Assembly: GCF_901538265.1 (NCBI RefSeq)
Contig: NZ_LR593886.1
Coordinates: 8,701,738-8,765,737 of the forward strand
Reading direction: 5' to 3'
Length of the DNA stretch: 64,000 bases
DNA from: Gemmata massiliana
Lineage (GTDB): Bacteria > Planctomycetota > Planctomycetia > Gemmatales > Gemmataceae
Shown here: positions 1-64,000 of the stretch, piece by piece
Numbering within the stretch: the first letter of the stretch is position 1
How the letters are laid out: each line of letters begins with the position of its first letter
Translations under genes and position numbers: made by a program
Notes under the pieces: model-generated
The model's database searches: none
Told to the model about the DNA's origin: nothing
Seen by the model: the letters and a program-made list of their open reading frames with translations, nothing else

Positions 1-1469
1 TCGGCGATGTGGCGAACGGCGAGAAGGCGAAACCGTTCCAGGTTCACGCGCTGAATCAGGTCGATTTGCTCAAACCGGTGTGCAAGTGCGTGTATCAGGT
101 GCAGACGGTCGCGCAGATCGCCGCCGCGGTGCGCCAGGCGTTCGTCACCGCGACTCAGGGCGAACCGGGACCAGTCGCGGTCGTGGTGCCGTACAACCTG
201 TTCATCGAAGCACACGACTTCCGCACCCCTCCACCTGCGATTCCGGCTCCGCCCTTCGATGACGCCGCGTTCGAGCGGGCGCTGCCGCTCCTGGCGGACA
301 AGAAGCACCGCGTCGGCATTTATGCGGGCGCCGGGTGTATGGAGTACGGAACGGAACTCGCCGCGGTCGCGGAACTGCTCCAGGCTCCCGTAGCCACGAG
401 CGTCTCGGGGCGCGGGGTCGTTAGCGATTCCCACCCGCTCGCGGTGGGGTGGGGTTTCGGCCCGCACGCCAGCGCGGTCGCGGAAACGGTGTTCGCCGGC
501 GAAAAGAAGCACCCGCTAAAATCGGGCGTTGACACACTCCTCGCGATCGGGGTGAAGTTCAGCGAAGTCTCCACCGGTTACTACGGCAACCCGCAACCCA
601 AGCACGTCATTCACGTCGACGCGAACCCGTGTAACCTGGGCCGCATTCTGAAGACAGACGTGTGTGTCCACGCGGACGCGGGCACCTTCTTGGGGCGCCT
701 GCTCGCGTGCGGGGACACGCTCCGGCGCGCGGAAGACAAGTGGCTCGTGAACCACATCCGCACCCTAAAGGCCGATGCTGCAAAGGAACTCTGCAACATC
801 CCGCAACCGAAGTGCGGCGTCGACCCGCTCGCAACCGTCGCCGCGCTCCGCAAGGTGCTCCCGGCGGACGCGATGCTCTTTACCGACGTGAGCGCGACGG
901 AGCACCTCGCGGCCGAGCACTTCCGCGTGTGCCAATCGCGCACGTACTTCAACCCGGTCGACAATCAGGCGATGGGGTGGAGCGTCCCGGCCGCACTCGG
1001 CGCCCAGCGCGTGCATTACGGGAAGACGGTCGCGACGCTGACCGGCGACGGGTGCCTGCTCATGAGCGCGATGGAGATCACCACCGCGGCGCGCGAGCAC
1101 CTGCCGGTGAAGTTCGTGATCCTCGACGACCAAGCGTACCACTACATGCAGATGCTGCAAAAGCCCGCGTACCTGCGGACCACGGCCACAATCCTCACGC
1201 GACTCGACTACAAGGCTCTGGCACAGGCGTTCGGGGTGGCCTTCGTGGAAGTGACCTCGCACGCGGACCTGGAGCCGAAGCTCCGCGGCGCGGTGTGCCA
1301 CGACGGGCCGGTTCTGGTTCGCGTGCTCACCGACTACAGCACGCGCAAGGTGCGGTGGGTGGACGCGGTTCGGGCGCGGTACACTAAGGAACTGACCGCG
1401 GCGCAAAAGGCGCGGTTCCTGGCCCGCATCGGATCGCGCGCGATCCAGTTAGAGAAGAAGAACGACTAA
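1..1469 (+). CDS. Thiamine diphosphate-dependent decarboxylase/acetolactate synthase-like enzyme (5' end missing)
   Basis: This is the C-terminal majority of a ThDP enzyme of the acetolactate synthase/pyruvate decarboxylase superfamily. The frame stays open to the left edge, so the N-terminal part of the PYR domain lies outside the window; the GTG at 9 is probably internal. The visible order is the end of the PYR domain (GEPGPVAVVVP), a central domain (GIYAGAGCMEYG) and a C-terminal PP domain with the GDG motif (TGDGCLLMSAMEI, about residue 348 counted from the GTG). The cofactor motif normally continues to an Asn about 25 residues later; here the matching stretch reads VILDDQAYHYMQ, with Asp instead. 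The substrate cannot be told from sequence. It is not beside the acetolactate synthase small subunit found at 36.3 kb, so an anabolic AHAS role is not supported by context. A small membrane protein follows after 18 bp. Confidence 0.85.
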   Translation, partial: GDVANGEKAKPFQVHALNQVDLLKPVCKCVYQVQTVAQIAAAVRQAFVTATQGEPGPVAVVVPYNLFIEAHDFRTPPPAIPAPPFDDAAFERALPLLADKKHRVGIYAGAGCMEYGTELAAVAELLQAPVATSVSGRGVVSDSHPLAVGWGFGPHASAVAETVFAGEKKHPLKSGVDTLLAIGVKFSEVSTGYYGNPQPKHVIHVDANPCNLGRILKTDVCVHADAGTFLGRLLACGDTLRRAEDKWLVNHIRTLKADAAKELCNIPQPKCGVDPLATVAALRKVLPADAMLFTDVSATEHLAAEHFRVCQSRTYFNPVDNQAMGWSVPAALGAQRVHYGKTVATLTGDGCLLMSAMEITTAAREHLPVKFVILDDQAYHYMQMLQKPAYLRTTATILTRLDYKALAQAFGVAFVEVTSHADLEPKLRGAVCHDGPVLVRVLTDYSTRKVRWVDAVRARYTKELTAAQKARFLARIGSRAIQLEKKND

Positions 1470-1487
1470 ACCGCGAACAGGTGTGCG

Positions 1488-1871
1488 ATGTCCGAAGACG
1501 ATTTCGTTCCACCTTCGACCAGTTCCGCGCTCGCGCTGTCGCCGGGTACGGGCGGCGGAATCGCGGGGCTGGCGATCGGCTGCGCGCTGCTAGTTTCTGC
1601 GTGCGTGTTAATGGTGTTCAACGTGATCCTGTTCGGCCGGGGACTGGTCGACATCCCCCGCGACCTCGCCCAGTACGGCGGACTGATCGGAACCACGGGC
1701 GTCGCAATTCTCGGTCTGATCGCGGTGATTATTAGCGTTCGGAGTTGGTCCGCGGCCCGGCAAAGCGGCGAATCGGTCGCGCTGAACGTCGCCGCGACCG
1801 CGGCCAGTCTCGTCGGGCTGGTCGGGTGGCTGATCGCGGGAATCGACCTGATGATGATTCTGCTCAAATAG
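1488..1871 (+). CDS. Small three-helix membrane protein, unknown function
   Basis: A 127-residue hydrophobic protein starting at ATG 1488, 18 bp after the stop of the ThDP enzyme, so probably co-transcribed with it. A polar N-terminus (about 22 residues, Ser/Pro-rich) is followed by three predicted membrane segments at roughly 25-49, 64-84 and 98-125, ending in a very short tail (MMILLK). There is no recognisable catalytic motif. An inner-membrane location is inferred from the hydrophobic segments only; I do not recognise the family. Confidence 0.6.
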   Translation: MSEDDFVPPSTSSALALSPGTGGGIAGLAIGCALLVSACVLMVFNVILFGRGLVDIPRDLAQYGGLIGTTGVAILGLIAVIISVRSWSAARQSGESVALNVAATAASLVGLVGWLIAGIDLMMILLK

Positions 1872-2237
1872 AGAACGAGCCGCGACACCTCCCTTGCGGT
1901 CGCGCCTTGTTACAATTGGCCCCGAAGCCGGTCCAGATCAGGCAGCCCCGCAGCAATCCCAACACCTCCGTCTTCCGAACTACTGGCCACAAATCAGATT
2001 AATGAGTTCTCCGTACTCATGATCTTTCTGTATCCGCATTTTCATTTGAATTAATTTCGTTCGGTGTCAGCAGTTCGCTGTCGTCGCGCACTCGCATTTC
2101 TTCCAGTTATTTCGTGAGATCGTGCTGCTTCGCGGTCCGTCTTGCAAACAAATCCGGCGCGGGCGTACAACATGGGTCCGCGCCGGGTGGATCGGACCGT
2201 GCCCCGAAAACCGCCCGTACATCAGGGAGGACGAACT
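1872..2237. other. Non-coding gap before the radical SAM gene
   Basis: About 365 bp without a convincing gene. The stretch around 1990-2110 is clearly less GC-rich than its surroundings, which fits a promoter region for the downstream gene. I could not assign a specific -10/-35 pair with confidence. Confidence 0.5.
2224..2230 (+). promoter_or_regulatory. Shine-Dalgarno site deciding the GTG start at 2238
   Basis: AGGGAGG sits 7 bases before GTG 2238. The frame is open from 2142, but the upstream residues (MQTNPARAYNMG...) look non-coding, so this strong site argues for the internal GTG start of the radical SAM gene. Confidence 0.7.
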
Positions 2238-3518
2238 GTGCGTGCGCTGCTACGGCCGCTGGCCCGACTTGCCCGTCGATTGACCGGGGTCAAAGCACAC
2301 CACCTCAAGATCCCCTACGCCTGGATTCCTTACCACCTGTACGACGACGGCACCGCGTGGGCGCCGCTCACCGTAACCCTCGAACTGACCTACCTGTGCA
2401 ACTTGCGGTGCAAGATGTGCTCGCTGGTCGAGGGCAACATGGTGACCCCGCAGGGCCAGCGCCAGAACCCCGAACTGCGCGAAGCGGACGGGACGCTCCG
2501 GCGCGAGATTTCGACCGAAGAGTACCTCGACATCATCCGCCAGATCGGGCGTGCTGGTGTCAAAGCGGTGTCCCTCACAGGGGGAGAGCCGACGCTCCGG
2601 CGCGACATCGCTACGCTTGTCGCGGCGATCAAAAAGTATCCCATTCACCTGAGCTTAATCAGCAACGGCTCGGGCAAGCCCGAAGTGTACCGCGAACTGA
2701 TCGACCTGGGAGTGGACTCCATCACGATCTCGGTGGACGGCACCCGCGAGGTTCACGATCACGTGCGCGGGCGCGAGGGGAGCTTCGATAAGGCCGTGCG
2801 CGCGGTCCGAACCATCATCGACGCGAAGAAAGCGAACTCCGACCGGCGCCCCTGGCTGGAAGTCTCCTGCGCCGTGTCCGCGCTCAACCAACACGACCTC
2901 GAAAACCTGGTGACGTGGTTCGAGGGCTACGAAATCGACATGCTGAACATCGGGCACTTGCACTACAGCACCGCGGAGCGCCAAGCCGCGACCGAGCGCC
3001 TGGTCGACGGCCCGATCATGCACCTGAAGCAGCCCGAACTGCCCGACCGCGTGGTCGCAGTGGACACAGCCGATCTCGTGGAGCGCATCGCCCGCATCAG
3101 GGCGTCGCGCGGCACGGGTAAGGTACCGGTCAAGTTCATGCCGGAACTGGACGCCGATCAGATCCACCGGCAGTACGCGGACCCGCAATTCGTCCACGTC
3201 AACAAGTGCTTCCACCCGTGGCTGGCGACGCGGATCGACCCGTGGGGGCAGATGTACCCGTGCTGGATCGACATCCGGCTGGGAGACGTGCGCAAACGCG
3301 GGTTCATGGCACTGTGGAACAGCGAACTGTACCGGAAATTCCGCCGAAACATTCGGGAGCAGAAGCTGCTCCCAAAATGCGCCACCTGCCCGGCCCTGAC
3401 CGACAAAACCTGGTCGAGCGTCCCGACACTGGATCGCGGACTTCTGCAACTCGGTCGGCGCACGCTCCCAATACGGAAAGCCGTATCAACTCAACGGGAA
3501 CCGGTGGGAGTAACTTGA
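2238..3518 (+). CDS. Radical SAM/SPASM-domain protein
   Basis: A 426-residue protein using the GTG start that follows a near-perfect ribosome binding site. Residues 54-61 (CNLRCKMC) are the CX3CX2C cluster that binds the radical-SAM [4Fe-4S]; SLTGGEPTLRR is the GGE SAM-binding motif. The C-terminus holds a SPASM/twitch-like set of cysteines (KCFHPW..., MYPCWID, LPKCATCP) expected to ligate an auxiliary Fe-S cluster. Such proteins modify peptides or build cofactors or sugars, but no precursor peptide or partner gene is visible nearby, so the substrate is unknown. The N-terminal 25 residues are basic (RALLRPLARLARRLTG). It converges with a PilZ gene on the other strand. Confidence 0.85.
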   Translation: MRALLRPLARLARRLTGVKAHHLKIPYAWIPYHLYDDGTAWAPLTVTLELTYLCNLRCKMCSLVEGNMVTPQGQRQNPELREADGTLRREISTEEYLDIIRQIGRAGVKAVSLTGGEPTLRRDIATLVAAIKKYPIHLSLISNGSGKPEVYRELIDLGVDSITISVDGTREVHDHVRGREGSFDKAVRAVRTIIDAKKANSDRRPWLEVSCAVSALNQHDLENLVTWFEGYEIDMLNIGHLHYSTAERQAATERLVDGPIMHLKQPELPDRVVAVDTADLVERIARIRASRGTGKVPVKFMPELDADQIHRQYADPQFVHVNKCFHPWLATRIDPWGQMYPCWIDIRLGDVRKRGFMALWNSELYRKFRRNIREQKLLPKCATCPALTDKTWSSVPTLDRGLLQLGRRTLPIRKAVSTQREPVGVT

Positions 3519-3549
3519 ACGTACCGAGACGTGGACCCGAAACGGCGAA

Positions 3550-3569
3550 CGACCGGCAGGAGCCGGTCG
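3550..3569. terminator. Weak hairpin between convergent genes
   Basis: An 8-bp stem (CGACCGGC / GCCGGTCG) with a 4-base loop lies between the stops at 3518 and 3581. There is no T-run in the right place on either strand, so a terminator role is only a suggestion from its position. Confidence 0.35.
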
Positions 3570-3580
3570 CCCAAAAAGAA

Positions 3581-4105
3581 TCATCCAAACAGCAAGAGAA
3601 CGTTCCACGGCGGTGTCTTCTCGAACTCGCACCCGAGTTCGTAATAGTCCGTGTTCTTGCGGCAACTGCGCACGATCACAGTGACAAACCCAATCGTATC
3701 GGGTGCGTCGATCGCGCGGACCTGCACCGTCGTGCCCGGCGGTACCGCTGACTGCGTCGCGAGCTTCAACCCACCAGTCGAGCGATCGACGACGTACCCG
3801 TCGCCGGCTCCATTACGGAACGTGTTGGATGCGAGCAGCACGCGAACCGGCTGCCCCTCGCGGCGCACCGCACCGCGGCGGTCCGCGTAGGACTGCTCCG
3901 GCGGTGCCCAGTTCAGCGCGCGTTCACCCGTAAGGGCATTCGCATTAGCAGTAGCCAGTTTGGACGGATCGAGCGCCCCACGGCGCCGCGCCGCAATCAC
4001 GGCCAAGAAAGTCAATACCACAAGCGCGACACCCCCACCGACCACGATCGGTAGGTTAGCCGTGGCCCAAACTCTGGTCCCTTCAAGCATTTCGGCAAAA
4101 GACAT
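3581..4105 (-). CDS. Membrane-anchored PilZ-domain protein
   Basis: A 174-residue protein; ATG 4105 was preferred over an upstream TTG at 4135. One membrane segment (about 18-38, followed by the positive ARRR stop-transfer) precedes a cytoplasmic PilZ domain at about 76-165. The PilZ domain has the two c-di-GMP contact motifs: RxxxR (R77/R81 in DRRGAVRR) and DxSxGG (D107, S109, G111 in VDRSTGGLKL), and ends in the usual ELGCEF strand. It is therefore likely to bind cyclic di-GMP at the membrane. The effector output is unknown. It stands alone, convergent with the radical SAM gene. Confidence 0.75.
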   Translation of the reverse strand: MSFAEMLEGTRVWATANLPIVVGGGVALVVLTFLAVIAARRRGALDPSKLATANANALTGERALNWAPPEQSYADRRGAVRREGQPVRVLLASNTFRNGAGDGYVVDRSTGGLKLATQSAVPPGTTVQVRAIDAPDTIGFVTVIVRSCRKNTDYYELGCEFEKTPPWNVLLLFG

Positions 4106-4601
4106 TTTCCGACCCTGCGAGCGACCGGTCCTCAATTGGTCCGGTCATCGACTCTAGCACGCGGGTAGTGCGTTGCAAAAAACAGGCCCGGTCTGCCCGA
4201 TCAGAAGCAACTCACACGATCGCGCGCCCGTCCGCCACTCGAACTATTTTCTGAAATTTCTCAGGAACCCACAATTTCGCGCGAGGTGCTCGCGATCTGA
4301 CAGAAAGTGCGCGCGGACTGGGCGTCAGTTCCCTGCGATTCCGTTTGAAGCCAGTAAATTCCGAGACGAGAATCGCTCATTTCCCTCGCAATAATTGAAA
4401 TTGAAGTGTGATTTCGCCGAGCGGCATTCAGGTTGCATTCGTATCCGTTGACGGCCAGTCCTCAGTCCCAACAACTGACCGATACTGAACTCGTGTGCTC
4501 ACCGGGCGGGTTTGAACCGTGCGGGCGTTCAGTGGTCGCGTCTTGCCGTCGCGTGACCCAACAGTTACGATGCCCCTGCGCGGGGCCGATGGACTTTTGT
4601 T
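4106..4601. other. Non-coding gap, relatively AT-rich
   Basis: About 495 bp with no supported gene; short frames here lack start sites and sensible composition. The stretch about 4230-4440 is markedly AT-richer than the rest of the window. It probably holds promoters for the genes on either side, but I cannot define them. Confidence 0.5.
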
Positions 4602-4862
4602 ATGGCCCGTGACTTCGGCAGTGTGGAGCTGCCGTACACGCTTTCCAGGGCAGGTGACGCCGTGCAACCGCTATTCGATGCCGTATCACCCAACGCCGTC
4701 CGTTCCGACCAAGAGGTCGTCGAACTGGCCCTTCTGCTACCGCTGTGGCAGGCGATGGAACTGGAAGCCGCGGCCAGCCGGCGCGGAATGACCACCGGGC
4801 AAATGCTCCGGCGCGTCATTGGCGAATTGCTCGCCGCGCAACCGGCCGTGGCCGCTTCCTGA
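4602..4862 (+). CDS. Small helical protein, unknown function
   Basis: An 86-residue frame from ATG 4602. The C-terminal half (PLWQAMELEAAASRRGMTTGQMLRRVIGELLA, about 48-79) reads as two amphipathic helices around a 'GMTTGQML' turn, which resembles the helix-helix part of ribbon-helix-helix or similar small DNA-binding or antitoxin-like proteins. No partner toxin gene is adjacent. No clear Shine-Dalgarno site precedes the ATG, so expression is not certain. A frame on the opposite strand over the same bases looks like a shadow. Confidence 0.45.
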   Translation: MARDFGSVELPYTLSRAGDAVQPLFDAVSPNAVRSDQEVVELALLLPLWQAMELEAAASRRGMTTGQMLRRVIGELLAAQPAVAAS

Positions 4863-4960
4863 CCACACCGACGGCCTGTAGTCCTCTCTCCCAACCCGGC
4901 GACTCGCACGCCAACCGGGCACGCATCTCGCTCGTCACAATTCTCAGCACCGGAAGCTCA

Positions 4961-6358
4961 CTACGTTCGTGGAGTGCCGTCGCCTGCGCGAAAATTCGCC
5001 AGTACGCGCTCGATGAAGGGCCGGCTCACCGACCGGAACTTGTCAAAGGTCGTGCGGTTCACCGTGTACACCTCCACGCGGGTTAGCGCGCGGATGGTCG
5101 CGTTCCGTGGTTGATCCATGAGGAGTGCGACCTCGCCGAAGTACCTCCCGGCGCTCAGTTCGGCGAGCTTTTGCGTCGCCCCGTCCACCTCACGCAACAC
5201 CTCCACCGTTCCGCGTCGGATCAGGTAGAACTTACTGTCCGCGTTCACCGCGTCGCCCTGGCGCACGATCACCAGTCCCGATTCGTATACCTCGACACAG
5301 TCAGGCTTTGCGGCGATTTGGTCCGGGCGCACCGGGTCATTGGGATGAACGCCGATCAGGACCGAGTCGGCGATCTTCTCCTGCTCTTCGGGCAGGACCG
5401 CGGCGAACGCCGAGCTCTGGCGCAGGCCCTCCCGCACGAACAGGCGCTCCGCGACGACCACGTTCGACTCGATCCGGCCGCGTTCCATGTGAACGATACG
5501 GTCGGCCAAGTTCATAATGCGCGCGTCGTGCGTGACAATCAGGCTGGTAGTGCCGTGTTCGGTGGCGATTTTCTTGAGGAGCGGGATCTGCCACGCCCCC
5601 AGTCGCCCGTTCTCACCGGCTTCCGCGGGCGGGCGCACGAGCTTGCTGAGGTGTTCCTCGGACCGTTGGCGCGCGAGTTCCTGCACGAGCGTGACCACCG
5701 CGAGTCCGCTATTCGCATCAAGGGCAGCCGTTGGCTCGTCCGCGAGAACGAGTTTCGGCCGATTGATGAGCGCGCGGGCAATAGCGACGCGCTGCCGCTG
5801 ACCACCGGAGAGTTTCGCGGGCTTGTAGTCGAACCGCGATTTCTGTGCGCGCCCCTCCAGGTCTTTTTCGCCCAGGAGCAAGTACGTGAGCACGTCGCGT
5901 GCGTCCGCGTCGAGATCGGTGGCGCCAGTGTCCTTCAGACGCTGAGCCATGCGAATATTCTGCACCGCCGTGAGCGAATCAAACAGATTGTGGCGCTGAA
6001 AGATGAACCCGATGAGCCGACGAACGTGGACCAGTTCCGGTTCGGGCACGCCTTTCAAATTGCGGTAGTCGCCCAGGTCCGCGTCCCAAACTTCGATCTC
6101 GCCTTCCTGCAGTGTACGCAGCCCGCCGATGAGCGTGAGAATGGTCGTTTTGCCGGACCCGGACGGCCCGCTCATGATGACCAGTTCGCCCGGCATCACT
6201 TCGAGCGTGTTATCGAAGAGCACCTGCGTGCGCGTGTCGCCGGTACCGAAGTAGTGATTCACCCCGCGAATACGGAGCACCGGTTGACCGGGCGGGGGGG
6301 TAGGTTGCCTTTCCCCCCTGCCTTCAAGGGGGTTAGGTTCTTCCGCGCTAGAAGACAT
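4961..6358 (-). CDS. DevA-like ABC exporter ATPase fused to a cyclic-nucleotide-binding domain
   Basis: A 465-residue ATPase. Residues about 27-290 form an ABC domain of the MacB/LolD/DevA class: Walker A GPSGSGKTT at 64-72, Q-loop FIFQRHNLFD, signature LSGGQRQR, Walker B VLADEP, H-loop VTHD. Between the D-loop and the H-loop there is an extra stretch of about 25 residues (HLSKLVRPPAEAGENG...). The remaining C-terminus (about 330-460) is a cNMP-binding fold with the phosphate-binding-cassette signature FGEVALLMDQPRNATIRA. The start overlaps the upstream permease gene by 11 bases, so the two are coupled. It should energise the two FtsX-like permeases and be gated by a nucleotide ligand; the gating is inference. 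Residues about 5-23 (NPLEGRGERQPTPPPG) are encoded by a dispersed hairpin repeat. Confidence 0.85.
   Translation of the reverse strand: MSSSAEEPNPLEGRGERQPTPPPGQPVLRIRGVNHYFGTGDTRTQVLFDNTLEVMPGELVIMSGPSGSGKTTILTLIGGLRTLQEGEIEVWDADLGDYRNLKGVPEPELVHVRRLIGFIFQRHNLFDSLTAVQNIRMAQRLKDTGATDLDADARDVLTYLLLGEKDLEGRAQKSRFDYKPAKLSGGQRQRVAIARALINRPKLVLADEPTAALDANSGLAVVTLVQELARQRSEEHLSKLVRPPAEAGENGRLGAWQIPLLKKIATEHGTTSLIVTHDARIMNLADRIVHMERGRIESNVVVAERLFVREGLRQSSAFAAVLPEEQEKIADSVLIGVHPNDPVRPDQIAAKPDCVEVYESGLVIVRQGDAVNADSKFYLIRRGTVEVLREVDGATQKLAELSAGRYFGEVALLMDQPRNATIRALTRVEVYTVNRTTFDKFRSVSRPFIERVLANFRAGDGTPRT
6291..6344. repeat. C-rich palindromic repeat unit inside the N-terminus of the ABC ATPase gene
   Basis: The DNA reads G-run, TAGGTTGCC, TTTCCCCCCTGCCTTCAAGG, then GGGTTAGGTTCTTCC. 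It shares the CCTTCAAGGGGG hairpin core and the GGTAGGTT / TTAGGTTCTTC edges with the repeats at 10.2, 23.5 and 34.9 kb. It lies in frame and supplies roughly residues 5-23 of the protein. Confidence 0.65.
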
Positions 6359-7568
6359 CGGCGGGGTCCACCTTCTTCACCTTGCTCACCGCGAGCAACC
6401 CGGACGCGACACACATCACCACCGTCAGCAGCAGCACCAGCGCGAACCGGGCTGGCGTAAGGAGCATCGGCAGCCCGGTGATATCCGTGAGAGCGAGGTA
6501 CGTGCCGTAGGTCACCAGTATGCCCGGGACGAAACCGGCCGCCGCGAGAATCAGCGATTCCTGCACCACGACCCAGCTCAAATATCGGTTCGTGTAGCCG
6601 ATGGCCTTCAGCGTCGCGTACTCGGGCAGGTGATCGGCCACATCGCTCGCCAAAATCTGGTAGCAGATCACCATCCCGACGACGAATCCCAACAGCACGC
6701 CCGCACCGAACGCGAAGCCGATCGGCGTGTTCGCCCACCAAAAATTCTTCTCGCGGGATACCATCTCGTCGCGCGTGAGAACCAGCACGTCACCCCCGGC
6801 CGCGAACTTCGCTTGCAGCGCCTTCTTCACCGCACCCACGTCCGCTCCTGGGACCAATTTCACCACACCAATGTCCGCATCCGCCATCGGGTTCGTGGGG
6901 TAATACGGCTCGCGCACCCACTTCTCGAACGTGCGGTCGCTCACCACCACGCTGCCGTCGGTGCCGAAATCGAAACCCATCTCGAAGCCCGCAACGAGCC
7001 GAATGTCGCGCCCCGCGAGTTCGGTTCCGGCCCCGGGTTCGAGTTTCCCGAATACCGACTCGCCGGGGTGATTGACCTGGTCCGGGTGCGGTCGGCTCTT
7101 GCGGTCGTAGAGCGCGGTTCCGGGCGTGTTGAGTTCCTGCCAACTCTTGGCGCTCACGCCGGGCAGATCGAGGACATCGGCGTTCGGGTCGACGCCGATC
7201 ACGCGCACCCGGCGCGTGCTAGTGCGCGCCGATGGGTCGGCCGCGGTGTGGCGCAGCGCCGCGATGGAATACTCCACGAACACCGGCGACACGCTCTTCA
7301 CACCAGCCGTGCCCTCGGCCTCTGCGATCCGTCGACGCGACACGCCCTCGCGGAACAGCAGCGACGCCTTGTTCGGGTTGATGAGGACGAGGTCACCCTT
7401 CAACTTCTCGATCAGCACCGTGTTGCTGTCGAGCATCGCGTTCATGATGCCGTACTGCACCCCCATCAACACCACCGCGAACCCGATCCCGGACGCGAAC
7501 AGCGCGAACCGCACCTTGTCGTGGGCAAGGTTCTTCCAGGCCAGAGGAACGGGAGCGGATCGGGGCAT
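6348..7568 (-). CDS. DevC/FtsX-type ABC transporter permease
   Basis: A 406-residue inner-membrane permease. Topology is typical of FtsX/MacB/DevC proteins: one N-terminal helix (about 20-42, RFALFASGIGFAVVLMGVQYG), a large extracytoplasmic domain (about 43-270), then three C-terminal helices (FAFGAGVLLGFVVGMVICY; ESLILAAAGFVPGILVTYG; ALVLLLTVVMCVASGLLAV). The motif ...LPEYATLKAIGY is the conserved cytoplasmic coupling loop of this family. It ends with ...SKVKKVDPADVF, almost the same ending as the next permease (RKVHTVDPADLF), so the two are paralogues forming a heterodimer. Its start codon lies 9 bases from a long hairpin in the gap to the upstream permease. Confidence 0.88.
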   Translation of the reverse strand: MPRSAPVPLAWKNLAHDKVRFALFASGIGFAVVLMGVQYGIMNAMLDSNTVLIEKLKGDLVLINPNKASLLFREGVSRRRIAEAEGTAGVKSVSPVFVEYSIAALRHTAADPSARTSTRRVRVIGVDPNADVLDLPGVSAKSWQELNTPGTALYDRKSRPHPDQVNHPGESVFGKLEPGAGTELAGRDIRLVAGFEMGFDFGTDGSVVVSDRTFEKWVREPYYPTNPMADADIGVVKLVPGADVGAVKKALQAKFAAGGDVLVLTRDEMVSREKNFWWANTPIGFAFGAGVLLGFVVGMVICYQILASDVADHLPEYATLKAIGYTNRYLSWVVVQESLILAAAGFVPGILVTYGTYLALTDITGLPMLLTPARFALVLLLTVVMCVASGLLAVSKVKKVDPADVF

Positions 7569-7576
7569 GATTTCCT

Positions 7577-7668
7577 GGCGAACGGTCGGTGTGCGCCGGC
7601 CGGTGAGAACGACGAAAGTACAGTCATTCGTGCAAATTGCACCGGCCGGCGCACACCGGCCGTTCGCC
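7577..7668. repeat. 29-bp inverted repeat between the two permease genes
   Basis: Arms 7577-7605 and 7640-7668 pair over 29 bases with one mismatch, separated by a 34-base loop. In the mRNA (minus strand) the stem begins at the TAG of the first permease and ends directly before the AGGA ribosome site of the second. It could slow read-through or modulate translation of the downstream gene. One arm is closely related to a single copy at 32830-32858. Confidence 0.85.
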
Positions 7669-8885
7669 TAAAACAGGTCCGCCGGGTCTACCGTGTGGAC
7701 CTTCCGCACGGCCAGTAGCCCGGACGCGAGGCACATGGAGCACGTCAGCGCGAGTACGCCCACAGCGGTTTCGAGCGTCATTGCGGTCGGGATGCCGCCG
7801 TAGTTACTCGCCACGAAGTACAGCCCCAGCGCCGCGACGAACCCCGGAACGTAACCGAAGACCGCGAGCAGCACGGCCTGCCACAGCACCACGCCCGTGA
7901 GGTACGGCGGGCGGTATCCCAGCGCCTTCACCGTCGCGTACTCCGGCAGCATATTGCGGATGTCCGCGGCCATCATCTGGTACACGAAAATGACGCCGAC
8001 CACAATCGCCAGGACCACCGCCACCAACAGGAACTGCCCAATGGAGGTGAGCCGCAACCAGTAGTTGCGCTCGGCCGCGTTGATCTCGGGGCGCGTGTAG
8101 ATCTTCACGTCGGGCGGCAGTATGGCGCGCAACTGTTTCTGCACCGCGACCGGATCGGTCCCCGGTTTCAACTGCACCAGCCCGAAGTGAACTACGTCGC
8201 GCGGGCGCGCGGCAAATTGAGCGTAAGTTTCCTCACTGGTCAGCAGCATCCCGTTCCAACTGAACCCGGTACCGAGGTCGAATCCGCCAACGACGCTGGC
8301 GCGCTGACCGTTCACGCGAACCGCCTCTCCCTCGCGTCCATCGGGCGGCAAATTCTGAAGACGGGCCACGTCGCCGAAATCCGGTTTGGATCGGCGATCG
8401 AGCAAGAACGTATCGAGCCGTTTCAACTTTACCCCGGCCCGGGCCGCCTCTTCTTCCGACGCGAACACTCCGCTACTCCCCGTAACGAACGCTTTCGCGA
8501 GCTGGTCCGGCGGAGCAGCGACGATGTTGATGCTCAACTGTCCGCCCGGCTCGGACCCGCCGAACAGAGATTCTTGCCGCGGCGCCCGCCACCCGGCGGC
8601 ACCGAACGACACCGGCAGCACGTCCGCGACATCCTCAACGCGGGCTTGGGCGAGCCGCGTGCGCGGGAACTCGGGGGCACGGCTCAAATCGAGGTACTCG
8701 GACGACGTGATGAGCAAATCGAATTGCAGTTTGTCGTAGAGCATGGTCGCGGTGCGCCCGACACCGCCGAGCATGCCCAGTTCCATGAACACGAGCACGA
8801 CCGCGAACGCGACCCCGGCCGCGGCGATGAGCGTCCGCGTGCGCTTGTGAACCAGGTTCGCCCACGCGAGCCGAATGGGGGTCAT
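7668..8885 (-). CDS. DevC/FtsX-type ABC transporter permease (second subunit)
   Basis: A 405-residue paralogue of the following gene, read from ATG 8885 (upstream residues MRPLVERAGHTEGI were rejected as non-coding). It has an N-terminal helix (about 18-40, TLIAAAGVAFAVVLVFMELG), an extracytoplasmic domain, and three C-terminal helices with the MLPEYATVKALGY coupling motif. It is the first gene of the minus-strand cluster permease-permease-ATPase. Cyanobacterial DevBCA-type exporters also need a periplasmic adaptor; the likely candidate is the HlyD-like protein encoded at 18574. Confidence 0.88.
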   Translation of the reverse strand: MTPIRLAWANLVHKRTRTLIAAAGVAFAVVLVFMELGMLGGVGRTATMLYDKLQFDLLITSSEYLDLSRAPEFPRTRLAQARVEDVADVLPVSFGAAGWRAPRQESLFGGSEPGGQLSINIVAAPPDQLAKAFVTGSSGVFASEEEAARAGVKLKRLDTFLLDRRSKPDFGDVARLQNLPPDGREGEAVRVNGQRASVVGGFDLGTGFSWNGMLLTSEETYAQFAARPRDVVHFGLVQLKPGTDPVAVQKQLRAILPPDVKIYTRPEINAAERNYWLRLTSIGQFLLVAVVLAIVVGVIFVYQMMAADIRNMLPEYATVKALGYRPPYLTGVVLWQAVLLAVFGYVPGFVAALGLYFVASNYGGIPTAMTLETAVGVLALTCSMCLASGLLAVRKVHTVDPADLF

Positions 8886-9223
8886 GATGCCTTCAGTGTG
8901 ACCCGCTCGCTCCACGAGCGGGCGCATTGATACCGGACCTCGTACCGAATCGCGCGAGTGGCCAGTCTTCTGTAGTTGACCACGGTCAACGGATTTTCAA
9001 TCCCGGGAGATCGAATTCTCGCAACGCCTTGCACAGAAAAGAGTTCGCATCTCGTGTCACCTTGCGACCAAGGGGCTCGCGAGGTCTCACGGAACGCACC
9101 TCCGGAAGCTAATTTACACGACACTACAGAAGGTGGCGCCGATTCGGGCCGACAACGTAACACGTGACGATTGAAGCCTATTGGCAGAGACCGACTACAG
9201 AAAGCCATCAAGCCGGGGTCGTA
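8886..9223. other. Non-coding gap upstream of the exporter genes
   Basis: About 340 bp with no supported gene. It must hold the promoter of the minus-strand permease/ATPase cluster and the transcript end of the polysaccharide operon that stops at 9224. No clear hairpin terminator was found. Confidence 0.5.
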
Positions 9224-10486
9224 TCACTTCCCATCGATCCACCGTGCGAACAGCTCTGCCTTCGCACTCCATCCTTCGTTCTTGAGACGCACGCGAGCAA
9301 CCAGTTGGCTCTCTGGCGTTCCGGTTGCCAGACGAACTAACACCGCTCGGGTGAACGCTTCCGGTGAGCCCACCACGTCAACGCAATCGGTCCATTCCGC
9401 GGTCGCGGGGAGGCGCCGAACCACGACTGGCTTGCCCGTCGCGATGTATTCCTTGAGCTTCAGCGGCTGCATGGCCCGCGTAACGGGGAGATCGGCGTAG
9501 GGTGCGATGAGTACGGACGCGCGAGCCGCCAGTGCCGGCAGATCCGCGAACGGGATCGGCGGAAGACTCCGCACGCGGGGTAACCGCAGCAGTTCCGGAT
9601 CGGGCGCGTCGTGCGGCCCCGCGAAGAGGATCGTCCCGGCGGTCATCGCTTCGCCGAGGTACTTGACGAAGGCGAGGTCCGTGCGGCGATCGATCACGCC
9701 CCAATACGCAACGAGCGGCTCGGGCATCGTGGCTAGTTCGCGCAGAGACGCAGGAACGCCACTTGGTTGAGGCGCGCGCCAGAAGTCGAGATCGACCCCG
9801 TGGGTGAGTAGACACGCGGACCTCCCCCATTGGGCGAGGTGCGCCTGGAGCGTTTCGCTTACCGCAATCGTGACGTCCATTTTCGGGACGAGTTCGGCTT
9901 CCATGTCGCGCATGGTGCGCCCGTCCAAGCCGGGCCACACGGAGAAATCGTCCACGCAGTAATAGACCCAGCGCGCGACCCGAAAGCGCCCGACGAGATC
10001 GGCGACGAGCGGTATCGTGGTGACGACCACCGGCGGTTCGGGCAAAGTGTCTGCGACCGACTTCAAGGCGCGCGTCAGGAGCCGCCGGTTCAGCCCGCGT
10101 GCGAACCGCGACCGAAACGACGGCCACATCTTGGGATTGAGAATGAGGGGAGAGGGGGGAGAACCTCCCCCCCCCGCCCCCCTCCCTGAAGGGAAGGGGG
10201 AGCTGGCGCGCGATTCCGCTGGGCTTGAGACTGCGTCGGTTGACAGTTCTTTCTCCCCCTTCCCTTCAGGGAGGGGGGCCGGGGGGGTAGGTTGCTTTAC
10301 CCACTGGCGCAGTTTGCCCATTCCGCGCGTGACGGTGCTCCAGTTCAACCCCGGCGGGCGCGTGCCGATCGTGTTCACCCAGACGACGCGGCGGTGCGGA
10401 AGCAGTTTCGAGATGAGGTGCTGACAGCTCGACGGGTGCCGGCCCCAGTCGTCGGAAAACACGATCAGCGGGGCGGGGTCAGGCAT
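9224..10486 (-). CDS. Glycosyltransferase (GT1/GT4-like) with a repeat-encoded insertion
   Basis: A 420-residue cytoplasmic glycosyltransferase. The N-terminal Rossmann half starts IVFSDDWGRHPSSCQHL, and the C-terminal nucleotide-sugar half has HGVDLDFWR and the GT-B style ending APYADLPVTRAMQPLKL, KEYIATGKPVVVR. Residues about 64-109 are a low-complexity insert (PLPEGKGEKEL... PFPSGRGAGGG) encoded by an inverted pair of C-rich repeats; the protein reads normally on both sides. The start overlaps the acyltransferase gene by 8 bases. It is the last gene of the four-gene polysaccharide operon. Donor and acceptor are unknown. Confidence 0.8.
   Translation of the reverse strand: MPDPAPLIVFSDDWGRHPSSCQHLISKLLPHRRVVWVNTIGTRPPGLNWSTVTRGMGKLRQWVKQPTPPAPLPEGKGEKELSTDAVSSPAESRASSPFPSGRGAGGGGSPPSPLILNPKMWPSFRSRFARGLNRRLLTRALKSVADTLPEPPVVVTTIPLVADLVGRFRVARWVYYCVDDFSVWPGLDGRTMRDMEAELVPKMDVTIAVSETLQAHLAQWGRSACLLTHGVDLDFWRAPQPSGVPASLRELATMPEPLVAYWGVIDRRTDLAFVKYLGEAMTAGTILFAGPHDAPDPELLRLPRVRSLPPIPFADLPALAARASVLIAPYADLPVTRAMQPLKLKEYIATGKPVVVRRLPATAEWTDCVDVVGSPEAFTRAVLVRLATGTPESQLVARVRLKNEGWSAKAELFARWIDGK
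10159..10294. repeat. Inverted pair of C-rich palindromic repeats inside the glycosyltransferase gene
   Basis: Unit one (about 10159-10204) runs from GAACCTCC through a C-run to CCCTGAAGGG and AAGGGGGAGC. Unit two (about 10250-10294) is its inverse: TCCCCCTTCCCTTCAGGGAG followed by a G-run and GTAGGTTG. Each unit is itself a hairpin around CCCTGAAGGG, and the pair is separated by about 45 bp. The insertion is a whole number of codons and free of stops. Confidence 0.85.
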
Positions 10487-11141
10487 CGCTCGCGCTCGTT
10501 TCGACCGACTCGAACCGGTTGCGGATCACCTTCGCCGGGACGCCGGCAGCGATCACGTTGTCCGGCAGCGGTTTCGTCACCACGGACCCGGCCGCGACGA
10601 TCGTTCCCCGACCCACACCGGCCAGGATGATGGCCCCCGTACCGATCCACGCGCCCGCGCCAATGGTCACCATCTTGCGCTCGCCGCCCTGTTCGCGGAT
10701 CGGCTTCGAGGGGTCGTCGAAGTAGTGCGTCTTCCCGCCGGACGGGATCTGCACGTTGGACGCGAGCAGCACGTCGCGTTCGAGGTGAACGAGCCCGAGG
10801 CTGCAGCGCGGGCCGATGTAGACGTTCTCGTCGAGGATCGCGCCGGGCTGCGAGAAGAACGTGCCGAACTCGACGGTCGCAGAAGGGTGGCACCGCGCGA
10901 GTATCTGCTGAAGAAACGCGCGCCGGAGGTACTGCCCCGTGAGCCCGGGCCAGAGCGAGAGCAACTGGGAGCGCGATTCCAGCGCGCGCCCGCGCCCAAC
11001 GAGTGCCGCACTCAGCCAAAACGATGCGAGCACCGGCGCCACACCGACGAGCGCCACACACCGGGCCGCGCGCTTGATCGCGCTCTTGAGGGTAGATGCA
11101 TCTTCTGTGGGCGGCACGTGAATAACGAGTTGGGAACTCAT
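10479..11141 (-). CDS. Left-handed beta-helix (hexapeptide) acyltransferase
   Basis: A 220-residue protein of the WbbJ/maltose-acetyltransferase type. Hexapeptide turns run from about residue 80 to 205 (GAILDENVYIGPRCSLG, IGAGAWIGTGAIILAGVGRG), ending in the family signature IVAAGSVVTKPLPDNVIAAGVPAKVIRN. It likely O-acetylates a sugar or a lipid-linked intermediate. ATG 11141 forms an ATGA overlap with the stop of the upstream glycosyltransferase, implying translational coupling. The N-terminus (about 17-50) is hydrophobic (CVALVGVAPVLASFWLSAALVG) and could associate with the membrane. Confidence 0.85.
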   Translation of the reverse strand: MSSQLVIHVPPTEDASTLKSAIKRAARCVALVGVAPVLASFWLSAALVGRGRALESRSQLLSLWPGLTGQYLRRAFLQQILARCHPSATVEFGTFFSQPGAILDENVYIGPRCSLGLVHLERDVLLASNVQIPSGGKTHYFDDPSKPIREQGGERKMVTIGAGAWIGTGAIILAGVGRGTIVAAGSVVTKPLPDNVIAAGVPAKVIRNRFESVETSASDA

Positions 11142-12271
11142 GACGGGCACCTCCCGGCCAAGCGGGAGTACATGGCGTAATACTCCTCAACGGTCCGATC
11201 TAATTGATAGCGATCGGCCGCGCGTTCGCGACCCGCGGCGCCGAGGTTCGCGGCAAGTTCCGGGTCGCGGAACAGTCGGCGGATCGCGCCCGCACACCCG
11301 TTTACATCGCCCCGCGGGAACAAAAGCCCCTCATGCTCGTGCCGCACGATCTCTGGGTTGCCGCCCACTTCGGTCACGATCGCGGGTAACCCGCTCGCCA
11401 TCGCTTCGAGCAGCGTGAGCGACGCGGCTTCGCTGAGCGACGTGAGCGCGAACACGTCCGCGGCGCGCATCAGCTCGGGAATGTCGGTGCGAATCCCCAG
11501 GAATTTCACGCGATCGGGAACTCGCAGGTCCACAGCGAGGTTCTCCAACTCGGCGCGAAGCGGCCCGTCGCCGACCATCAGCAGGTCCACGCCCGGTAAA
11601 TCGGGTACGGCCGCCGCGAACCCGCGCACGAGTGTGGCCTGGTCCTTCACCGGGTGGTGCCGGGCCACGTGAATCAGGTAGCGCCGGTCGGGTTCCAGTC
11701 CCACGTCTTCTTTCGCGAGAGCCTTGTCCGCGGGCGGGCCGTAGCGCTCGATTTCGATTCCGTTCTCGATGACCTCGATGCGCGCGCCGGCGAACCCGTC
11801 CGTGCGCGACAGCCCCTGAGCACTAAAACGGCAACACGCGGTCACGGAGTCCGCGAGCCGATCGAGAACGAGGCGGTTCACCGCCCGGCGCAGCGGCGAC
11901 ACGCGGTCCGGGTAGTGGCGCCCGTGTTCGGTGAGGACCACTTTGGGCCGGAAACCGCGCAGCGGTTTCGCGAGGGCCGAGTAGAAGAACGGCGTGTACT
12001 GGTGCGCGTGAACGACCTCAATGTCGCGCTCGCGAATCGCCCGCGCGACGCGCTGACTCACCTTCCAGTCGCGCCCGGGCTTGCGGTGAAAACAGACCAG
12101 ATCGACGCCTTCGGCCACCAGTTCCTCGCCGATGCGCCCCACCGCGTCGAGGCAAAAAATGGTCGGCCGGATGCGATCCCCGAGCCGGCGAATCGTCTCG
12201 CGCACGAGAATTTCGGCCCCGGCCACCTGCATTAAGTGGACGACGAACGCGACGCGGATCGGTCCCTTCAC
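11138..12271 (-). CDS. Glycosyltransferase family 4 protein
   Basis: A 377-residue retaining GT-B glycosyltransferase. GTG 12271 was chosen because it forms a GTGA overlap with the stop of the wzy-like gene and because VKGPIRVAFVVHLMQVAGAE is a normal GT4 N-terminus; the longer frame upstream is out-of-frame noise. Conserved features are HQYTPF, HVARHHPVKD, the donor loop FLGIRTDIPELM, and the E-x7-E motif in SEAASLTLLEAMASGLP. It would add a sugar to a lipid- or polymer-linked acceptor on the cytoplasmic face. It is the second gene of the operon. Confidence 0.88.
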   Translation of the reverse strand: MKGPIRVAFVVHLMQVAGAEILVRETIRRLGDRIRPTIFCLDAVGRIGEELVAEGVDLVCFHRKPGRDWKVSQRVARAIRERDIEVVHAHQYTPFFYSALAKPLRGFRPKVVLTEHGRHYPDRVSPLRRAVNRLVLDRLADSVTACCRFSAQGLSRTDGFAGARIEVIENGIEIERYGPPADKALAKEDVGLEPDRRYLIHVARHHPVKDQATLVRGFAAAVPDLPGVDLLMVGDGPLRAELENLAVDLRVPDRVKFLGIRTDIPELMRAADVFALTSLSEAASLTLLEAMASGLPAIVTEVGGNPEIVRHEHEGLLFPRGDVNGCAGAIRRLFRDPELAANLGAAGRERAADRYQLDRTVEEYYAMYSRLAGRCPS

Positions 12272-13635
12272 GACGGCACCGCCGCGGGCCGCGGGTACGA
12301 GGACGGTCGCGTGAGCGGTACACCGGACAGTTTGGGACTGAGTTTTACCTCCATCGCGCGCGTGATCGCGTGCAACTGCACCGCGAGCAGGACGCAAATG
12401 TACGGCATCTCGAAGTGCTCGAGCGAAAGGAAGATCGCGCCGAAGCAGAAGAGGATCAGCGCGCACTCCACTCCCGCGGCGAGCGATCGCACCTTCAGGG
12501 ATTCTGGGTCCGTGAACCGCCGCAGGAACTGCCGGGCCTGCCACACCCCAATGAACGCCGACAGGAGCAGCGCGCCGTACAGCGCGAGCGCGACCCAGCC
12601 GCTATCGGCCGCGGTCTGGAGGTACTGACTGTGGATCGTGCGCCCCTCGATGTCGGCCCCGTACTGGAAGGTGAACAGGTTCGAGTTGCGGATGCCCATG
12701 CCGAAAATCGGGCGCTCGTTGGCCATCTGTACCGCGATGCCCCACGTTACCCACCGGGCCTGGGCGCTCGCGTCGGTGTCGTGCTGCCCGATCGAGAAGA
12801 ACCGCTCCTGGATCTCCTTCCCGGCCATCGCGACGACGAGCGCGGCACCGACCAGGTACACCGCGGCGACGAACCGCTTGTTCCGGGCGCGGAGGAACAT
12901 CGGGACCGATGTCACGAGCAGCGAGAGCATCGCGCCGCGCGAGAACGAGAGCAGCACCGCGTGCAGGAGCACCGGGATCACCAGGAGGAACGCCCACCGC
13001 CACCGACCGGTGTGCGCCTCCCACGCGAAGAAACACAGCGGCACGGCCATCGCGAAAATGAGCGCGGCCCCGTTGTTGTCCAGCCCGCCGTACCCGCGCG
13101 TGGCCAGCATCAACCAACCCCACGCGAAGTAGAAGAAATTGACCTCGTAGGCGATGTACACCGCGCAGCCGATCATCACGTAGTAGATGACCCACAAATC
13201 GCGGACCGTGCGGAGCACGAGCGTGGCGCAAAAGAACATCACGAAGATCTTGGCGTACTCCAAAAAGTACGGCCACGCAACGTCCGGCCGGACCGCGGTG
13301 AAGTAGGTAACACTGATCCACGCGGTGAACGCAAGGAACAGGTAGTGACTGCGACTGAACCGGGGGCTGCCGTACCACGGGGGCTGTGAAACCGCGAGCG
13401 GGGTCCACACCTTCAGGCGCCACGCGACCGTTGACACAAGCGTGACGAGCGCGACCGGCAGCGACCAACTGATTTCGGACATGCGCAGCCCGAACACCTC
13501 GACCCAGTCCCAGATCGCTTGCGGGCGCAGCACAGCGAACGTGTAGTACACGGCGATGCCGTACACGGGCGAGAGCACGACCGAGCCGGCCGTCCCCGTC
13601 AACATCATCAGCGCCATGAGCGCGAACTGCTTCAT
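12268..13635 (-). CDS. Wzy/O-antigen-ligase-like membrane protein (exosortase-type O-glycosylation ligase)
   Basis: A 455-residue polytopic protein with about 10-12 membrane helices, read from ATG 13635. The N-terminus (YYTFAVLRPQAIWDWVEVF, LRMSEISWSLPVA) resembles the 'putative O-glycosylation ligase, exosortase-associated' subgroup. The large loop contains GIRNSNLF and RTIHSQYLQTAADSGW, matching the Wzy_C ligase region with its functional His. It should polymerise or ligate a polyprenyl-linked glycan on the outer face of the inner membrane. It is first in the operon and divergent from a large lyase-like gene; the 190-bp gap between them should hold both promoters. Confidence 0.8.
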   Translation of the reverse strand: MKQFALMALMMLTGTAGSVVLSPVYGIAVYYTFAVLRPQAIWDWVEVFGLRMSEISWSLPVALVTLVSTVAWRLKVWTPLAVSQPPWYGSPRFSRSHYLFLAFTAWISVTYFTAVRPDVAWPYFLEYAKIFVMFFCATLVLRTVRDLWVIYYVMIGCAVYIAYEVNFFYFAWGWLMLATRGYGGLDNNGAALIFAMAVPLCFFAWEAHTGRWRWAFLLVIPVLLHAVLLSFSRGAMLSLLVTSVPMFLRARNKRFVAAVYLVGAALVVAMAGKEIQERFFSIGQHDTDASAQARWVTWGIAVQMANERPIFGMGIRNSNLFTFQYGADIEGRTIHSQYLQTAADSGWVALALYGALLLSAFIGVWQARQFLRRFTDPESLKVRSLAAGVECALILFCFGAIFLSLEHFEMPYICVLLAVQLHAITRAMEVKLSPKLSGVPLTRPSSYPRPAAVPS

Positions 13636-13826
13636 CGATCCGTCCCGGTCGCGGCGGGCGCATCGGGCTCCTCCCGACGCACGGGCGCCTGCTCGTGCCG
13701 CGACCCCAAGCCCAGCGAGTATCATATCGGCGCACGCGCGCCCCACCCGGGTGCGGCCGGGTGTTCTACCATCTTTCATAGCACACGGGGAAGCCCTCCC
13801 CGCGCCTCGCACCAGGAAGCACGAGC

Positions 13827-16481
13827 TTGGAACACGTCGCCGAACTCAACGTTATCGCGCCGGCCATCGGGCGCGGACCGGTCACCACGGGCGTCCCGTT
13901 CCCGCGGGGGGCGCTAGTCGATCTGCAAAAGCTCGTGCTCCGCGACGCTTCCGGAAAGGCCGTGCGCCTCCAATCGCGTGCGACCGACCTCTGGCCGGAT
14001 GGCTCTGTGCGGTGGGCGCTGATCGACTGGATCGCGGAAGCGAACGCCGGGCCGTACCGCCTGGGCATCGGCGAACCGGTCGCGGTCGAGGGGCCAACGG
14101 TGACGGTGGAAGAACAAGACCAGTTGATCGAAGTAAACACGGGGGTGTTAGATCTGAATATCGGAATACCCGGCTTGTTTCCCTTTTCCGATGTGAGGGC
14201 GCACGGTGTCAGTGCGGCATCCCCAATGACCACGATTTTTGGGTCCGAGCACGCTTACTGTGACAATCCGGAAACGGTAGTGATCGAAGAAGCCGGCCCT
14301 TTGCGCGCGTGCGTCTATCTAACGGGGTCGTTAACACGAACCGGAATCCGCGGTGATCGGGATGTGAAAAAACAGCTCGGGCAGCGCGTAGTCGAGCCAC
14401 TCGGAAGATTTGAGGCTCGGCTGCATTTCTTCGCGGGGTCCGCGGCTGTGCGGATCGAGTTCACCATTCGCAACCCGCGCCGCGCCACGCACCCAGGCGG
14501 ATTATGGGATTTGGGTGATGCCGGCTCCGTTCCGTTGGAAGGGATTCTGTTCGATTGCAGATTTCCGGGCGACGAGTTCGATCTTCGATGTTCGCCTGAA
14601 ATTGGGGCTCCCGTAGAGAAATTTACTGCACCATTTAAGTTGCATCAAGATTCGAGCGGTGGTGAGAACTGGCGCAGCACGAATCATCTCAATCGCAAGC
14701 ACGAGGTGACGACCACATTTCGCGGGTACCAGTTGACATCCGGTGAATCGGAACGAACCGGGCTTCGCGCGACTCCGATTGTCACGCTGACGAATCGCGA
14801 GCGCGCGGTCGGGATTACCATGCCACACTTCTGGCAAAATTTCCCGACCCGGGTCACGGCTACGCGCGACTCACTCACACTACGTTTGCTTCCACGGCAA
14901 TCCGCCGATTCTCATGAACTGCAAGGTGGAGAGCAGAAAACGTGGACGTTCGCGGTCGCGTTCGGGCCGGACGCGACTCCGGAAGCGCTGGAGTGGTTCC
15001 GGCAGCCGGCGCGGGCGTTCGCGTCGCCGAAATGGTACTGCGCGAGCGGGGCGATTCCCTACCTTTCGCCGAAGGCCGACGACCCGAACGCGGACTACCT
15101 GAAGCTCGTGGACGCGGCCATCGAAGGGGCCGACACATTCGACGCCAAGCGCGAGAAGATCGACGAGTACGGCTGGCGGCACTTCGGCGACATTTATGGC
15201 GACCACGAATCGGTCTACCACACGGGACCGCAGCCGATGGTATCGCATTACAATAATCAGTACGACCCAGTCGCGGGGTTCGCGTACCAACTGATGCGCA
15301 GCGGCGACCCGCGCTGGCTGCGGCACATGGAAGAACTCGCGGCTCACGTGATCGACATCGACATCTACCACACCACGCAAGACAAGTCCGCGTACAACGG
15401 CGGGCTGTTCTGGCACACCTATCACTACGTCGACGCCGATACGGGAACGCACCGGTCGTACCCGCGCTCACTGCTCCAATTAAAGGGGATGCCGGGGCTC
15501 GATCCGAACGACCCGAAGGCCCAGCGCTCCAAGAGCGTGTACGCGCTCGGCGGCGGACCCGCGAACGAGCACAACTACACCACTGGGCTGATGCTCCACC
15601 ACTTCCTGACAGGAAGTGCCGCTTCGCGCGAAGCCGCGCTCGGTCTGGCGCGGTGGGTGATCGACATGGACGACGGGAGCAAGACCGTGTTCCGCTGGCT
15701 CGCGAGCGGTAACACCGGGTACGCGAGCCAGAGCCGTGACGCGGGCTATCATGGCCCCGGGCGCGGGTCGGGGAACTCGCTGTCGGCGCTGGTCGATGGT
15801 CACCGACTCAGTGGCGACGCGGCGTTTCTCAACAAAGCGGAGCAACTCGTTCGCCGCTGCATTCACCCGAACGACGACGTTCCGAAGCGCAACCTGCTCG
15901 ATGTGGAGAACCGCTGGTTCTACACGATGTTTCTCCAGGCGCTCGGGAAGTACCTCGATCACAAAGCCGAACGCGACGAACTCGACGGGATGTACGCTTA
16001 CGCGCGCGCGAGCCTGCTGCACTACGCGCGCTGGATGGCGGACCACGAAGTGCCGACGCTCTCGCGCCCGGAGATCCTCGAATACCCCAACGAAACCTGG
16101 ACCGCACAGGACATGCGCAAGAGCGAGGTCTTCAAGTTTGCCGCGAAGCACGCGGCCGGTGCCGAGAAGACACGCTTCCTCGAACGCGCGGAGTTTTTCT
16201 TCCGCGACTCTGTGTCGCGCCTCACGGCGTTCGAGACGCGCACACTCGCGCGGCCCGTCGTGCTGATGCTGTCGTTTGGCTACATGCACGCACACTTCCA
16301 GCGCCACCCGGAAGAGGCCGCGCCGCCACCGAAGATCGAAGTACACGACTTCGGGCGCCCGGAAGTGTTCGTGCCACAGAAAGTGCGCGCCAAGAAGCGC
16401 GCGAAGCTGCTCGTGGTTGGTGGTGCGGCGATTGGGCTGCTCAGTGTGGTGGCCCTGGTGGGGTGGCTACTGCTGAAGTGA
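13827..16481 (+). CDS. Large RIFT-barrel / exo-rhamnogalacturonan-lyase-like protein with C-terminal membrane anchor
   Basis: An 884-residue protein starting at TTG 13827 behind AGGAAG. The N-terminal segment (GVPFPRGALVDLQKLVLRDA... SRATDLWPDGSVRWALIDW) resembles the RIFT-barrel domain of PcRGLX/YetA-like proteins. The middle (about 390-720) is rich in aromatic and His/Asp residues, as in an alpha-toroid glycan-active domain (GGLFWHTYHYVDADTG, NEHNYTTGLMLHHFLTG). A single hydrophobic helix closes the protein (about 860-883, LLVVGGAAIGLLSVVALVGWLLL). There is no N-terminal signal peptide, so by topology rules it is a tail-anchored protein. The region 14110-14950 is less GC-rich, with unusual codons (ATA, TTA, TTG, TTT). 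Neighbouring polysaccharide genes suggest a glycan substrate; this is not proven. Confidence 0.6.
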   Translation: MEHVAELNVIAPAIGRGPVTTGVPFPRGALVDLQKLVLRDASGKAVRLQSRATDLWPDGSVRWALIDWIAEANAGPYRLGIGEPVAVEGPTVTVEEQDQLIEVNTGVLDLNIGIPGLFPFSDVRAHGVSAASPMTTIFGSEHAYCDNPETVVIEEAGPLRACVYLTGSLTRTGIRGDRDVKKQLGQRVVEPLGRFEARLHFFAGSAAVRIEFTIRNPRRATHPGGLWDLGDAGSVPLEGILFDCRFPGDEFDLRCSPEIGAPVEKFTAPFKLHQDSSGGENWRSTNHLNRKHEVTTTFRGYQLTSGESERTGLRATPIVTLTNRERAVGITMPHFWQNFPTRVTATRDSLTLRLLPRQSADSHELQGGEQKTWTFAVAFGPDATPEALEWFRQPARAFASPKWYCASGAIPYLSPKADDPNADYLKLVDAAIEGADTFDAKREKIDEYGWRHFGDIYGDHESVYHTGPQPMVSHYNNQYDPVAGFAYQLMRSGDPRWLRHMEELAAHVIDIDIYHTTQDKSAYNGGLFWHTYHYVDADTGTHRSYPRSLLQLKGMPGLDPNDPKAQRSKSVYALGGGPANEHNYTTGLMLHHFLTGSAASREAALGLARWVIDMDDGSKTVFRWLASGNTGYASQSRDAGYHGPGRGSGNSLSALVDGHRLSGDAAFLNKAEQLVRRCIHPNDDVPKRNLLDVENRWFYTMFLQALGKYLDHKAERDELDGMYAYARASLLHYARWMADHEVPTLSRPEILEYPNETWTAQDMRKSEVFKFAAKHAAGAEKTRFLERAEFFFRDSVSRLTAFETRTLARPVVLMLSFGYMHAHFQRHPEEAAPPPKIEVHDFGRPEVFVPQKVRAKKRAKLLVVGGAAIGLLSVVALVGWLLLK

Positions 16482-16496
16482 GCGGGACGGGAAATC

Positions 16497-16806
16497 TGCC
16501 ACGGATGAACACAGAAAACACGGATCAAAACAGAAGACGGATTGGCCACAAAAAAAGGCACAAAGGGCACAAAAGAAAACAGAGGACAGAGTTCAGAAAG
16601 CAGAGAACAGAAAACGAAAGGCAGAAAGCGTAGACAAGTAGCCCCATCCGGGTCTTGAAAGCATCTCCGTGTCTGATCCGCGTAATCTGCGTTATCCGCG
16701 GCTCTTCCTTCTGTCTTCTGCTTTCTGCTCTTTCCCTCTGTCCTCTGCCTTCTGCCTTCTGCTCTCTTTTTTGTGCTCTTTGTGCCTTTTTGTGGCCAAT
16801 CTGCCT
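16497..16806. repeat. Purine-rich / pyrimidine-rich inverted repeat island
   Basis: The 16482-16864 gap is filled by a purine-rich block (16497-16640, with repeats of ACAGA, CAGAGGACAG, GAAAGCAGAG) and a complementary pyrimidine-rich block (16690-16806, TTCTGC, TCCTCTGCC). Their best match pairs GATTGGCCACAAAAAAAGG at 16540 with the complement ending at 16801. It contains no gene and is far less GC-rich than the rest of the window. It looks like a degenerate repeat element. Confidence 0.75.
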
Positions 16807-16864
16807 TCTGTCTTTATCGTGCCATTCATCGACATTCTTTGTGGTTCGGTCGGGAGATCGGCGC

Positions 16865-18145
16865 ATGGCAGGTCCGGCGCGGGCGTGGGCGGTGACCGCT
16901 GCGGGCACGGCCGTGAACTTGTGCCTCGGCATTCTGTACGGCTGGAGCGTGTGGAAAGCGGCGCTCGTGCCGCAGGACAAGTCGCTCTACGGTCTGCCGA
17001 TGACTGGGCTGAACGAGGGCTGGACGTACCTCACCAACGCGCAAGGTAACTGGGCGTATTCCGTTTGTGGCGCCGTATTCGCGCTGTTCATGATCCCCGG
17101 CGGGCGACTCCAGGATCGTTACGGCGCGAAGATCGGCGCCACGCTCGGCGGGCTGTTCCTCGCGGTCGGGTGCGTCGTCGCGGGGCTGATGAAGAGTTAC
17201 GAGGGGTTGGTCATTGGTTTCGGTGTGCTGGGCGGGATCGGTATGGGTCTCGGGTACGCCGCGGCCACGCCCGCGGCGGTGAAGTGGTTCCACAGCAGCC
17301 GGCGCGGGTTGATCGTCGGGCTGGTCGTGGCGGGGTACGGGGCCGCGGCCGTCTACATTTCTCCGCTCGCGGACTACCTCATCACGAATTACGGTCTAAC
17401 GGGTAGTTTCGTGGGATTGGGGATCTTCTTCGCGGTCGTGGTGGTAGTCGCGGGGCAGCTCCTTAGTCCTCCGCCGCCCGGGTACGTAGCGCCGATTCCG
17501 GCCCACGTTGTTGACGGACCGAAGCTGGTCACCACCAATTTCAGCGCGGGGCAGATGCTCCGCACCTGGCAGTTCTACGCGCTCGTGTTTCTGTTCATCG
17601 GGTCCGCGCAGTCGGGGCTGCTCGTCATCGCCAATGCAAAGTCGCTCCTTACGGACGCGGCCGGTAAAACGGGGTTCTTCGCCCGGAACGCCTGGCTCCT
17701 CGTCACCTTCATCGGCGTCGTGAACGCAACCGGGCGCATCGGCACTGGGCTGTACTCCGATCGCATCGGACGACTCAACGCCTACGCCCTGAACGGGCTG
17801 GTGTCCGCCGCGTGCCTCCTCGCCGCGCCGTGGGTGATTGCCGAAAAGAACGTCCTCTTCCTGTTTGTGGTGATCGGGGTTATGGCGTGGCAGTACGGCG
17901 GTACGCTCGCGGTGCTCCCCGCGCTGACGGCCGACTATTACGGCCCGAAGAACCTGGGCCTGAATTACGGGCTGGTGTTCGCGGGCTGGGGGGGCGCGTT
18001 CTTCGTCCCGCAGATCGCGAGTGTCATCAAGGACGCGACGGAGCGGTGGGACGGGGCGTTCTACCTGTCGGCAGGACTGCTCGTAACGGCTGTAGTGGCG
18101 AGCCGCATAATCCGCAAGCCGGTTTCAGTCGCGCCTGGGGAGTGA
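16865..18145 (+). CDS. MFS transporter, oxalate/formate-antiporter-like
   Basis: A 426-residue, 12-helix major facilitator. ATG 16865 was chosen over the upstream frame, which is translated repeat DNA (MKASPCLIRVICVIRG...). The N-terminus NLCLGILYGWSVWKAAL and the helix 4-5 region GGIGMGLGYAAATPAAVKWF are typical of the OFA (oxalate:formate antiporter) group; the loop 2-3 motif is PGGRLQDRYGAK. It probably exchanges or imports a small monocarboxylate or dicarboxylate at the inner membrane; the substrate is not deducible. It is followed after 48 bp by a DUF3307 gene. Confidence 0.82.
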   Translation: MAGPARAWAVTAAGTAVNLCLGILYGWSVWKAALVPQDKSLYGLPMTGLNEGWTYLTNAQGNWAYSVCGAVFALFMIPGGRLQDRYGAKIGATLGGLFLAVGCVVAGLMKSYEGLVIGFGVLGGIGMGLGYAAATPAAVKWFHSSRRGLIVGLVVAGYGAAAVYISPLADYLITNYGLTGSFVGLGIFFAVVVVVAGQLLSPPPPGYVAPIPAHVVDGPKLVTTNFSAGQMLRTWQFYALVFLFIGSAQSGLLVIANAKSLLTDAAGKTGFFARNAWLLVTFIGVVNATGRIGTGLYSDRIGRLNAYALNGLVSAACLLAAPWVIAEKNVLFLFVVIGVMAWQYGGTLAVLPALTADYYGPKNLGLNYGLVFAGWGGAFFVPQIASVIKDATERWDGAFYLSAGLLVTAVVASRIIRKPVSVAPGE

Positions 18146-18193
18146 GATACTGGGCAACGTGGTAGAATTGGGCACCCCTACGGGTCGAACGTC

Positions 18194-18571
18194 ATGTTGT
18201 TAGCGCTGCTGTTCTTTTTGATCGCCGGGCACGCGCTGATGGACTATTCGTTGCAGAACGACTCGATGGCGGTGTGCAAGTGCCGGAAGTCCACCAGCCC
18301 GCTCGCGGTGAGTGTGCCGTGGTACTATTGGCTCACCTCGCACGCGCTCCTGCACGGGGCCGCGGTCGGGGTCCTTTTTCGGTGGATGAACTTCGACTGG
18401 AACGTGGTCGTGGCTGTCGCCCTGGCGGAAACCGTGATTCACTGGATCACCGACTACGGCAAGTGCGAGAAGTGGTATTCCCTGCACGTCGATCAGGCCG
18501 TTCACGTCACCTGTAAAATCATTTGGTGGGGGCTCGTCGCGGGCGAGGTCGTCAAGCCGATCGGGGGCTAA
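18194..18571 (+). CDS. DUF3307-type membrane protein
   Basis: A 125-residue protein with about four membrane helices. The start LLALLFFLIAGHALMDYSLQND and the later VIHWITDYGK and HVDQAVHV motifs match DUF3307, whose members carry conserved His/Asp residues inside the membrane. Function is unknown. The stop is 2 bp from the ATG of the HlyD-like gene, so the two are co-translated. Confidence 0.7.
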   Translation: MLLALLFFLIAGHALMDYSLQNDSMAVCKCRKSTSPLAVSVPWYYWLTSHALLHGAAVGVLFRWMNFDWNVVVAVALAETVIHWITDYGKCEKWYSLHVDQAVHVTCKIIWWGLVAGEVVKPIGG

Positions 18572-18573
18572 GC

Positions 18574-19773
18574 ATGCTGCACGCCAATCGCCGCCCCGGG
18601 GGCGCATCGACCACCGCGCTGGCCGTGGCCGCGGCCCTCGTGGTCGGCGGAATCGCGGGCTACTTCCTCGCGGGACGCGCTAACAAGCCGGGTGGCGCCT
18701 CCGACGGGGGTACGAACGGCGAGTCCGCTTCGCGCGACCGCGTTACCGCGCTCGCGCGCCTCCAGCCGGAGGGCGGGGTTGTTCCGGTTTACGGTCCGCC
18801 CGGGGACCGCATCGCGAAAATGTACCCCGTTCCCACCGGCGCGCCGCTCGCGGCCGGTGCCCCAATCGCCGAACTCGCGAGCCGCAAGGACCGGCTGCTC
18901 GAAGTTCAGGTCGCCAGAACACAACTCACCGAAGCAACGACCGCTCGGGACGCGAGCAAGCGGGCGGGCGAGAAGAAGATTCAGGCCGCGGAAGCCGAAC
19001 TGAATCAGGCCAAAGCGAACAAGGTCAGCGACCTCGCCGCACTCGACGCCAAACTGAAGGCCGTCGGCCTGCAAGCGAAGACCGCGGCGAAGCAGGCCGA
19101 GCGCGTGAAGGGGTTGAGGGGCAAAGTCACAACTGTGGCCGACGAGGATATCGAGAAGGTCGAACTGCTTCAGGCACAGGCCGACGCCGAACTCGCCGCG
19201 ACGCAGGCCACACGCGACAAAACCCGAATCACCTACGAGGAAACGGAGAAGGCCGCGCAAGCAAAGATCGACGCGGCGAAGGCCGAACTGGAAGAGGGTA
19301 TGGCCCGAGCGCCGATCAAGTCCTCCGAGGAAAAGGTCGCGCTCGCAGAGCAGATGGCCGAAATGACCATCATCAAAGCTCCGATATCGGGCACCGTGCT
19401 GAAGGTAATCGGGCGCACCGGGCAACCAACGGGCGTGGAACCGATCCTTCAGATCGCGGACCTCAGCAAGATGACGGCGGTGGCAGAGGTGTACGAGAGC
19501 GACGTGGAACGGCTGACCGGTTGGGTTCGTTCGGGACCGGTCGCGGCGGAGGTCACGAACCCGGCCCTGCCGAAGCCGTTGAAAGGCGCCGTTCGTTCGG
19601 AGTCGGATATCGCGCGCATGATCGCGCGCAACCAGGTATTCGCGATGGGGCCGCGCGAGGACGCCGACCGGCGCGTGGTGGAGGTCGTCGTTCACCTCGA
19701 CGACGCGGGCGCCGGCGACGCGGGCCGGCTCGTCGGGCTGCAAGTGACGGTCGCGCTCACGCCGGGGAAATGA
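18574..19773 (+). CDS. HlyD/DevB-like membrane-fusion (periplasmic adaptor) protein
   Basis: A 399-residue adaptor from ATG 18574. An N-terminal membrane anchor (about 11-34, TTALAVAAALVVGGIAGYF) is followed by the first lipoyl half (VTALARLQPEGGVVPVYGPPG), a long coiled coil (about 100-285, rich in A/E/K/Q), the second lipoyl half (IIKAPISGTVLKVIGRTGQP) and a beta-barrel (MTAVAEVYESDVERL). 'ALARLQPEGGV' and the barrel sequence are close to the DevB adaptors of cyanobacterial DevBCA exporters. No ATPase or permease is adjacent, but a DevA/DevC-type set lies at 4961-8885. Pairing with that set is inference. Confidence 0.85.
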   Translation: MLHANRRPGGASTTALAVAAALVVGGIAGYFLAGRANKPGGASDGGTNGESASRDRVTALARLQPEGGVVPVYGPPGDRIAKMYPVPTGAPLAAGAPIAELASRKDRLLEVQVARTQLTEATTARDASKRAGEKKIQAAEAELNQAKANKVSDLAALDAKLKAVGLQAKTAAKQAERVKGLRGKVTTVADEDIEKVELLQAQADAELAATQATRDKTRITYEETEKAAQAKIDAAKAELEEGMARAPIKSSEEKVALAEQMAEMTIIKAPISGTVLKVIGRTGQPTGVEPILQIADLSKMTAVAEVYESDVERLTGWVRSGPVAAEVTNPALPKPLKGAVRSESDIARMIARNQVFAMGPREDADRRVVEVVVHLDDAGAGDAGRLVGLQVTVALTPGK

Positions 19774-19873
19774 GCGAGTGACACACCTCGTTCTAGAGGC
19801 CGTCTATAGAAGCCCCGAACGCAATGGGGCCACGCGATCAAAGAGACAACCACGCTCTCGAGTGCGTGCCAAC

Positions 19874-21160
19874 TCAACTCAGCCTCCGCCCGACGGCTAG
19901 CCCACCGATGACAGCGCACGCCGCACCGACCACGGCCACGACGAGTGAGAGCGGGACGAAGAACGCGAGCCGGTCCATGTCCGCGTGGACCAAGTCCCGG
20001 TAAAGCTGCAACAGAACCGATCCGGTGTACCCGACTCCGTCCGCCAGTTGCACCGCGAACACCGACGTACCGGGGAACCGGGCCGCGGCCACCACGCGCT
20101 CGAACAGGACCGTACCGAACGGCACGTAAGCGAGGTACAGCCCGATCCCGACGGCCGACAGCCACTCGATCCCGTCCAGGTGCCCGGCGCGGTACGCGAG
20201 CGTCGAGCCGGCAATCACCGCGAACCCCGTCAGGATCAGCGCGAAGACCGCGACGATCGCCCGGTGGTGATTGCCGATCAGGTTCAACAGCCCGAGCGCG
20301 CACAGGGTCGTCACCAGTGCCCAGCGATCGGTGCGCACGAACACGCCCGGCGAGCGCTCGCAGCCCATCGCCTGAAGGATCTCGCGGCCGTAGTGGTCGC
20401 GGAAATCGCGGTACGCAGTAAGCAGAAAATACGCGACGACCAGGAACACGAACCCGGCCCCGATGCGAGCCAAGAACGCCCGTCGGCCGGCCGCGTTCAG
20501 GCTCGGGCGGGGGCTGCGTGCGAGTTCGTCGTGCGCGTCAGGAACGGGGAGCGCGTGGAGCAACCGCACGGCGATCAGGTACGGCACGAGGAACACCGCG
20601 CCGGCCAGCGCGGGCACCCACAGTTCCGCGACGCCCTGCACGGTATACAGGTACATCCCGAAATCTTTGGTGGCCGCGCCCGCGATCACGAACGACCCAC
20701 TCAGCATCACCAGGAGCAGGTCGCTCGTGCGCCGGCCTTCGAGGTACCGGACGAGGAAGCCCCACACGACACCCAACGGCAATCCGTTGGCGAACATCGC
20801 GAGCGGCCGCAGAGGGGCGGGGGCGAACGCGAACGCCACGAGCGCGAGTTCCGACCACACCCCCGCGCCCAACAGTAACCACGTGCGCTGCGAGCGGCCC
20901 GCTTCCGCGCACACCCGAACGCCGACGTACTTCGACACAACATATCCGAGGATCTGGCCGAGCACGCACGCGGTCTTCAGATCGATCGGGGTGCCGAGGA
21001 ACTTCTCGCCTGTAAACGTGACAGTATCGAACGGTTTGCGGAGCCCGTACATACAGAAGTACGCTGTGAACGCGGCCCCGCCCGCGTAGAGCGCGAACAG
21101 CCAGCGCGGGGCGACGGTGAGCCGGGCGGTCAACCCGCGGGGCGATTCCGGCGCGATCAC
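19874..21160 (-). CDS. DUF5690 family 12-helix transporter-like protein
   Basis: A 428-residue MFS-fold membrane protein. GTG 21160 overlaps the upstream stop as GTGA and precedes the first sensible residues (VIAPESPRGLTARL); the longer open frame to 21730 is a shadow of the neighbouring gene. Features are FTAYFCMYGLRKPFDTVTF in helix 1, ANGLPLGVVWGFLVRYLEGRR in the helix 4-5 region, and VQLADGVGYTGSVLLQLYRD near the end, matching the DUF5690 family as I recall it. Substrate is unknown; coupling to a sugar-isomerase-like protein suggests a carbohydrate. Confidence 0.75.
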   Translation of the reverse strand: MIAPESPRGLTARLTVAPRWLFALYAGGAAFTAYFCMYGLRKPFDTVTFTGEKFLGTPIDLKTACVLGQILGYVVSKYVGVRVCAEAGRSQRTWLLLGAGVWSELALVAFAFAPAPLRPLAMFANGLPLGVVWGFLVRYLEGRRTSDLLLVMLSGSFVIAGAATKDFGMYLYTVQGVAELWVPALAGAVFLVPYLIAVRLLHALPVPDAHDELARSPRPSLNAAGRRAFLARIGAGFVFLVVAYFLLTAYRDFRDHYGREILQAMGCERSPGVFVRTDRWALVTTLCALGLLNLIGNHHRAIVAVFALILTGFAVIAGSTLAYRAGHLDGIEWLSAVGIGLYLAYVPFGTVLFERVVAAARFPGTSVFAVQLADGVGYTGSVLLQLYRDLVHADMDRLAFFVPLSLVVAVVGAACAVIGGLAVGRRLS

Positions 21161-22122
21161 CCGGCCACCGCTTTCATCTTCGCGAGGCCGGTCTTTGCGA
21201 CCTCGTGCGGGTCTTGCTTCCAGTAGTCGCGGTTGAACAGTTCGAGCGAAACGAAGCCGGTGTAATTCATCTTGCGCAGCGCCGCGAACACCTCCTTCAG
21301 TGGGGCGATGCCGTCGCCGGGGTACACGCGGTCCGCGTCGTTGATCCTGTCGCGCTCGATCTTGGGGTAGTCGTTGACGTGGAAGATGCCGATCGCGGAC
21401 GCGGAGAGGAGCGGCAGCCCCGAGAAATCGGACCCGCCCTTGTAGAGGTGGTACACGTCCGGCAGCACGCACCCGCGTGCGTCCCCGCACTCGACCGCGA
21501 CGAGGAGCGCTTCGCCCAGGCGCCGGAGCGTCTTCGAGAAGCCCCACACCTCCACAACGGGCGTCACGCCCATTTTCTGCCCGAGGTCGAGCAGCGCCCG
21601 GTAGCGATCGGCCGCGGCGACGAGATCGATGATGGGCTGCGTGAACTTCGGGTCGTCGCGCTTGCTCATACCACCGGTCGCACCGACGGGCGGGGCCGCG
21701 ACCCGCGGGCACCCGATTTCCGCCGCCCACTCCATGTCGCGCTTCGCCTGTTCTAACCCCCGTTTGCGGCGCTCGGCGTCCTCAACGATCCACTCCGAGA
21801 AGCCGATCAGGTCGGCCACCTTGAGACCCGCGTCGGCAATTCGCTTCCGCAGTTCCTTGAGCGTCCCGCCGCCCTTTATGTACGCTTCTACCTCTGATGT
21901 CCAGGGCTCGAAGGCATCGTAACCCGCCTTCGCCGCGATCTCGATCAGATCGGTGATCGGGCGCGATTTCCCGTCCTTGTCGCGCACGGTGCTCGTGTTC
22001 AGGCAGTACCCGAACGTGTGCTTCGACGCGGCGGGGGCGTCTGCAACAGCTTCGTTCGCGCTCATTGCAAGCCCTCCAGCAGCACCAGCGAGCAGCGCGC
22101 GGCGGGAAATATCGGTGGACAT
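21157..22122 (-). CDS. Tat-exported sugar phosphate isomerase/epimerase-like TIM-barrel protein
   Basis: A 321-residue xylose-isomerase-like barrel. The N-terminus (STDISRRALLAGAAGGLAMS) is a twin-arginine signal, so the protein probably acts outside the cytoplasm. The body begins FGYCLNTSTVRDKDGK and carries barrel strands ending in candidate metal ligands (PVVEVWGFSKT, VLPDVYHLYKGG, IFHVNDYPK, GFVSLELFN). Members of this family in planctomycetes are numerous and mostly uncharacterised. Its stop overlaps the DUF5690 gene start, so the two products are made together. Confidence 0.8.
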   Translation of the reverse strand: MSTDISRRALLAGAAGGLAMSANEAVADAPAASKHTFGYCLNTSTVRDKDGKSRPITDLIEIAAKAGYDAFEPWTSEVEAYIKGGGTLKELRKRIADAGLKVADLIGFSEWIVEDAERRKRGLEQAKRDMEWAAEIGCPRVAAPPVGATGGMSKRDDPKFTQPIIDLVAAADRYRALLDLGQKMGVTPVVEVWGFSKTLRRLGEALLVAVECGDARGCVLPDVYHLYKGGSDFSGLPLLSASAIGIFHVNDYPKIERDRINDADRVYPGDGIAPLKEVFAALRKMNYTGFVSLELFNRDYWKQDPHEVAKTGLAKMKAVAG

Positions 22123-22181
22123 GGTTCACCAGGCTCTTGTAGGGTGGGCACGGCCACGGCTATTCGTAGAGGATTTCGCAC

Positions 22182-23030
22182 ATGATGACGACACTGCTGC
22201 TCGCTGTCCACTTCGCGGGGGCCGAACCACCCGCGAATTACCCGGCGCCGAACATGCTGATCGAAGTGAACGACCCGAAGCTGAAGGACTTCCGCGTGCT
22301 CGATACGCGGGCCAAAGCGAAGTACGAAGTCGGGCACGTTCCGGGCGCGGTGCGCGCGGATGCCGGACCGTGGGCGAAAGCGGTTCTCGCGAACAAAGCG
22401 GACACGGAGTTCTGGAAGGCCGAACTCGTCAAAGTTGGCGTAGCGCCCACGAAGCCCGTAGTCGTTTACTCGGACGACGTGCGCGATTCGGCGCGCGCGT
22501 GGTGGATGCTGAAACTGGCCGGGGTGCCGGACGCGCGCATCCTGAACGGTGGCTGGAAGGCGTACACGGCCGCAAAGTTGCCCGAGGAGAAGGCCGAGAC
22601 GGTGGCGACGGCCGAACCGCACAACTGGAAGCCGGACCCGAACCGCCTCGCGGACAAGAAGCACGTTCTCGACCAACTGAAGGGCGGGAGCACGTGCGTG
22701 GACGCCCGCACAAAGGAAGAATTTACCGGCGAGAAGGCGCTCGCGAAAAAAGGCGGGCACGTCCCCGGCGCCACTCACCTCGAATGGGTCGAACTCCTCG
22801 ACCCGAAAACCGACAAGTTCCTCCCGCCCAAGGATCTCATCAAGCTGGTGAAGGACCGCAACATCGACCTCGACAAGCCGGCCGTCACGTACTGTCAGGG
22901 CGGCGGGCGCGCCGCGGTGCTGGCGTTCGGGTTGGAGCTGGCCGGCGCCAAGAACGTGCGCAACTACTACCCGAGTTGGGGCGAGTGGGGCAACTCGGAC
23001 GACACGCCCATAGAAAGCAAGAAGAAGTAG
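22182..23030 (+). CDS. Tandem-domain rhodanese (thiosulfate sulfurtransferase-like)
   Basis: A 282-residue protein with two rhodanese domains (about 25-135 and 150-275). The second has the active-site loop TYCQGGGRAAVL with the catalytic Cys; in the first, the equivalent loop VYSDDVRDSARA has Asp in place of Cys and is inactive, as usual in tandem rhodaneses. CRAKAKYEVGHVPGA-like and KKGGHVPGATHLEW segments mark the CH2A motifs. A short hydrophobic N-terminus (TTLLLAVHFAGAEPP) suggests export. It transfers sulfane sulfur from thiosulfate or a persulfide donor; the acceptor is unknown. Confidence 0.85.
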   Translation: MMTTLLLAVHFAGAEPPANYPAPNMLIEVNDPKLKDFRVLDTRAKAKYEVGHVPGAVRADAGPWAKAVLANKADTEFWKAELVKVGVAPTKPVVVYSDDVRDSARAWWMLKLAGVPDARILNGGWKAYTAAKLPEEKAETVATAEPHNWKPDPNRLADKKHVLDQLKGGSTCVDARTKEEFTGEKALAKKGGHVPGATHLEWVELLDPKTDKFLPPKDLIKLVKDRNIDLDKPAVTYCQGGGRAAVLAFGLELAGAKNVRNYYPSWGEWGNSDDTPIESKKK

Positions 23031-23045
23031 GTGAAGGTCGACCGG

Positions 23046-24266
23046 TCACACGAAGAGCGCGGCTTCGGCTACCAGTCCCGGCCCGAAGCCGAGCGCGACA
23101 CACGGTCGCGGCGCCCCTTCCGCGCGCAACGTGCGCAGGATGAACAGCACGGTCGGACTGGACATGTTGCCGTATTCAGCAAAAACGCCCCTCGACGGGG
23201 CGAGTGCTTCGCCCGAAAGCCCGAGCGCCTCTCCCACCGCGCTCACGATCTTCGGCCCACCGGGGTGAACGGCCCAGCTCCGCACGTTCGCAAGTGACAG
23301 CCCGTTGTCACCGAGCCAAGATTCGATCCACGGTTTGAGGTGCGCCGCGATCAACCCCGGCACCCGGCGCGACAGCGACATCTCGAACCCGTGGTCACCG
23401 ACCACCCAGCCCATATCGGCCGCGGAATTCGGGATGAGACACGAACCGGACGCGACGAGGGACCAGGGGGGTAAGAACCCCTCCCCAACCCCTCCCCTAA
23501 ACGGAGAGGGGCTTAAAACCGTTGTGGATTGCGTTGTGCCTACGGTATTTGGTTCTGTTCCCCCTTCCTTCTTAGGGAAGGGGGCTAGGGGGGTAGGTTC
23601 TCCCCCCGCCCCCACCACGGCCGCGGCGCCGTCGGCGAAGATCGAGTTCGCGATCAGTTTGTCCGCGGCACTGCCGTAGTAGTAGTGCAGGCTGCTCAGT
23701 TCCACCGCACACACCAGCACGCGCGCGGACGGATCGGCACTCGCGAATGCGTTCGCCACGCGCAGCCCGTTCAGCGCGCCATGACACCCCATGAACCCGA
23801 CGTGCGTGCGTGCGACCGTCGGCTTGAGCCCCAACCCGGTAATCAGCGCGAAGTCTACGCCCGGCGCCACGAACCCGGTACACGATACGGTCACGAGGTG
23901 CGTGATCGTGTCGGGGGCGAACCCGCTCTCGGCCAGGGCGCTCGTCGAAGCACAGAGCGCGAGCGGCCCGGCCTCTTGTGCGTAGATCGCCATCCGCTCG
24001 CCGGTCGTCGGTCCAGTGCCCTCGTTGTCCGGCGTGGGAAGAAACGGCGACCCGCTGTCGTTCGTCCCGGCCAGTGCGTCGCGTTTGGCACTGCCGCCGA
24101 TGATCTGGAAGCGCTGCCGGAGGCCGTTGTTCGAGTAAATCGGCCCGAGCCACGTCGAGGTGCGCACGTCCGGCCCCGCGAGCACTCGCGCGAGCGCGAG
24201 CCCCTCCTCTGCGGTCACGGCGTCCGGCGGGTGCGCGGCGCCGATGCCGTGAATCGCGAAGCTCAT
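23046..24266 (-). CDS. Type III polyketide synthase (chalcone/stilbene synthase family)
   Basis: A 406-residue thiolase-fold enzyme. The catalytic triad is visible: Cys129 in TVSCTGFVAPG, His334 in WAVHPGGPK, Asn367 in EYGNMSSPT; the family signature GFGPGL closes the protein. It condenses malonyl-CoA units onto an acyl starter. Residues about 222-268 (EPTPLAPFPKKEGGTEP... GGVGEGFLPPW) are an extra low-complexity loop encoded by an inverted pair of palindromic repeats, which explains why the protein is longer than the usual 350-370. ATG 24266 forms an ATGA overlap with the oxidoreductase gene. It is last in the methyltransferase-oxidoreductase-synthase operon, an arrangement recalling Streptomyces srsABC (alkylresorcinol/quinone lipids). 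Confidence 0.9.
   Translation of the reverse strand: MSFAIHGIGAAHPPDAVTAEEGLALARVLAGPDVRTSTWLGPIYSNNGLRQRFQIIGGSAKRDALAGTNDSGSPFLPTPDNEGTGPTTGERMAIYAQEAGPLALCASTSALAESGFAPDTITHLVTVSCTGFVAPGVDFALITGLGLKPTVARTHVGFMGCHGALNGLRVANAFASADPSARVLVCAVELSSLHYYYGSAADKLIANSIFADGAAAVVGAGGEPTPLAPFPKKEGGTEPNTVGTTQSTTVLSPSPFRGGVGEGFLPPWSLVASGSCLIPNSAADMGWVVGDHGFEMSLSRRVPGLIAAHLKPWIESWLGDNGLSLANVRSWAVHPGGPKIVSAVGEALGLSGEALAPSRGVFAEYGNMSSPTVLFILRTLRAEGAPRPCVALGFGPGLVAEAALFV
23466..23606. repeat. Inverted pair of palindromic repeats inside the polyketide synthase gene
   Basis: Unit one (about 23466-23518) contains AAGAACCCCTCCCCAACCCC and a hairpin CCCCTAAACGGAGAGGGG. Unit two (about 23560-23606) is CCCCCTTCCTTCTTAGGGAA followed by GGGGGCTAGGGGGGTAGGTT. 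The pair is separated by about 40 bp and kept in frame. Unit two is nearly identical to a unit at 35045-35088. Confidence 0.85.
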
Positions 24267-25375
24267 AGGTGGGCACCGTGAGGGAGCGGGGCAGAAGACC
24301 GGTTGAGGGACCAGACGACCGGACGGGCGAGCACGGGGCACGCGGTCAGCGCGCGCACGACGGTTCCGGTGAGTGCGGGCGAGCGCAGCACACGCGAAAC
24401 GATCCGGCACACGCGCTGGCGCCCACCGATCACGCGGTGGTACGCGCGTTCCCACTCCCGGCCGAGCGAATCGCTCCAGTGGTGCACAGCACGTGCCGCG
24501 ATCGGCGCAACGGCCGCGGCGGATGCGACCGCCCAGGCCATCCCCTCACCGGTGAACGGCTCGACGTAACCCGCCGCGTCGCCGATCGCGAACCAGCGCT
24601 CACCGGCCAGTTTGTTGGCGCGCCGAGTGAGCGCCGGAGTTCCCTTCCAGGGGAGATCCGCAATTCCCGGTACGCACGGCCAACCGACTTCGTTCAAAAT
24701 GCTTTCTGCGGCGCACCCAAGCCCCCCGCGCGACTTCACGAACGCCACATCGAACGCCGCCGCGACATCGAGCCGCCCGTCCTCGACGCGCACCAGTCCG
24801 ACGTACCCCCCGCGCCCCGTCGCCATGAAGGTCGTGCCGGGTCTGAAGTGCGCGGGAACGAGGTCGGCGGGGACGATCACCCCCGCCCCGATACGTGAAC
24901 CGGCTTCCGGTGTCGCCTCGCGGCCCGCAAGCCCGGTGGCAACGATCACGACCTTCGCGCGAACCGGTTGCTCGTACTCCTGCACGGTGACTGTTGCGAA
25001 ATCCGGGCACGTGCTTTCAATTCTTGCGACCGCGCCCTCACGGAACTGCGCGCCGGCCTTCACCGCTTCCCGCACGAGCGTAAGGTCGAACGCTTCGCGC
25101 GACAGCGACACCCCGCCGGGCAACTTCACCGACGCCGAACGCGCCCCAGCTCCGATGGTCACGTTGTGAAGTGGAACGCCGCTCGCCACGGCGTGCCCGA
25201 GTCCGAGTCGCTTGAGGGTCGTGATGGCCGCGCCGTTAATGCAGCACCCACACACCTTCGGGCGCGGGAATCGCGCCTTGTCCACCAACAGAACCGAGTG
25301 CCCCCGGCGCGCCAGCTCGCGTGCGGCCACCGCGCCCGCGGGTCCGGCGCCGATGACCACCACATCGAGCGTCAT
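24263..25375 (-). CDS. FAD-dependent oxidoreductase (geranylgeranyl-reductase-like)
   Basis: A 370-residue flavoprotein from ATG 25375. The Rossmann motif VVIGAGPAGAVAARELARRG is at the N-terminus, followed by PRPKVCGCCING, a GGR-family cysteine-rich segment; GDAAGYVEPFTGEGMAWAV is the second FAD contact. ATGA overlaps join it to genes on both sides. In a polyketide operon it likely hydroxylates or reduces the released product, by analogy with SrsC or with geranylgeranyl reductases; which reaction is undetermined. Confidence 0.85.
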   Translation of the reverse strand: MTLDVVVIGAGPAGAVAARELARRGHSVLLVDKARFPRPKVCGCCINGAAITTLKRLGLGHAVASGVPLHNVTIGAGARSASVKLPGGVSLSREAFDLTLVREAVKAGAQFREGAVARIESTCPDFATVTVQEYEQPVRAKVVIVATGLAGREATPEAGSRIGAGVIVPADLVPAHFRPGTTFMATGRGGYVGLVRVEDGRLDVAAAFDVAFVKSRGGLGCAAESILNEVGWPCVPGIADLPWKGTPALTRRANKLAGERWFAIGDAAGYVEPFTGEGMAWAVASAAAVAPIAARAVHHWSDSLGREWERAYHRVIGGRQRVCRIVSRVLRSPALTGTVVRALTACPVLARPVVWSLNRSSAPLPHGAHL

Positions 25376-26088
25376 TCCCGGCTCCACGACAACAGAAAGC
25401 GCGAGGGAAACTTGCTGCGTGCGGTCGCACCGACAAGCCCCGCGCGCTCGGCGAGCGCGAGTGCTTCGGCGGGGGTGAACGCCGAGCGCACCGACGCGGG
25501 GCCGTCGAACCACACCACCCGCGACCCGGTGAGCACGCGACACGCGGCCCACACCGCACAGTAGTTGAACCGCGAGCGCAGCAAATCATTCACTAACACG
25601 AGTGCGCCCGCAGCGCTCTTCATGTTCGCGAGGAGCGTGATGGCGTCGTCTTCGCTCAAGTGGTGCAGAAAGAGCGAGCACGTGACGACATCGAAACCGT
25701 TCGGTAACGGGTCGCGTAGCGCGTCGTGAACGAAGAACCGGGCCGCGCTCGGGTGCCGCGAAGCTTCTTCGATCGCGGTCGGACTCACATCGCACCCGGC
25801 CACTTCGATCGAAACGCTCGCGCGTTCGGCCCGCGCGAGCAACTTGCGTGGAACGTCCCCGCTACCCGTCGCCACATCCAGCACGCGGACCGTGCGCTTG
25901 AGCCGTCCAGATAGGTTCGCGATTGCGGGCCACAGCACGCCCACACTGTTACTGAAGCGATTGAGCCGGACCAAGCCCGCGAGCGCGCGCCGGTGCTCGG
26001 TCGGGTCGATGGCGGGATCGTCCATCAATTCCGGGATGCGATCGCGCGTGTGCAAGCGGGACAAGAACACCGTCACGGCTCCGGACAT
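25372..26088 (-). CDS. Class I SAM-dependent methyltransferase
   Basis: A 238-residue methyltransferase, read from ATG 26088. Motif I is VLDVATGSGDVPRKLL, the acidic motif II is VAGCDVSPTAIEEA, and motif III/IV is FDVVTCSLFLHHL. It resembles the small-molecule O- or C-methyltransferases accompanying bacterial type III polyketide synthases. First gene of the three-gene operon; its stop overlaps the oxidoreductase start (ATGA). Likely substrate is the phenolic or pyrone product; this is inferred only from context. Confidence 0.82.
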   Translation of the reverse strand: MSGAVTVFLSRLHTRDRIPELMDDPAIDPTEHRRALAGLVRLNRFSNSVGVLWPAIANLSGRLKRTVRVLDVATGSGDVPRKLLARAERASVSIEVAGCDVSPTAIEEASRHPSAARFFVHDALRDPLPNGFDVVTCSLFLHHLSEDDAITLLANMKSAAGALVLVNDLLRSRFNYCAVWAACRVLTGSRVVWFDGPASVRSAFTPAEALALAERAGLVGATARSKFPSRFLLSWSRE

Positions 26089-26136
26089 GGGCCGGGGTAT
26101 TGTAAGGCGGGACGCGACTCTGGCGGGGAAAAGAAG

Positions 26137-26205
26137 CCACCCGCTCGTTAACACTCGCGGTTCGCCTTAGCGCTTGGCGAACCGCGAGTGTTAACGAGCG
26201 GGTGG
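26137..26205. repeat. Perfect 30-bp inverted repeat between operons
   Basis: Arms 26137-26166 and 26176-26205 are perfectly complementary over 30 bases with a 9-base loop (TTAGCGCTT). The stem begins CCACCCGCTCGTTAACACTC. It lies between the 3' end of the trehalase gene and the 5' end of the methyltransferase gene, both on the minus strand, so it may terminate the trehalase transcript. There is no T-run after it. Confidence 0.9.
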
Positions 26206-26234
26206 GGAATCCCTTGCTGATGTCGCCCTTGCAC

Positions 26235-27575
26235 TCAGCCGCGTTGGAGTGCGCGGGCGAAGTCCACGAACACGCCGTTGGTCCAGCCGAAGCCCTCGAT
26301 CAATCCGTACAGTCCGTGTTCCGGTTCGCGGTGCGGTTCGGCCACGTTGTACTTCTCCACCAGCGTGCCGGACGCGGCAAAGGCGTGCGCACACGTGTCG
26401 CACCACCGGCGCCGGACCTCGTTCGCTTCGGCCGTGAACCCGTAGCGGTCCAGACCCGACACCACGATCCACTGCAACGGCGCCCAGCCGTTCGGGTACG
26501 CCCACTGCCGCCCCGGGAACGAGTCCAGCGACGTGACCAGCCCGCCCGGGAGCAGGAACCGCGGGAACCACCGCGACACCATCTCGTTGGCCTGATCCTG
26601 CGTCGCGAGCCCGGCCCACATCGGGTAGAACGCCGCGAGCGTCGGGAGCGGCGAGCGCGCCTCGGCCTTCCAGTCGAAGTCGCAGAAGAGCCCGCGGTCC
26701 GCGTCCCACATCAGCTCGCGCATCGTCGCGGCGCGCGCGTCCGCGGCCTCGCGCCAGTAGTTCGCTTCCGTGGTCGCTCCGAGGCGCGTCATCGCCTCAG
26801 CGAAGTCCCGCTCGCGCGTGTAGAGGATGCTGTTGAGGCACACCGGCAGGAAGTCCATCCAGCGCCCGGCTTCGGAGCCGGGGCGGTCGCCGTCGCACCG
26901 CGTCGAGTGGTCCCAGCCGCTCTCGCACGACGCGAGGAAGTGACTGTAGTTGATGTCGTGGTACCGCGAAAGCCCGCGATACTTCCGGCGCTCGTGCGGG
27001 TGTTTTTCACCCAGCCAGCAGGTCTCGTGCTCGCGGACGCCCAGGCGCGTCATGTGGCGCAGGTACTCGTCCGCGTCGGCATCGCCGCGCGCCACCTTGA
27101 TGTCATACGCGAGTTTGGCGAGTTTGGTGAAGAACGGCGGCTGGCTGCGGGAGGTGAAGTAGTACCGGGTGCCGTTCGGGACGAACCCGAAGCGCTCGAC
27201 CAGCGCGGCCATGTTCTCGGCCAGATCGAACACGAGCCACTCGTGCATCGTGCCGACCAATCCCAGCGCGCTGAAGTAGCTGTCCCAGTAGTACATCTCC
27301 TGGAACAGCGGGCGCACCGGGTCCACGGACGGAACGAGGTACGCTCGCGGGAGCCCGATGAGCGTCCCTTCGTCGTGCGGGTGGAACCGGAACAGCCGGT
27401 CCCAGAACCCCGTGATGTAGTCGAGAACCGGCCGGTAATCGGGGAGCTCGGGCGTCGCCATCGGACCCTCGGCCGCGACTTCGATCACTTCGAGGGCCGG
27501 GGCCGTATCTTCGCCGCGCGCACCCCGCCGCTCCGTGTCGCGCGCCCGGAGCGTCATTACACCGCCGTCTTCCAT
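26235..27575 (-). CDS. GH37-type alpha,alpha-trehalase
   Basis: A 446-residue (alpha/alpha)6-barrel glycosidase. Segments match GH37 signatures: QEMYYWDSYF (signature 1) and RQWAYPNGWAPLQW (signature 2, with Ala where Asp is usual). The catalytic pair can be placed by alignment memory: Asp in SCESGWDHSTR and Glu in LVEKYNV. It would hydrolyse trehalose to two glucoses. No signal peptide is seen, so it is probably cytoplasmic. ATG 27575 follows AAGGAG and lies 9 bp after the GlgX stop, so the two glucan genes form an operon. Confidence 0.82.
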   Translation of the reverse strand: MEDGGVMTLRARDTERRGARGEDTAPALEVIEVAAEGPMATPELPDYRPVLDYITGFWDRLFRFHPHDEGTLIGLPRAYLVPSVDPVRPLFQEMYYWDSYFSALGLVGTMHEWLVFDLAENMAALVERFGFVPNGTRYYFTSRSQPPFFTKLAKLAYDIKVARGDADADEYLRHMTRLGVREHETCWLGEKHPHERRKYRGLSRYHDINYSHFLASCESGWDHSTRCDGDRPGSEAGRWMDFLPVCLNSILYTRERDFAEAMTRLGATTEANYWREAADARAATMRELMWDADRGLFCDFDWKAEARSPLPTLAAFYPMWAGLATQDQANEMVSRWFPRFLLPGGLVTSLDSFPGRQWAYPNGWAPLQWIVVSGLDRYGFTAEANEVRRRWCDTCAHAFAASGTLVEKYNVAEPHREPEHGLYGLIEGFGWTNGVFVDFARALQRG

Positions 27576-27584
27576 CACGTCTCC

Positions 27585-29741
27585 TTATACGCGCCGGGCG
27601 GCCCTGTGGAGAGCCGCGACTTCCGTGTTCGGGGCCGTTTCCGGCCTGGTACGGAATACCGCCAGCGTGTGGTCCTTTAACTCGTACTTCGTTCCCCCGG
27701 CGTGGGTTGCGACCGAAATGTTATCGTCGGCCGTGTCGAACATCAGCTCCCACACGTGCTCCGGATTGGTTACGGGAAGCACGAACCGGACCGCTTTTTG
27801 CCCCGCGTTCATGAGAACCAAAAGCGTGTCCCCGACGATCGGCTCGCCGCACTCGTCGGTTTCACGGATCAGGTCGCCTGCCAATCGCATGCCAAGAGAC
27901 TTGTGCGGCTCCTCCCATTCGGCGTCGGTCAGCTCGTGCCCGTTCGGGCGAAACCACGATACGTCCGCCACGCCCTCGCCGCGGATCGGGCGCCCCTGGA
28001 AAAACGTTCGCCGCTGGAGAACGGGCTGGTTGCGCCAGATTTGCGCGACGGCCCGCGCGAATGTCAGGAATTCGCGGTCCGCAACGTCCCAGTCGAGCCA
28101 GGTTAGCTCGTTGTCCTGGCAGTACGTGTTGTTGTTCCCCTGTTGCGTGTGGCCGAATTCGTCCCCGGCCAAAATCATCGGCACGCCCTGACTCAGCATC
28201 AGCGTTGCGAACATGTTTCGGCGCTGGCGTGCGCGCCGGGCGACCACCTTGGGATCGTCCGTTGGCCCCTCGTGCCCGCAGTTCCAGTTGCGGTTGTCGT
28301 TGTGCCCGTCGCGGTTGTCCTCGCCGTTCGCCAGATTGTGTTTCTGCTCGTAGCTCACCAGATCCCGCAATGTGAACCCGTCGTGACAGGTCACGAAGTT
28401 GATGCTCGCGTAGGGCCGGCGCCCGGTGCGCTCGTAGAGGTCGCCGGACCCGGTGAGCCGGTGCGCGAGTTGCCGCGTGGGGACATCTCGCCCGCCCCAG
28501 AACCCGCGGACCGCGTCGCGGTACTCGCCGTTCCACTCGGTCCAGCCCACCGGGAAGTTACCGACCATGTACCCGCCCGGGCCAATGTCCCACGGCTCGG
28601 CGATCAGCTTCACGCGCGACAGTACGGGATCTTGATGGATGATGTCAAAGAACGAGCCGAGCTTGTCGACCTCCGCCAACTCGCGCGCGAGCGTGGGCGC
28701 GAGGTCGAAGCGGAACCCGTCGACGTGCATCCCCTCGACCCAGTACCGCAGACTGTCCATCACGAGTTGTAGAACACGCGGGTGGCGCATGTTGGGGCTG
28801 TTCCCGCACGCGGTGAAGTCCATGTAGTAGCGCGGGTGCTCGGGCGAGAGGAAGTAGTAGCTCGGGTTGTCCAGCCCGCGGAACGAAAGCGTCGGCCCCA
28901 TCTGGTTGCCCTCGGCGGTGTGGTTGTACACCACGTCGAGGATCACCTCGATCCCGATCGAGTGCAGCGAGCGTACCATCGACTTGAACTCGCGCACCGC
29001 GGCACTCGGGTCGCGCGGGTTCGTGCTGAAGCGCGGGTCCGGCGCGAAGAACCCGAGCGTGTTGTAGCCCCAATAGTTCGACAACCCCTTATCCATCAGG
29101 TGCCGGTCGTCCGCGCGGTAGTGAACCGGGAGCAGTTCCACCGCGGTTACATTGAGCTTCTTCAGGTGATCGAGCGCGGCCTCGGCGCTGATACCGGCGT
29201 ATGTCCCGCGCATGTGATCGGGCACGCCGGGCATCCGCTTGGTGAAACCCTTCACGTGCAGTTCGTAAATGAACGTCTCGTGCCACGGACGGGCCGGGCG
29301 GCGATCGGCTCCCCACGTGAAGGCCGTATCGATGACGGTCGCGAGCGGGGCGAACGCCGAGCTGTCGCGGTTATCGAACGTGGTGTCGTCCTGGCCGATG
29401 GTGTAGCCGAAGAGCGCGTCGTGCCACGTCAGTTCGCGCCCGACGGCTTTCGCGTAGGGATCAAAGAGGAGTTTGTTTGCGTTGAACCGCGCGCCGCGTT
29501 CCGGTTCATACGGGCCGTGCGCGCGAATCCCGTAGAGTTGCCCCGGAAGCGCGTCGGGTAAGTAGCAGTGCCACACCTGGTCCGTGCGCTCGCGCAGAGG
29601 GATGCGCTGTTCGATCAGCCCCGGGCCGTTGAACAAGCACAGATCGATCGCGGTCGCGTTCTCACTGAAGATGGCGAAGTTCACTCCCACTCCGTCCCAC
29701 GTCGCTCCCAATGGGTACGGGCGCCCCGGCCATACTCGCAT
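27585..29741 (-). CDS. glgX: Glycogen debranching enzyme GlgX (GH13 isoamylase type)
   Basis: A 718-residue enzyme with the usual length for GlgX. An N-terminal CBM48 domain (GVNFAIFSENATAIDLCLF) precedes the GH13 barrel: region I DVVYNHTAEG, region II GFRFDLAPTLA (nucleophile Asp), region III LIAEPWD (acid Glu), region IV FVTCHDGFTLRD. NLANGEDNRDGHNDN is characteristic of isoamylases and GlgX. It hydrolyses alpha-1,6 branches of limit dextrins. Together with the downstream trehalase it points to a storage-glucan/trehalose turnover operon. Confidence 0.95.
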   Translation of the reverse strand: MRVWPGRPYPLGATWDGVGVNFAIFSENATAIDLCLFNGPGLIEQRIPLRERTDQVWHCYLPDALPGQLYGIRAHGPYEPERGARFNANKLLFDPYAKAVGRELTWHDALFGYTIGQDDTTFDNRDSSAFAPLATVIDTAFTWGADRRPARPWHETFIYELHVKGFTKRMPGVPDHMRGTYAGISAEAALDHLKKLNVTAVELLPVHYRADDRHLMDKGLSNYWGYNTLGFFAPDPRFSTNPRDPSAAVREFKSMVRSLHSIGIEVILDVVYNHTAEGNQMGPTLSFRGLDNPSYYFLSPEHPRYYMDFTACGNSPNMRHPRVLQLVMDSLRYWVEGMHVDGFRFDLAPTLARELAEVDKLGSFFDIIHQDPVLSRVKLIAEPWDIGPGGYMVGNFPVGWTEWNGEYRDAVRGFWGGRDVPTRQLAHRLTGSGDLYERTGRRPYASINFVTCHDGFTLRDLVSYEQKHNLANGEDNRDGHNDNRNWNCGHEGPTDDPKVVARRARQRRNMFATLMLSQGVPMILAGDEFGHTQQGNNNTYCQDNELTWLDWDVADREFLTFARAVAQIWRNQPVLQRRTFFQGRPIRGEGVADVSWFRPNGHELTDAEWEEPHKSLGMRLAGDLIRETDECGEPIVGDTLLVLMNAGQKAVRFVLPVTNPEHVWELMFDTADDNISVATHAGGTKYELKDHTLAVFRTRPETAPNTEVAALHRAARRV

Positions 29742-29776
29742 GAGAATCTCCCGCGTCGAGTTCTATCCGCGTTCGT

Positions 29777-29909
29777 GTAGGTCGGGCTGTGCCCGACGTC
29801 TGCGACTGAAAACCGCGTCGGGCGCGGCTCAGCCAAAGCGCCTTTGGTCTTCGTAGCGCCCGACATCTACGGAATCCCTATAAGCTGTGTCGGGCACAGC
29901 CCGACCTAC
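29777..29909. repeat. Nested palindromic element upstream of glgX
   Basis: Outer arms 29777-29797 and 29889-29909 (GTAGGTCGGGCTGTGCCCGA...) match perfectly over 21 bases. Each arm is itself a small hairpin (TCGGGCTGTGCCCGA), and an inner pair (GTCGGGCGC / GCGCCCGAC) lies between. The element occupies most of the gap between glgX and the following membrane-protein gene. Confidence 0.85.
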
Positions 29910-30121
29910 TCGACGTTGCTACACGACCACAGTTCTGCATCCGGGAGCTGGAAAATCTCCCGCGTCGAATGTCGCTCCCGGCGCGTGCAATAAGCGAATT
30001 CGGTACCAGTAATCCGGCAATTCCGCTCCAGTCGATGGCACGGGTCGTGCAGAGCTTTCGGGCGACCACATGGTCACAGACTGCCCTCGTCACTCCTACC
30101 TTACACACCCAAGAAGGTCAC

Positions 30122-30817
30122 ATGGCCACTACTGAGCCAATCAAGATGGAAGACGTCGCCGGCGTGCGGAGCCGGATCTCTTGGCCCGCGGTCCTCGCTG
30201 GGGCCGTTCTCGCGGTCGCGACCAACCTCGTGCTCACCCTATTCTTCGCGGCCATCGGGCTGACTGTTGCCGAAGCGGGAGTTCGCGCCAACGCGGTCGG
30301 TGCCGGCGCCCTGATCGCGTGCCTCCTGAGCATCATCGTGTCGCTGTTCGTCGGCGGGTGGGTGAGCACGCAACTAACCGCAGGCGAAACCGAGCGCGAA
30401 TCCGTGCTGTACGGCATCCTGACGTGGGCCGTCGTGGTCGGGTTCTCGCTCGCGCTCGTCGGCATGGGAGCGCGGGCCGGGTACTTCGCGTTCGTAGGCG
30501 GTGCGATGGTCGCACAACAATCACCGGCCGTGCAGAACTGGGAAGAAGCGGCCCGAAACGCCGGGGTGTCCCAGGAGCGCATCGACGCGGCCAAAGCAGC
30601 GATCGACCCGAACCGGGCGCGCGAGATCGCGAACGATCCAGTTGCACAAAAGCGTGCGGAAGAGGCCGCAGTCGGTGCGTCGTGGGCCGCGCTCGTCGGC
30701 GTGCTGCTCTCGATGGCGTCTGCGATCGGCGGCGCGATGTGCGGGCGCGGGACCGCGTTCCGGCTGATCCCGAGCGGGCACACCGTGGTTCAGCGCCGGG
30801 AAGTCATTGTCTCGTGA
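30122..30817 (+). CDS. Four-helix membrane protein, unknown function
   Basis: A 231-residue protein from ATG 30122, preceded by GAAGG. Predicted helices lie at about 20-45, 55-80, 92-118 and 185-208. A soluble Ala/Glu-rich helical stretch (about 125-180, NWEEAARNAGVSQERIDAAK) sits between helices 3 and 4. The first pair of helices is Gly/Ala-rich, as in 'glycine-zipper-like' membrane families seen in Gammaproteobacteria and planctomycetes. No catalytic motif. Family not recognised with confidence. Confidence 0.65.
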   Translation: MATTEPIKMEDVAGVRSRISWPAVLAGAVLAVATNLVLTLFFAAIGLTVAEAGVRANAVGAGALIACLLSIIVSLFVGGWVSTQLTAGETERESVLYGILTWAVVVGFSLALVGMGARAGYFAFVGGAMVAQQSPAVQNWEEAARNAGVSQERIDAAKAAIDPNRAREIANDPVAQKRAEEAAVGASWAALVGVLLSMASAIGGAMCGRGTAFRLIPSGHTVVQRREVIVS

Positions 30818-30997
30818 TTGGGAAGGCCGCTCGTCATCGTAATCGGGGCCGGGCACGTGTTCGCACTCGTTCCACGGGATTCTGTTCCGCGGTTAGAGAG
30901 GCGAACCGGTGCCCGGCTCTCACGTTATTCGGCACAGTGGTTGCGGACCGTTACACTTCCGCCCTTCTCCTTCTTGTTCTCACATTGATCGCGAGCC

Positions 30998-32512
30998 ATG
31001 CCTACTACCACGAGTTCCGTTTGGTCACTCGATAATCCCATTCGGACCGGCGCCCCTCTCGCTGGAAACACGCGCTACGACGTCGGCGTGATCGGCGGCG
31101 GTATTGCGGGTTTAACGACTGCGTATCTGCTCGCTTGCGAGGGTAAGTCGGTCGTGGTTCTCGACGCCAAGCCCGCCGTTGCGGGCGGAGAGACAGAATT
31201 CACCACCGCACACCTCGCGTGGGTCATTGACGACCGGTTCGCCCGCGTCGCATTGATTCGCGGCGATGAAACGGCGCGACTCGCGGCCAAAAGTCATCTG
31301 ACGGCGATCGATCTCATCGAAGAAATAATCAAACGCGAAAACATCGCCTGCGATTTCCGGCGAACGGACGGCTATTTGTTCCCCGGAACCGACGGCAACG
31401 ATATCATTCGCGACGAAGTTGTCACGCTCACGCGACTCGGGCTCATTTTCGAGCGCGTGGACCACGTCCCGTTCCCTGCCGTTGCGACCGGCCCCGCGCT
31501 CCGGTTCCCCGACAACGGCCAGTTCCACCCGCTGAAGTATCTGAGCGATATCGCCGGGCTGATTCGCAAAAAGGGCGGCGTGATTCACACCGATACGCAG
31601 GTAGTGAAGGTGGAGAACGGCTCGCCCTGTGTTGCGCACACGAAGTTGGGCCACACAGTCACTGCGGGCGCGATTGTCATCGCGACCAACACACCGTTCG
31701 ATGCGGGGCCGTCGCTCCACTTCAAACTCGCGGCTTATGTGACCTACGCGATCGCACTGGAAGTTCCCGCAGGGCACGTATCTCCGGCGCTCTTCTGGGA
31801 CACCGAAGACCCGTACCACTACGTCCGCACCGCACACGGAACTGACGCAGAGTTCCTCATTGTCGGCGGCGAGGATCACAAGACCGGTCAGGCGCAGGAT
31901 CAGCAAGAACGCTGGGAGCGGCTCGAAGCGTGGGCGCGAAAGCGATTCCCGGAATCCGGTCCCGCTCGACACCACTGGTCCGGGCAGGTGTTCGAGACGC
32001 CCGACGGGTTGGGGTTAATCGGGCGGGCACCGGGCTTCCGCGACAATCTCTATGTGATTACTGGCGATTCCGGGATGGGCATGACGCACGGCACCCTGGG
32101 GGCACGGCTCGTGTCCGATCTGATTCTCGGCCGGACGAACGAGTTCGCCGGAGTTTACTCCCCCTCGCGCTGGATGCCCGGTGCGCTCAAAACGCTGCTC
32201 GAAGAGAACGCGAACCTCGCGGCTCAGTACGGCGACTGGCTTACAGGTGGCGAGGTGAAATCGGCGTCCGAGATCCCGAACGGGCACGGCGCGATCATTC
32301 GACACGGTTTGAGTAAGAGCGCGGTCTACAAGGACGATAAGGGGCAGGTCCACGAGATGTCTGCGGTGTGTCCCCACCTAGGGGGCATCGTGCAGTGGAA
32401 CCCGGGCGAAAAATCCTGGGACTGCCCGTGTCACGGTTCGCGGTTCAGTTGCAAAGGCGATGTGCAACATGGCCCCGCCGTCGAGGGGCTAAAAGCAATC
32501 GAGAAGACCTAA
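30998..32512 (+). CDS. FAD-dependent oxidoreductase with C-terminal Rieske [2Fe-2S] domain
   Basis: A 504-residue fusion. Residues about 25-380 form a DadA/glycine-oxidase-like flavoprotein (DVGVIGGGIAGLTTAYLLA; VITGDSGMGMTHGTLGARL). The C-terminal 100 residues are a Rieske domain with CPH (458-460) and CPCH (476-479), the CxH...CxxH ligand set. This architecture is known from DAO-family oxidoreductases that pass electrons through an attached Rieske centre. The physiological substrate is unknown. The gene stands alone with about 180 bp upstream in which I see nothing else. Confidence 0.88.
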   Translation: MPTTTSSVWSLDNPIRTGAPLAGNTRYDVGVIGGGIAGLTTAYLLACEGKSVVVLDAKPAVAGGETEFTTAHLAWVIDDRFARVALIRGDETARLAAKSHLTAIDLIEEIIKRENIACDFRRTDGYLFPGTDGNDIIRDEVVTLTRLGLIFERVDHVPFPAVATGPALRFPDNGQFHPLKYLSDIAGLIRKKGGVIHTDTQVVKVENGSPCVAHTKLGHTVTAGAIVIATNTPFDAGPSLHFKLAAYVTYAIALEVPAGHVSPALFWDTEDPYHYVRTAHGTDAEFLIVGGEDHKTGQAQDQQERWERLEAWARKRFPESGPARHHWSGQVFETPDGLGLIGRAPGFRDNLYVITGDSGMGMTHGTLGARLVSDLILGRTNEFAGVYSPSRWMPGALKTLLEENANLAAQYGDWLTGGEVKSASEIPNGHGAIIRHGLSKSAVYKDDKGQVHEMSAVCPHLGGIVQWNPGEKSWDCPCHGSRFSCKGDVQHGPAVEGLKAIEKT

Positions 32513-32565
32513 TTTCTGGCGCCCCAGCAATATCGAAAATAGTGTAAAAATATCCACATATACTC

Positions 32566-32595
32566 TTGAAGCCACAAACGCCACTGTGGTATAGT
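32566..32595 (+). promoter_or_regulatory. Candidate sigma70-type promoter
   Basis: TTGAAG (32566-32571) and TATAGT (32590-32595) are separated by 18 bases, in the AT-rich part of the 32513-33027 gap. The next gene in this direction starts at 33028, over 400 bases away, so it would produce either a long leader or a separate RNA. Confidence 0.4.
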
Positions 32596-32829
32596 CAGGC
32601 TATTCCCACACAATCCGTGAGCAGCGACCTATGGATTTGATGCGCACGCGACTCGTTTTCGGAGAAATCGGGAGAAAATGGCTAACAGTGTTAGCCCGTT
32701 AATAGCGGCGAATCTCAATTTCCTCAGCGAAAACGCGAATCGGGCACCGTCCGGCCCAAAGTGTTAGCAATTGTTAGCCGTGCGAGGCGAGGGGCACAAA
32801 CCCACTCGTTGGTACTCGCGATTCACCTT

Positions 32830-32858
32830 GGCGAACGGCCGGGGTGAGCCGGCCGGTG
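32830..32858. repeat. Single copy of the 29-base element seen at 7577-7668
   Basis: The sequence GGCGAACGGCCGGGGTGAGC through GGCCGGTG matches the arm at 7640-7668 (read on the other strand) at about 26 of 29 positions. Here the element is single and non-coding. The rest of the 32513-33027 gap holds no supported gene. Confidence 0.6.
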
Positions 32859-33027
32859 AAAAGGCTCCGAGCCTGAGCAATTGGCACGGCACGATGCCTC
32901 AAGTCCGGAAGACTCGTTACGACGCATTGGTCCGTCACGAGAACACCCAAATGTCGCGTGCATTTGTTGTTCGGTCGACTGGCGCGGAGTCACAGCGCGA
33001 GCTATTCTTCCCCGATGGGGGAAGTGT

Positions 33028-33945
33028 ATGCGGGTGTTAAAAACGGCTCTGGGCGAAGTGCTCGACGTGGCGTTCAGCCCGGACAGCCGCGCCGTTGCCG
33101 CGGTGGTCGAAGCGAAGAACGTCTTTTTGTGGAACCTGGACTCACCGAACATCGCGCCCGTGCGATTGGAACTCGGGGGCAAGTACCGGTCCGGCGGTCT
33201 GAGTTTCTCCGCCGACGGGCGGCAATTATCGTGGCAACTGTTTGACGGTCGGCGCACCTACGACCGCGACACGCGCGACGCCACGAGCGAGTACCCGGCT
33301 CTGCTCGCGACGGCCACCGCGTGGAAGCTCGGGGCCGAGGGCACGCACCTCGTTTCCGTCCACGGCCTGCCGGACCACGTACTCGCGGGCTGGAAGCACA
33401 AGGACGAGGAATGGGTGCGCCAGTGGCTGATTTCCACGCGCGATCTATCCGTCGGCAGCGTGACAGTCGCCCCGGCCGGCGACCGGTTCGCGATGTTCAC
33501 CCGCGCCACGGAAGCGGACCGGTGGTGGGAACAGGAACACCGGCTGGAAATTCGCGACGCGGCTACATCCGCCGCACAGAGTTTCGGCACGTACCCGTAC
33601 AGCTACGCGGGGAAACTCGCGTTTCACCCGACCGGCAAGCAGATCGTCGGCATCAACGACGCGACCCTGTTGGCGTGGTCACTACCGGAGGGCGGCGATC
33701 CGCGTCTGGCACGCAGTGACAACAAGAAACACTTCACTGCGTTTGCGTACCACCCGACTGGGCATCGGCTGTTCGTCACGAGTAACGACGAAACCGTCCA
33801 CGTGTTCGATACGCACGCTCTTGAGCGCGTGAACCGCTATTCGTGGCGCCTCGACCGGCTCAGCGCGGTCGCGATCAGCCCGGACGGGACGCTCGCCGCG
33901 GTCGGCTCCGCTCACGGCGACGTGGTGGTGTGGGATCTGGATTAG
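33028..33945 (+). CDS. WD40-repeat protein
   Basis: A 305-residue protein from ATG 33028; the upstream open frame to 32881 looks non-coding. It has beta-propeller blades with the usual phrases (GEVLDVAFSPDSRAVAAV, GLSFSADGRQLSWQLFD, FAYHPTGHRLFVTSND, AVAISPDGTLAAVGSAHGDV, VVWDLD). At least five blades can be seen. No enzymatic domain and no signal peptide, so a cytoplasmic scaffold or partner-binding role is likely. Its stop is 4 bp from the stop of the convergent RNase H-like gene. Confidence 0.8.
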   Translation: MRVLKTALGEVLDVAFSPDSRAVAAVVEAKNVFLWNLDSPNIAPVRLELGGKYRSGGLSFSADGRQLSWQLFDGRRTYDRDTRDATSEYPALLATATAWKLGAEGTHLVSVHGLPDHVLAGWKHKDEEWVRQWLISTRDLSVGSVTVAPAGDRFAMFTRATEADRWWEQEHRLEIRDAATSAAQSFGTYPYSYAGKLAFHPTGKQIVGINDATLLAWSLPEGGDPRLARSDNKKHFTAFAYHPTGHRLFVTSNDETVHVFDTHALERVNRYSWRLDRLSAVAISPDGTLAAVGSAHGDVVVWDLD

Positions 33946-33949
33946 CCGG

Positions 33950-34891
33950 CTATTTCTTCCGCCACACTTGGTCGGTGGTAAGTCCGAGTTTCGCCATCGT
34001 GGGCTGAATCTGAGCAAAGAACCGCTTCGCATCGACCGGGTAGCCGGCCGTGGGCGCGATACCGGGAACGTGGGTGGCCCAAAAACGGTTGAACTGCTTC
34101 ATACAGACTTCACGGAGATACTTGCACAGCATCGACGCGAGTGCCACGGCCACGCTGTCACCATCGGCACGTGGACGGAACGTGATCGAAATATCACGCG
34201 ACAGGTGCTCGATGCGGTACCGGCTCTCTTCGGCCGATTCGCGCTCGGCGACCACCCACCCGTCCGGGAACGCCTCTTGCAACAGGCCCGCGTAGAAGTT
34301 CCGTCCGCCCTGTTTATCGCACGCGAACACGAGCGGCCGGCCATCGGCCGGCACCGTGGCCGTCAGCGCGGCGAGCAATTCGATCAGCCCGCGGCCGAGA
34401 ATCGTGCCCTTGGACCCATACTCGTCCACCATGCGGTTGAACCGCGGCGCCGGTACGAGGTGGTAGTCGCCGCACCACTGGTTGTTGATCGCGGCCCGGA
34501 CCGGTTCGGATGCGTCCCACTCGGCGCCGGGATCGATGTGCAGCGGAACTGTTGCGGCTCCATCGAACCACGATTCCGCCAAAAGCTCCGCGCCCCACGC
34601 GGGCACGTCGCCGCTGCTCCAGAGGAACTCGTGGAGCGTGTGCGAATCGGGCGTCGCGATCGCCCACACGCCGCGTTCGAGCGCTTCGATTCCGCCGCGC
34701 GTGTAGACCTTCTTCGAGTCGTCGATAAGGAGCCGGCCGTCGGCCTTCTCGTGCGCGCGCCGAACCACGGGTTTCAGCGTGTCCCACCCCGCGGAGTCGC
34801 CCTCGGGCAAATTCAGCGCGATCGCGGCCTGTACCAGCGGACCGAGGTTCGGCCCGTAGCCTGCTTCATCGATCCCGACCACCCAGGGCAT
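33950..34891 (-). CDS. Divergent ribonuclease HII-like protein
   Basis: A 313-residue protein whose N-terminus WVVGIDEAGYGPNLGPLV carries the RNase HII active-site motif (D8, E9; usual form DEAGRGP). Further conserved-looking features are LLIDDSKKVY (DSKK motif), VFACDKQGGRNFY (D192) and RADGDSVAVALASMLCKYLRE (D243/D245), matching the acidic positions of the type II RNase H fold. It is longer than canonical RNase HII (about 200) because of a central insertion at about 95-170. It probably cleaves RNA in RNA-DNA hybrids, but Arg of the GRG motif is replaced by Tyr, which could alter junction specificity. Confidence 0.65.
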   Translation of the reverse strand: MPWVVGIDEAGYGPNLGPLVQAAIALNLPEGDSAGWDTLKPVVRRAHEKADGRLLIDDSKKVYTRGGIEALERGVWAIATPDSHTLHEFLWSSGDVPAWGAELLAESWFDGAATVPLHIDPGAEWDASEPVRAAINNQWCGDYHLVPAPRFNRMVDEYGSKGTILGRGLIELLAALTATVPADGRPLVFACDKQGGRNFYAGLLQEAFPDGWVVAERESAEESRYRIEHLSRDISITFRPRADGDSVAVALASMLCKYLREVCMKQFNRFWATHVPGIAPTAGYPVDAKRFFAQIQPTMAKLGLTTDQVWRKK

Positions 34892-34904
34892 ATGTTCGCT
34901 CCGA

Positions 34905-35091
34905 AGAACCTACCCCCCGGCCCCCTCCCTGAAGGGAAGGGGAGCAGCCCTTCAGAGCCAACTGGCGCGGGGTTAATTATCAGTGACTTCGCACCTGTTC
35001 CCCTTCCCTTCAGGGAGGGGGCTGGGGGGTAGGTCGTCTTTTTGCTCCCCCTTCCTTCTTAGGGAAGGGGGCTGGGGGGTTAGGTTCTTCG
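34905..35091. repeat. Intergenic array of three C-rich palindromic units
   Basis: Three hairpin units occupy almost the whole gap between the RNase H-like and HIT genes. Unit one (about 34905-34947) runs AACCTACCCCCC... CCCTGAAGGGAAGGGG. Unit two (about 35000-35034) is its inverse, CCCTTCCCTTCAGGG then a G-run and GTAGG. Unit three (about 35045-35088) is TCCCCCTTCCTTCTTAGGG... GGGGTTAGGTTC, close to the polyketide synthase copy. Confidence 0.9.
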
Positions 35092-35130
35092 CGCGTATGG
35101 TAACGGCATTCCCCGATTGGAGGAACCGAC

Positions 35131-35475
35131 GTGTTCGCCGACAACCTCTTCCTGAAGATCATCGATAAGACGATCCCCGCGAAGATCGCCTACGAAGACG
35201 ACCAGTGCCTCGCGTTCCACGACATCAAACCGCAGGCGCCGGTCCACGTGCTCATCATCCCCAAAAAGGTGATCCGCACGCACGACGACGCCACATCCGC
35301 GGACCAGGCGCTGCTCGGGCACCTGCACCTCGTCGCGATCAAGTTGGCGAAGGAACTCGGTCTGGCGAACGGGTACCGGCTCGTCATTAACTGCAACGAG
35401 GCCGGCGGACAAACGGTACCGCACCTCCACGTCCACCTGCTCGGTGGGCGCGACCTGACTTGGCCCCCCGGTTGA
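35131..35475 (+). CDS. HIT-family (HinT-like) nucleotide-binding hydrolase
   Basis: A 114-residue protein, the usual HinT length. The histidine triad HLHVHLL (H98, H100, H102; the middle His is the nucleophile) and the start FADNLFLKIIDKTIPAKIAYEDD are diagnostic. It hydrolyses AMP-lysine or phosphoramidate-type nucleotides in the cytoplasm. The stop is separated by 2 bases from the next ATG, so it is translated with the PLP-binding gene. Confidence 0.95.
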   Translation: MFADNLFLKIIDKTIPAKIAYEDDQCLAFHDIKPQAPVHVLIIPKKVIRTHDDATSADQALLGHLHLVAIKLAKELGLANGYRLVINCNEAGGQTVPHLHVHLLGGRDLTWPPG

Positions 35476-35477
35476 AC

Positions 35478-36176
35478 ATGGACGATTCCGAACTGCGTTC
35501 CGTACTGGCCGAGCGCGTCGCGAACGTGCAGGCGCGCATCGTAGCAGCCTGCGCGCGTGCGAACCGCGATCCTGCGAGCGTCACGCTCGTCGCGGTGACG
35601 AAAACCGTTTCCCCGAAAGTAGCTGCGATCGTTGCGGAATTGGGGATACGCGATCTCGGCGAGAGCCGGCCACAAGAGCTGTGGAAGAAGGCCGAAGCCG
35701 TGCCGAACGTGAACTGGCATCTGATCGGCCACCTCCAGCGGAACAAGGTCGACCGCACGATACCGCTCGTCGCGCTCGTCCATTCCGTCGATAGCGACCG
35801 CGTGCTCGAAGCGCTCGACGCCTTCGGCCGCAAGCGAGGATCAGCGATCCCGGTGCTGATCGAAGTGAATTGCAGCGGCGAAGAGAGCAAGGGCGGGTTC
35901 GCGCTGGACGCCCTTATTCCGCTGGGCGATAAGTTGCCAACGTTCGCCGGCGTCACCGTTCGCGGGTTGATGACAATGGCCGCGTATTCGGACGATCCGC
36001 AACTGGCGCGGCCCGCGTTCGCCACGCTGCGCGAAATGCGTAACGCACTGCAAATGCGAACGGGGCTAGCGTTAACCGAACTCTCAATGGGCATGAGCAA
36101 CGATTTCGAGGTCGCGATTGAAGAAGGCGCGACGCTCGTGCGGATCGGAACAACACTGTTCGAGGGGATGAGTTAA
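35478..36176 (+). CDS. YggS/PLPBP family pyridoxal-phosphate homeostasis protein
   Basis: A 232-residue PLP-binding TIM barrel starting at ATG 35478 just after the HIT stop. Lys42 in LVAVTKTVS is the PLP Schiff-base residue. The motifs GESRPQELWKK, WHLIGHLQRNK, VLIEVNCSGEESKGGF, GLMTMA and LSMGMSNDFEVAIEEGATLVRIGT are all typical. The family controls free PLP and amino-acid pools rather than catalysing a reaction. A 130-bp gap separates it from ilvN. Confidence 0.95.
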   Translation: MDDSELRSVLAERVANVQARIVAACARANRDPASVTLVAVTKTVSPKVAAIVAELGIRDLGESRPQELWKKAEAVPNVNWHLIGHLQRNKVDRTIPLVALVHSVDSDRVLEALDAFGRKRGSAIPVLIEVNCSGEESKGGFALDALIPLGDKLPTFAGVTVRGLMTMAAYSDDPQLARPAFATLREMRNALQMRTGLALTELSMGMSNDFEVAIEEGATLVRIGTTLFEGMS

Positions 36177-36307
36177 GAAAGCGGGACGTGCTGCGGACCA
36201 TCTTCATTCGGGAAGTGAGGGTTGTCTGCACCCGGCGTTGAAGCCGTTTCGCCGCTCTCTATCATCAACTATCGGTACTTTCTCTTCCACGAGGGGGCGT
36301 TTCCCCA

Positions 36308-36814
36308 ATGCGGCACGTGCTTTCCGCTCTGGTGCAGAATCAACCGGGGGTTCTGGCGACGGTCGCCGGGATGCTCCACTCGCGCGGGTTCAACATCGAC
36401 AGCCTCGCGGTCGGCGAGACCGAGACGCACAACCTCTCGCGCATGACGTTCGTCGTTCACGGCGACGACAACGTACTCGACCAGGTGCGGAAGCAGCTCG
36501 ACAAGATCGTTACCGTCGTCCGCGTGGACGACATCAGCTCGGAGAACTTCGTCGAGCGCGACCTGATGCTCATCAAGGTCAAGTGCGCCTCCGCACAGCG
36601 CCCGGAAGTGTTCCAACTGTCCGAGAGCTTCCGCGGCCGGGTGGTCGACATCCAGCACAACAACGTGCTGATCGAGATCAGCGGGACCGAGGGGAAGGTC
36701 GAGGCGTTCATCGAACTGATGCGGCCCTACGGCATCCTGGAACTGGCCCGCACCGGGCGCATCGCGCTCGTGCGCGGGGAAGCGAAGCCCGCGGTTGCGG
36801 CGGAGGGAACCTGA
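36308..36814 (+). CDS. ilvN: Acetolactate synthase small (regulatory) subunit
   Basis: A 168-residue protein with an N-terminal ACT domain (about 3-75: HVLSALVQNQPGVLATVAGML, FNIDSLAVGETE) and the C-terminal ALS_ss_C domain (DLMLIKVKCASAQRPEVFQL, GILELARTGRIAL). It binds valine and feeds back on the catalytic subunit in branched-chain amino-acid synthesis. The catalytic ilvB gene is not next to it in this window. A 102-residue protein of unknown function starts one base after its stop. Confidence 0.95.
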   Translation: MRHVLSALVQNQPGVLATVAGMLHSRGFNIDSLAVGETETHNLSRMTFVVHGDDNVLDQVRKQLDKIVTVVRVDDISSENFVERDLMLIKVKCASAQRPEVFQLSESFRGRVVDIQHNNVLIEISGTEGKVEAFIELMRPYGILELARTGRIALVRGEAKPAVAAEGT

Positions 36815-36815
36815 G

Positions 36816-37124
36816 TTGGAAACCGCACCACCCAAAATCATCCTCCCGACGCGCCGGCTCGACCCGGCCGTCGCGGACCTGCTCCGGGCGCTGAAGCCCG
36901 GCGACAAGATCAAGATCACGCAGGCGGTCCGCGTGGGCGCGAAGAAGTGGAACGCCGAGGCCACGGGCGAGTTCCGGGGTCTCGCGTACCTGCAAACCGG
37001 TGTTACCACGGAGCGCGTCAAAGAGGACGATCTGGTGGTGCCCGTGGTCCGGTTCACCAAGCCCAACGGCGAGCTGACCTCGATCAGCATCGACGAGAAC
37101 ACGAAAGTCGAGCGCGGTGCGTAG
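36816..37124 (+). CDS. Small protein coupled to ilvN, unknown function
   Basis: A 102-residue protein beginning at TTG 36816 (METAPPKIILPTRRLDPAVADLL), with GGAGGG 8 bases upstream inside the end of ilvN. Only one base separates it from the ilvN stop. The body (LKPGDKIKITQAVRVGAKKW, GEFRGLAYLQTGVTTERVKEDD, LVVPVVRFTKPNGEL) reads as a small all-beta barrel. No motif ties it to branched-chain synthesis. The unusual start and tight spacing suggest translational coupling at reduced level. Confidence 0.7.
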   Translation: METAPPKIILPTRRLDPAVADLLRALKPGDKIKITQAVRVGAKKWNAEATGEFRGLAYLQTGVTTERVKEDDLVVPVVRFTKPNGELTSISIDENTKVERGA

Positions 37125-37134
37125 TTCGCCCCTT

Positions 37135-37167
37135 GGGACCGCGGACAGTGTACCTGTCCGCGGTCCC
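37135..37167. terminator. Bidirectional hairpin between convergent genes
   Basis: A 13-bp perfect stem (GGGACCGCGGACA / TGTCCGCGGTCCC) with a 7-base loop sits between the stops of the ilvN-coupled gene (37124) and the TPR gene (37172). Position and stability fit a shared terminator; no long T-run is present. Confidence 0.65.
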
Positions 37168-37171
37168 GGGC

Positions 37172-38179
37172 TTATTGCGGTTTCAGTGGTTCCGTGCGAA
37201 ACGGCTTTCGGGCCTTGTAGAGTTGCAGTCGCTTCTGTGCGTCTTCGCCGCACTTTCTCGCGTATCCCTGGTCCGCGAGAGCAAGTTCTTGGGTTTTCAC
37301 TGCGGCGCTGAAATCACCCGCCTCGGCGTGCGCGGCTGCGAGCGTATCGAGGTACCCGCCCTCGCGGTTGCCGGTCAGTTCACACGCGCGTTTGGCGAAT
37401 TTCACTGCCGCTTTCCCGTCTCGAAATTCCTCAACCGGACAGGTCGCACGCAACCACGCGGAGTTGTTCAGCGCCAGTACGTCGTTCGGGTTGCCTGCGA
37501 GGATCGCAGTGTAATCGGCGTTCGCGCTTTTGTACTCGCCCTTCAGTTCGTAAGCCCAACCGCGGTTGAGCTGCGCCGGGGCGTGCCCGAGTTTTACCGC
37601 TTCATTGAGGTCTTTGATCGCCGCGTCGAACCGTCTGAGTTCCGCGAGCACCAGCCCGCGATTGCTGAATCCGACCGCGCGGTAAGGATTGGGGCCAGGA
37701 CCGGGACCGACCGGGGCTAATTTCAAGAACTCGTCGAAGTCCTTCACCGCGTCGTCCGGTTTGCCGAGCAGGTATTTTGCCCAGCCGCGGAAATTGTAAG
37801 GGTAAACGTCCTTCTCGTTGTCCTGGATCGCCTTCGTGAAGAAGTCGACCGCGTCCGCGAGCGGAACGACCCGACTCTTTTCGATCCAGCACGGAGTTCC
37901 GTCTGTGTCGAGCACCTGGATGCGCTCGTCCTTCTCCGCTTTTACCTCCCACGACGCGGCGTAAAGGGCGCGCGACAGCGTTCGGACGGGTTCATCCTTA
38001 CCGGGCTGAACCGATTCGTAATAGGCGCCGATCGGGTCCGCTTTCTTGGGTAGAACCGTTTTGCCGATCCACGACTTACTGTCGCCCTTTGGCACCGGAG
38101 CCGCTGATCCACCGAGCACTCCGACCGTCACGACCAAACCGGTGGCGAGCGCCTCACGGCGCGAAACGAGTGCGGTCAT
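37172..38179 (-). CDS. Tat-signal TPR-repeat protein
   Basis: A 335-residue protein. The N-terminus LVSRREALATGLVVTVGVLG is a twin-arginine signal, so it is probably exported. An SH3-like N-terminal part (IGKTVLPKKADPIGAYYES... IQVLDTDGTPCWIEKSRVV) precedes at least four TPR units (DAVDFFTKAIQDNEKDVYPYN, YRAVGFSNRGLVLAELRRF, APAQLNRGWAYELKGEYKSA, GYLDTLAAAHAEAGDFSAAV). TPR proteins act as scaffolds; no partner is evident. It lies 33 bp downstream of the N-formylglutamate amidohydrolase-like gene, in the same operon. Confidence 0.82.
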   Translation of the reverse strand: MTALVSRREALATGLVVTVGVLGGSAAPVPKGDSKSWIGKTVLPKKADPIGAYYESVQPGKDEPVRTLSRALYAASWEVKAEKDERIQVLDTDGTPCWIEKSRVVPLADAVDFFTKAIQDNEKDVYPYNFRGWAKYLLGKPDDAVKDFDEFLKLAPVGPGPGPNPYRAVGFSNRGLVLAELRRFDAAIKDLNEAVKLGHAPAQLNRGWAYELKGEYKSANADYTAILAGNPNDVLALNNSAWLRATCPVEEFRDGKAAVKFAKRACELTGNREGGYLDTLAAAHAEAGDFSAAVKTQELALADQGYARKCGEDAQKRLQLYKARKPFRTEPLKPQ

Positions 38180-38212
38180 GGACGTGCTCCCGGGTTCGGT
38201 TCACACGCGGCG

Positions 38213-39040
38213 CTACTTCTTGGCGTCTTTCAAATACGCATTGTAAAACGCGCCGATCGCGTCCGCGAGGTCTTTGGCGGTGGTCGCGTACTGGTCCCTG
38301 GCTCGCAGATTGGTGCCGAGTTCTACTTGAATTGCATCGATCGCGAACGCCGTGTGGCTGCCGTAATTGGCGACGATGTGACCACCGGTGAACTGTGGTT
38401 CTTCTTTGGCCGTTTCTTCTGAGTCGCCGGGCGGCATGATCTTGTATCCAGCCTTCTCCATGCGCCCGAGGACGCTGTTCTTTCCGCGGATCGCGGCCAG
38501 ACCCTCGCGGTCCTTGAGTAGCTTCACGGTTTTGAGGTTCTGCGTGCCGCGGCAAATCGATCCCTGGTACACGCTCTGGCCGTGGATATCGAGCAGAATT
38601 CCGTGCCCGTACTTCTCCTTCACGGCCTTGCACGCCGCAGCAATCGGGTCGTGGAACGCATCGTAATACGGCTTGGCTTTGTCGCTCTCGTAAGCCTGCT
38701 CGCGCGAGCGGTTCACGTCGAGGTACTTGCGCTCGAACCGTGCGATGACCACCCACGGCTTGGCTTCGAGCGATTTCTCGATTTCGGCGACGAGTTTTTC
38801 GACTAACTCGGCCGTGTTCTCGTCGCGCACGGTTTGGAAATTGGCGAGTCCCGTCCCGACGCGCTCGGGAACATCGGGGACTTTCTTGCGACCGCCGTGC
38901 GGCGCCGAGATGATGATGGGCAGAGTGCCCTTTTGAACGGTGACGAAATCTGTGGGCTTGGGTGCGTCCGGGGCCGCGGGTGCGAGAGCCGCAAGTGCGG
39001 GGAAAAGCAGAGCAAACGCGGCGGAAAACGGACGGCCCAT
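38213..39040 (-). CDS. Secreted N-formylglutamate amidohydrolase-like protein
   Basis: A 275-residue protein with a cleavable-looking signal peptide (FSAAFALLFPALAALAPAAP). The FGase-type zinc hydrolase signature is seen in TLPIIISAPHGG, RFERKYLDVNRSREQAY, GILLDIHGQ and TGGHIVANYGS, which supply the His/Glu metal ligands. Cytoplasmic HutG members release glutamate from N-formylglutamate; an exported member suggests a different, extracellular amide or peptide substrate. No histidine-degradation genes are nearby. Confidence 0.78.
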   Translation of the reverse strand: MGRPFSAAFALLFPALAALAPAAPDAPKPTDFVTVQKGTLPIIISAPHGGRKKVPDVPERVGTGLANFQTVRDENTAELVEKLVAEIEKSLEAKPWVVIARFERKYLDVNRSREQAYESDKAKPYYDAFHDPIAAACKAVKEKYGHGILLDIHGQSVYQGSICRGTQNLKTVKLLKDREGLAAIRGKNSVLGRMEKAGYKIMPPGDSEETAKEEPQFTGGHIVANYGSHTAFAIDAIQVELGTNLRARDQYATTAKDLADAIGAFYNAYLKDAKK

Positions 39041-39122
39041 GAACGGTTCTCCGTTGGTCGGGCCGATCGGCGCCGGACGCTGAAATCCGGCACCGAATCC
39101 GTTTCCCGTCGAACTCGTCCCA

Positions 39123-40427
39123 TCATACCAGATCGCGGCAGTCCGCGATGGTCCCTGCGAGGGCGCTGGCGGCCACGGTCAGGGGGCTGGCGAGGAACAC
39201 TTGCGCTTCCTTGTGCCCCATCCGCCCGGGGAAGTTGCGGTTCGTCGTGCTGATGCAACTGATGGGCGCGTTCAGCCGACCGAAGGTGTCGCTCGGCCCG
39301 CCGAGGCACGCGGCGCAGCTCGCCTCGCCGATCTTCGCGCCGGACGCCAGGAAGATGTCGCGGAGCGATTTACCGCCGATCTTTTCGCTGTCCAGCCCGC
39401 GCGCGACCTCGGTCGTCGCGGGGACGACGAACGTGTCGATCTTCACGCTCTTGCCGTTCAGCAGCTCGGCCGCGGCGCGGAAGTCGGTGAGCTTACCGCC
39501 GGTGCAACTGCCGATGTACGCGCGGTCGAGTTTCGTGCCCTTCACTTGCGTCACGGTCGCCTTGTTGTCGGGCGAGTGCGGCTTCGCGATCACCGGCTCC
39601 ATCTTCGTCACGTCGTACACCTTCTCGAACACGAACTTCGCGCCCGGGTCGGTCTTCACCACGTTGTACGGTTTGCTCCCGGCGTTCCGCTTGTTCACGT
39701 AATCGAGCGTGACCTGGTCCGCCGCGATGATGCCGTTCTTACCGCCGGCCTCGATCGCCATGTTGCACAGCGTCATCCGCTCTTCGATGTTGAGCGCGTA
39801 CACGCCGTCGCCGTCGAACTCCATCGCGCGGTAGGTCGCGCCGTCCACGCCGATGTCGCCGATGACCGCGAGGATGAGGTCTTTCGCCATCAGGTACGGC
39901 GGGAGGTTGCCGTGGAACACGAACCGCATGGTGGGCGGCACCTTGAGCCACAGTTTGCCGGTGCCCAGCACGAAGCCCGCGTCGGTGTTGCCGATACCGG
40001 TAGCGAACTCGCCGAACGCACCCGCGGTGCAGGTGTGGCTGTCGGTGCCGAGCAGCACCTCGCCGGGGCGGGTGTGGCCCTCTTCGGGCAGCGCGATGTG
40101 GCACACGCCCTTATATTTGTCGGTGCCGACGTCGTAAAAGTACTTGATGTCTTGTTCTTTCGCGAACTGCCGCAACACGTCCACGTTGCGGTTCGCCATC
40201 GCGTCCTGGGTGAAGATGTAGTGGTCCGGGATGAGGACCAGTTTCTCCTTGTCCCACACCTTCGCATCCGGCCCGAACTCTTTCTTGAAGACGCCGAACG
40301 TGCCCGGCCCGCAGACGTCGTGGGTCATAAGTACGTCGACGTTGGCCCAGACGTTCTCGCCTGGGCCAACGCTGCCTTTGCCACTCGCGCGGGCCAGAAT
40401 TTTCTCGGTCATCGTCATCGCGGACAT
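39123..40427 (-). CDS. leuC: 3-isopropylmalate dehydratase large subunit (LeuC/homoaconitase type)
   Basis: A 434-residue aconitase-superfamily protein. GTDSHTCTAGAFGEFATGIGNTD is the family signature; cluster cysteines appear in GSCTGGKLTDF and ASCAACLGG. It would isomerise 2- and 3-isopropylmalate with the [4Fe-4S] cluster, in leucine synthesis, as a heterodimer with LeuD. The length is that of the archaeal/bacterial LeuC2 group rather than the 470-residue enterobacterial type. No leuD gene is adjacent here. Confidence 0.92.
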   Translation of the reverse strand: MSAMTMTEKILARASGKGSVGPGENVWANVDVLMTHDVCGPGTFGVFKKEFGPDAKVWDKEKLVLIPDHYIFTQDAMANRNVDVLRQFAKEQDIKYFYDVGTDKYKGVCHIALPEEGHTRPGEVLLGTDSHTCTAGAFGEFATGIGNTDAGFVLGTGKLWLKVPPTMRFVFHGNLPPYLMAKDLILAVIGDIGVDGATYRAMEFDGDGVYALNIEERMTLCNMAIEAGGKNGIIAADQVTLDYVNKRNAGSKPYNVVKTDPGAKFVFEKVYDVTKMEPVIAKPHSPDNKATVTQVKGTKLDRAYIGSCTGGKLTDFRAAAELLNGKSVKIDTFVVPATTEVARGLDSEKIGGKSLRDIFLASGAKIGEASCAACLGGPSDTFGRLNAPISCISTTNRNFPGRMGHKEAQVFLASPLTVAASALAGTIADCRDLV

Positions 40428-40555
40428 CGCGGTAAACTCCCAAATGGAAGAGGCCTTACCGGTATTGTAAGGTATTCGCCCGGAGAAGGACGGGCACTTC
40501 GCTCCGGAACACGAATACGCCTGTCGCGATGCGGAAGTGGGTGCATTCGATTCGG

Positions 40556-41071
40556 TCAGTAGTCGTCTTCGAGCTGTTTAATCTGTTCTCTCCAGGCGTC
40601 CGCGAACTCCTTGTTTACGTTTCCGAGTTCGATTCCCCGGTCCCGGATCTCAACCGCTTTGATCGCGTTGTTCGCGAGAACCATTCCAACGATCACCCAA
40701 AGAAGAAAGCCGAAGAAACCGATGATGAACAGGGGACCGTGACTGGCCCTCGGCAGGGTGTCCCAGACTATCCCGAGCGTAACAGCAGTTACGATCCACC
40801 CAAACAGGCCGAGCCAAACGAACAGTTTACGTGTCCGCCAGTGACCGCGGTGCTGCTCGCACATCGGTGCGACGACGCGCATCGTTTTGCGCATCACGAG
40901 AGCCATGACGATCCACGGCCCGAGCCCCATGAGAATCAGAAAGTTAACCCAGACCGGCATCCACACGAACGTTTGCGGCACGTCACGGTCGGCCGGTTCC
41001 CCGCACCGCATACACAAGCGCGGGAAATATTTGCCGTTCGTCTCATCTCTGTAGACGCGGATCCGTGCCAT
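40556..41071 (-). CDS. Membrane protein with N-terminal zinc-ribbon-like cysteines, unknown function
   Basis: A 171-residue protein. Cys20/Cys23 (RLCMRCGEPAD) and a later Cys-His (APMCEQHRGHW) look like a split zinc knuckle around the first helix. Three or four hydrophobic segments follow (MPVWVNFLILMGLGPWIVMALV, VWLGLFGWIVTAVTLGIVW, LFIIGFFGFLLWVIVGMVLANNA), and a charged C-terminal tail (NKEFADAWREQIKQLEDDY) may be cytoplasmic. Similar 'CxxC plus membrane' proteins are common in Gemmata-like genomes. Function unknown. Confidence 0.65.
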   Translation of the reverse strand: MARIRVYRDETNGKYFPRLCMRCGEPADRDVPQTFVWMPVWVNFLILMGLGPWIVMALVMRKTMRVVAPMCEQHRGHWRTRKLFVWLGLFGWIVTAVTLGIVWDTLPRASHGPLFIIGFFGFLLWVIVGMVLANNAIKAVEIRDRGIELGNVNKEFADAWREQIKQLEDDY

Positions 41072-41255
41072 CTGCAGCCTCGCGGGCGTGTCGTGAATCG
41101 AGTATGGTTTGGACAGGATTAGATTTTTGGGGCACGATCGTCACCCCACAAATGTGAATGCGCTCAATATCGCGAGGAGTGTACAGATTCCGTCTGCCAA
41201 TTCGGGTGCGTTTCGGGTAACGAGATACGGGAATCACACCGATGATCGAAAGCAA

Positions 41256-41642
41256 TTACTCCGCTCCGAATACCCCACTGGTAACGGCCAGGAGTTGATC
41301 GAGTTCGTAGTGCCCCGCGAAGGGAACGTGGGCAAGAATTCGCCCAAATCGCAACCATAATAAGGGACCAACTCCACTGAAGGTTAGATGGTCAACGGGT
41401 CGCCCCTCCGCTTCGATCCAGTTCCGAACCGCGTCCCAGATTTCTCCTTGCTGGTCACTCAGGTCCGCGCTGTAAATCGGCGCCACTAATTCGGGTCGGA
41501 TCTTCTCACAATGAAGTGTTAGTTCGCGGACTTTGTGCAGCGATTTCCGGGCGTGTATGGCCCAATTCACCCAAAGAAATACGAGCGCACGGGATTGGGC
41601 TCGCGCTTCGTCCAAGTCACTGATTGCGGCGATCCGTTTCAT
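41256..41642 (-). CDS. Thioredoxin-fold-like small protein, unknown function
   Basis: A 128-residue cytoplasmic protein. The phrase RALVFLWVNWAIHARKSLHKVRELTLHCEK resembles a thioredoxin-fold strand-helix, with the active site replaced by AIHARKS, so there is no CxxC and no redox activity is expected. PLLWLRFGRILAHVPFAGHYELDQL fits the last strands. The homology is remote and judged by eye. Isolated gene, 74 bp from the divergent truD start. Confidence 0.55.
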   Translation of the reverse strand: MKRIAAISDLDEARAQSRALVFLWVNWAIHARKSLHKVRELTLHCEKIRPELVAPIYSADLSDQQGEIWDAVRNWIEAEGRPVDHLTFSGVGPLLWLRFGRILAHVPFAGHYELDQLLAVTSGVFGAE

Positions 41643-41716
41643 GAAGGCTGTGGCGCTGCATCGCGCCCGGTTCGTGAGAAGACCTGTACTATACCGGCAT
41701 CCCTACGAGAGCTGAC

Positions 41717-42790
41717 ATGCAACACCCCGCGATGAATCCGCCACTGTTTACCGCCGAACTGCCGGGCACGGGGGGGCGGATTCGCACGCACGACGAAGAC
41801 TTCGAGGTCGAAGAGGTGCCATCGTATGAGCCGTGCGGTACCGGGGAGCACCTCTACCTGTGGATCGAAAAGAAGGGCGTCGCGCCGGAGTTCTTTGCTC
41901 AGACGATCGCGCGAAGACTCGGTACTCATCCCGGGAACGTGGGCACCGCGGGCCTCAAAGACCGGCACGCGGTCACACGACAGTGGGTGTCTGTGCCGAA
42001 GGAGTGTGAGCCGCGCATTTCCAAGATCGACGACGAGGGCGTGCGCGTTCTGAAAACGGGGCTGCACTCGAACAAGCTCAAGCCTGGGCACCTGCGGGGT
42101 AACCGGTTCCGTATTCTCATCCGCGAAGCCGACCGCACCGCACCCGTCGACACGATCCTCGATCGCATTCGCACACAGGGAATGCCGAACTACTACGGTC
42201 CACAGCGGTTCGGGCGCGACGGCGGAACCGTGGATCTCGGGCTCCAGTGCCTCGCGGGGAAAGCCCCTCGGCGCATCCGGCCGTTCCTGTTCCGGTTCGC
42301 GCTTTCGAGCGTGCAATCGCTTCTCTTCAACGACTACCTCGCGCGCCGGATGAAGGATGGGCTGTTCCGCACGGTGCTCGATGGCGACGTGATGACGAAG
42401 TGGCCGTTCGGCGGCATGTTTGTCGCGAAGGACGTACCCGCGGAGCAGGCCCGCTTCGACGCACGCGAAACGGTGACCGCTGGCCCGATGTTCGGCAAGA
42501 AGACGTTCCCGGCCGAGGGCATCGCAGCCGAGCGCGAAGCAGTCGTGCTGCACGACAACGGGCTGTCGATCGCATCGTTCGGCGGGTTCGGCAAGCTCGT
42601 GCTCGGCACCCGGCGCCAGAACCTGGTGTACCTCGACGATCTCGTGTCCGCGTGGGAACCGGACGGCTTGCGGCTCAGTTTCACGCTCCCCGCTGGCAGC
42701 TACGCGACCGTGCTTCTTGCCGAAGTGATGAAGACCAGCATTTCGGAAGACGATGCCGCTCCCGATGAAGACGGCGAAGGCGAACAGTAA
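41717..42790 (+). CDS. truD: tRNA pseudouridine(13) synthase TruD
   Basis: A 357-residue enzyme. The TruD signature GNVGTAGLKDRHAVTRQWVS contains catalytic Asp82. HLRGNRFRILIR, GMPNYYGPQRFGRDGGTVDLG (the TRUD insertion domain boundary) and FRFALSSVQSLLFNDYLARR are typical. It isomerises U13 of tRNAs. The C-terminus is an acidic tail (SEDDAAPDEDGEGEQ). Followed by a weak 5-bp hairpin with a T-run at 42882-42902, a possible terminator. Confidence 0.95.
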   Translation: MQHPAMNPPLFTAELPGTGGRIRTHDEDFEVEEVPSYEPCGTGEHLYLWIEKKGVAPEFFAQTIARRLGTHPGNVGTAGLKDRHAVTRQWVSVPKECEPRISKIDDEGVRVLKTGLHSNKLKPGHLRGNRFRILIREADRTAPVDTILDRIRTQGMPNYYGPQRFGRDGGTVDLGLQCLAGKAPRRIRPFLFRFALSSVQSLLFNDYLARRMKDGLFRTVLDGDVMTKWPFGGMFVAKDVPAEQARFDARETVTAGPMFGKKTFPAEGIAAEREAVVLHDNGLSIASFGGFGKLVLGTRRQNLVYLDDLVSAWEPDGLRLSFTLPAGSYATVLLAEVMKTSISEDDAAPDEDGEGEQ

Positions 42791-42970
42791 CCATCGGGAA
42801 ACATTTTGAGATGGGGGAAAAGCCCGGGGCACATTTGCAAGCCGTTTTCAAGTCTCCTTCATTGGGGCTGAATTTTCAACTAACCGAAATGACGGTTTTT
42901 TTGACACACGTCATTCGATTATGGCCTACGGTTGCTTAACGCCCACGAATCCACATGCGCTGGCACCCCC

Positions 42971-44992
42971 ATGCCGCCTGCTCCGACCGCCGACAGCGGT
43001 ACTTACCGTTCCTACACAAAACTAGCCGGCACTGAGCCGCTGCCCGGTTACACGCTCCTCTCGCCCCTCGGTCGGGGCGGATTCGGCGAGGTCTGGAAGT
43101 GCGAGGCGCCCGGCGGGTTACACAAGGCTATCAAGTTCGTCTCGTCGATTTCCGAGGACGGGCGCGGGGACGAACGATTTAGTCAGGAACTCACAGCATT
43201 CGAGCAAATCAAAACAATCCGGCACCCGTTCCTGCTCACCCTTGAACGTGTTGAGCAGATCGATCGCGAACTCGTGATGGTCATGGAACTCGCCGACCGG
43301 CAGCTCCAGGACCGGTTCCGTGAGTGCCGCACGTGCGGGCTGCCCGGTATCCCGCGCGACGAGTTACTGGCCTACTTCGCCGACGCCGCTGAAGCCCTGG
43401 ACGTGATTTCGGCCAAGTTCCACCTCCAGCACCTCGACGTTAAACCGGCCAACTTGTTCCTCGTGTCCGGCCACGTGAAAGTGGGTGACTACGGGTTGGT
43501 CGCGCAACTTGAAGGCGCGGACGCGGGAAATCGTGGACTGACGCCCCGGTACGTTGCGCCGGAGGTACTCCACGGCACGCCGAGCAGTTGCTCGGACCAG
43601 TACAGCCTCGCGCTCGTATACCAGGAACTGCTCACCGGCGAGTTCCCGTATGCAGGGCGCACGCCGCAACAGTTGATGCTCCAGCACGTTTCCGGGCAAC
43701 CGGATTTGTCGGGGCTGCCACCCTCCGATCAGCCGGCCGTGAAACGCGCGCTGGCCAAGAGGCCAATCGATCGGTTCCCGTCGTGTCTCGCGTTCGTTCA
43801 GGCCCTCATGATGGCCGAGAACTCGACCGCGATTCCCAACGCCGGGATGAGCATTCGGCGCTCGCGCGTGGACCGCGCCGTTGCCGAGATGCACGTCGCG
43901 CTCGACAACGGCGAGGAGTACCCCGGTAACAACTCGTCGGTCAGTGCGCAAAACGACCCGACCCACCCCGGAACGCCCAAGAGCCGCTGCGCCCCGCCGA
44001 CCCAGAGCTTTACGCTCCCGAAGGCGCCTCTGACCGTACCGGGCGTGAAGTACAGCGGCCTCCCGCCACTCGTATCCGGCACGCGCCAGGCTCCGGCCCC
44101 CGCGCCGGAACCGATCCCGGCGAGCACACGCCGATCCAGCTCCGTCCCCACTCCGCCGCCGCGGATCGTCGAAACACCGCCACCCGTTGAAGAGGCGGAA
44201 CGCGGACTGGTGGTACTGGACTCGATTCATTCAGTTGTTCCAGTGGGGCAACTCCTGGGTATGGAGTCCGACGAGTTTCCTCTAAACCCACAAGCCTTTG
44301 CCGAAGCCGTTGTGAACGTGGCCGGTGGAGGTGGGTACGTCCCGCACATTCCGGGGGACATCGGGCGCCTTCTCGACGGCTCGTGGGTGTGCCAGTTCCC
44401 CTCCACTGTTCCTTCAGCGGTCGTGCCGCTCAAGTTGGCTGTTGTTCGCGAGCGCTGGGGCGTGTCGCTGGAACAACCGGAAGCGGGTTTGGTCGTGATG
44501 CGCCGCACCGCGGGTGGTGGCGGGTTTTTCAGCGGAAAGAAATTCGGGTTCGAGGCCAGAATCGTGTTACCGCCGGTCGGTCGCGCGGTCGGGGAAATGA
44601 CCGCCACGGCACAACTGTTCGGAACACCCGACCCGAAATTCGCACGCGACTCGATGGACCTGATGCCAAAGCTGCTCGTCGACATCCGCACCCAACTCGC
44701 GAACGTGCAGGACCGGCGGCGGAGTCCGCGGGTCGAGTACGGCTCGCCGATCACGATTTACCCCGTCCACAGCGACGGCGGCATTGATACAGCAGTTCAG
44801 GGCCGGTGCCGGGACGTGTCGCTCGGTGGCCTGGGGTTCACCACCGCGGCGAAGCTACCCACGAAGTACGCCTACATCACCTTTCCCGGGGTCACCGCGA
44901 CCGTCGGACAAGCACTGTTGGCACGCCTGATCCGCACGCAGTCCTCGATGCGTGAGTCCACTTACGGTGCTGAATACCGCACCGATCTGTAG
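42971..44992 (+). CDS. Ser/Thr protein kinase with C-terminal PilZ domain
   Basis: A 673-residue protein from ATG 42971; a TTG at 42932 would add 13 residues, and neither has a convincing ribosome site. The kinase domain spans about 27-290: P-loop GRGGFGEV 34-41, VAIK-type Lys55, catalytic loop HLDVKPANL with Asp156 and Asn161 (HRD replaced by HLD), DYG in place of DFG at 173-175, and TPRYVAPEVL. A Pro-rich linker (about 340-420) follows, then an uncharacterised region and a PilZ domain (about 585-670) with the RxxxR motif (RRRSPRVEY) and DxSxGG (CRDVSLGGLGF). No membrane segment is seen. It probably links c-di-GMP binding to phosphorylation in the cytoplasm. Confidence 0.85.
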   Translation: MPPAPTADSGTYRSYTKLAGTEPLPGYTLLSPLGRGGFGEVWKCEAPGGLHKAIKFVSSISEDGRGDERFSQELTAFEQIKTIRHPFLLTLERVEQIDRELVMVMELADRQLQDRFRECRTCGLPGIPRDELLAYFADAAEALDVISAKFHLQHLDVKPANLFLVSGHVKVGDYGLVAQLEGADAGNRGLTPRYVAPEVLHGTPSSCSDQYSLALVYQELLTGEFPYAGRTPQQLMLQHVSGQPDLSGLPPSDQPAVKRALAKRPIDRFPSCLAFVQALMMAENSTAIPNAGMSIRRSRVDRAVAEMHVALDNGEEYPGNNSSVSAQNDPTHPGTPKSRCAPPTQSFTLPKAPLTVPGVKYSGLPPLVSGTRQAPAPAPEPIPASTRRSSSVPTPPPRIVETPPPVEEAERGLVVLDSIHSVVPVGQLLGMESDEFPLNPQAFAEAVVNVAGGGGYVPHIPGDIGRLLDGSWVCQFPSTVPSAVVPLKLAVVRERWGVSLEQPEAGLVVMRRTAGGGGFFSGKKFGFEARIVLPPVGRAVGEMTATAQLFGTPDPKFARDSMDLMPKLLVDIRTQLANVQDRRRSPRVEYGSPITIYPVHSDGGIDTAVQGRCRDVSLGGLGFTTAAKLPTKYAYITFPGVTATVGQALLARLIRTQSSMRESTYGAEYRTDL

Positions 44993-45000
44993 TCGCGAAC

Positions 45001-45032
45001 CGGTTCTTGTGAGGCACCCTCTACAAGAACCG
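45001..45032. terminator. Hairpin between convergent genes
   Basis: A 10-bp perfect stem (CGGTTCTTGT / ACAAGAACCG) with a 12-base loop lies 9 bases after the kinase stop and covers the stop of the convergent membrane protein gene at 45021. It likely ends both transcripts. Confidence 0.6.
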
Positions 45033-45479
45033 ACGTTCGATGCCTGTCACGAACCGCTCAAATAGCCCGCATTCGATCAGCACTTCACCCAATCCGAATG
45101 AACATAGATTCGCTAGTGTGATCGCAGCAAAGTCGCGCGCCGCTGACCGAGTGCCGATTAGTGGTGCCGCGTCCGTACAGCCCGCTTGAGGTGCCAACGC
45201 GCTCGGGCGGATAAACGCGAGCCAGAAGATCGCGCACTCCGCGACCGGGGCGAACGTCTCCGCGACGAGCAGGAGTACCCAGCGCTCTGCGTCCACGAAC
45301 ACTTGCGGAATCACGAGCCATACGACCGGGTACGTACACGTGGTCAGCCACACGCCCGCAAACACGCGCACCCGGACCGAGTGCCGCCGAGACAGTAGCG
45401 CGAGAAGCACCGTCGTTTCGATGACGATGGTGATGAGGTAGCCGACCAGCATCGCCAGGAGGTATTCGGGCGCGGACAT
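45021..45479 (-). CDS. Four-helix membrane protein, unknown function
   Basis: A 152-residue protein from ATG 45479 (the open frame further upstream overlaps the next gene and is noise). Predicted helices: LLAMLVGYLITIVIETTVLLALL, VFAGVWLTTCTYPVVWLVIPQVF, WVLLLVAETFAPVAECAIFWLAF, and a weaker one near DFAAITLANLCSFGLGEVL. A conserved-looking Glu in each of helices 1 and 3 lies in the membrane. Last gene of the four-gene run 47954 to 45021, 38 bp after its neighbour. Family not recognised. Confidence 0.65.
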   Translation of the reverse strand: MSAPEYLLAMLVGYLITIVIETTVLLALLSRRHSVRVRVFAGVWLTTCTYPVVWLVIPQVFVDAERWVLLLVAETFAPVAECAIFWLAFIRPSALAPQAGCTDAAPLIGTRSAARDFAAITLANLCSFGLGEVLIECGLFERFVTGIERRFL

Positions 45480-45517
45480 CGCGGACTTCTTTCTCCGGAA
45501 CACGGTCGGCGGCTTCT

Positions 45518-46561
45518 TCACATCATCCGCAACAGGAAAGGCACTTCTGCGAGGACGTGGATCATGGCCACAGTGAAATAAACTCGGCGCGTCGTTTCGT
45601 AGTCGATGCCGAAACACACCCACAACACAGCCACGATCAACACGCCCAGCGTAAGAATTGCGGCAATTCCGCGTGCCCAACTTCGGCTCCGGCGTGCGGC
45701 GGGGATCGTCTTCAACTGCCAGGGCCACGAGCGCATTCCGACCAGCGGAATGAGTACCACCCACACGCCGTAATGCATCATCTCCAGAAATGTGTGCGCT
45801 GCGACCAGAAAGTGCGGCGACACCCCGGGAAGCGCCCACGCCCCTGCGTGCGCGGTGAGCGTTTCCGCGCTCAGTGTTTGTGGCGCGAACGCGAGCGTGA
45901 TCTGGTCCGTACCGGGCAACTCGGGAGCGTCTCGAAGGTGCCACCAGAGCGCAAGAAGTAAAAGCGGTACAGAAGCCACCGCGCACCAGTACGTTCGGCG
46001 CCACGCGGGGCGCGAGCGCGCAAGTTCGCGATCGAGTAACCACAGCGCCATGAGCGGGTGCAAGTACACCAGCGCGATCGGTAACGCAACCGGGTTCAGC
46101 CACGCCCCAGCGCACACGAGGCACGCGGCCGGCCACACCCAACCGCCATCAAAACGCGGATTGGTATGCGACCGCATCCACACGAGCAGCGCGACCCAAA
46201 ACAGGAACACGGTGGCCCACCCCGCGTACAGGCTCAGCCCGAGGTGCGCGTCGGAGATTCGCGACACCGCGAACGGGAGTGCTGCGTAGCCCGCGCTCAA
46301 TCCGACAATGCCGAGCACGGAAGCGAGGAAGAAGCCCCACAGCTTCCCGGCCCGAGCGGGCAGTCGGCCAAGAGCGTAGCGTGCTTCAAACCAGTTGTGC
46401 GGCCCCGCGAACAGAAACACCGTCGCAAACGCGAACGTGATCGGCAACGCGCCCGACAGCACGGCCGCACTAATTGCCAACCCAACGAACCCGAGCGCGA
46501 ACGCGATTCGCGAGCCTTGCGCAGCGAACATCGTGGTAGCGGCAGGGGCGGCAACAGACAT
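45518..46561 (-). CDS. Polytopic membrane protein, unknown function
   Basis: A 347-residue protein with about nine or ten membrane helices. The sequence FATVFLFAGPHNWFEARYALGRLP near the start and the YFTVAMIHVLAEVPFLLRMM ending look like a beta-carotene-hydroxylase-like or other planctomycete-conserved membrane family, but no diagnostic histidine cluster is present (only scattered HNW, HPL, HFL, HYG). It lies 6 bp after the 71-residue proline-rich gene, so the two are co-expressed. Function unknown. Confidence 0.65.
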   Translation of the reverse strand: MSVAAPAATTMFAAQGSRIAFALGFVGLAISAAVLSGALPITFAFATVFLFAGPHNWFEARYALGRLPARAGKLWGFFLASVLGIVGLSAGYAALPFAVSRISDAHLGLSLYAGWATVFLFWVALLVWMRSHTNPRFDGGWVWPAACLVCAGAWLNPVALPIALVYLHPLMALWLLDRELARSRPAWRRTYWCAVASVPLLLLALWWHLRDAPELPGTDQITLAFAPQTLSAETLTAHAGAWALPGVSPHFLVAAHTFLEMMHYGVWVVLIPLVGMRSWPWQLKTIPAARRSRSWARGIAAILTLGVLIVAVLWVCFGIDYETTRRVYFTVAMIHVLAEVPFLLRMM

Positions 46562-46567
46562 ACGCGA

Positions 46568-46783
46568 TCAGTCCTGCAAGAGAGTTCGGCGCCGCGTGCG
46601 CGCGACCCATAATCCCGCCAACACGACCCCGACCGCGGCCGCCACACCCGCGACTACGGAGGAGGTCACTGTTTCGCCCGGCGGTGGAGGAGGAGGTGGA
46701 GGTGGTGGTCTGGGGATGTCCGCATGGATGACGGACGCGCTGAGCAGCACGACCACAAATGCGAGCAGCAAGAGCCGATTCAT
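46568..46783 (-). CDS. Short secreted proline-rich membrane peptide
   Basis: A 71-residue protein: signal peptide (LLLLAFVVVLLSASVIHA, predicted cut after HADI), a run of ten prolines (IPRPPPPPPPPPPG), then one membrane helix (SSVVAGVAAAVGVVLAGLW) and a basic end (ARTRRRTLLQD). The design suggests a short periplasmic proline rod anchored in the inner membrane. The proline run comes from a CCN-repeat tract that could vary in length. Located 6 bp before the next gene, within the operon. Confidence 0.6.
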   Translation of the reverse strand: MNRLLLLAFVVVLLSASVIHADIPRPPPPPPPPPPGETVTSSVVAGVAAAVGVVLAGLWVARTRRRTLLQD

Positions 46784-46868
46784 GAGCGATACCCGGGCGA
46801 AAAAGGGGGCTCGCCTGATTGTCCGCGCGTGCGCTCATCGCGTCAATCAGGCGCCGACTGAAGCGGTC

Positions 46869-47954
46869 CTACTTCAGCCACTTCGTACAGAACTCGATCG
46901 CGGACTTACGGTCGTCATCGGTGACCTTGTGGCCGACGCCCGCGTTCACGCGCACAACGAGCCGGTCTTTTGCGTTGATCTTCGCGTAAGCGTTCTCCGC
47001 AGCACGCATTGCGATTTTCGCTCCCTCAATGGGGCAGTTCGGGTCCATGTCGCCGTTCGCGATGAAGAGCGCCCGGGAATTGGCTGCAAACAGGGGAAGC
47101 AGATTCGGGCAATCGTAGTCGTCCAAAATGCCCGGGATCACTTTCGACCACAGTTCGTAGCACACCCGCTTGTTGATGGCCGGTTCGCCCAGATCCTTTG
47201 CGACGGCCTCGTGCGTCTGCTTGATGGTGTTCGCACGCCCCTGCCATTTGTCGTTGTCCAGACTCCATTTAAAGCTCTGAACGCCGATGAGCGAAGCCGC
47301 GACGGTCACGCGATCGTCCACAGATGCCGCGAGCCATGTTTGAATGCCGCCCATGCTGATGCCGAGCATCCCGATGTGCTTCGGGTTCACGTCGTTACGC
47401 GCTTCCAGCACGTCGACGAGCCGCCACAAGTCCCAAACAGTGTCGTAATAAAACGGGTGCTCCATCGGTTTGCCGGTGGGCGTTTGCCACGCTTTCGTGA
47501 TCGCCGCGACGTAAGCCTCGGAACCCTTTTTCCCGCGGCTCCGCTCACCGTGATAACGCGCGTCGATCGCGATCCCGATGATTCCACGCTTCGCGAAGTC
47601 TTCGAGCCACGGCTGGGCACTTTCCTTGTTCCCGCCGGTGCCGTGCAGCACGATCATCACGGGCAACTTATTTTTTGCACCGGCCGGCGCAACCATGAGC
47701 ACCGGGACACGTTCTACGGTGTCGTCCGCTTTCTTTTCGCTGGCGAACGACCACCGCGAGTACACGAGGTTACCTTTTTCGACCGGGTTCCCCGCTTCGC
47801 GCACGTCGGCCGGCACTTTGGGCCGGTCGAGCGCTTTGAGGAACGCGCTCTTCGCTTTTTCGGGCGACAGCGGGATTGCCGCATCAGCGCGTGCCGATTG
47901 CGGACCTAACGGGGCGAAAACGAGCGCGAGAACGACTAATCGGGGGGAAAACAT
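46869..47954 (-). CDS. Secreted alpha/beta hydrolase (dienelactone/acetyl-xylan-esterase-like)
   Basis: A 361-residue protein from ATG 47954. Signal peptide FSPRLVVLALVFAPLGPQSA with a cut near ARADA. The fold shows the oxyanion region MIVLHGTGGNKES, the nucleophile elbow GMLGISMGGIQTW (Ser), an acid probably in LFIANGDMDPNCP, and the catalytic His in NAGVGHKVTDD. It probably hydrolyses esters or peptides outside the cytoplasm. First gene of a four-gene minus-strand run with three membrane proteins, and divergent from the AsmA-like gene. Confidence 0.82.
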   Translation of the reverse strand: MFSPRLVVLALVFAPLGPQSARADAAIPLSPEKAKSAFLKALDRPKVPADVREAGNPVEKGNLVYSRWSFASEKKADDTVERVPVLMVAPAGAKNKLPVMIVLHGTGGNKESAQPWLEDFAKRGIIGIAIDARYHGERSRGKKGSEAYVAAITKAWQTPTGKPMEHPFYYDTVWDLWRLVDVLEARNDVNPKHIGMLGISMGGIQTWLAASVDDRVTVAASLIGVQSFKWSLDNDKWQGRANTIKQTHEAVAKDLGEPAINKRVCYELWSKVIPGILDDYDCPNLLPLFAANSRALFIANGDMDPNCPIEGAKIAMRAAENAYAKINAKDRLVVRVNAGVGHKVTDDDRKSAIEFCTKWLK

Positions 47955-48144
47955 GCGGCAGCTCCAAAGAGAATCACTTCCACGATGAATGAACGGCGCG
48001 GAAAAGACAACCCTTGTCCGCACCACGAGTTCCGCCCCCCGGCACTCGGAATTGACCAGAGCGTGAGCTCTGCGTATTGTCTCACCGCTCCGCGCCCTCC
48101 CGGCTGGTCGCCGGCGGCGCAGCGACACACCAGGACGGGCACGG

Positions 48145-51100
48145 ATGCGCGTTCGCAGTTGGCTTATCCGCGGGTTGATCCTCGCCGGGATCGCGGCATT
48201 GGTCGCGCTCGGGTGGCTCGCCAATTCGTGGGTCAGCCCGGAACGGGTGCGCGAGAAGGTCGTCGCCACCCTTGCCGAACAGTTCGAGGACGTGGACGTT
48301 CACGTCGGCTCCGCCCGCATGCGCATCCTCGGTGGCATCGCGGTCAGCGACCTGCGCCTCACGCGCCGCAGCGACCCGCCCGGCCAGCCGTTCCTCGTGG
48401 TGCCCAACGCGATCCTGTTCCACGACAAAGAGCAGTTGAACCGCGGGCGCCTCGTGATCCGCAAAGTCCAACTCGATAACCCGACGATCCGCGTCGAGCG
48501 GTCCGCGGACGGGAAATGGAACGTCGCAGAAATCCTGAAACCCGGCCCCGCGGACAGACCGGTTCCAACCTTCACGGTTCAGGGCGCGACGGCGGTAGTC
48601 ATCGACCACTCGACCGTCGGGTTTCCGCCGACCACATTTACCGACGTCCAGGGAACGTTCCTCAACGACCCGCTCCCCGCTCTGACTGTGCAAGCTACCG
48701 GAACGGCGAAGCAGTACGGCCCCGTCAGCATCCGCGGGCGCCTGAATCGAATCAATAATCACCTGGCCCTTTCGGTGGAACTGGCCGAGTTCCCGGTTGG
48801 CGCCGCGGCGGTTTCGACCGCCCAGCGGTTCGCCCCGGAAGTGGCGCCGCACTTGGCGAAGCTCAGCGCGGTCGCCAACGTGAAGGCCGACCTCAATTTC
48901 GCCCCGGAATCGATTCCGCAGTGGCGCCACGACGTCCGGTTCGACGTGAAGGGCGCGCGGTTCGAGCACCCCGATTTGCCCTGGCCGATTGAGAAGATCA
49001 TCGCCACCGTGCGCAGCGTGGACGGGCGCGTGAAGGTCGAGAACGCGACCGCAGAGGTCGGCCCGGCCAAGCTCAACGTGTCACTCGAAACGCGCGCTGA
49101 TGCACCGCCGCCACCCGGCCCCGGCGCTCCTCCGACCGACGACCCGATGCGCCGGTTCGAGGAGCAACTTCTGCGGCTCGATGTGACGGTGGCCGGCGTG
49201 CCGCTCAACGATGCGCTGTTTAATCGACTCCCGGAAAGCCTGAAGAAGGGGCGCCGGATGTTCTCCCCCACCGGGCAGGTAGACGCCGGGTACAAGTTCG
49301 TGCGCGAAGGAACGGGCTGGAAACGCGAACTGGAAATACGCCCGAAACAGGCCGGGATGACCTACGAAAAGTTCCGCTACCCGGTGACCGAGGTGGGTGG
49401 GCAGATCAAGCGCACGACCACCCACACCGGAGCCGAAACTACCCTCATCGATCTCAACGGCACCGCTGCGGGCCAGTCCATCTCGGTGAGGGGGCAGATC
49501 AACGGCACCGGACCGGACCCCGAGATCAACCTGCGCGTGGCAGGGACGAACGTTCCAATCGATGACAAACTGTTCGACGCGCTCCCGCCCAAGTACGCCG
49601 CGATCGTGCGCGACTTCCGCGCCACCGGGCGCGGCGACTTCGTCGCCAAGATCGCCCAGCGCGCGGGCGTGAACATGACCGAGAACGAGTTCAGCATTGA
49701 TGTCAAGGACGGGAAGCTGAACTACACCGCGTTCCCGTACCCGCTGGAGAAGCTCAAGGGCCGGCTCGTGATCCACTCGAACGCGACCGAGACGGACCGC
49801 CCGCTGCGCCCGGGCGAACAGCTCCGCCCACTTCCCGACAACGACGAGGTCATCTTCGACGAGTTCACCGCGGTCCACGCCGGCGCGCTGGTGCGAATGC
49901 ACGGCTCGCGGCGCCCGATCCCGAACACCCGCGACCACAAGCTCGTGATCCACGTCGGCGGGACCAAGGTGCCGCTCGATAAAGACCTCCGGACCGCACT
50001 CGGAACGGTGAAGGCAGACACCGTTTGGACCACGTTTGCCCCCACTGGGCACATGACGTTCGCGGCTATTGTGGACGTACTGGACCGCGGGCCAACTGCC
50101 GCCCGCCCCGATTTCGATCCGCCACTGGACCCGGCCACCGATGTGAAGGTGACGTTCGAGTTCTCCGGACCGACCGTGACGCCGAAATTCTTCCCCTACG
50201 AACTGACCGAACTCGCGGGGTGGCTGGAATACAAGAACAACCGCGTCGATTTGGCGCGCATGTCTGCGAACCACGGACCGAGCCGGATGAAACTGGACGC
50301 CGGCGAAATCCGATTGTACCCCGACGGCGCGGCCTGGGCGAACCTCGGCGGGATCGAACTGAAGCCGTGCATCGTCGACGAGACGCTCAAGAAGGCGCTG
50401 CCCGGCAGACTCGGCCCGGCGCTCGATGAAATACAACTCAAAGGCAACACGGAACTATTGATCAAGCACCTCGTCGTGAGCGCGCCGCCGGACAGTCAGC
50501 CCCCGGGCGCGCTCCCCCCTGGGCTACTACCGAACGTGAATAGCGCGACGAATTCGTCGCTGAAAATCGGGCCGAGCCTGAGCCCCGGCCCCCCGCCCGA
50601 CCCGATCGTGTACTGGAACGCGGAACTGAAACTGCTCGGCGCGTCACTCGATACCGGGGTGACGTGGCAGGACGCATTCGGCTCGATCACGTGCCGCGGG
50701 CGCTACGAGGGCACGCACCTCGGGGCACTCGACGGGACCGTATGGCTGGACCGTGCTCTGGTCGCTCGCGTGCCGGTCGCGGAAGCCCGGTGCAAGATGA
50801 CGGCCGAGGCGCAGAAGCCGGACCCGGCCCGACTGGGGCAGTACCTGCCTACCACGCTCCAGTTCCTCAACGTGTCCAGTGACCTGTTTAGTGGAAAGCT
50901 CATCGGCGAGGCCGCGGTCGTGCTAACGGAGCCCACCAATTACAAAGTGTGGCTCGTGGCGACCGACGTGAACCTGGAAAAAGCGGCCCGCCACTACAAC
51001 CTCGGCTCCGACGCCGACCTCAAGGGGATCGCACAAGCTCGGCTCCTGCTGGGCAACAAACTGGACCCCAAAACGGGCCGGCAGATCGTTGACGGTGAGG

Positions 51101-51546
51101 GGACGATCGATGTGCCTACCGGTCGCATGTACAACCTGCCGGTGCTCCTCGATCTGATGAAGGTGTTCCGCGGGTCGGTGCCGGACAAGACGGCGTTCGA
51201 GCAGGCCCACGTCGCGTTCCGCGTGCGCGGCGACCGGATCAAGGTCGACCAGCTCGACCTGATCGGTAAGGCCATCTGCCTCGGCGGGTCGGGCGAACTC
51301 GACAGCAGCGGGGACTACGTGAAATTCGAGTTCTACATGGTCTGGTCGCAACTGCTGAAACAGATGATTAACACGCCGGTGGGCGACCTGAACAAGTTCC
51401 TCAGTAAGAACCTGTTTACGATCAAGATGTCGCGCGAGAACGGCGAACTGAAGTACCGCCCGGAACCGGTTCCGCTCGTGACGGAACCGACAAAGGCCGT
51501 GCTCGATCGACTGAAGCGCGGGGCCGGGTGGTTAACGGGCAAATAG
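48145..51546 (+). CDS. AsmA/TamB-like giant inner-membrane-anchored protein
   Basis: A 1133-residue protein with one N-terminal membrane helix (about 8-27, LIRGLILAGIAALVALGWLA) and a very long beta-strand-rich body. The opening EKVVATLAEQFEDVDVHVGSARMRILGGIAVSDLRL is the typical AsmA/DUF748 N-terminal pattern, and the C-terminal part (about 990-1100: IDVPTGRMYNLPVLLDLMKV, AHVAFRVRGDRIKVDQLDLI) matches the AsmA_2 C-terminal region. Such proteins form hydrophobic grooves that carry phospholipids across the periplasm to the outer membrane. It is followed after 76 bp by an LptF/LptG-type permease, which supports an envelope lipid-transport role (inference). Confidence 0.72.
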   Translation: MRVRSWLIRGLILAGIAALVALGWLANSWVSPERVREKVVATLAEQFEDVDVHVGSARMRILGGIAVSDLRLTRRSDPPGQPFLVVPNAILFHDKEQLNRGRLVIRKVQLDNPTIRVERSADGKWNVAEILKPGPADRPVPTFTVQGATAVVIDHSTVGFPPTTFTDVQGTFLNDPLPALTVQATGTAKQYGPVSIRGRLNRINNHLALSVELAEFPVGAAAVSTAQRFAPEVAPHLAKLSAVANVKADLNFAPESIPQWRHDVRFDVKGARFEHPDLPWPIEKIIATVRSVDGRVKVENATAEVGPAKLNVSLETRADAPPPPGPGAPPTDDPMRRFEEQLLRLDVTVAGVPLNDALFNRLPESLKKGRRMFSPTGQVDAGYKFVREGTGWKRELEIRPKQAGMTYEKFRYPVTEVGGQIKRTTTHTGAETTLIDLNGTAAGQSISVRGQINGTGPDPEINLRVAGTNVPIDDKLFDALPPKYAAIVRDFRATGRGDFVAKIAQRAGVNMTENEFSIDVKDGKLNYTAFPYPLEKLKGRLVIHSNATETDRPLRPGEQLRPLPDNDEVIFDEFTAVHAGALVRMHGSRRPIPNTRDHKLVIHVGGTKVPLDKDLRTALGTVKADTVWTTFAPTGHMTFAAIVDVLDRGPTAARPDFDPPLDPATDVKVTFEFSGPTVTPKFFPYELTELAGWLEYKNNRVDLARMSANHGPSRMKLDAGEIRLYPDGAAWANLGGIELKPCIVDETLKKALPGRLGPALDEIQLKGNTELLIKHLVVSAPPDSQPPGALPPGLLPNVNSATNSSLKIGPSLSPGPPPDPIVYWNAELKLLGASLDTGVTWQDAFGSITCRGRYEGTHLGALDGTVWLDRALVARVPVAEARCKMTAEAQKPDPARLGQYLPTTLQFLNVSSDLFSGKLIGEAAVVLTEPTNYKVWLVATDVNLEKAARHYNLGSDADLKGIAQARLLLGNKLDPKTGRQIVDGEGTIDVPTGRMYNLPVLLDLMKVFRGSVPDKTAFEQAHVAFRVRGDRIKVDQLDLIGKAICLGGSGELDSSGDYVKFEFYMVWSQLLKQMINTPVGDLNKFLSKNLFTIKMSRENGELKYRPEPVPLVTEPTKAVLDRLKRGAGWLTGK

Positions 51547-51622
51547 TTCGGGAAGAGGGTACGAATGCGGTGCGAGCGGCGATTTCGCTCCCCGCACTTT
51601 CAGTCACAGGCGAGGAGGCGGT

Positions 51623-52840
51623 GTGTTAGGCAGTACCCTGAACCGGATGATCTTCTGGGAACTGGTGCGGGTGTTCCTGCTCTCGCTCGGCGCCCTCACC
51701 GGTTTGGTTCTGGTCGTCATGTCGATCCAACAGGCGGCGCAGCTCGGGCTGTCACTGGCCCAGTTGATCCGCTCGATCCCCCTCCTCGTGCCGAACATCC
51801 TGCCGATCGCGATCCCCGCGACGACGCTGTTCTCGGCGTGCGTGGTGTACGGGCGCCTGGCGCACGACAATGAGGTCATCGCGCTCAAGGCGGCCGGGGT
51901 CCACTTGTTCGGTATTGTGAAGCCGACCATCCTGCTCGGGGTGCTCGCCACCGGTACCACCGCGGCGCTGTACCACACCACGATCCCGCGGACCCAGCAG
52001 CTATTTTACGGGCAGATCCTCGCGGACCCCGAAGAGGTTCTCTACAACTCACTGCGCCGGGACCGGCGCCTCGTACACCCGAGCCTCCCATATGTGCTGT
52101 TCGTGCGCGACGTACAGGGCAGGCGCCTCATCGACGCGGTCATCAAGCGGCGCGTGAAAGACCCGAAGCCCGGGACCGAACCGTATGACTTCGTGGCCCG
52201 GATGCACGAGGCCCAACTTCACGTGGACATGGACAGCGGTACGATGTCGATCGTGCCGGACCGGTTCGTTCTCGACGGGAAGAACGCGAACGGGAGCAGC
52301 GCGAGCACCGAATTCAAGATGGACCTGCCCGATTCGGTGAGCGGAAAGGACGCCCGGTTGCGCATTAGCGCGCTGACGTGGGACGAACTCCCCGACCGGA
52401 CCGCGGCGACTCGCGCGGAACGGGACGAACTTATAAAGCAGCGGGACGCGTACCAGGCCGAAGTCGAAAAATCTTACGACATCAAAGTCCGCACGCAGGG
52501 GATGGACGAACTGAAGGGGCTCAAGTTCGGCATCGACGCGAAGACGCGGCAAGTTCGGAACCTGGAAGCGGAAGTACACGCCCGACCCGCACTGGCGGTG
52601 AGCTGCATCGTGTTCGCGCTCATCGGCTGCCCGGTCGGTATCTGGGCGAACCGGGCCGACTACCTCAGCACGTTTGTCGTCTGTTTCATCCCCACGCTGC
52701 TCGTGTACTACCCGCTGCTCCTGGCCGGGTCCGATGTGGGCAAGGCGGGGAAAGTACCGCTCTGGCTCGGGTGCTGGGCCGCCGATATCGTGATGGGTAC
52801 CGTCGGCGTGTTGCTGATGTGGCGGCTACTGAGGCGGTAG
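51623..52840 (+). CDS. LptF/LptG-family (YjgP/YjgQ) permease
   Basis: A 405-residue permease from GTG 51623 after AGGAGG. Three N-terminal helices (ELVRVFLLSLGALTGLVLVVMS; SIPLLVPNILPIAIPATTLFSACVVYGRL; VKPTILLGVLATGTTAALY) and three C-terminal ones (SCIVFALIGCPVGIWANRADYL; TFVVCFIPTLLVYYPLLLAG; WAADIVMGTVGVLLMWRLL) flank a periplasmic beta-jellyroll (about 125-320). The DNEVIALKAAGV coupling helix is diagnostic. In Proteobacteria these move LPS with LptB; planctomycetes with or without LPS carry relatives. The cognate ATPase is not adjacent. Confidence 0.88.
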   Translation: MLGSTLNRMIFWELVRVFLLSLGALTGLVLVVMSIQQAAQLGLSLAQLIRSIPLLVPNILPIAIPATTLFSACVVYGRLAHDNEVIALKAAGVHLFGIVKPTILLGVLATGTTAALYHTTIPRTQQLFYGQILADPEEVLYNSLRRDRRLVHPSLPYVLFVRDVQGRRLIDAVIKRRVKDPKPGTEPYDFVARMHEAQLHVDMDSGTMSIVPDRFVLDGKNANGSSASTEFKMDLPDSVSGKDARLRISALTWDELPDRTAATRAERDELIKQRDAYQAEVEKSYDIKVRTQGMDELKGLKFGIDAKTRQVRNLEAEVHARPALAVSCIVFALIGCPVGIWANRADYLSTFVVCFIPTLLVYYPLLLAGSDVGKAGKVPLWLGCWAADIVMGTVGVLLMWRLLRR

Positions 52841-52841
52841 C

Positions 52842-52926
52842 TTCAGAGTTCCAAGTTCCAACAGTTTCAGACTTCCAAGTTGAAACCAAAACAGTGCTCT
52901 TAACTTGGAACTGTTGGAACTCTGAA
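52842..52926. repeat. Nested inverted repeat with CTTGGAAC units
   Basis: Outer 13-bp arms TTCAGAGTTCCAA (52842-52854) and TTGGAACTCTGAA (52914-52926) are perfect, and an inner 9-bp pair TTCCAAGTT / AACTTGGAA (52873-52881 / 52902-52910) is nested inside. The units TTCCAAGTT and CTTGGAAC recur beyond the arms. It lies between the convergent permease and FKBP genes and may serve as a terminator for both. Confidence 0.75.
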
Positions 52927-52943
52927 ACTTGGAACTACCAAGT

Positions 52944-53318
52944 TTATTTCGACGAGATCAGTTCGACCTCAAAGATGAGCACGGCGTTCGGCGGGATGTC
53001 GCGCCCGGCGCCAGTGGCACCGTAGCCGAGTACAGCGGGGATCTTGAGCCGGCGGGTGCCGCCCGGCTTCATACCCGGGATACCTTCCTGCCAACCCTTG
53101 ATGACCTGGTTGAGCGAGAACGAGATCGTCTGCCCGCGGGCCACGCTGCTGTCGAACATTTTGCCGTTCGTGAGCCAACCAGTGTAGTGAACGGTAACGG
53201 TGGCGCCGGGCTTCACCGCGTCGCCTTCACCCACCGTCGAGTCCCAAATTTCCAGTCCGGACGCTTGCTTCGTCCACTCGGCGGCGTCCACGGCGGGCAT
53301 CGGGGGTACTTGCGGCAT
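52944..53318 (-). CDS. FKBP-type peptidyl-prolyl cis-trans isomerase
   Basis: A 124-residue FKBP. Motifs GATVTVHYTGWLTNGKMFDSS, VIKGWQEGIPGMKPGGTRRL, IPAVLGYGATGAGRDIPPNA and LIFEVELIS match the single-domain FKBP fold; the active-site Tyr, Phe, Asp, Trp positions are present. No signal peptide, so it should act in the cytoplasm as a folding catalyst. Gap to Mfd is about 155 bp. Confidence 0.95.
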   Translation of the reverse strand: MPQVPPMPAVDAAEWTKQASGLEIWDSTVGEGDAVKPGATVTVHYTGWLTNGKMFDSSVARGQTISFSLNQVIKGWQEGIPGMKPGGTRRLKIPAVLGYGATGAGRDIPPNAVLIFEVELISSK

Positions 53319-53474
53319 CGCTGTGTCTCCTGGGAGGGCGCGGAGGTTCCGCGCAACGGGCGGGAGATAACTTACGCGATCCGGTCACTCCGACGAGGGC
53401 TTGGTCGCGCTTAGTCCGTTTCCGTGAAGCACTTCCGCGGTACCCTGCCGACGGTGCGACCGACGAGATCGGAG

Positions 53475-56400
53475 TTATTTTCCCGCATTTTGAGCCGGCT
53501 TCAGCACACCAAGTAACAGCTTGTACAATCCCTCCGGATTGTCCTCTTCGTTCTTCAGACGCAGGTAGATACTCTTCTCGTCCACGATCTTGAGCCGCCC
53601 CTTGCTGGCGGCGACGAGTTGCTTGGCGCGGTCCGGGTTGCGGTAGGTGAACACGAGATTGTGATCGTGGCGGTGAACGCTCGCGACCTGCCACTTCACG
53701 CACAGGAGCCGGATTTCCGTCGTGCGCAGCAGCCACTCGACCGGGTCCGGGTGCGGGCCGTAGCGGTCCCGGAGTTCCTGCCGGAAGTCGGCGAGCTTCG
53801 CCGGGTCGCGGAGCCGCGCGAGCCGGCGGTACACTTCGATGCGCAACTTCTGCCCCGGCACGTAGTCGCGCGGCAAGTATGCGGGCCAGGGCAGATCGAC
53901 CGTGACTTCTACCGACACCTTCGGCGCCTGCTGCTTCAGCGCCCGCACCGCGTTCTCGAGGAGCTGGCAGTACAGTTCGTAGCCGATGGCCGCGATGTGC
54001 CCGCTCTGCTCTGCGCCCAGAATGTTCCCGGCGCCGGGGATCTCCAGATCGCGCATCGCGATCTTGACCCCGGCGCCCAGTTCGGTGACCTCCTCGATCG
54101 CCTTCAACCGCCGCTGTGCGGTGGGGTTCAGCAGCTTCAGCGGGTTCACAATGAAGTACGCATACGAACGGTGCTTCGACCGCCCGACGCGACCGCGCAA
54201 CTGGTGCAGGTCTGCCAACCCGTAGGTGTCCGCGTCGTTGATGAAGATGGTGTTCGCGTTCGGAATGTCGAGGCCGCTTTCGATGATCGTGGTCGCGACC
54301 AGGATGTCCGCGTCTTTGCGCACGAAGCCCACCATCGCTTTTTCGAGATCGTGCGCGTCCATCTGCCCGTGCCCGACCGTCACCTTCGCTTCCGGCACGA
54401 GAATCCGGACCTTCGTCGCGATGTCGAAAATGTCCTGCACGCGGTTGTGGACGAAGTACACCTGCCCGCCGCGGTTCATTTCGCGCAAGATTGCATTGCG
54501 AATGAGTTTGTCGTCCCAGCGCGTGATGTGCGTTTCTACCGGTTGGCGGTCCGCGGGTGGCGTCTCCAGATTGCTGATTTCGCGGATACCGAGCAGCGAG
54601 GCGTGCAGCGTGCGCGGAATGGGAGTCGCGGTCATTGTGAGCACGTCCACCATCGCGCGCAGGTGTTTGAGCCGCTCTTTGTGCTCGACGCCGAACCGCT
54701 GCTCCTCGTCGATCACCACGAGGCCCAGGTCTTTGAATTTCACGTCTTTCGAGAGCAAACGGTGCGTGCCGACGATCACGTCCACCTCACCCGTTGCGAG
54801 CTTCTTCAGCGTCTCCTTCTGTTTGGCCCCGCCCCGAAAGCGGTTCACCACATCGACCACGAACGGGTACTCGGCGTACCGCTGCGTGAACGTGCGGTAG
54901 TGCTGCTCCGCGAGCACCGTCGTGGGCACGAGGATCGCGACCTGTTTGCCGCTATCGACCGCCTTGAACGCGGACCGGATCGCGACTTCGGTTTTGCCGT
55001 AGCCGACGTCGCCACAAATGAGACGGTCCATTGGCTTTGATTTTTCCAGGTCGCCTTTCACTTCGACGATCGCGGAAAGTTGGTCCGGAGTTTCCTGGTA
55101 CGGGAACGCGGCCTCGAACTCTTTCTGCCAGTCGGAGTCGGGCGGGAACTGGTGCCCCGGAACGGCCTGTCGCACGGCTTGGATGTTAATCATCTCGGCC
55201 GCCATGTCGCGCACGGCCTCGGCCACTTTTTCCTTCTTGCGCCCCCAAGACGTACCGCCGGGCTTGCTCAGCGCCGGTTCCGTCTGCGACCCGCCCACGT
55301 ACTTCTGCACGAGGTCGATGCGCGTGGCCGGGACGTAGAGAAACATCCCGTCGCGGAACTCGAGCACGAGGTGCTCTTCCGTCGCGGGGCCTGCGGTTCG
55401 GGACTCGGCCTTTCGGGACGAACTCGGCTCGGTACTCTCTTCACCGAACTCCGCGTCCTGCCCCCGGGCCTTTTCGAGCATGTGCATCCCGCGGAACCGG
55501 GCGATTCCGTGGGCGACGTGGACGACGTAGTCTCCGTCGTTGAGGTCGAGGAACGAGTCGATCGCGCGCGACTCGATTTGTCGGCTGGACCGCGTTTGCG
55601 CCTTCACACCGGGCGGCAGCAGATCCTTGTGAAAGATCTCGTGACTACCGAGAACGATCGTCCCGCTCTCGACCAGACGGAACCCGCCGCGGACGTGCCC
55701 CGTCACGAGTTGGAGCCGGTGCGACTCCGCGAGCTTACCCGCCTTCAATACCTCCGTGAGCCGGTGAACCTCCGCTTCGCTCTGGCACGCGATCAGTACG
55801 CGCGCGGAGGAACTGTGTGCGATCGAATCGAGTTCGTCGCGCACGCGGTGAACGCTCCCGCTGAACCGATTCACTGACTCGACGCGGAGGTGAACCGACG
55901 CCTCCACACTGGGCCGTGGCAACGCGGAGAGCACCACGCTGGGGCGCTTCATCAGGTGCGCGAACGCCTGTTCCGGCGAGTGCAGCCCCTCCGTGGTCGC
56001 GACGCGCTCGTAGAAGTGCTTGGCCTGTTCCTTCAGCTCGCGCGGCTCGACGAGCACGACCCACGAATCGGGCGGCAGGTAATCCGCGATGTGCCCCCGC
56101 GGGCGAGCTGGGGCGATTCCCCCGAGCCCCCTCTTGGGGGGCGAATTGTTTGATTCTGTTTCTGCACTGACAGACGGTTCGACGATCTCGACGCCCAGCA
56201 ACACGACGCTGTTCTTCTTCTCCAGGCTGCGCTGTGAGCCGGCCGCGAAGCTGCGGATCGACTCCACTTCGTCGCCGAAGAACTCGAACCGGTACGGGTC
56301 CGGCGCGTCCGGAGGGAAAATGTCGCAGATGCCCCCGCGCCGGCTGAACTCGCCCGGGTACTCGACCGCGTCCACGCGCTTGTAGCCGTTCGTAACCAGC

Positions 56401-56903
56401 CACTCGGCCAGTTCACTCGGGTCCACGATCTCGTTCGCGCTGATCGTGCGCCCTCGAGCGGCCAGGTCCGCGCGCTCCGGCACCGGCTGACACACCGACG
56501 CGACGCCGCACACGACGATCTTGGGCGCGCCCGAAGTGAGTTGCTGAAGTAACCGCAGTCGGGACGTCGTGATCGGGTCGAGCTTCCCCTTATTGGAAGT
56601 CACTGGCCACGATTCCCACGCCTCAAACAACGCGGGGCGCGTGCCCGTAAACGACGCGATATCTTCCTGCCACGGCTCGACATCGGTGGGATTGGGAACG
56701 ACCACGAGCAACGTACCGGGCGTTTCGGCCGCGAGGGTCGCTGCGGCTAGAGCCGCGGACGATCCCCACGCGCCGTCTACGGTTCCGCTCCGCCCGGAGA
56801 GGAGCGCAGCGCGCAATTCGGCCCAGCCTTCTGTCGTTTCCAAGAGGCTGGGAAGGGCGCGTAAACCGGCATCCGCCGGCGCTGCGACAGCGGCCGTCGT
56901 CAT
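53475..56903 (-). CDS. mfd: Transcription-repair coupling factor Mfd
   Basis: A 1142-residue protein, full length for Mfd, starting at ATG 56903 after AAGGAG. The order is UvrB-like D1/D2, a RID/CarD-like RNA-polymerase-binding domain (LNDGDYVVHVAHGIARFRGM, about 475), and the RecG-like translocase with Walker A GDVGYGKTEVAIR, DEEQ box VVIDEEQRFGV and motif VI (QLRGRVGRSKHRSYAYF), then the TRCF D7 domain. It removes stalled RNA polymerase and recruits UvrA. Two low-complexity stretches interrupt it: about 248-268 (NNSPPKRGLGGIAPARPRG), encoded by a short hairpin, and about 490-515 (GEESTEPSSSRKAESRTAG). Confidence 0.96.
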   Translation of the reverse strand: MTTAAVAAPADAGLRALPSLLETTEGWAELRAALLSGRSGTVDGAWGSSAALAAATLAAETPGTLLVVVPNPTDVEPWQEDIASFTGTRPALFEAWESWPVTSNKGKLDPITTSRLRLLQQLTSGAPKIVVCGVASVCQPVPERADLAARGRTISANEIVDPSELAEWLVTNGYKRVDAVEYPGEFSRRGGICDIFPPDAPDPYRFEFFGDEVESIRSFAAGSQRSLEKKNSVVLLGVEIVEPSVSAETESNNSPPKRGLGGIAPARPRGHIADYLPPDSWVVLVEPRELKEQAKHFYERVATTEGLHSPEQAFAHLMKRPSVVLSALPRPSVEASVHLRVESVNRFSGSVHRVRDELDSIAHSSSARVLIACQSEAEVHRLTEVLKAGKLAESHRLQLVTGHVRGGFRLVESGTIVLGSHEIFHKDLLPPGVKAQTRSSRQIESRAIDSFLDLNDGDYVVHVAHGIARFRGMHMLEKARGQDAEFGEESTEPSSSRKAESRTAGPATEEHLVLEFRDGMFLYVPATRIDLVQKYVGGSQTEPALSKPGGTSWGRKKEKVAEAVRDMAAEMINIQAVRQAVPGHQFPPDSDWQKEFEAAFPYQETPDQLSAIVEVKGDLEKSKPMDRLICGDVGYGKTEVAIRSAFKAVDSGKQVAILVPTTVLAEQHYRTFTQRYAEYPFVVDVVNRFRGGAKQKETLKKLATGEVDVIVGTHRLLSKDVKFKDLGLVVIDEEQRFGVEHKERLKHLRAMVDVLTMTATPIPRTLHASLLGIREISNLETPPADRQPVETHITRWDDKLIRNAILREMNRGGQVYFVHNRVQDIFDIATKVRILVPEAKVTVGHGQMDAHDLEKAMVGFVRKDADILVATTIIESGLDIPNANTIFINDADTYGLADLHQLRGRVGRSKHRSYAYFIVNPLKLLNPTAQRRLKAIEEVTELGAGVKIAMRDLEIPGAGNILGAEQSGHIAAIGYELYCQLLENAVRALKQQAPKVSVEVTVDLPWPAYLPRDYVPGQKLRIEVYRRLARLRDPAKLADFRQELRDRYGPHPDPVEWLLRTTEIRLLCVKWQVASVHRHDHNLVFTYRNPDRAKQLVAASKGRLKIVDEKSIYLRLKNEEDNPEGLYKLLLGVLKPAQNAGK
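56117..56145. repeat. Short G/C hairpin inside mfd
   Basis: CCCCCGAGCCCCCTCTTGGG followed by GGGCGAA forms a small hairpin (stem GCCCCC / GGGGGC at 56126-56142). It encodes a low-complexity loop of Mfd between residues about 251 and 265. It resembles, but is not clearly the same as, the C-rich units at 6.3, 10.2, 23.5 and 34.9 kb. Confidence 0.45.
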
Positions 56904-57359
56904 GACATTCTCCTTCAATCACCCATCTTACCGGGAAGTTGAGGGGCGTGAACAGCCCGACACGTTAGCCAGGCTCTAACCCTCGGGCGAATAATGAGCG
57001 GCAATCTTGTGAATGGAAGCAGAGGCTTCAGCGGACGAAACGTGCCAATTCTGCCAGAGTTACATCAAACAGACCGGATAGAAATGTCGGTTAATATAGG
57101 GTTAAAGGGTTGCCAGGGGTCGATTCGGATCGCATAAAGTTCCTAATCGCTGCCAATATCCGAATAAGCCGAAAATTCGGTCCTCGGCGAATTCGTCCCC
57201 ATTCGCGTGACTTAACGCGAGCTGCGCGGCAGGAATGCCGATCTCTCAAAGCACCGAAAGGAGTTTGAGCACCTCTCCTTCTTGAACCGGCGCGTATCGC
57301 CGGCTTCAACCCACCCGCCACCACTTTGCCCCCAACCACGACACAAGGACGATGCCGCG
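56904..57359. other. Non-coding gap between mfd and an ABC ATPase gene
   Basis: About 455 bp between divergent genes, AT-richer around 56990-57150. It should hold both promoters. A small CCGGCG/CGCCGG hairpin lies near 57285-57304. I see no gene. Confidence 0.5.
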
Positions 57360-58253
57360 ATGATTCCACTTTCCCGATACTTGGGGCGCCTATTTCGGGG
57401 AGAAGCAAGTGGGGAGAGGCTCTCGCTCGTTCAAGACGCGCCTGCGGTGATCTGTCGGCGCGAACCGGCGCTCGCCGGGGCAGATCTGTTCCGCTCCTTC
57501 GGCGTTGGCGATACGCGCTCCTACGCACTCAAGGGTGTTTCCGCCGATTTCCAGCCCGGTGAACTCAATCTCCTGATGGGGCCGTCCGGTAGTGGGAAGT
57601 CCACGCTGCTCGCGGTGCTGTCGGGGTTGCTGCGCCCGGATTCGGGAACGGTCGGCGCACTCGGGCGGGACGTGTGGCGGATGGGCGAAGACGAGATGGA
57701 GCGGTTCCGCCTCCGACACTGCTCGTACATTTTCCAGGGCTACAACCTGTTCCCCGCGCTGACCGCGCGCGAACAGTTGGAGATCGTGCTGAAGTGGGGC
57801 GAGGGGTGCTCGGCGCGCGAGGCCCGGTGCCGCGCGGACCGCGTGCTCGGGCAACTCGGTTTATCGAAGAAGGCCCACCTGCGTCCCGCTGAAATGAGTG
57901 GCGGGGAGAAGCAGCGAGTCGCCATCGGTCGCGCGCTCGTGAAGAACCCGTCGTTCGTGTTCGCCGACGAACCGACCAGCGCGCTCGACTGGGAGAACGG
58001 CGAACAGGTCATTCACTTGCTCACCGAAACGGCACGCGAAAACGGCGCGATGGTGCTCGTGGTCACGCACGACCCGCGCCTCACGCCCTTCGCGGACCGC
58101 GTGTTCGAGTTGGCCGACGGGCAACTGCAATCCGAAATGGAACCCGAGTCGTTCGAGGCTGAGGCGTGCGTGTCCGGGTTACCGAGTGCCTACGAGCACA
58201 CGCCGTTAAGGAACAACTCGCTCCGCGTGCGCCTGTACGACCCGCACCGGTAA
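57360..58253 (+). CDS. Orphan ABC transporter ATPase (LolD/MacB class)
   Basis: A 297-residue ATPase from ATG 57360. Walker A GPSGSGKST, Q-loop YIFQGYNLF, signature MSGGEKQR, Walker B FVFADEP, H-loop VVTHD are intact; the order and the FQGYNLFPALT phrase place it with LolD/MacB/FtsE-type exporters. Residues 1-45 precede the domain and are not conserved. The C-terminal 45 residues (ESFEAEACVSGLPSAYEHTPLRN) extend beyond the usual end. No permease or adaptor follows; an insertion sequence begins 34 bp downstream, then a convergent gene. Confidence 0.88.
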   Translation: MIPLSRYLGRLFRGEASGERLSLVQDAPAVICRREPALAGADLFRSFGVGDTRSYALKGVSADFQPGELNLLMGPSGSGKSTLLAVLSGLLRPDSGTVGALGRDVWRMGEDEMERFRLRHCSYIFQGYNLFPALTAREQLEIVLKWGEGCSAREARCRADRVLGQLGLSKKAHLRPAEMSGGEKQRVAIGRALVKNPSFVFADEPTSALDWENGEQVIHLLTETARENGAMVLVVTHDPRLTPFADRVFELADGQLQSEMEPESFEAEACVSGLPSAYEHTPLRNNSLRVRLYDPHR

Positions 58254-58277
58254 GTTTGCCGCTAACTCCGAAACCGA

Positions 58278-58287
58278 GGGGTGACCG
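58278..58287 (+). repeat. Left 10-bp target-site duplication
   Basis: GGGGTGACCG directly precedes the left terminal repeat of the insertion sequence and recurs exactly at 59493-59502 after its right end. A 10-bp duplication fits the ISAs1 family, which makes 8-10-bp duplications. Confidence 0.88.
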
Positions 58288-59492
58288 CAGGGCGTGCGCA
58301 CTATGAACGGCTGACGGTGTAGGGTTTTATGTCTACACCGAGGGCATCTGGAGGATATCCAATGCCCCTCGCGCTGACCACGGTGTTTGCGGACCTGCCC
58401 GACCCACGGATCGAGACTGCCAACAAGTTGCACCCGCTGACGGACATCCTGGTGATCGCGACGTGCGCGGTGATCGCTGGGGCCGACGGGTGGGAGGAGA
58501 TCGCCGAGTACGGACAGAGCAAGGAGGACTTCTTTCGACGGTTCCTCGAACTGCCCAACGGGGTGCCGAGCCACGATACATTCGAGCGCGTGTTCGCCAA
58601 ACTCGATCCCGATGCGTTCGCCGACCGGTTCGGGCGCGGGATGCGCGCGTTGTGCGAATCGACGGGGTTGGTCCACATCGCGGTCGACGGGAAGAGCGCA
58701 CGGCGTTCGGCCCAAGGCACGTTCACCGGGTGCCTGCACTTGGTCAGCGCATGGGCCACCGAGAGCCGCCTGATCCTGGGCCAGCGGTCGGTGCCCGAGG
58801 GCGGGCACGAGATCACCACGGTGCCCGACCTGTTGGCCGCGCTGAACCTGAACGGCGCGGTGGTGACGCTGGACGCGGCCGGGTGTCAGAAGGCCACGGT
58901 CGAGCAGATCCGCCAGCAGGGTGGGGACTATGTGGTGTGCGTGAAGGGGAACCAGAAGGGGCTGCACGACGCCGTGGCCGACGTGTTCGACCGCGCCGGG
59001 GGCGCGGAGCTCGCGGGGTGCGACATGGCGGGCGAGGCGGGTGTGGGGCACGGGCGCGAGGAAGAGCGGTACGTGACTGTGGTCCAAGACCCCGAGGGCT
59101 TGCCGGGCGGGTGGACCGATGTCGGCGCGGTCGCACTGGTGTGTCGGGAGCGCCGGGCCAAAGGCCAGAAGAGCGAAGGCACGGGGCACTACTACATCAC
59201 CAGCTTGCGCGTGCGCGCGGCGGTGTTGGCGGGTTACATCCGGAACCATTGGGGCATCGAGAATGGGCTGCATTGGGTGTTGGACGTGGCGTTCCGTGAG
59301 GACGATAGCCGCGCCCGCACCGGACACGCGGCAGCGAATCTGGGGATGCTCCGGCGCGTGGCCGTGTCCCTGTTGACGCGCACCAAGGTCAAAGGCAGTA
59401 TCAAAACCCGGCGCATGAAGGCCGGGTGGGATGACAACTACCTACTGCAAGTTATCCAAGGAATTACAGCCTAATAAAGTGCGCACGCCCTG
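58288..59492 (+). mobile_element. Intact ISAs1-family insertion sequence (1205 bp)
   Basis: The element is bounded by perfect 15-bp terminal inverted repeats, CAGGGCGTGCGCACT at 58288-58302 and its complement at 59478-59492, and by a 10-bp target duplication. It carries one transposase gene and no passenger gene. It inserted in the short space between the 3' ends of an ABC ATPase gene and a convergent PDZ gene, disrupting neither. Perfect ends and duplication indicate a recent transposition. Confidence 0.93.
58362..59474 (+). CDS. ISAs1-family DDE transposase
   Basis: A 370-residue transposase. ATG 58362 lies 7 bases after GGAGG; the ATG at 58329 has no such site. N-terminal DDE_Tnp_1-associated part (LALTTVFADLPDPRIETANK, ILVIATCAVIAGADGWEEI), then catalytic Asp in HIAVDGKSARRS, second Asp in VVTLDAAGCQK, and Glu in the Y-x-RNHWGIENGLHWVLD motif (HWGIEN...W is the family hallmark). 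It cuts and joins the ends of its own element. The frame is complete, so the element may be active. Confidence 0.93.
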   Translation: MPLALTTVFADLPDPRIETANKLHPLTDILVIATCAVIAGADGWEEIAEYGQSKEDFFRRFLELPNGVPSHDTFERVFAKLDPDAFADRFGRGMRALCESTGLVHIAVDGKSARRSAQGTFTGCLHLVSAWATESRLILGQRSVPEGGHEITTVPDLLAALNLNGAVVTLDAAGCQKATVEQIRQQGGDYVVCVKGNQKGLHDAVADVFDRAGGAELAGCDMAGEAGVGHGREEERYVTVVQDPEGLPGGWTDVGAVALVCRERRAKGQKSEGTGHYYITSLRVRAAVLAGYIRNHWGIENGLHWVLDVAFREDDSRARTGHAAANLGMLRRVAVSLLTRTKVKGSIKTRRMKAGWDDNYLLQVIQGITA

Positions 59493-59502
59493 GGGGTGAC
59501 CG
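59493..59502 (+). repeat. Right 10-bp target-site duplication
   Basis: GGGGTGACCG, identical to 58278-58287. It ends one base before the stop codon triplet (TCA on the plus strand) of the PDZ gene at 59503, so the insertion was at the extreme 3' edge of that gene. Confidence 0.88.
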
Positions 59503-60645
59503 TCAGTCGCCTTTCGGCCGAGGCGCGAGCGGTTGAAGTTTCGGTAGCGGAGTGAGTGGGGCAATCGGTTGCAGGTTCTGGAACTTCTGCTCCAGTTTTG
59601 GCAGGGGAAGTGGTTGAAGTTTCGGCGCATCCGGGAGCAAGCCTGGGACCGGAAGTGGCAGACGCGGAACCGCCATCTGGCGCCCGACGTCCGGCAGCAC
59701 AACTCCCTTCATTTCCATCTTTTTGCCGCGCCGCATCACGACGAGATCGATCTTCTCACCGACCTTCACTGCACTCACTTGGCGCACAAAGTCGTCGGTG
59801 TTGTCACTCACGACTTTGCCCGCGAACTCGAGAATGATGTCGTGAACCTTCAGCCCGGCCTTCTCCGCGGCCGAGTCGGGCATGACCGCGGCGACCGCGA
59901 TCCCGACGTTCGGTTCGAGTCCGAGTTGTTCGGCCGTGATCGCGTTGAGTTTCTCCATGCGGATGCCGAACCGGGCGCGATCCGGAATTCGCCCGGCGTC
60001 TAGTAACCCCGGGAACGCGGGAAACGCCTCTCCGTCGCCGCCTTGCACCCCCTTCATCATCAGTTCGTGTGCCTCTTTGAGCAACTTCATGGCTTCAGGC
60101 GCGTCCGGGTTCGCTTTCAGCATTTCGAGCGCTTTCATGCGCAGGTCCATCGCCTTTTGAATCGCGTCCCGGTCAATTCGGCCCGGGTTGGGGAACGGGA
60201 CGACCTGGAACGGAACGTCGAGCGCCGGGGGATTGAACTGATTCGGCGGCAGTTCGGGGCGCGGGTCCGGCCGCGGCTTCGCGAGCGAGCGCCCCGTGAC
60301 CGCGATCTCGACCGCGGCGAGTTCCTTCAACACCGCTTCGACGTTCTCGCCCTTCTTCGCGGCGGCATCGACCGCGTCGCGGAGGGCTTGTAACTCCGGA
60401 GGCACGCGGCCCGATTTGGTGGCTGGTGAGGCTTTCTCAAGTGTTTCGAGCGCTTTGAGGATGTCGTCCACGTTTTCGCCGCGTTTAGTGGCAGCGGTAA
60501 CGGCTTCGCGCAGAGCGGTCAAATCGACTTGTTTTGCGTCCGCGACCGGGAACGGTTTCGGCTCCTGTGCGACGAGTGAGAACCCGAGCCACACCGCGGC
60601 CCCAACGAACCCGATAGCAGCGGCCCATTTCCCGGCACGGAACAT
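59503..60645 (-). CDS. Exported PDZ-domain protein with internal helical repeat
   Basis: A 380-residue protein with a hydrophobic N-terminal helix (about 8-26, AAIGFVGAAVWLGFSLVA). Two tandem helical repeats follow: 41-70 (DLTALREAVTAATKRGENVD...) and 84-113 (ELQALRDAVDAAAKKGENVE...), nearly the same pattern. A PDZ domain lies at about 225-315 (GLEPNVGIAVAAVMPDSAAE, GLKVHDIILEFAGKVV, VGEKIDLVVMRRGKK). The C-terminus is Pro/Leu-rich (PLPLPKLEQKFQNLQPIAPL). No protease domain is present, so it is probably a periplasmic binding protein or scaffold. Confidence 0.8.
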   Translation of the reverse strand: MFRAGKWAAAIGFVGAAVWLGFSLVAQEPKPFPVADAKQVDLTALREAVTAATKRGENVDDILKALETLEKASPATKSGRVPPELQALRDAVDAAAKKGENVEAVLKELAAVEIAVTGRSLAKPRPDPRPELPPNQFNPPALDVPFQVVPFPNPGRIDRDAIQKAMDLRMKALEMLKANPDAPEAMKLLKEAHELMMKGVQGGDGEAFPAFPGLLDAGRIPDRARFGIRMEKLNAITAEQLGLEPNVGIAVAAVMPDSAAEKAGLKVHDIILEFAGKVVSDNTDDFVRQVSAVKVGEKIDLVVMRRGKKMEMKGVVLPDVGRQMAVPRLPLPVPGLLPDAPKLQPLPLPKLEQKFQNLQPIAPLTPLPKLQPLAPRPKGD

Positions 60646-60830
60646 GGTGGGACTCCTGAACGCACGCGATGACGTCCCTTTAGTTCAACACGGCGCGGCT
60701 CGATAAGCAAGGGTGAGACACGTTCGTTACAAATCGATTTGAACGTCGATCCGCACCCGTTCGTGTTCGCTCTCTGGTAAATGGGATGGTACACTGAAAC
60801 CACCCGCCGACCGCTCTCCGGAGTGCGCTA

Positions 60831-63044
60831 ATGCCCGTCCGGTCTCTCGCCGCACTGCTGGTACTCGTTTCTCCCCTCACCGCATCCGCCGCCGAGGTGT
60901 CGTTCGAGCGCGACGTACTCCCCGTGCTCACGCGGGCCGGGTGCAACGCGGGCGCGTGCCACGGCAACCTGAACGGCAAAGGTGGACTGAAGCTCTCGCT
61001 CAAGGGTGAGGACGCAGTCGGAGATTTCGGTGTCCTCACGCGCGACATGCTCGCGCGCCGAATCGATCCGATCCGGCCCGACGAGAGCCTCATTCTTCAG
61101 AAGGCCACCGCGCAGGTACCGCACGAGGGCGGCGCCCGGTTCGCGCGGGCGAGCGCCGAGTACGCGGTTCTCCGCGATTGGGTCGCGCGCGGGGCCAAGT
61201 TCGATGCGCCTCACGGAGCCGCTCTCGCTAAGCTCGTCGTCACCCCTACGAATCAAATTCTGGTAGACCCGGCCGACCGATTCCGGGTCAAAGCGATCGC
61301 GCACTTCTCCGACGGCACCACGCGCGACGTCACCCCGCGCGCCGCGTTCGAGTTCACCGCAGTGGGCGTCGCGAAGATCACGCCCGCGGGCGAAGTGATC
61401 CGCGAACAAACCGGCGAGGTCGTGTTACTCGTGCGCTACCTCTCACACGTCGAACCGGTCCGTATCGTCTTCCTGCCGGACCGCCCGGTTCCCGACACGG
61501 TTCACTTCCCCACCAACAACGAAATCGATCGGCTCGTGTTTGCGCAGTTGAAAGAGTTGCGCCTGAAGCCAGCAGAGTTGGCTCCGGATCACGTCTTCTT
61601 GCGGCGGGCGTTCCTCGATGCGCTCGGCGTACTGCCCACGCCCACCGAAACGCGAGCGTTTCTTGATGACACCGATCCGAAGAAGCGCGAGAAGCTGATC
61701 GATTCCCTTCTCGCGCGCCCCGAGTTCGCCGAGTATTGGGCACAGAAGTGGGCCGACCTCTTGCGCAACGAGGAGAAATCGCTCGACAAGAAGGGCGTTG
61801 CGGTGTTCTACCGGTGGATCGCGGCCCAACTCGCCGCGGACCGACCCCTCAACGAATTCGCACGCGACATCATCGCCGCACGCGGGAGCACTTACGCGAA
61901 CCCGCCCGCGAATTTCTGGCGCGCGGTCCGCGACCCGCTGATGCGCTCCGAATCCGTGGCGCAGGTGTTCCTCGGCATCCGCGTCGGTTGCGCGCGGTGC
62001 CACAATCACCCGTTCGACCGGTGGACGATCGACGACTACTACGGGTTCGCGGCACTGTTCGCCCGCGTCGATTACCGGGTTCTGGAAAACAACAAGAAGG
62101 ACAATCTCGACAAGCACGAGTTCGTGGGCGAACAGGTCGTGTGGCAGAACCGCACATCGGAGATGCCGAACCCGCGCACGAAGCAGTCCGCGAAACCGCG
62201 ATTCCTGGGCGCCTCCACACCGGAGATGGGCGAAAGCGCCGACCGGCTCACTGCTGTCGCGGACTGGATCGCGGCGCCGAGCAACCCGTTCTTCGCGAAG
62301 GCACAGGTGAATCGGATCTGGCTGCACCTGATGGGGCGCGGGCTGGTCGACCCGAACGACGACTTCCGCGCCACCAACCCGCCGACGAACCCGGAACTAC
62401 TCGCCTGGCTCGCGGAAGACTTCGCCAAAGGCGAGTTCCGCCTCAAGCGCACCGTGAAGACGATCATGCAGAGTCGCACGTACCAACTGAGCGCGACCGT
62501 GCGCGACAGCGCCACAATGGGCGACGATCTTCACCACTCGCACGCGACCGTGGCGCCACTGGAAGCCGAACAGTTACTCGACGCGCTCGCACAAGTGACC
62601 GGCGTGGCGGTCCCGTTCAAGGGATACCCGCTCGGAATGCGCGCGAACCAGATCCCGGCACCGCCGCAATCCGGCCGGCGCGGGTTCGAGGGGATGAGTG
62701 AGCGCTTCCTGAAAACGTTCGGGAAGCCCGACCGCCTGCTGACCTGCGAGTGCGAGCGCAACGACGATCCCGGACTACTCCAGGCGTTCCAACTCATTAC
62801 GGGCGAGTTGATGAACGCGCTGGTGCGGGATTCCAATAACCGACTCGGCAAGATGATCTCCGCGGGCAAAGCAGACGCGGAAATGCTCGACGAGTTCTAC
62901 CTCGCCGCACTGTGCCGGTCACCAACTTCGGCCGAAGCGAAGAAGCTGCTGGCGTACATCGCGACCGCGAAGGACCGGCGCGCGGCGTGGGAAGACGTGC
63001 TCTGGGCGCTGCTGAATAGCAAGGAGTTCTTGCTGAGACGCTAG
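60831..63044 (+). CDS. DUF1549/DUF1553 planctomycete protein with cytochrome-like N-terminus
   Basis: A 737-residue exported protein of a family hugely expanded in planctomycetes. Signal peptide LAALLVLVSPLTASA; then a PSCyt1-like segment with GCNAGACHGNLNGKGGLKLS (Cys38 x4 Cys43-His44), a possible haem-binding site. A bacterial Ig-like segment (about 140-205), DUF1549 (NNEIDRLVFAQLKELRL, RRAFLDALGVLPTPTE, PEFAEYWAQKWADLLR) and DUF1553 (AQVNRIWLHLMGRGLVDPNDDF, LKRTVKTIMQSRTYQLSA) follow. Function is unknown, often linked to polysaccharide use. It is followed by a DUF1501 gene, its usual partner. Confidence 0.9.
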   Translation: MPVRSLAALLVLVSPLTASAAEVSFERDVLPVLTRAGCNAGACHGNLNGKGGLKLSLKGEDAVGDFGVLTRDMLARRIDPIRPDESLILQKATAQVPHEGGARFARASAEYAVLRDWVARGAKFDAPHGAALAKLVVTPTNQILVDPADRFRVKAIAHFSDGTTRDVTPRAAFEFTAVGVAKITPAGEVIREQTGEVVLLVRYLSHVEPVRIVFLPDRPVPDTVHFPTNNEIDRLVFAQLKELRLKPAELAPDHVFLRRAFLDALGVLPTPTETRAFLDDTDPKKREKLIDSLLARPEFAEYWAQKWADLLRNEEKSLDKKGVAVFYRWIAAQLAADRPLNEFARDIIAARGSTYANPPANFWRAVRDPLMRSESVAQVFLGIRVGCARCHNHPFDRWTIDDYYGFAALFARVDYRVLENNKKDNLDKHEFVGEQVVWQNRTSEMPNPRTKQSAKPRFLGASTPEMGESADRLTAVADWIAAPSNPFFAKAQVNRIWLHLMGRGLVDPNDDFRATNPPTNPELLAWLAEDFAKGEFRLKRTVKTIMQSRTYQLSATVRDSATMGDDLHHSHATVAPLEAEQLLDALAQVTGVAVPFKGYPLGMRANQIPAPPQSGRRGFEGMSERFLKTFGKPDRLLTCECERNDDPGLLQAFQLITGELMNALVRDSNNRLGKMISAGKADAEMLDEFYLAALCRSPTSAEAKKLLAYIATAKDRRAAWEDVLWALLNSKEFLLRR

Positions 63045-63093
63045 TGATTGGCGCTGTGCCGGACACGCGGCTTCATACGATCTTGTTTTGATT

Positions 63094-63175
63094 GTCTTCT
63101 GTAGCCGGCCTCTGCGAGGCCGGGCGGCCACCGACAGTGGATCTCCCGGCCTCGCAGAGGCCGGCTACAGAAGAC
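63094..63175. repeat. Perfect 31-bp inverted repeat between the paired genes
   Basis: Arms 63094-63124 (GTCTTCTGTAGCCGGCCTCT...) and 63145-63175 are perfectly complementary over 31 bases with a 20-base loop. It lies in the 208-bp gap between the DUF1549/DUF1553 and DUF1501 genes, which share direction. It could attenuate transcription between the two or be a mobile palindrome. Confidence 0.92.
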
Positions 63176-63252
63176 AGTAATCAACACGATTCGGGATCAC
63201 TCTGCGATTTACCACCTGCCGACCCTCTGGGGCCGAAGACCAAGGCGCTGCC

Positions 63253-64000
63253 ATGCCTCACGCTTCACTTCCCTCCCGCCGGGCCGTTCTCCGAATCGGC
63301 GGAGCATCGCTTCTCGGGTTGTCGTTCCCGGAAATGCTCCGCGCTGCGGAAACGCCCAAGGCCAAGCACCGGGCCACGGCCAAGAGCGTCATCTTCTTGC
63401 ACCAGTGGGGCGGACCGGGGCAACACGAAACGTTCGACCCGAAGCCCGATGCGCCGGACAACGTGCGCGGGTGGTACGGCGCCACCAAGACAAAACTCCC
63501 CGGCGTGATCTTCGGCGAGCGCATCCCGAAGATCGCGGCGATGGCCGATAAGCTCACCATCGTGCGCTGCATGCAGCACACGATGAAGAACCACAACTCC
63601 GCGGGATATTACAGCCTCACTGGGATCGCGCCGCCGACCGACGATCAGCGCCTCCGCGACTCGCTCGAACTGTTCCCGGCTTACGGCTCGCTCGTCGACA
63701 AGCTCGCGCCGGCGCCGAAAGGCGTCGCCACGTTTGTCGCGTACCCGCACGTCATCGCGGACGGGTCCATTACTCCGGGGCAGCACGCAAGCTTCTTGGG
63801 CAAGGCACACAGCCCACTGTTCGTGAACCAAGACCCGAACCGGTCCGACTTCAAGCTCCCGGAACTCACGCTGCCGGACAATTTGAGCGTCGAGCGCCTG
63901 GAGAACCGCAAGGACATCCTGAAGCTGATCGACGAGCAGAGCGATTTGCTCGAAACGTCGCTGGTCGCGCAGGGGTTGGACGAGAGCTATCAGAAGGCGG
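63253..64000 (+). CDS. DUF1501 family protein (3' end missing)
   Basis: About 249 codons are visible before the window ends. The N-terminus PSRRAVLRIGGASLLGLSFP is a twin-arginine signal. The body shows DUF1501 (sulfatase-fold-like) phrases: SVIFLHQWGGPGQHETFDPK, PDAPDNVRGWYGA, TIVRCMQHTMKNHNSAGYYS and LTGIAP. The function of the family is unknown; in planctomycetes it is encoded next to DUF1549/DUF1553 proteins, as here. Confidence 0.88.
   Translation, partial: MPHASLPSRRAVLRIGGASLLGLSFPEMLRAAETPKAKHRATAKSVIFLHQWGGPGQHETFDPKPDAPDNVRGWYGATKTKLPGVIFGERIPKIAAMADKLTIVRCMQHTMKNHNSAGYYSLTGIAPPTDDQRLRDSLELFPAYGSLVDKLAPAPKGVATFVAYPHVIADGSITPGQHASFLGKAHSPLFVNQDPNRSDFKLPELTLPDNLSVERLENRKDILKLIDEQSDLLETSLVAQGLDESYQKA

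Follow-up and report, generated by a model that had tools for sequence, protein, structure and literature searches.

We analysed a window of 64,000 nucleotides from the Gemmata massiliana chromosome, in which the span under study, at 34.9 kb, consists of an inverted doublet of type A hairpin units with a single type B unit beside it (Table 1). This copy is intergenic and lies between the divergent RNase HII and HIT genes, that is, between two divergent start codons. The two arms of the type A doublet are 95% complementary, and as single-stranded DNA the doublet folds into a single long hairpin (z -9.85; 0/200 shuffles as good). Likewise, the doublet at 10.2 kb folds into a single long hairpin (z -9.19; 0/200 shuffles as good). 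An Rfam search of positions 34700-35200 returned nothing near gathering scores, and a known RNA family was dropped on that ground as the identity of the 34.9-kb element.

The initial annotation had placed C-rich hairpin units at four places in the window. We confirmed those at 10.2, 23.5 and 34.9 kb, which are oppositely oriented and separated by the distances given in Table 1, and found that three related unit types (A, B and C) are mixed among these copies. The unit at 6.3 kb is a remnant with edges on one strand and lies in the 5'-terminal part of an ABC transporter ORF. The core first given for the family, CCCT-NNN-AGGG (CCCTNNNAGGG), matches just three other places, at 2572, 24642 and 39153; the true cores are CCCT-TC-AGGG for type A and CCTTC-TT-AGGG for type B. 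The 10.2-kb doublet is read through in frame by a glycosyltransferase-like ORF, whose Glyco_trans_1_4 score of 26.5 bits is just below the cut-off of 27, and the 23.5-kb doublet lies in frame within a type III polyketide synthase gene.

Table 1. Hairpin units of the window and the genes around them
Feature	Coordinates	Strand	Details
Degenerate remnant	6290..6340	+	two same-strand G-rich edges (GGGGTAGGTT, GGGGTTAGGTT); no inverted pair
Glycosyltransferase-like host of the 10.2-kb insert	9224..10486	-	Glyco_trans_1_4; PTPPAPLPEGKGE...SPFPSGRGAGGGG
Type A doublet	10162..10293	.	arms 10162-10202 and 10253-10293, 50 nt apart
Type III polyketide synthase, host of the 23.5-kb C-B doublet	23046..24455	-	solved homologue 1ted
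C-B doublet	23476..23600	.	C unit 23476-23511, B unit 23560-23600, about 48 nt apart
RNase HII gene, neighbour of the 34.9-kb element	33950..34891	-	RNase_HII match
Type A inverted doublet	34908..35034	.	arms 34908-34947 and 34995-35034, 47 nt between
Lone type B unit	35045..35087	+	3' part of the span under study, beside the A doublet
HIT-domain protein gene, neighbour of the 34.9-kb element	35131..35475	+	HIT match

The type A core, CCCTTCAGGG, lies within CCCCTTCCCTTCAGGGAGGGGG; further out come roughly two variable bases, then a run of G and [T/G]AGGTT. A doublet is formed by two inverted imperfect hairpins around a variable interior, giving a cassette of about 130 bp. Across the host genome, a single contig of 10,135,216 bases (a 10.1-Mb chromosome), we observed 74 copies of the exact type A core (CCCTTCAGGGANGGGG) at 50 sites and none of a reversed-pattern control. 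These sites comprise 21 '-+' doublets, no '+-' doublet, 27 single exact cores, one '--' and one '-++'; with looser matching, many of the single exact cores gain a partner or neighbouring units. The copy number exceeds the roughly 20 that the initial annotation had set as a minimum, and the pair spacing, which it had expected to be conserved, is 84 bp in 10 of the 21 doublets and 84-90 bp in 19. Units also recur in mosaics with fixed linkers, in which A-A+ is followed by C+ at 59 bp, and C+ by B+ at about 70 bp. The two arms of one copy are more alike than arms of different copies (mean distance 4.8 vs 5.7 over 28 doublets), with 2 of 20000 permutations as low as the observed value. Chance low-complexity matches were ruled out, since the reversed control is absent from this genome and from every congener and family member searched; its single match is in one genome of another family (G051).

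We next consider where the copies lie. We searched all 50 sites for frames without a stop over the element and 300 bp on either side, and took the coding phase of the flanks from third-position substitutions relative to a sister genome, G009, which is 88-95% identical to the window in aligned pieces. At 28 sites there is a spanning ORF in which third positions hold most substitutions on both flanks. This figure counts sites but does not test whether inserts survive in frame, because spanning ORFs were selected for openness, and in a coding-dense genome random insertions would mostly land within genes. Seven further spanning ORFs failed validation (one had no G009 match), and 15 of the 50 sites have no spanning ORF. 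The 10.2-kb doublet is left out of the 28 because its ORF begins less than 300 bp away. All 28 validated sites are read in the frame of PTPPSPLPEGKGE...SPFPSGRGDGGVG, as judged by the presence of PEGKGE or FPSGRG, one mismatch being tolerated.

The inserts can be seen against solved homologues of three hosts. For the type III polyketide synthase, residues 149-285 and 336-468 align to 100-237 and 252-388 of 1ted, with 50 residues where 1ted has 14. The alignments of RarA and ThiL are interrupted at A doublets: RarA residues 24-242 and 302-493 align to 13-230 and 243-437 of 3pvs (59 residues vs 12), and ThiL residues 24-96 and 159-345 align to 26-98 and 110-301 of 5cc8 (62 vs 11). A Pfam scan covered 20 of the 28 host proteins, two of which have no family. 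A single Pfam match extends across the insert in a P-type ATPase (Hydrolase), a penicillin amidase, an AMP-binding protein, an SMC hinge and a glycosyltransferase 4-4, and the insert falls between or beside Pfam matches in a TilS-like protein, KdtA, a RecD2-like helicase, a tRNA nucleotidyltransferase, CobW, an M16 protein and an amine oxidase. We conclude with considerable confidence that this is a family of in-frame inserts. The main property of the elements, namely that over half of the copies are in frame within ORFs, including those at 10.2 and 23.5 kb, had escaped the initial annotation.

The reading frame of the cassette has a further peculiarity. In the copy at 446439, each strand has only a single phase, out of three, that stays open over the full length, and the two strands encode a near-identical peptide, EPTPPSPLPEGKGE-(interior)-SPFPSGRGDGGVG, because the element is a palindrome. 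Over the 21 doublets, the number of open frames among the six is two in 13, three in 5, one in 2 and four in 1. The spacing is divisible by 3 in 18 of the 21 doublets of this genome, in 8 of 9 in G009 and in 6 of 8 among those listed for G002; the p value of 1.1e-6 for 18/21 assumes independent copies, which these are not. On one strand all 18 divisible doublets are open over their whole length, on the other 17 are, and nine of the 18 are validated in-gene copies. Their variable interior is stop-free on both strands in 18/18 cases, vs 5.5 expected from shuffled interiors, an expectation that is somewhat too low as the phase was chosen after being seen open, and a contrast that kinship among copies also overstates.

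A palindrome with the same frame open on both strands could be read through in either orientation if inserted in the right phase; such an insertion would add about 45 Pro/Gly-rich residues without stopping translation. One frame can stay open across both hairpins only if their distance is a multiple of 3, which would explain the steps of 84, 87 and 90 bp. The three exceptions, at 55, 85 and 88 bp, have no spanning ORF, and the 85-bp doublet is the intergenic copy at 34.9 kb; four divisible doublets (1936063, 3487821, 8711915 and 10109464) also have no spanning ORF under the ±300 bp rule. Selection would purge frame-breaking copies within genes and tolerate them outside, as with the 55-, 85- and 88-bp doublets, and we consider selection on frame a fairly likely cause of the conserved spacing.

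Comparison with the sister genome shows that sites are largely kept and that their contents often differ. Orthologs in G009 were found for 48 of the 50 sites, and 46 of these hold a C-rich unit under loose matching. When sites are located by their flanks alone, 27 of 29 hold such a unit; the other 19 were reached for the most part via units of G009 itself, a route that favours sites with units. The block at 8.90-9.10 Mb is collinear with G009 only piecewise, so that few unselected sites come from it. Unit order is identical at 13 of the 48 orthologous sites. At 8711915 and 10109464 an A doublet here corresponds to a C-B doublet in G009, which also carries a C-B doublet at the 10.2-kb site and another where the window has the 6.3-kb remnant. 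Ten sites have a normally spaced A doublet in each of the two genomes; interior identity is at least 80% in five of them and at most 62% in five, and at 850999 and 6392877 G009 holds unrelated palindromes. At 34.9 kb, a complete C-B doublet is present in G009 and G012 vs A plus B here, and the locus has no such element in eight congeners (G001, G005, G007, G008, G011, G013, G014 and G017). Against the in-frame reading, only thirteen of the 28 host genes keep their length modulo 3 in G009 and nine are fully open; G009 is a draft with N runs in 6 of the 28 host segments and 8 of the 48 orthologous segments, in which homopolymer errors are likely but unproven, and draft quality may or may not account for the broken host frames.

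The initial annotation had held that identical positions in relatives would speak against a mobile family. Positions are indeed largely common with G009, but content often differs and the eight congeners are empty at 34.9 kb. Its description of the family as active or recently active is not borne out, as a search for related empty sites with exact ends gave no clean insertion and no target duplication. The occupant of an old site (an A doublet, a C-B doublet or another interior) may be swapped by recombination or gene conversion between copies, together with nested insertion and deletion, while the flanks stay.

Of 18 congeners, 11 have the exact core; none of 18 genomes from the family's other genera has it, and a genome of another family has it once. 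In one congener, a region of about 40 kb (L067 and L068, G002:C1:1396500-1442500) carries nested symmetric arrays of A units (---+++, in steps of about 84 bp); five of six ORFs scanned with Pfam in its unit-dense part, L067, have no family, and one is primase/helicase-like (DUF5906, D5_N).

Farther afield, an exact 22-mer occurs in at least 120 stretches of genome contigs. Among the 80 matches listed, 23 are by title from Chloroflexota, one from Bacteroidales, one from Desulfobacterales and the rest from Planctomycetota. The outer edge GGGGTAGGT is present on 26 of 28 units in the 25 non-Planctomycetota loci and on 26 of 26 Chloroflexota units among the matches listed, and many of the Chloroflexota loci have 46-53% GC. 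Core plus edge was found in 4 of 301 Chloroflexota genomes, three of them already known carriers, with no match of the reversed control. C-B-like doublets, reached through short matches, occur in plasmids of Calothrix, Nostoc and Allocoleopsis. The cross-phylum units would descend by transfer, and convergence of C-rich palindromes is possible for the cyanobacterial look-alikes. No viral contig contains the 22-mer, and phage carriage was rejected accordingly; plasmid carriage of the 34.9-kb A doublet was likewise rejected, as this doublet has no plasmid match.

In anatomy these elements resemble REPINs, which are described by Bertels and Rainey 2011 (PMC3116915) as inverted imperfect palindromes at a conserved distance, with a variable interior, compensating arm changes and a long hairpin. 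The Gemmata units share with them a palindrome of 20-50 nt in inverted doublets that form a hairpin. REPs are defined by a GTAG-type tetranucleotide 5' of the palindrome (PMC8266576), whereas the TAGG or GAGG of the Gemmata unit is 3' of it, with about two bases and the G run between. REPINs are also mostly extragenic, in contrast to the 28 of 50 Gemmata sites validated within ORFs, and the Gemmata unit differs again in occurring in another phylum. The REPIN-like doublet anatomy and genome-wide dispersal first proposed hold; no RAYT was found in this genome, and the 5' GTAG and the mainly extragenic location of REPINs are lacking.

That the elements are true REPINs, copied by a RAYT since lost from this strain, is improbable. 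Some Y1_Tnp match is present in all 11 unit-carrying congeners; four congener Y1 proteins that we tested fit the IS200/IS605 model, two above cut-off, and the RAYT model NF047646 scores above cut-off in 10 of 19 genus genomes. However, the latter comprise 6 of the 12 genomes with units and 4 of the 7 without, so that RAYT presence is unrelated to units. The G. massiliana genome itself gave no match to Y1_Tnp (a control detected in 5 of 14 known genomes), to congener Y1 proteins by alignment (run without a positive control) or to NF047646, and no Y1 gene was found in the unit-carrying G059, G060, G061 and G064, which are MAGs and may be incomplete. Units lie near 0 of 18 and 0 of 27 Y1 loci, some of them from unit-free genomes, and near 1 of 30 RAYT-model loci, a sample partly from genomes without units, vs 20 of 400 random windows in each of two blocks. 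Several of eight examined congener Y1 loci are flanked by other hairpins. No cognate RAYT or TnpA_REP flanked by the Gemmata unit was found in this genome or its relatives. A RAYT origin was therefore rejected, there being no RAYT match in this genome, no tracking of units by RAYT presence and no enrichment of units at RAYT loci. The REP-associated transposase invoked by the initial annotation is accordingly unsupported, and its proposed search for a TnpA_REP-like Y1 gene flanked by the unit met with no Y1 gene in this genome.

Other explanations dispense with a RAYT. The doublets have the terminal inverted repeats of MITEs, and their size of 130 bp, their dispersal and their sparse presence in another phylum would fit a non-autonomous derivative of a DDE-type insertion sequence with ends AACCTACC...GGTAGGTT; this is rather doubtful, as no target duplication was seen and no insertion sequence with matching ends was found among the few scanned ORFs lying between units. 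The three ORFs between inverted units that were scanned for autonomous copies are one without a family, one AstE/AspA and one weak esterase. Old, vertically inherited inserts that are immobile now and turn over entirely by recombination between copies are somewhat unlikely: one ancient landing followed by conversion would yield shared sites with differing types, as seen in the C-rich units, often of another type, held by both sister genomes, but the exact core is missing in 7 of 18 congeners, the 34.9-kb locus is empty in eight, and the copies outside the phylum point to some horizontal movement. If selection had placed the units as regulatory RNA hairpins or terminators, the strong folds and the position of the 34.9-kb copy between start codons would be accounted for, yet more than half of the copies are in coding frames and the Rfam search gave no support, which makes this reading highly improbable.

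We probably have here palindromic cassettes of about 130 bp with the anatomy of REPINs, present mainly as in-frame gene inserts in the manner of Rickettsia palindromic elements. The latter (Ogata 2000, 2002) are palindromes of about 100-150 bp in several families, found in frame in unrelated genes (PMC10969869, PMC3733652). The Gemmata inserts likewise lie in frame in many unrelated genes with a conserved peptide; the likeness is one of behaviour rather than of compared sequences, and G009 keeps the frame in a minority of hosts. They differ in belonging to another phylum, in being GC-rich, and in their two-hairpin doublet, mosaic linkers and single frame open on both strands. Intragenic dimers are also shared with the GTAG/CGTC REPs described by Di Nocera 2013 (PMC3733652), for example in Opitutus terrae, which are palindrome dimers within ORFs, many of them replication or repair genes; the Gemmata tag is on the opposite side of the palindrome. 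The same paper describes recB genes of two Xanthomonas species in which roughly one and the same site holds different REPs, and its main text does not mention Gemmata. Joined by fixed linkers into recurring mosaics, the Gemmata units recall BIMEs, but they are not REP/PU (enterobacterial REP) sequences and their mosaics lie within ORFs. We found no description of these Gemmata repeats among the titles and abstracts of open-licence PMC literature.

How such cassettes spread can be proposed only tentatively: they may be moved by some enzyme that is not of the Y1 type, and exchanged by recombination or conversion and by nested insertion and deletion. It is also conceivable, if more speculative, that Planctomycetota and Chloroflexota have in common a cassette family that spreads free of RAYTs, keeps one frame open on both strands and is swapped at old docking sites in core protein genes; to this would belong the look-alike C-B doublets of cyanobacterial plasmids and the decorated proteins RarA, ThiL and type III polyketide synthase.

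Protein-coding palindromes are best known from Rickettsia, which have small genomes. Gemmata offers a large genome with dozens of copies, a sister with other occupants and hosts with solved structures, and the translation, tolerance and frame selection of the inserts thereby become directly testable; the common insert peptide EPTPPSPLPEGK is a predicted tryptic peptide. From REPIN-like anatomy alone, one should infer neither that a RAYT is present nor that the element lies outside genes.

Other palindromes occur in and around these elements. A further hairpin with the loop GCGAGAAGCTCCGCTGACA has seven exact-pattern copies in the genome (L210-L216, at 477021, 2339729, 5143364, 6392977, 7610934, 7659880 and 8282467), all nested in the hairpin tips of A (one), B (five) or C (one) units. 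A perfect 30-nt inverted repeat, CCACCCGCTCGTTAACACTCGCGGTTCGCC, lies at 26137-26205 of the window, and its reverse complement is also in the interior of the A doublet at 1328493. The palindrome at 7577-7668 of the window is repeated at 32829-32862 (GGCGAACGG[TC]CGG...), and that at 63093-63176 contains GTAG (TGTAGCCGGCCTCTGCGAGGCCGG on one strand). At about 29759-29951 another palindrome family shows a clean case of presence against absence: the window carries some 191 bp with GTAG-tagged hairpins that G009 lacks, flanked by direct repeats of about 15-18 bp (AATCTCCCGCGTCGA), and G009 has a single copy of that repeat. At 25366-25379 the window has almost nothing where G009 has a palindromic element with about 126 extra bp, and at about 37149 the window and G009 hold hairpins that differ in length and content at the same site.
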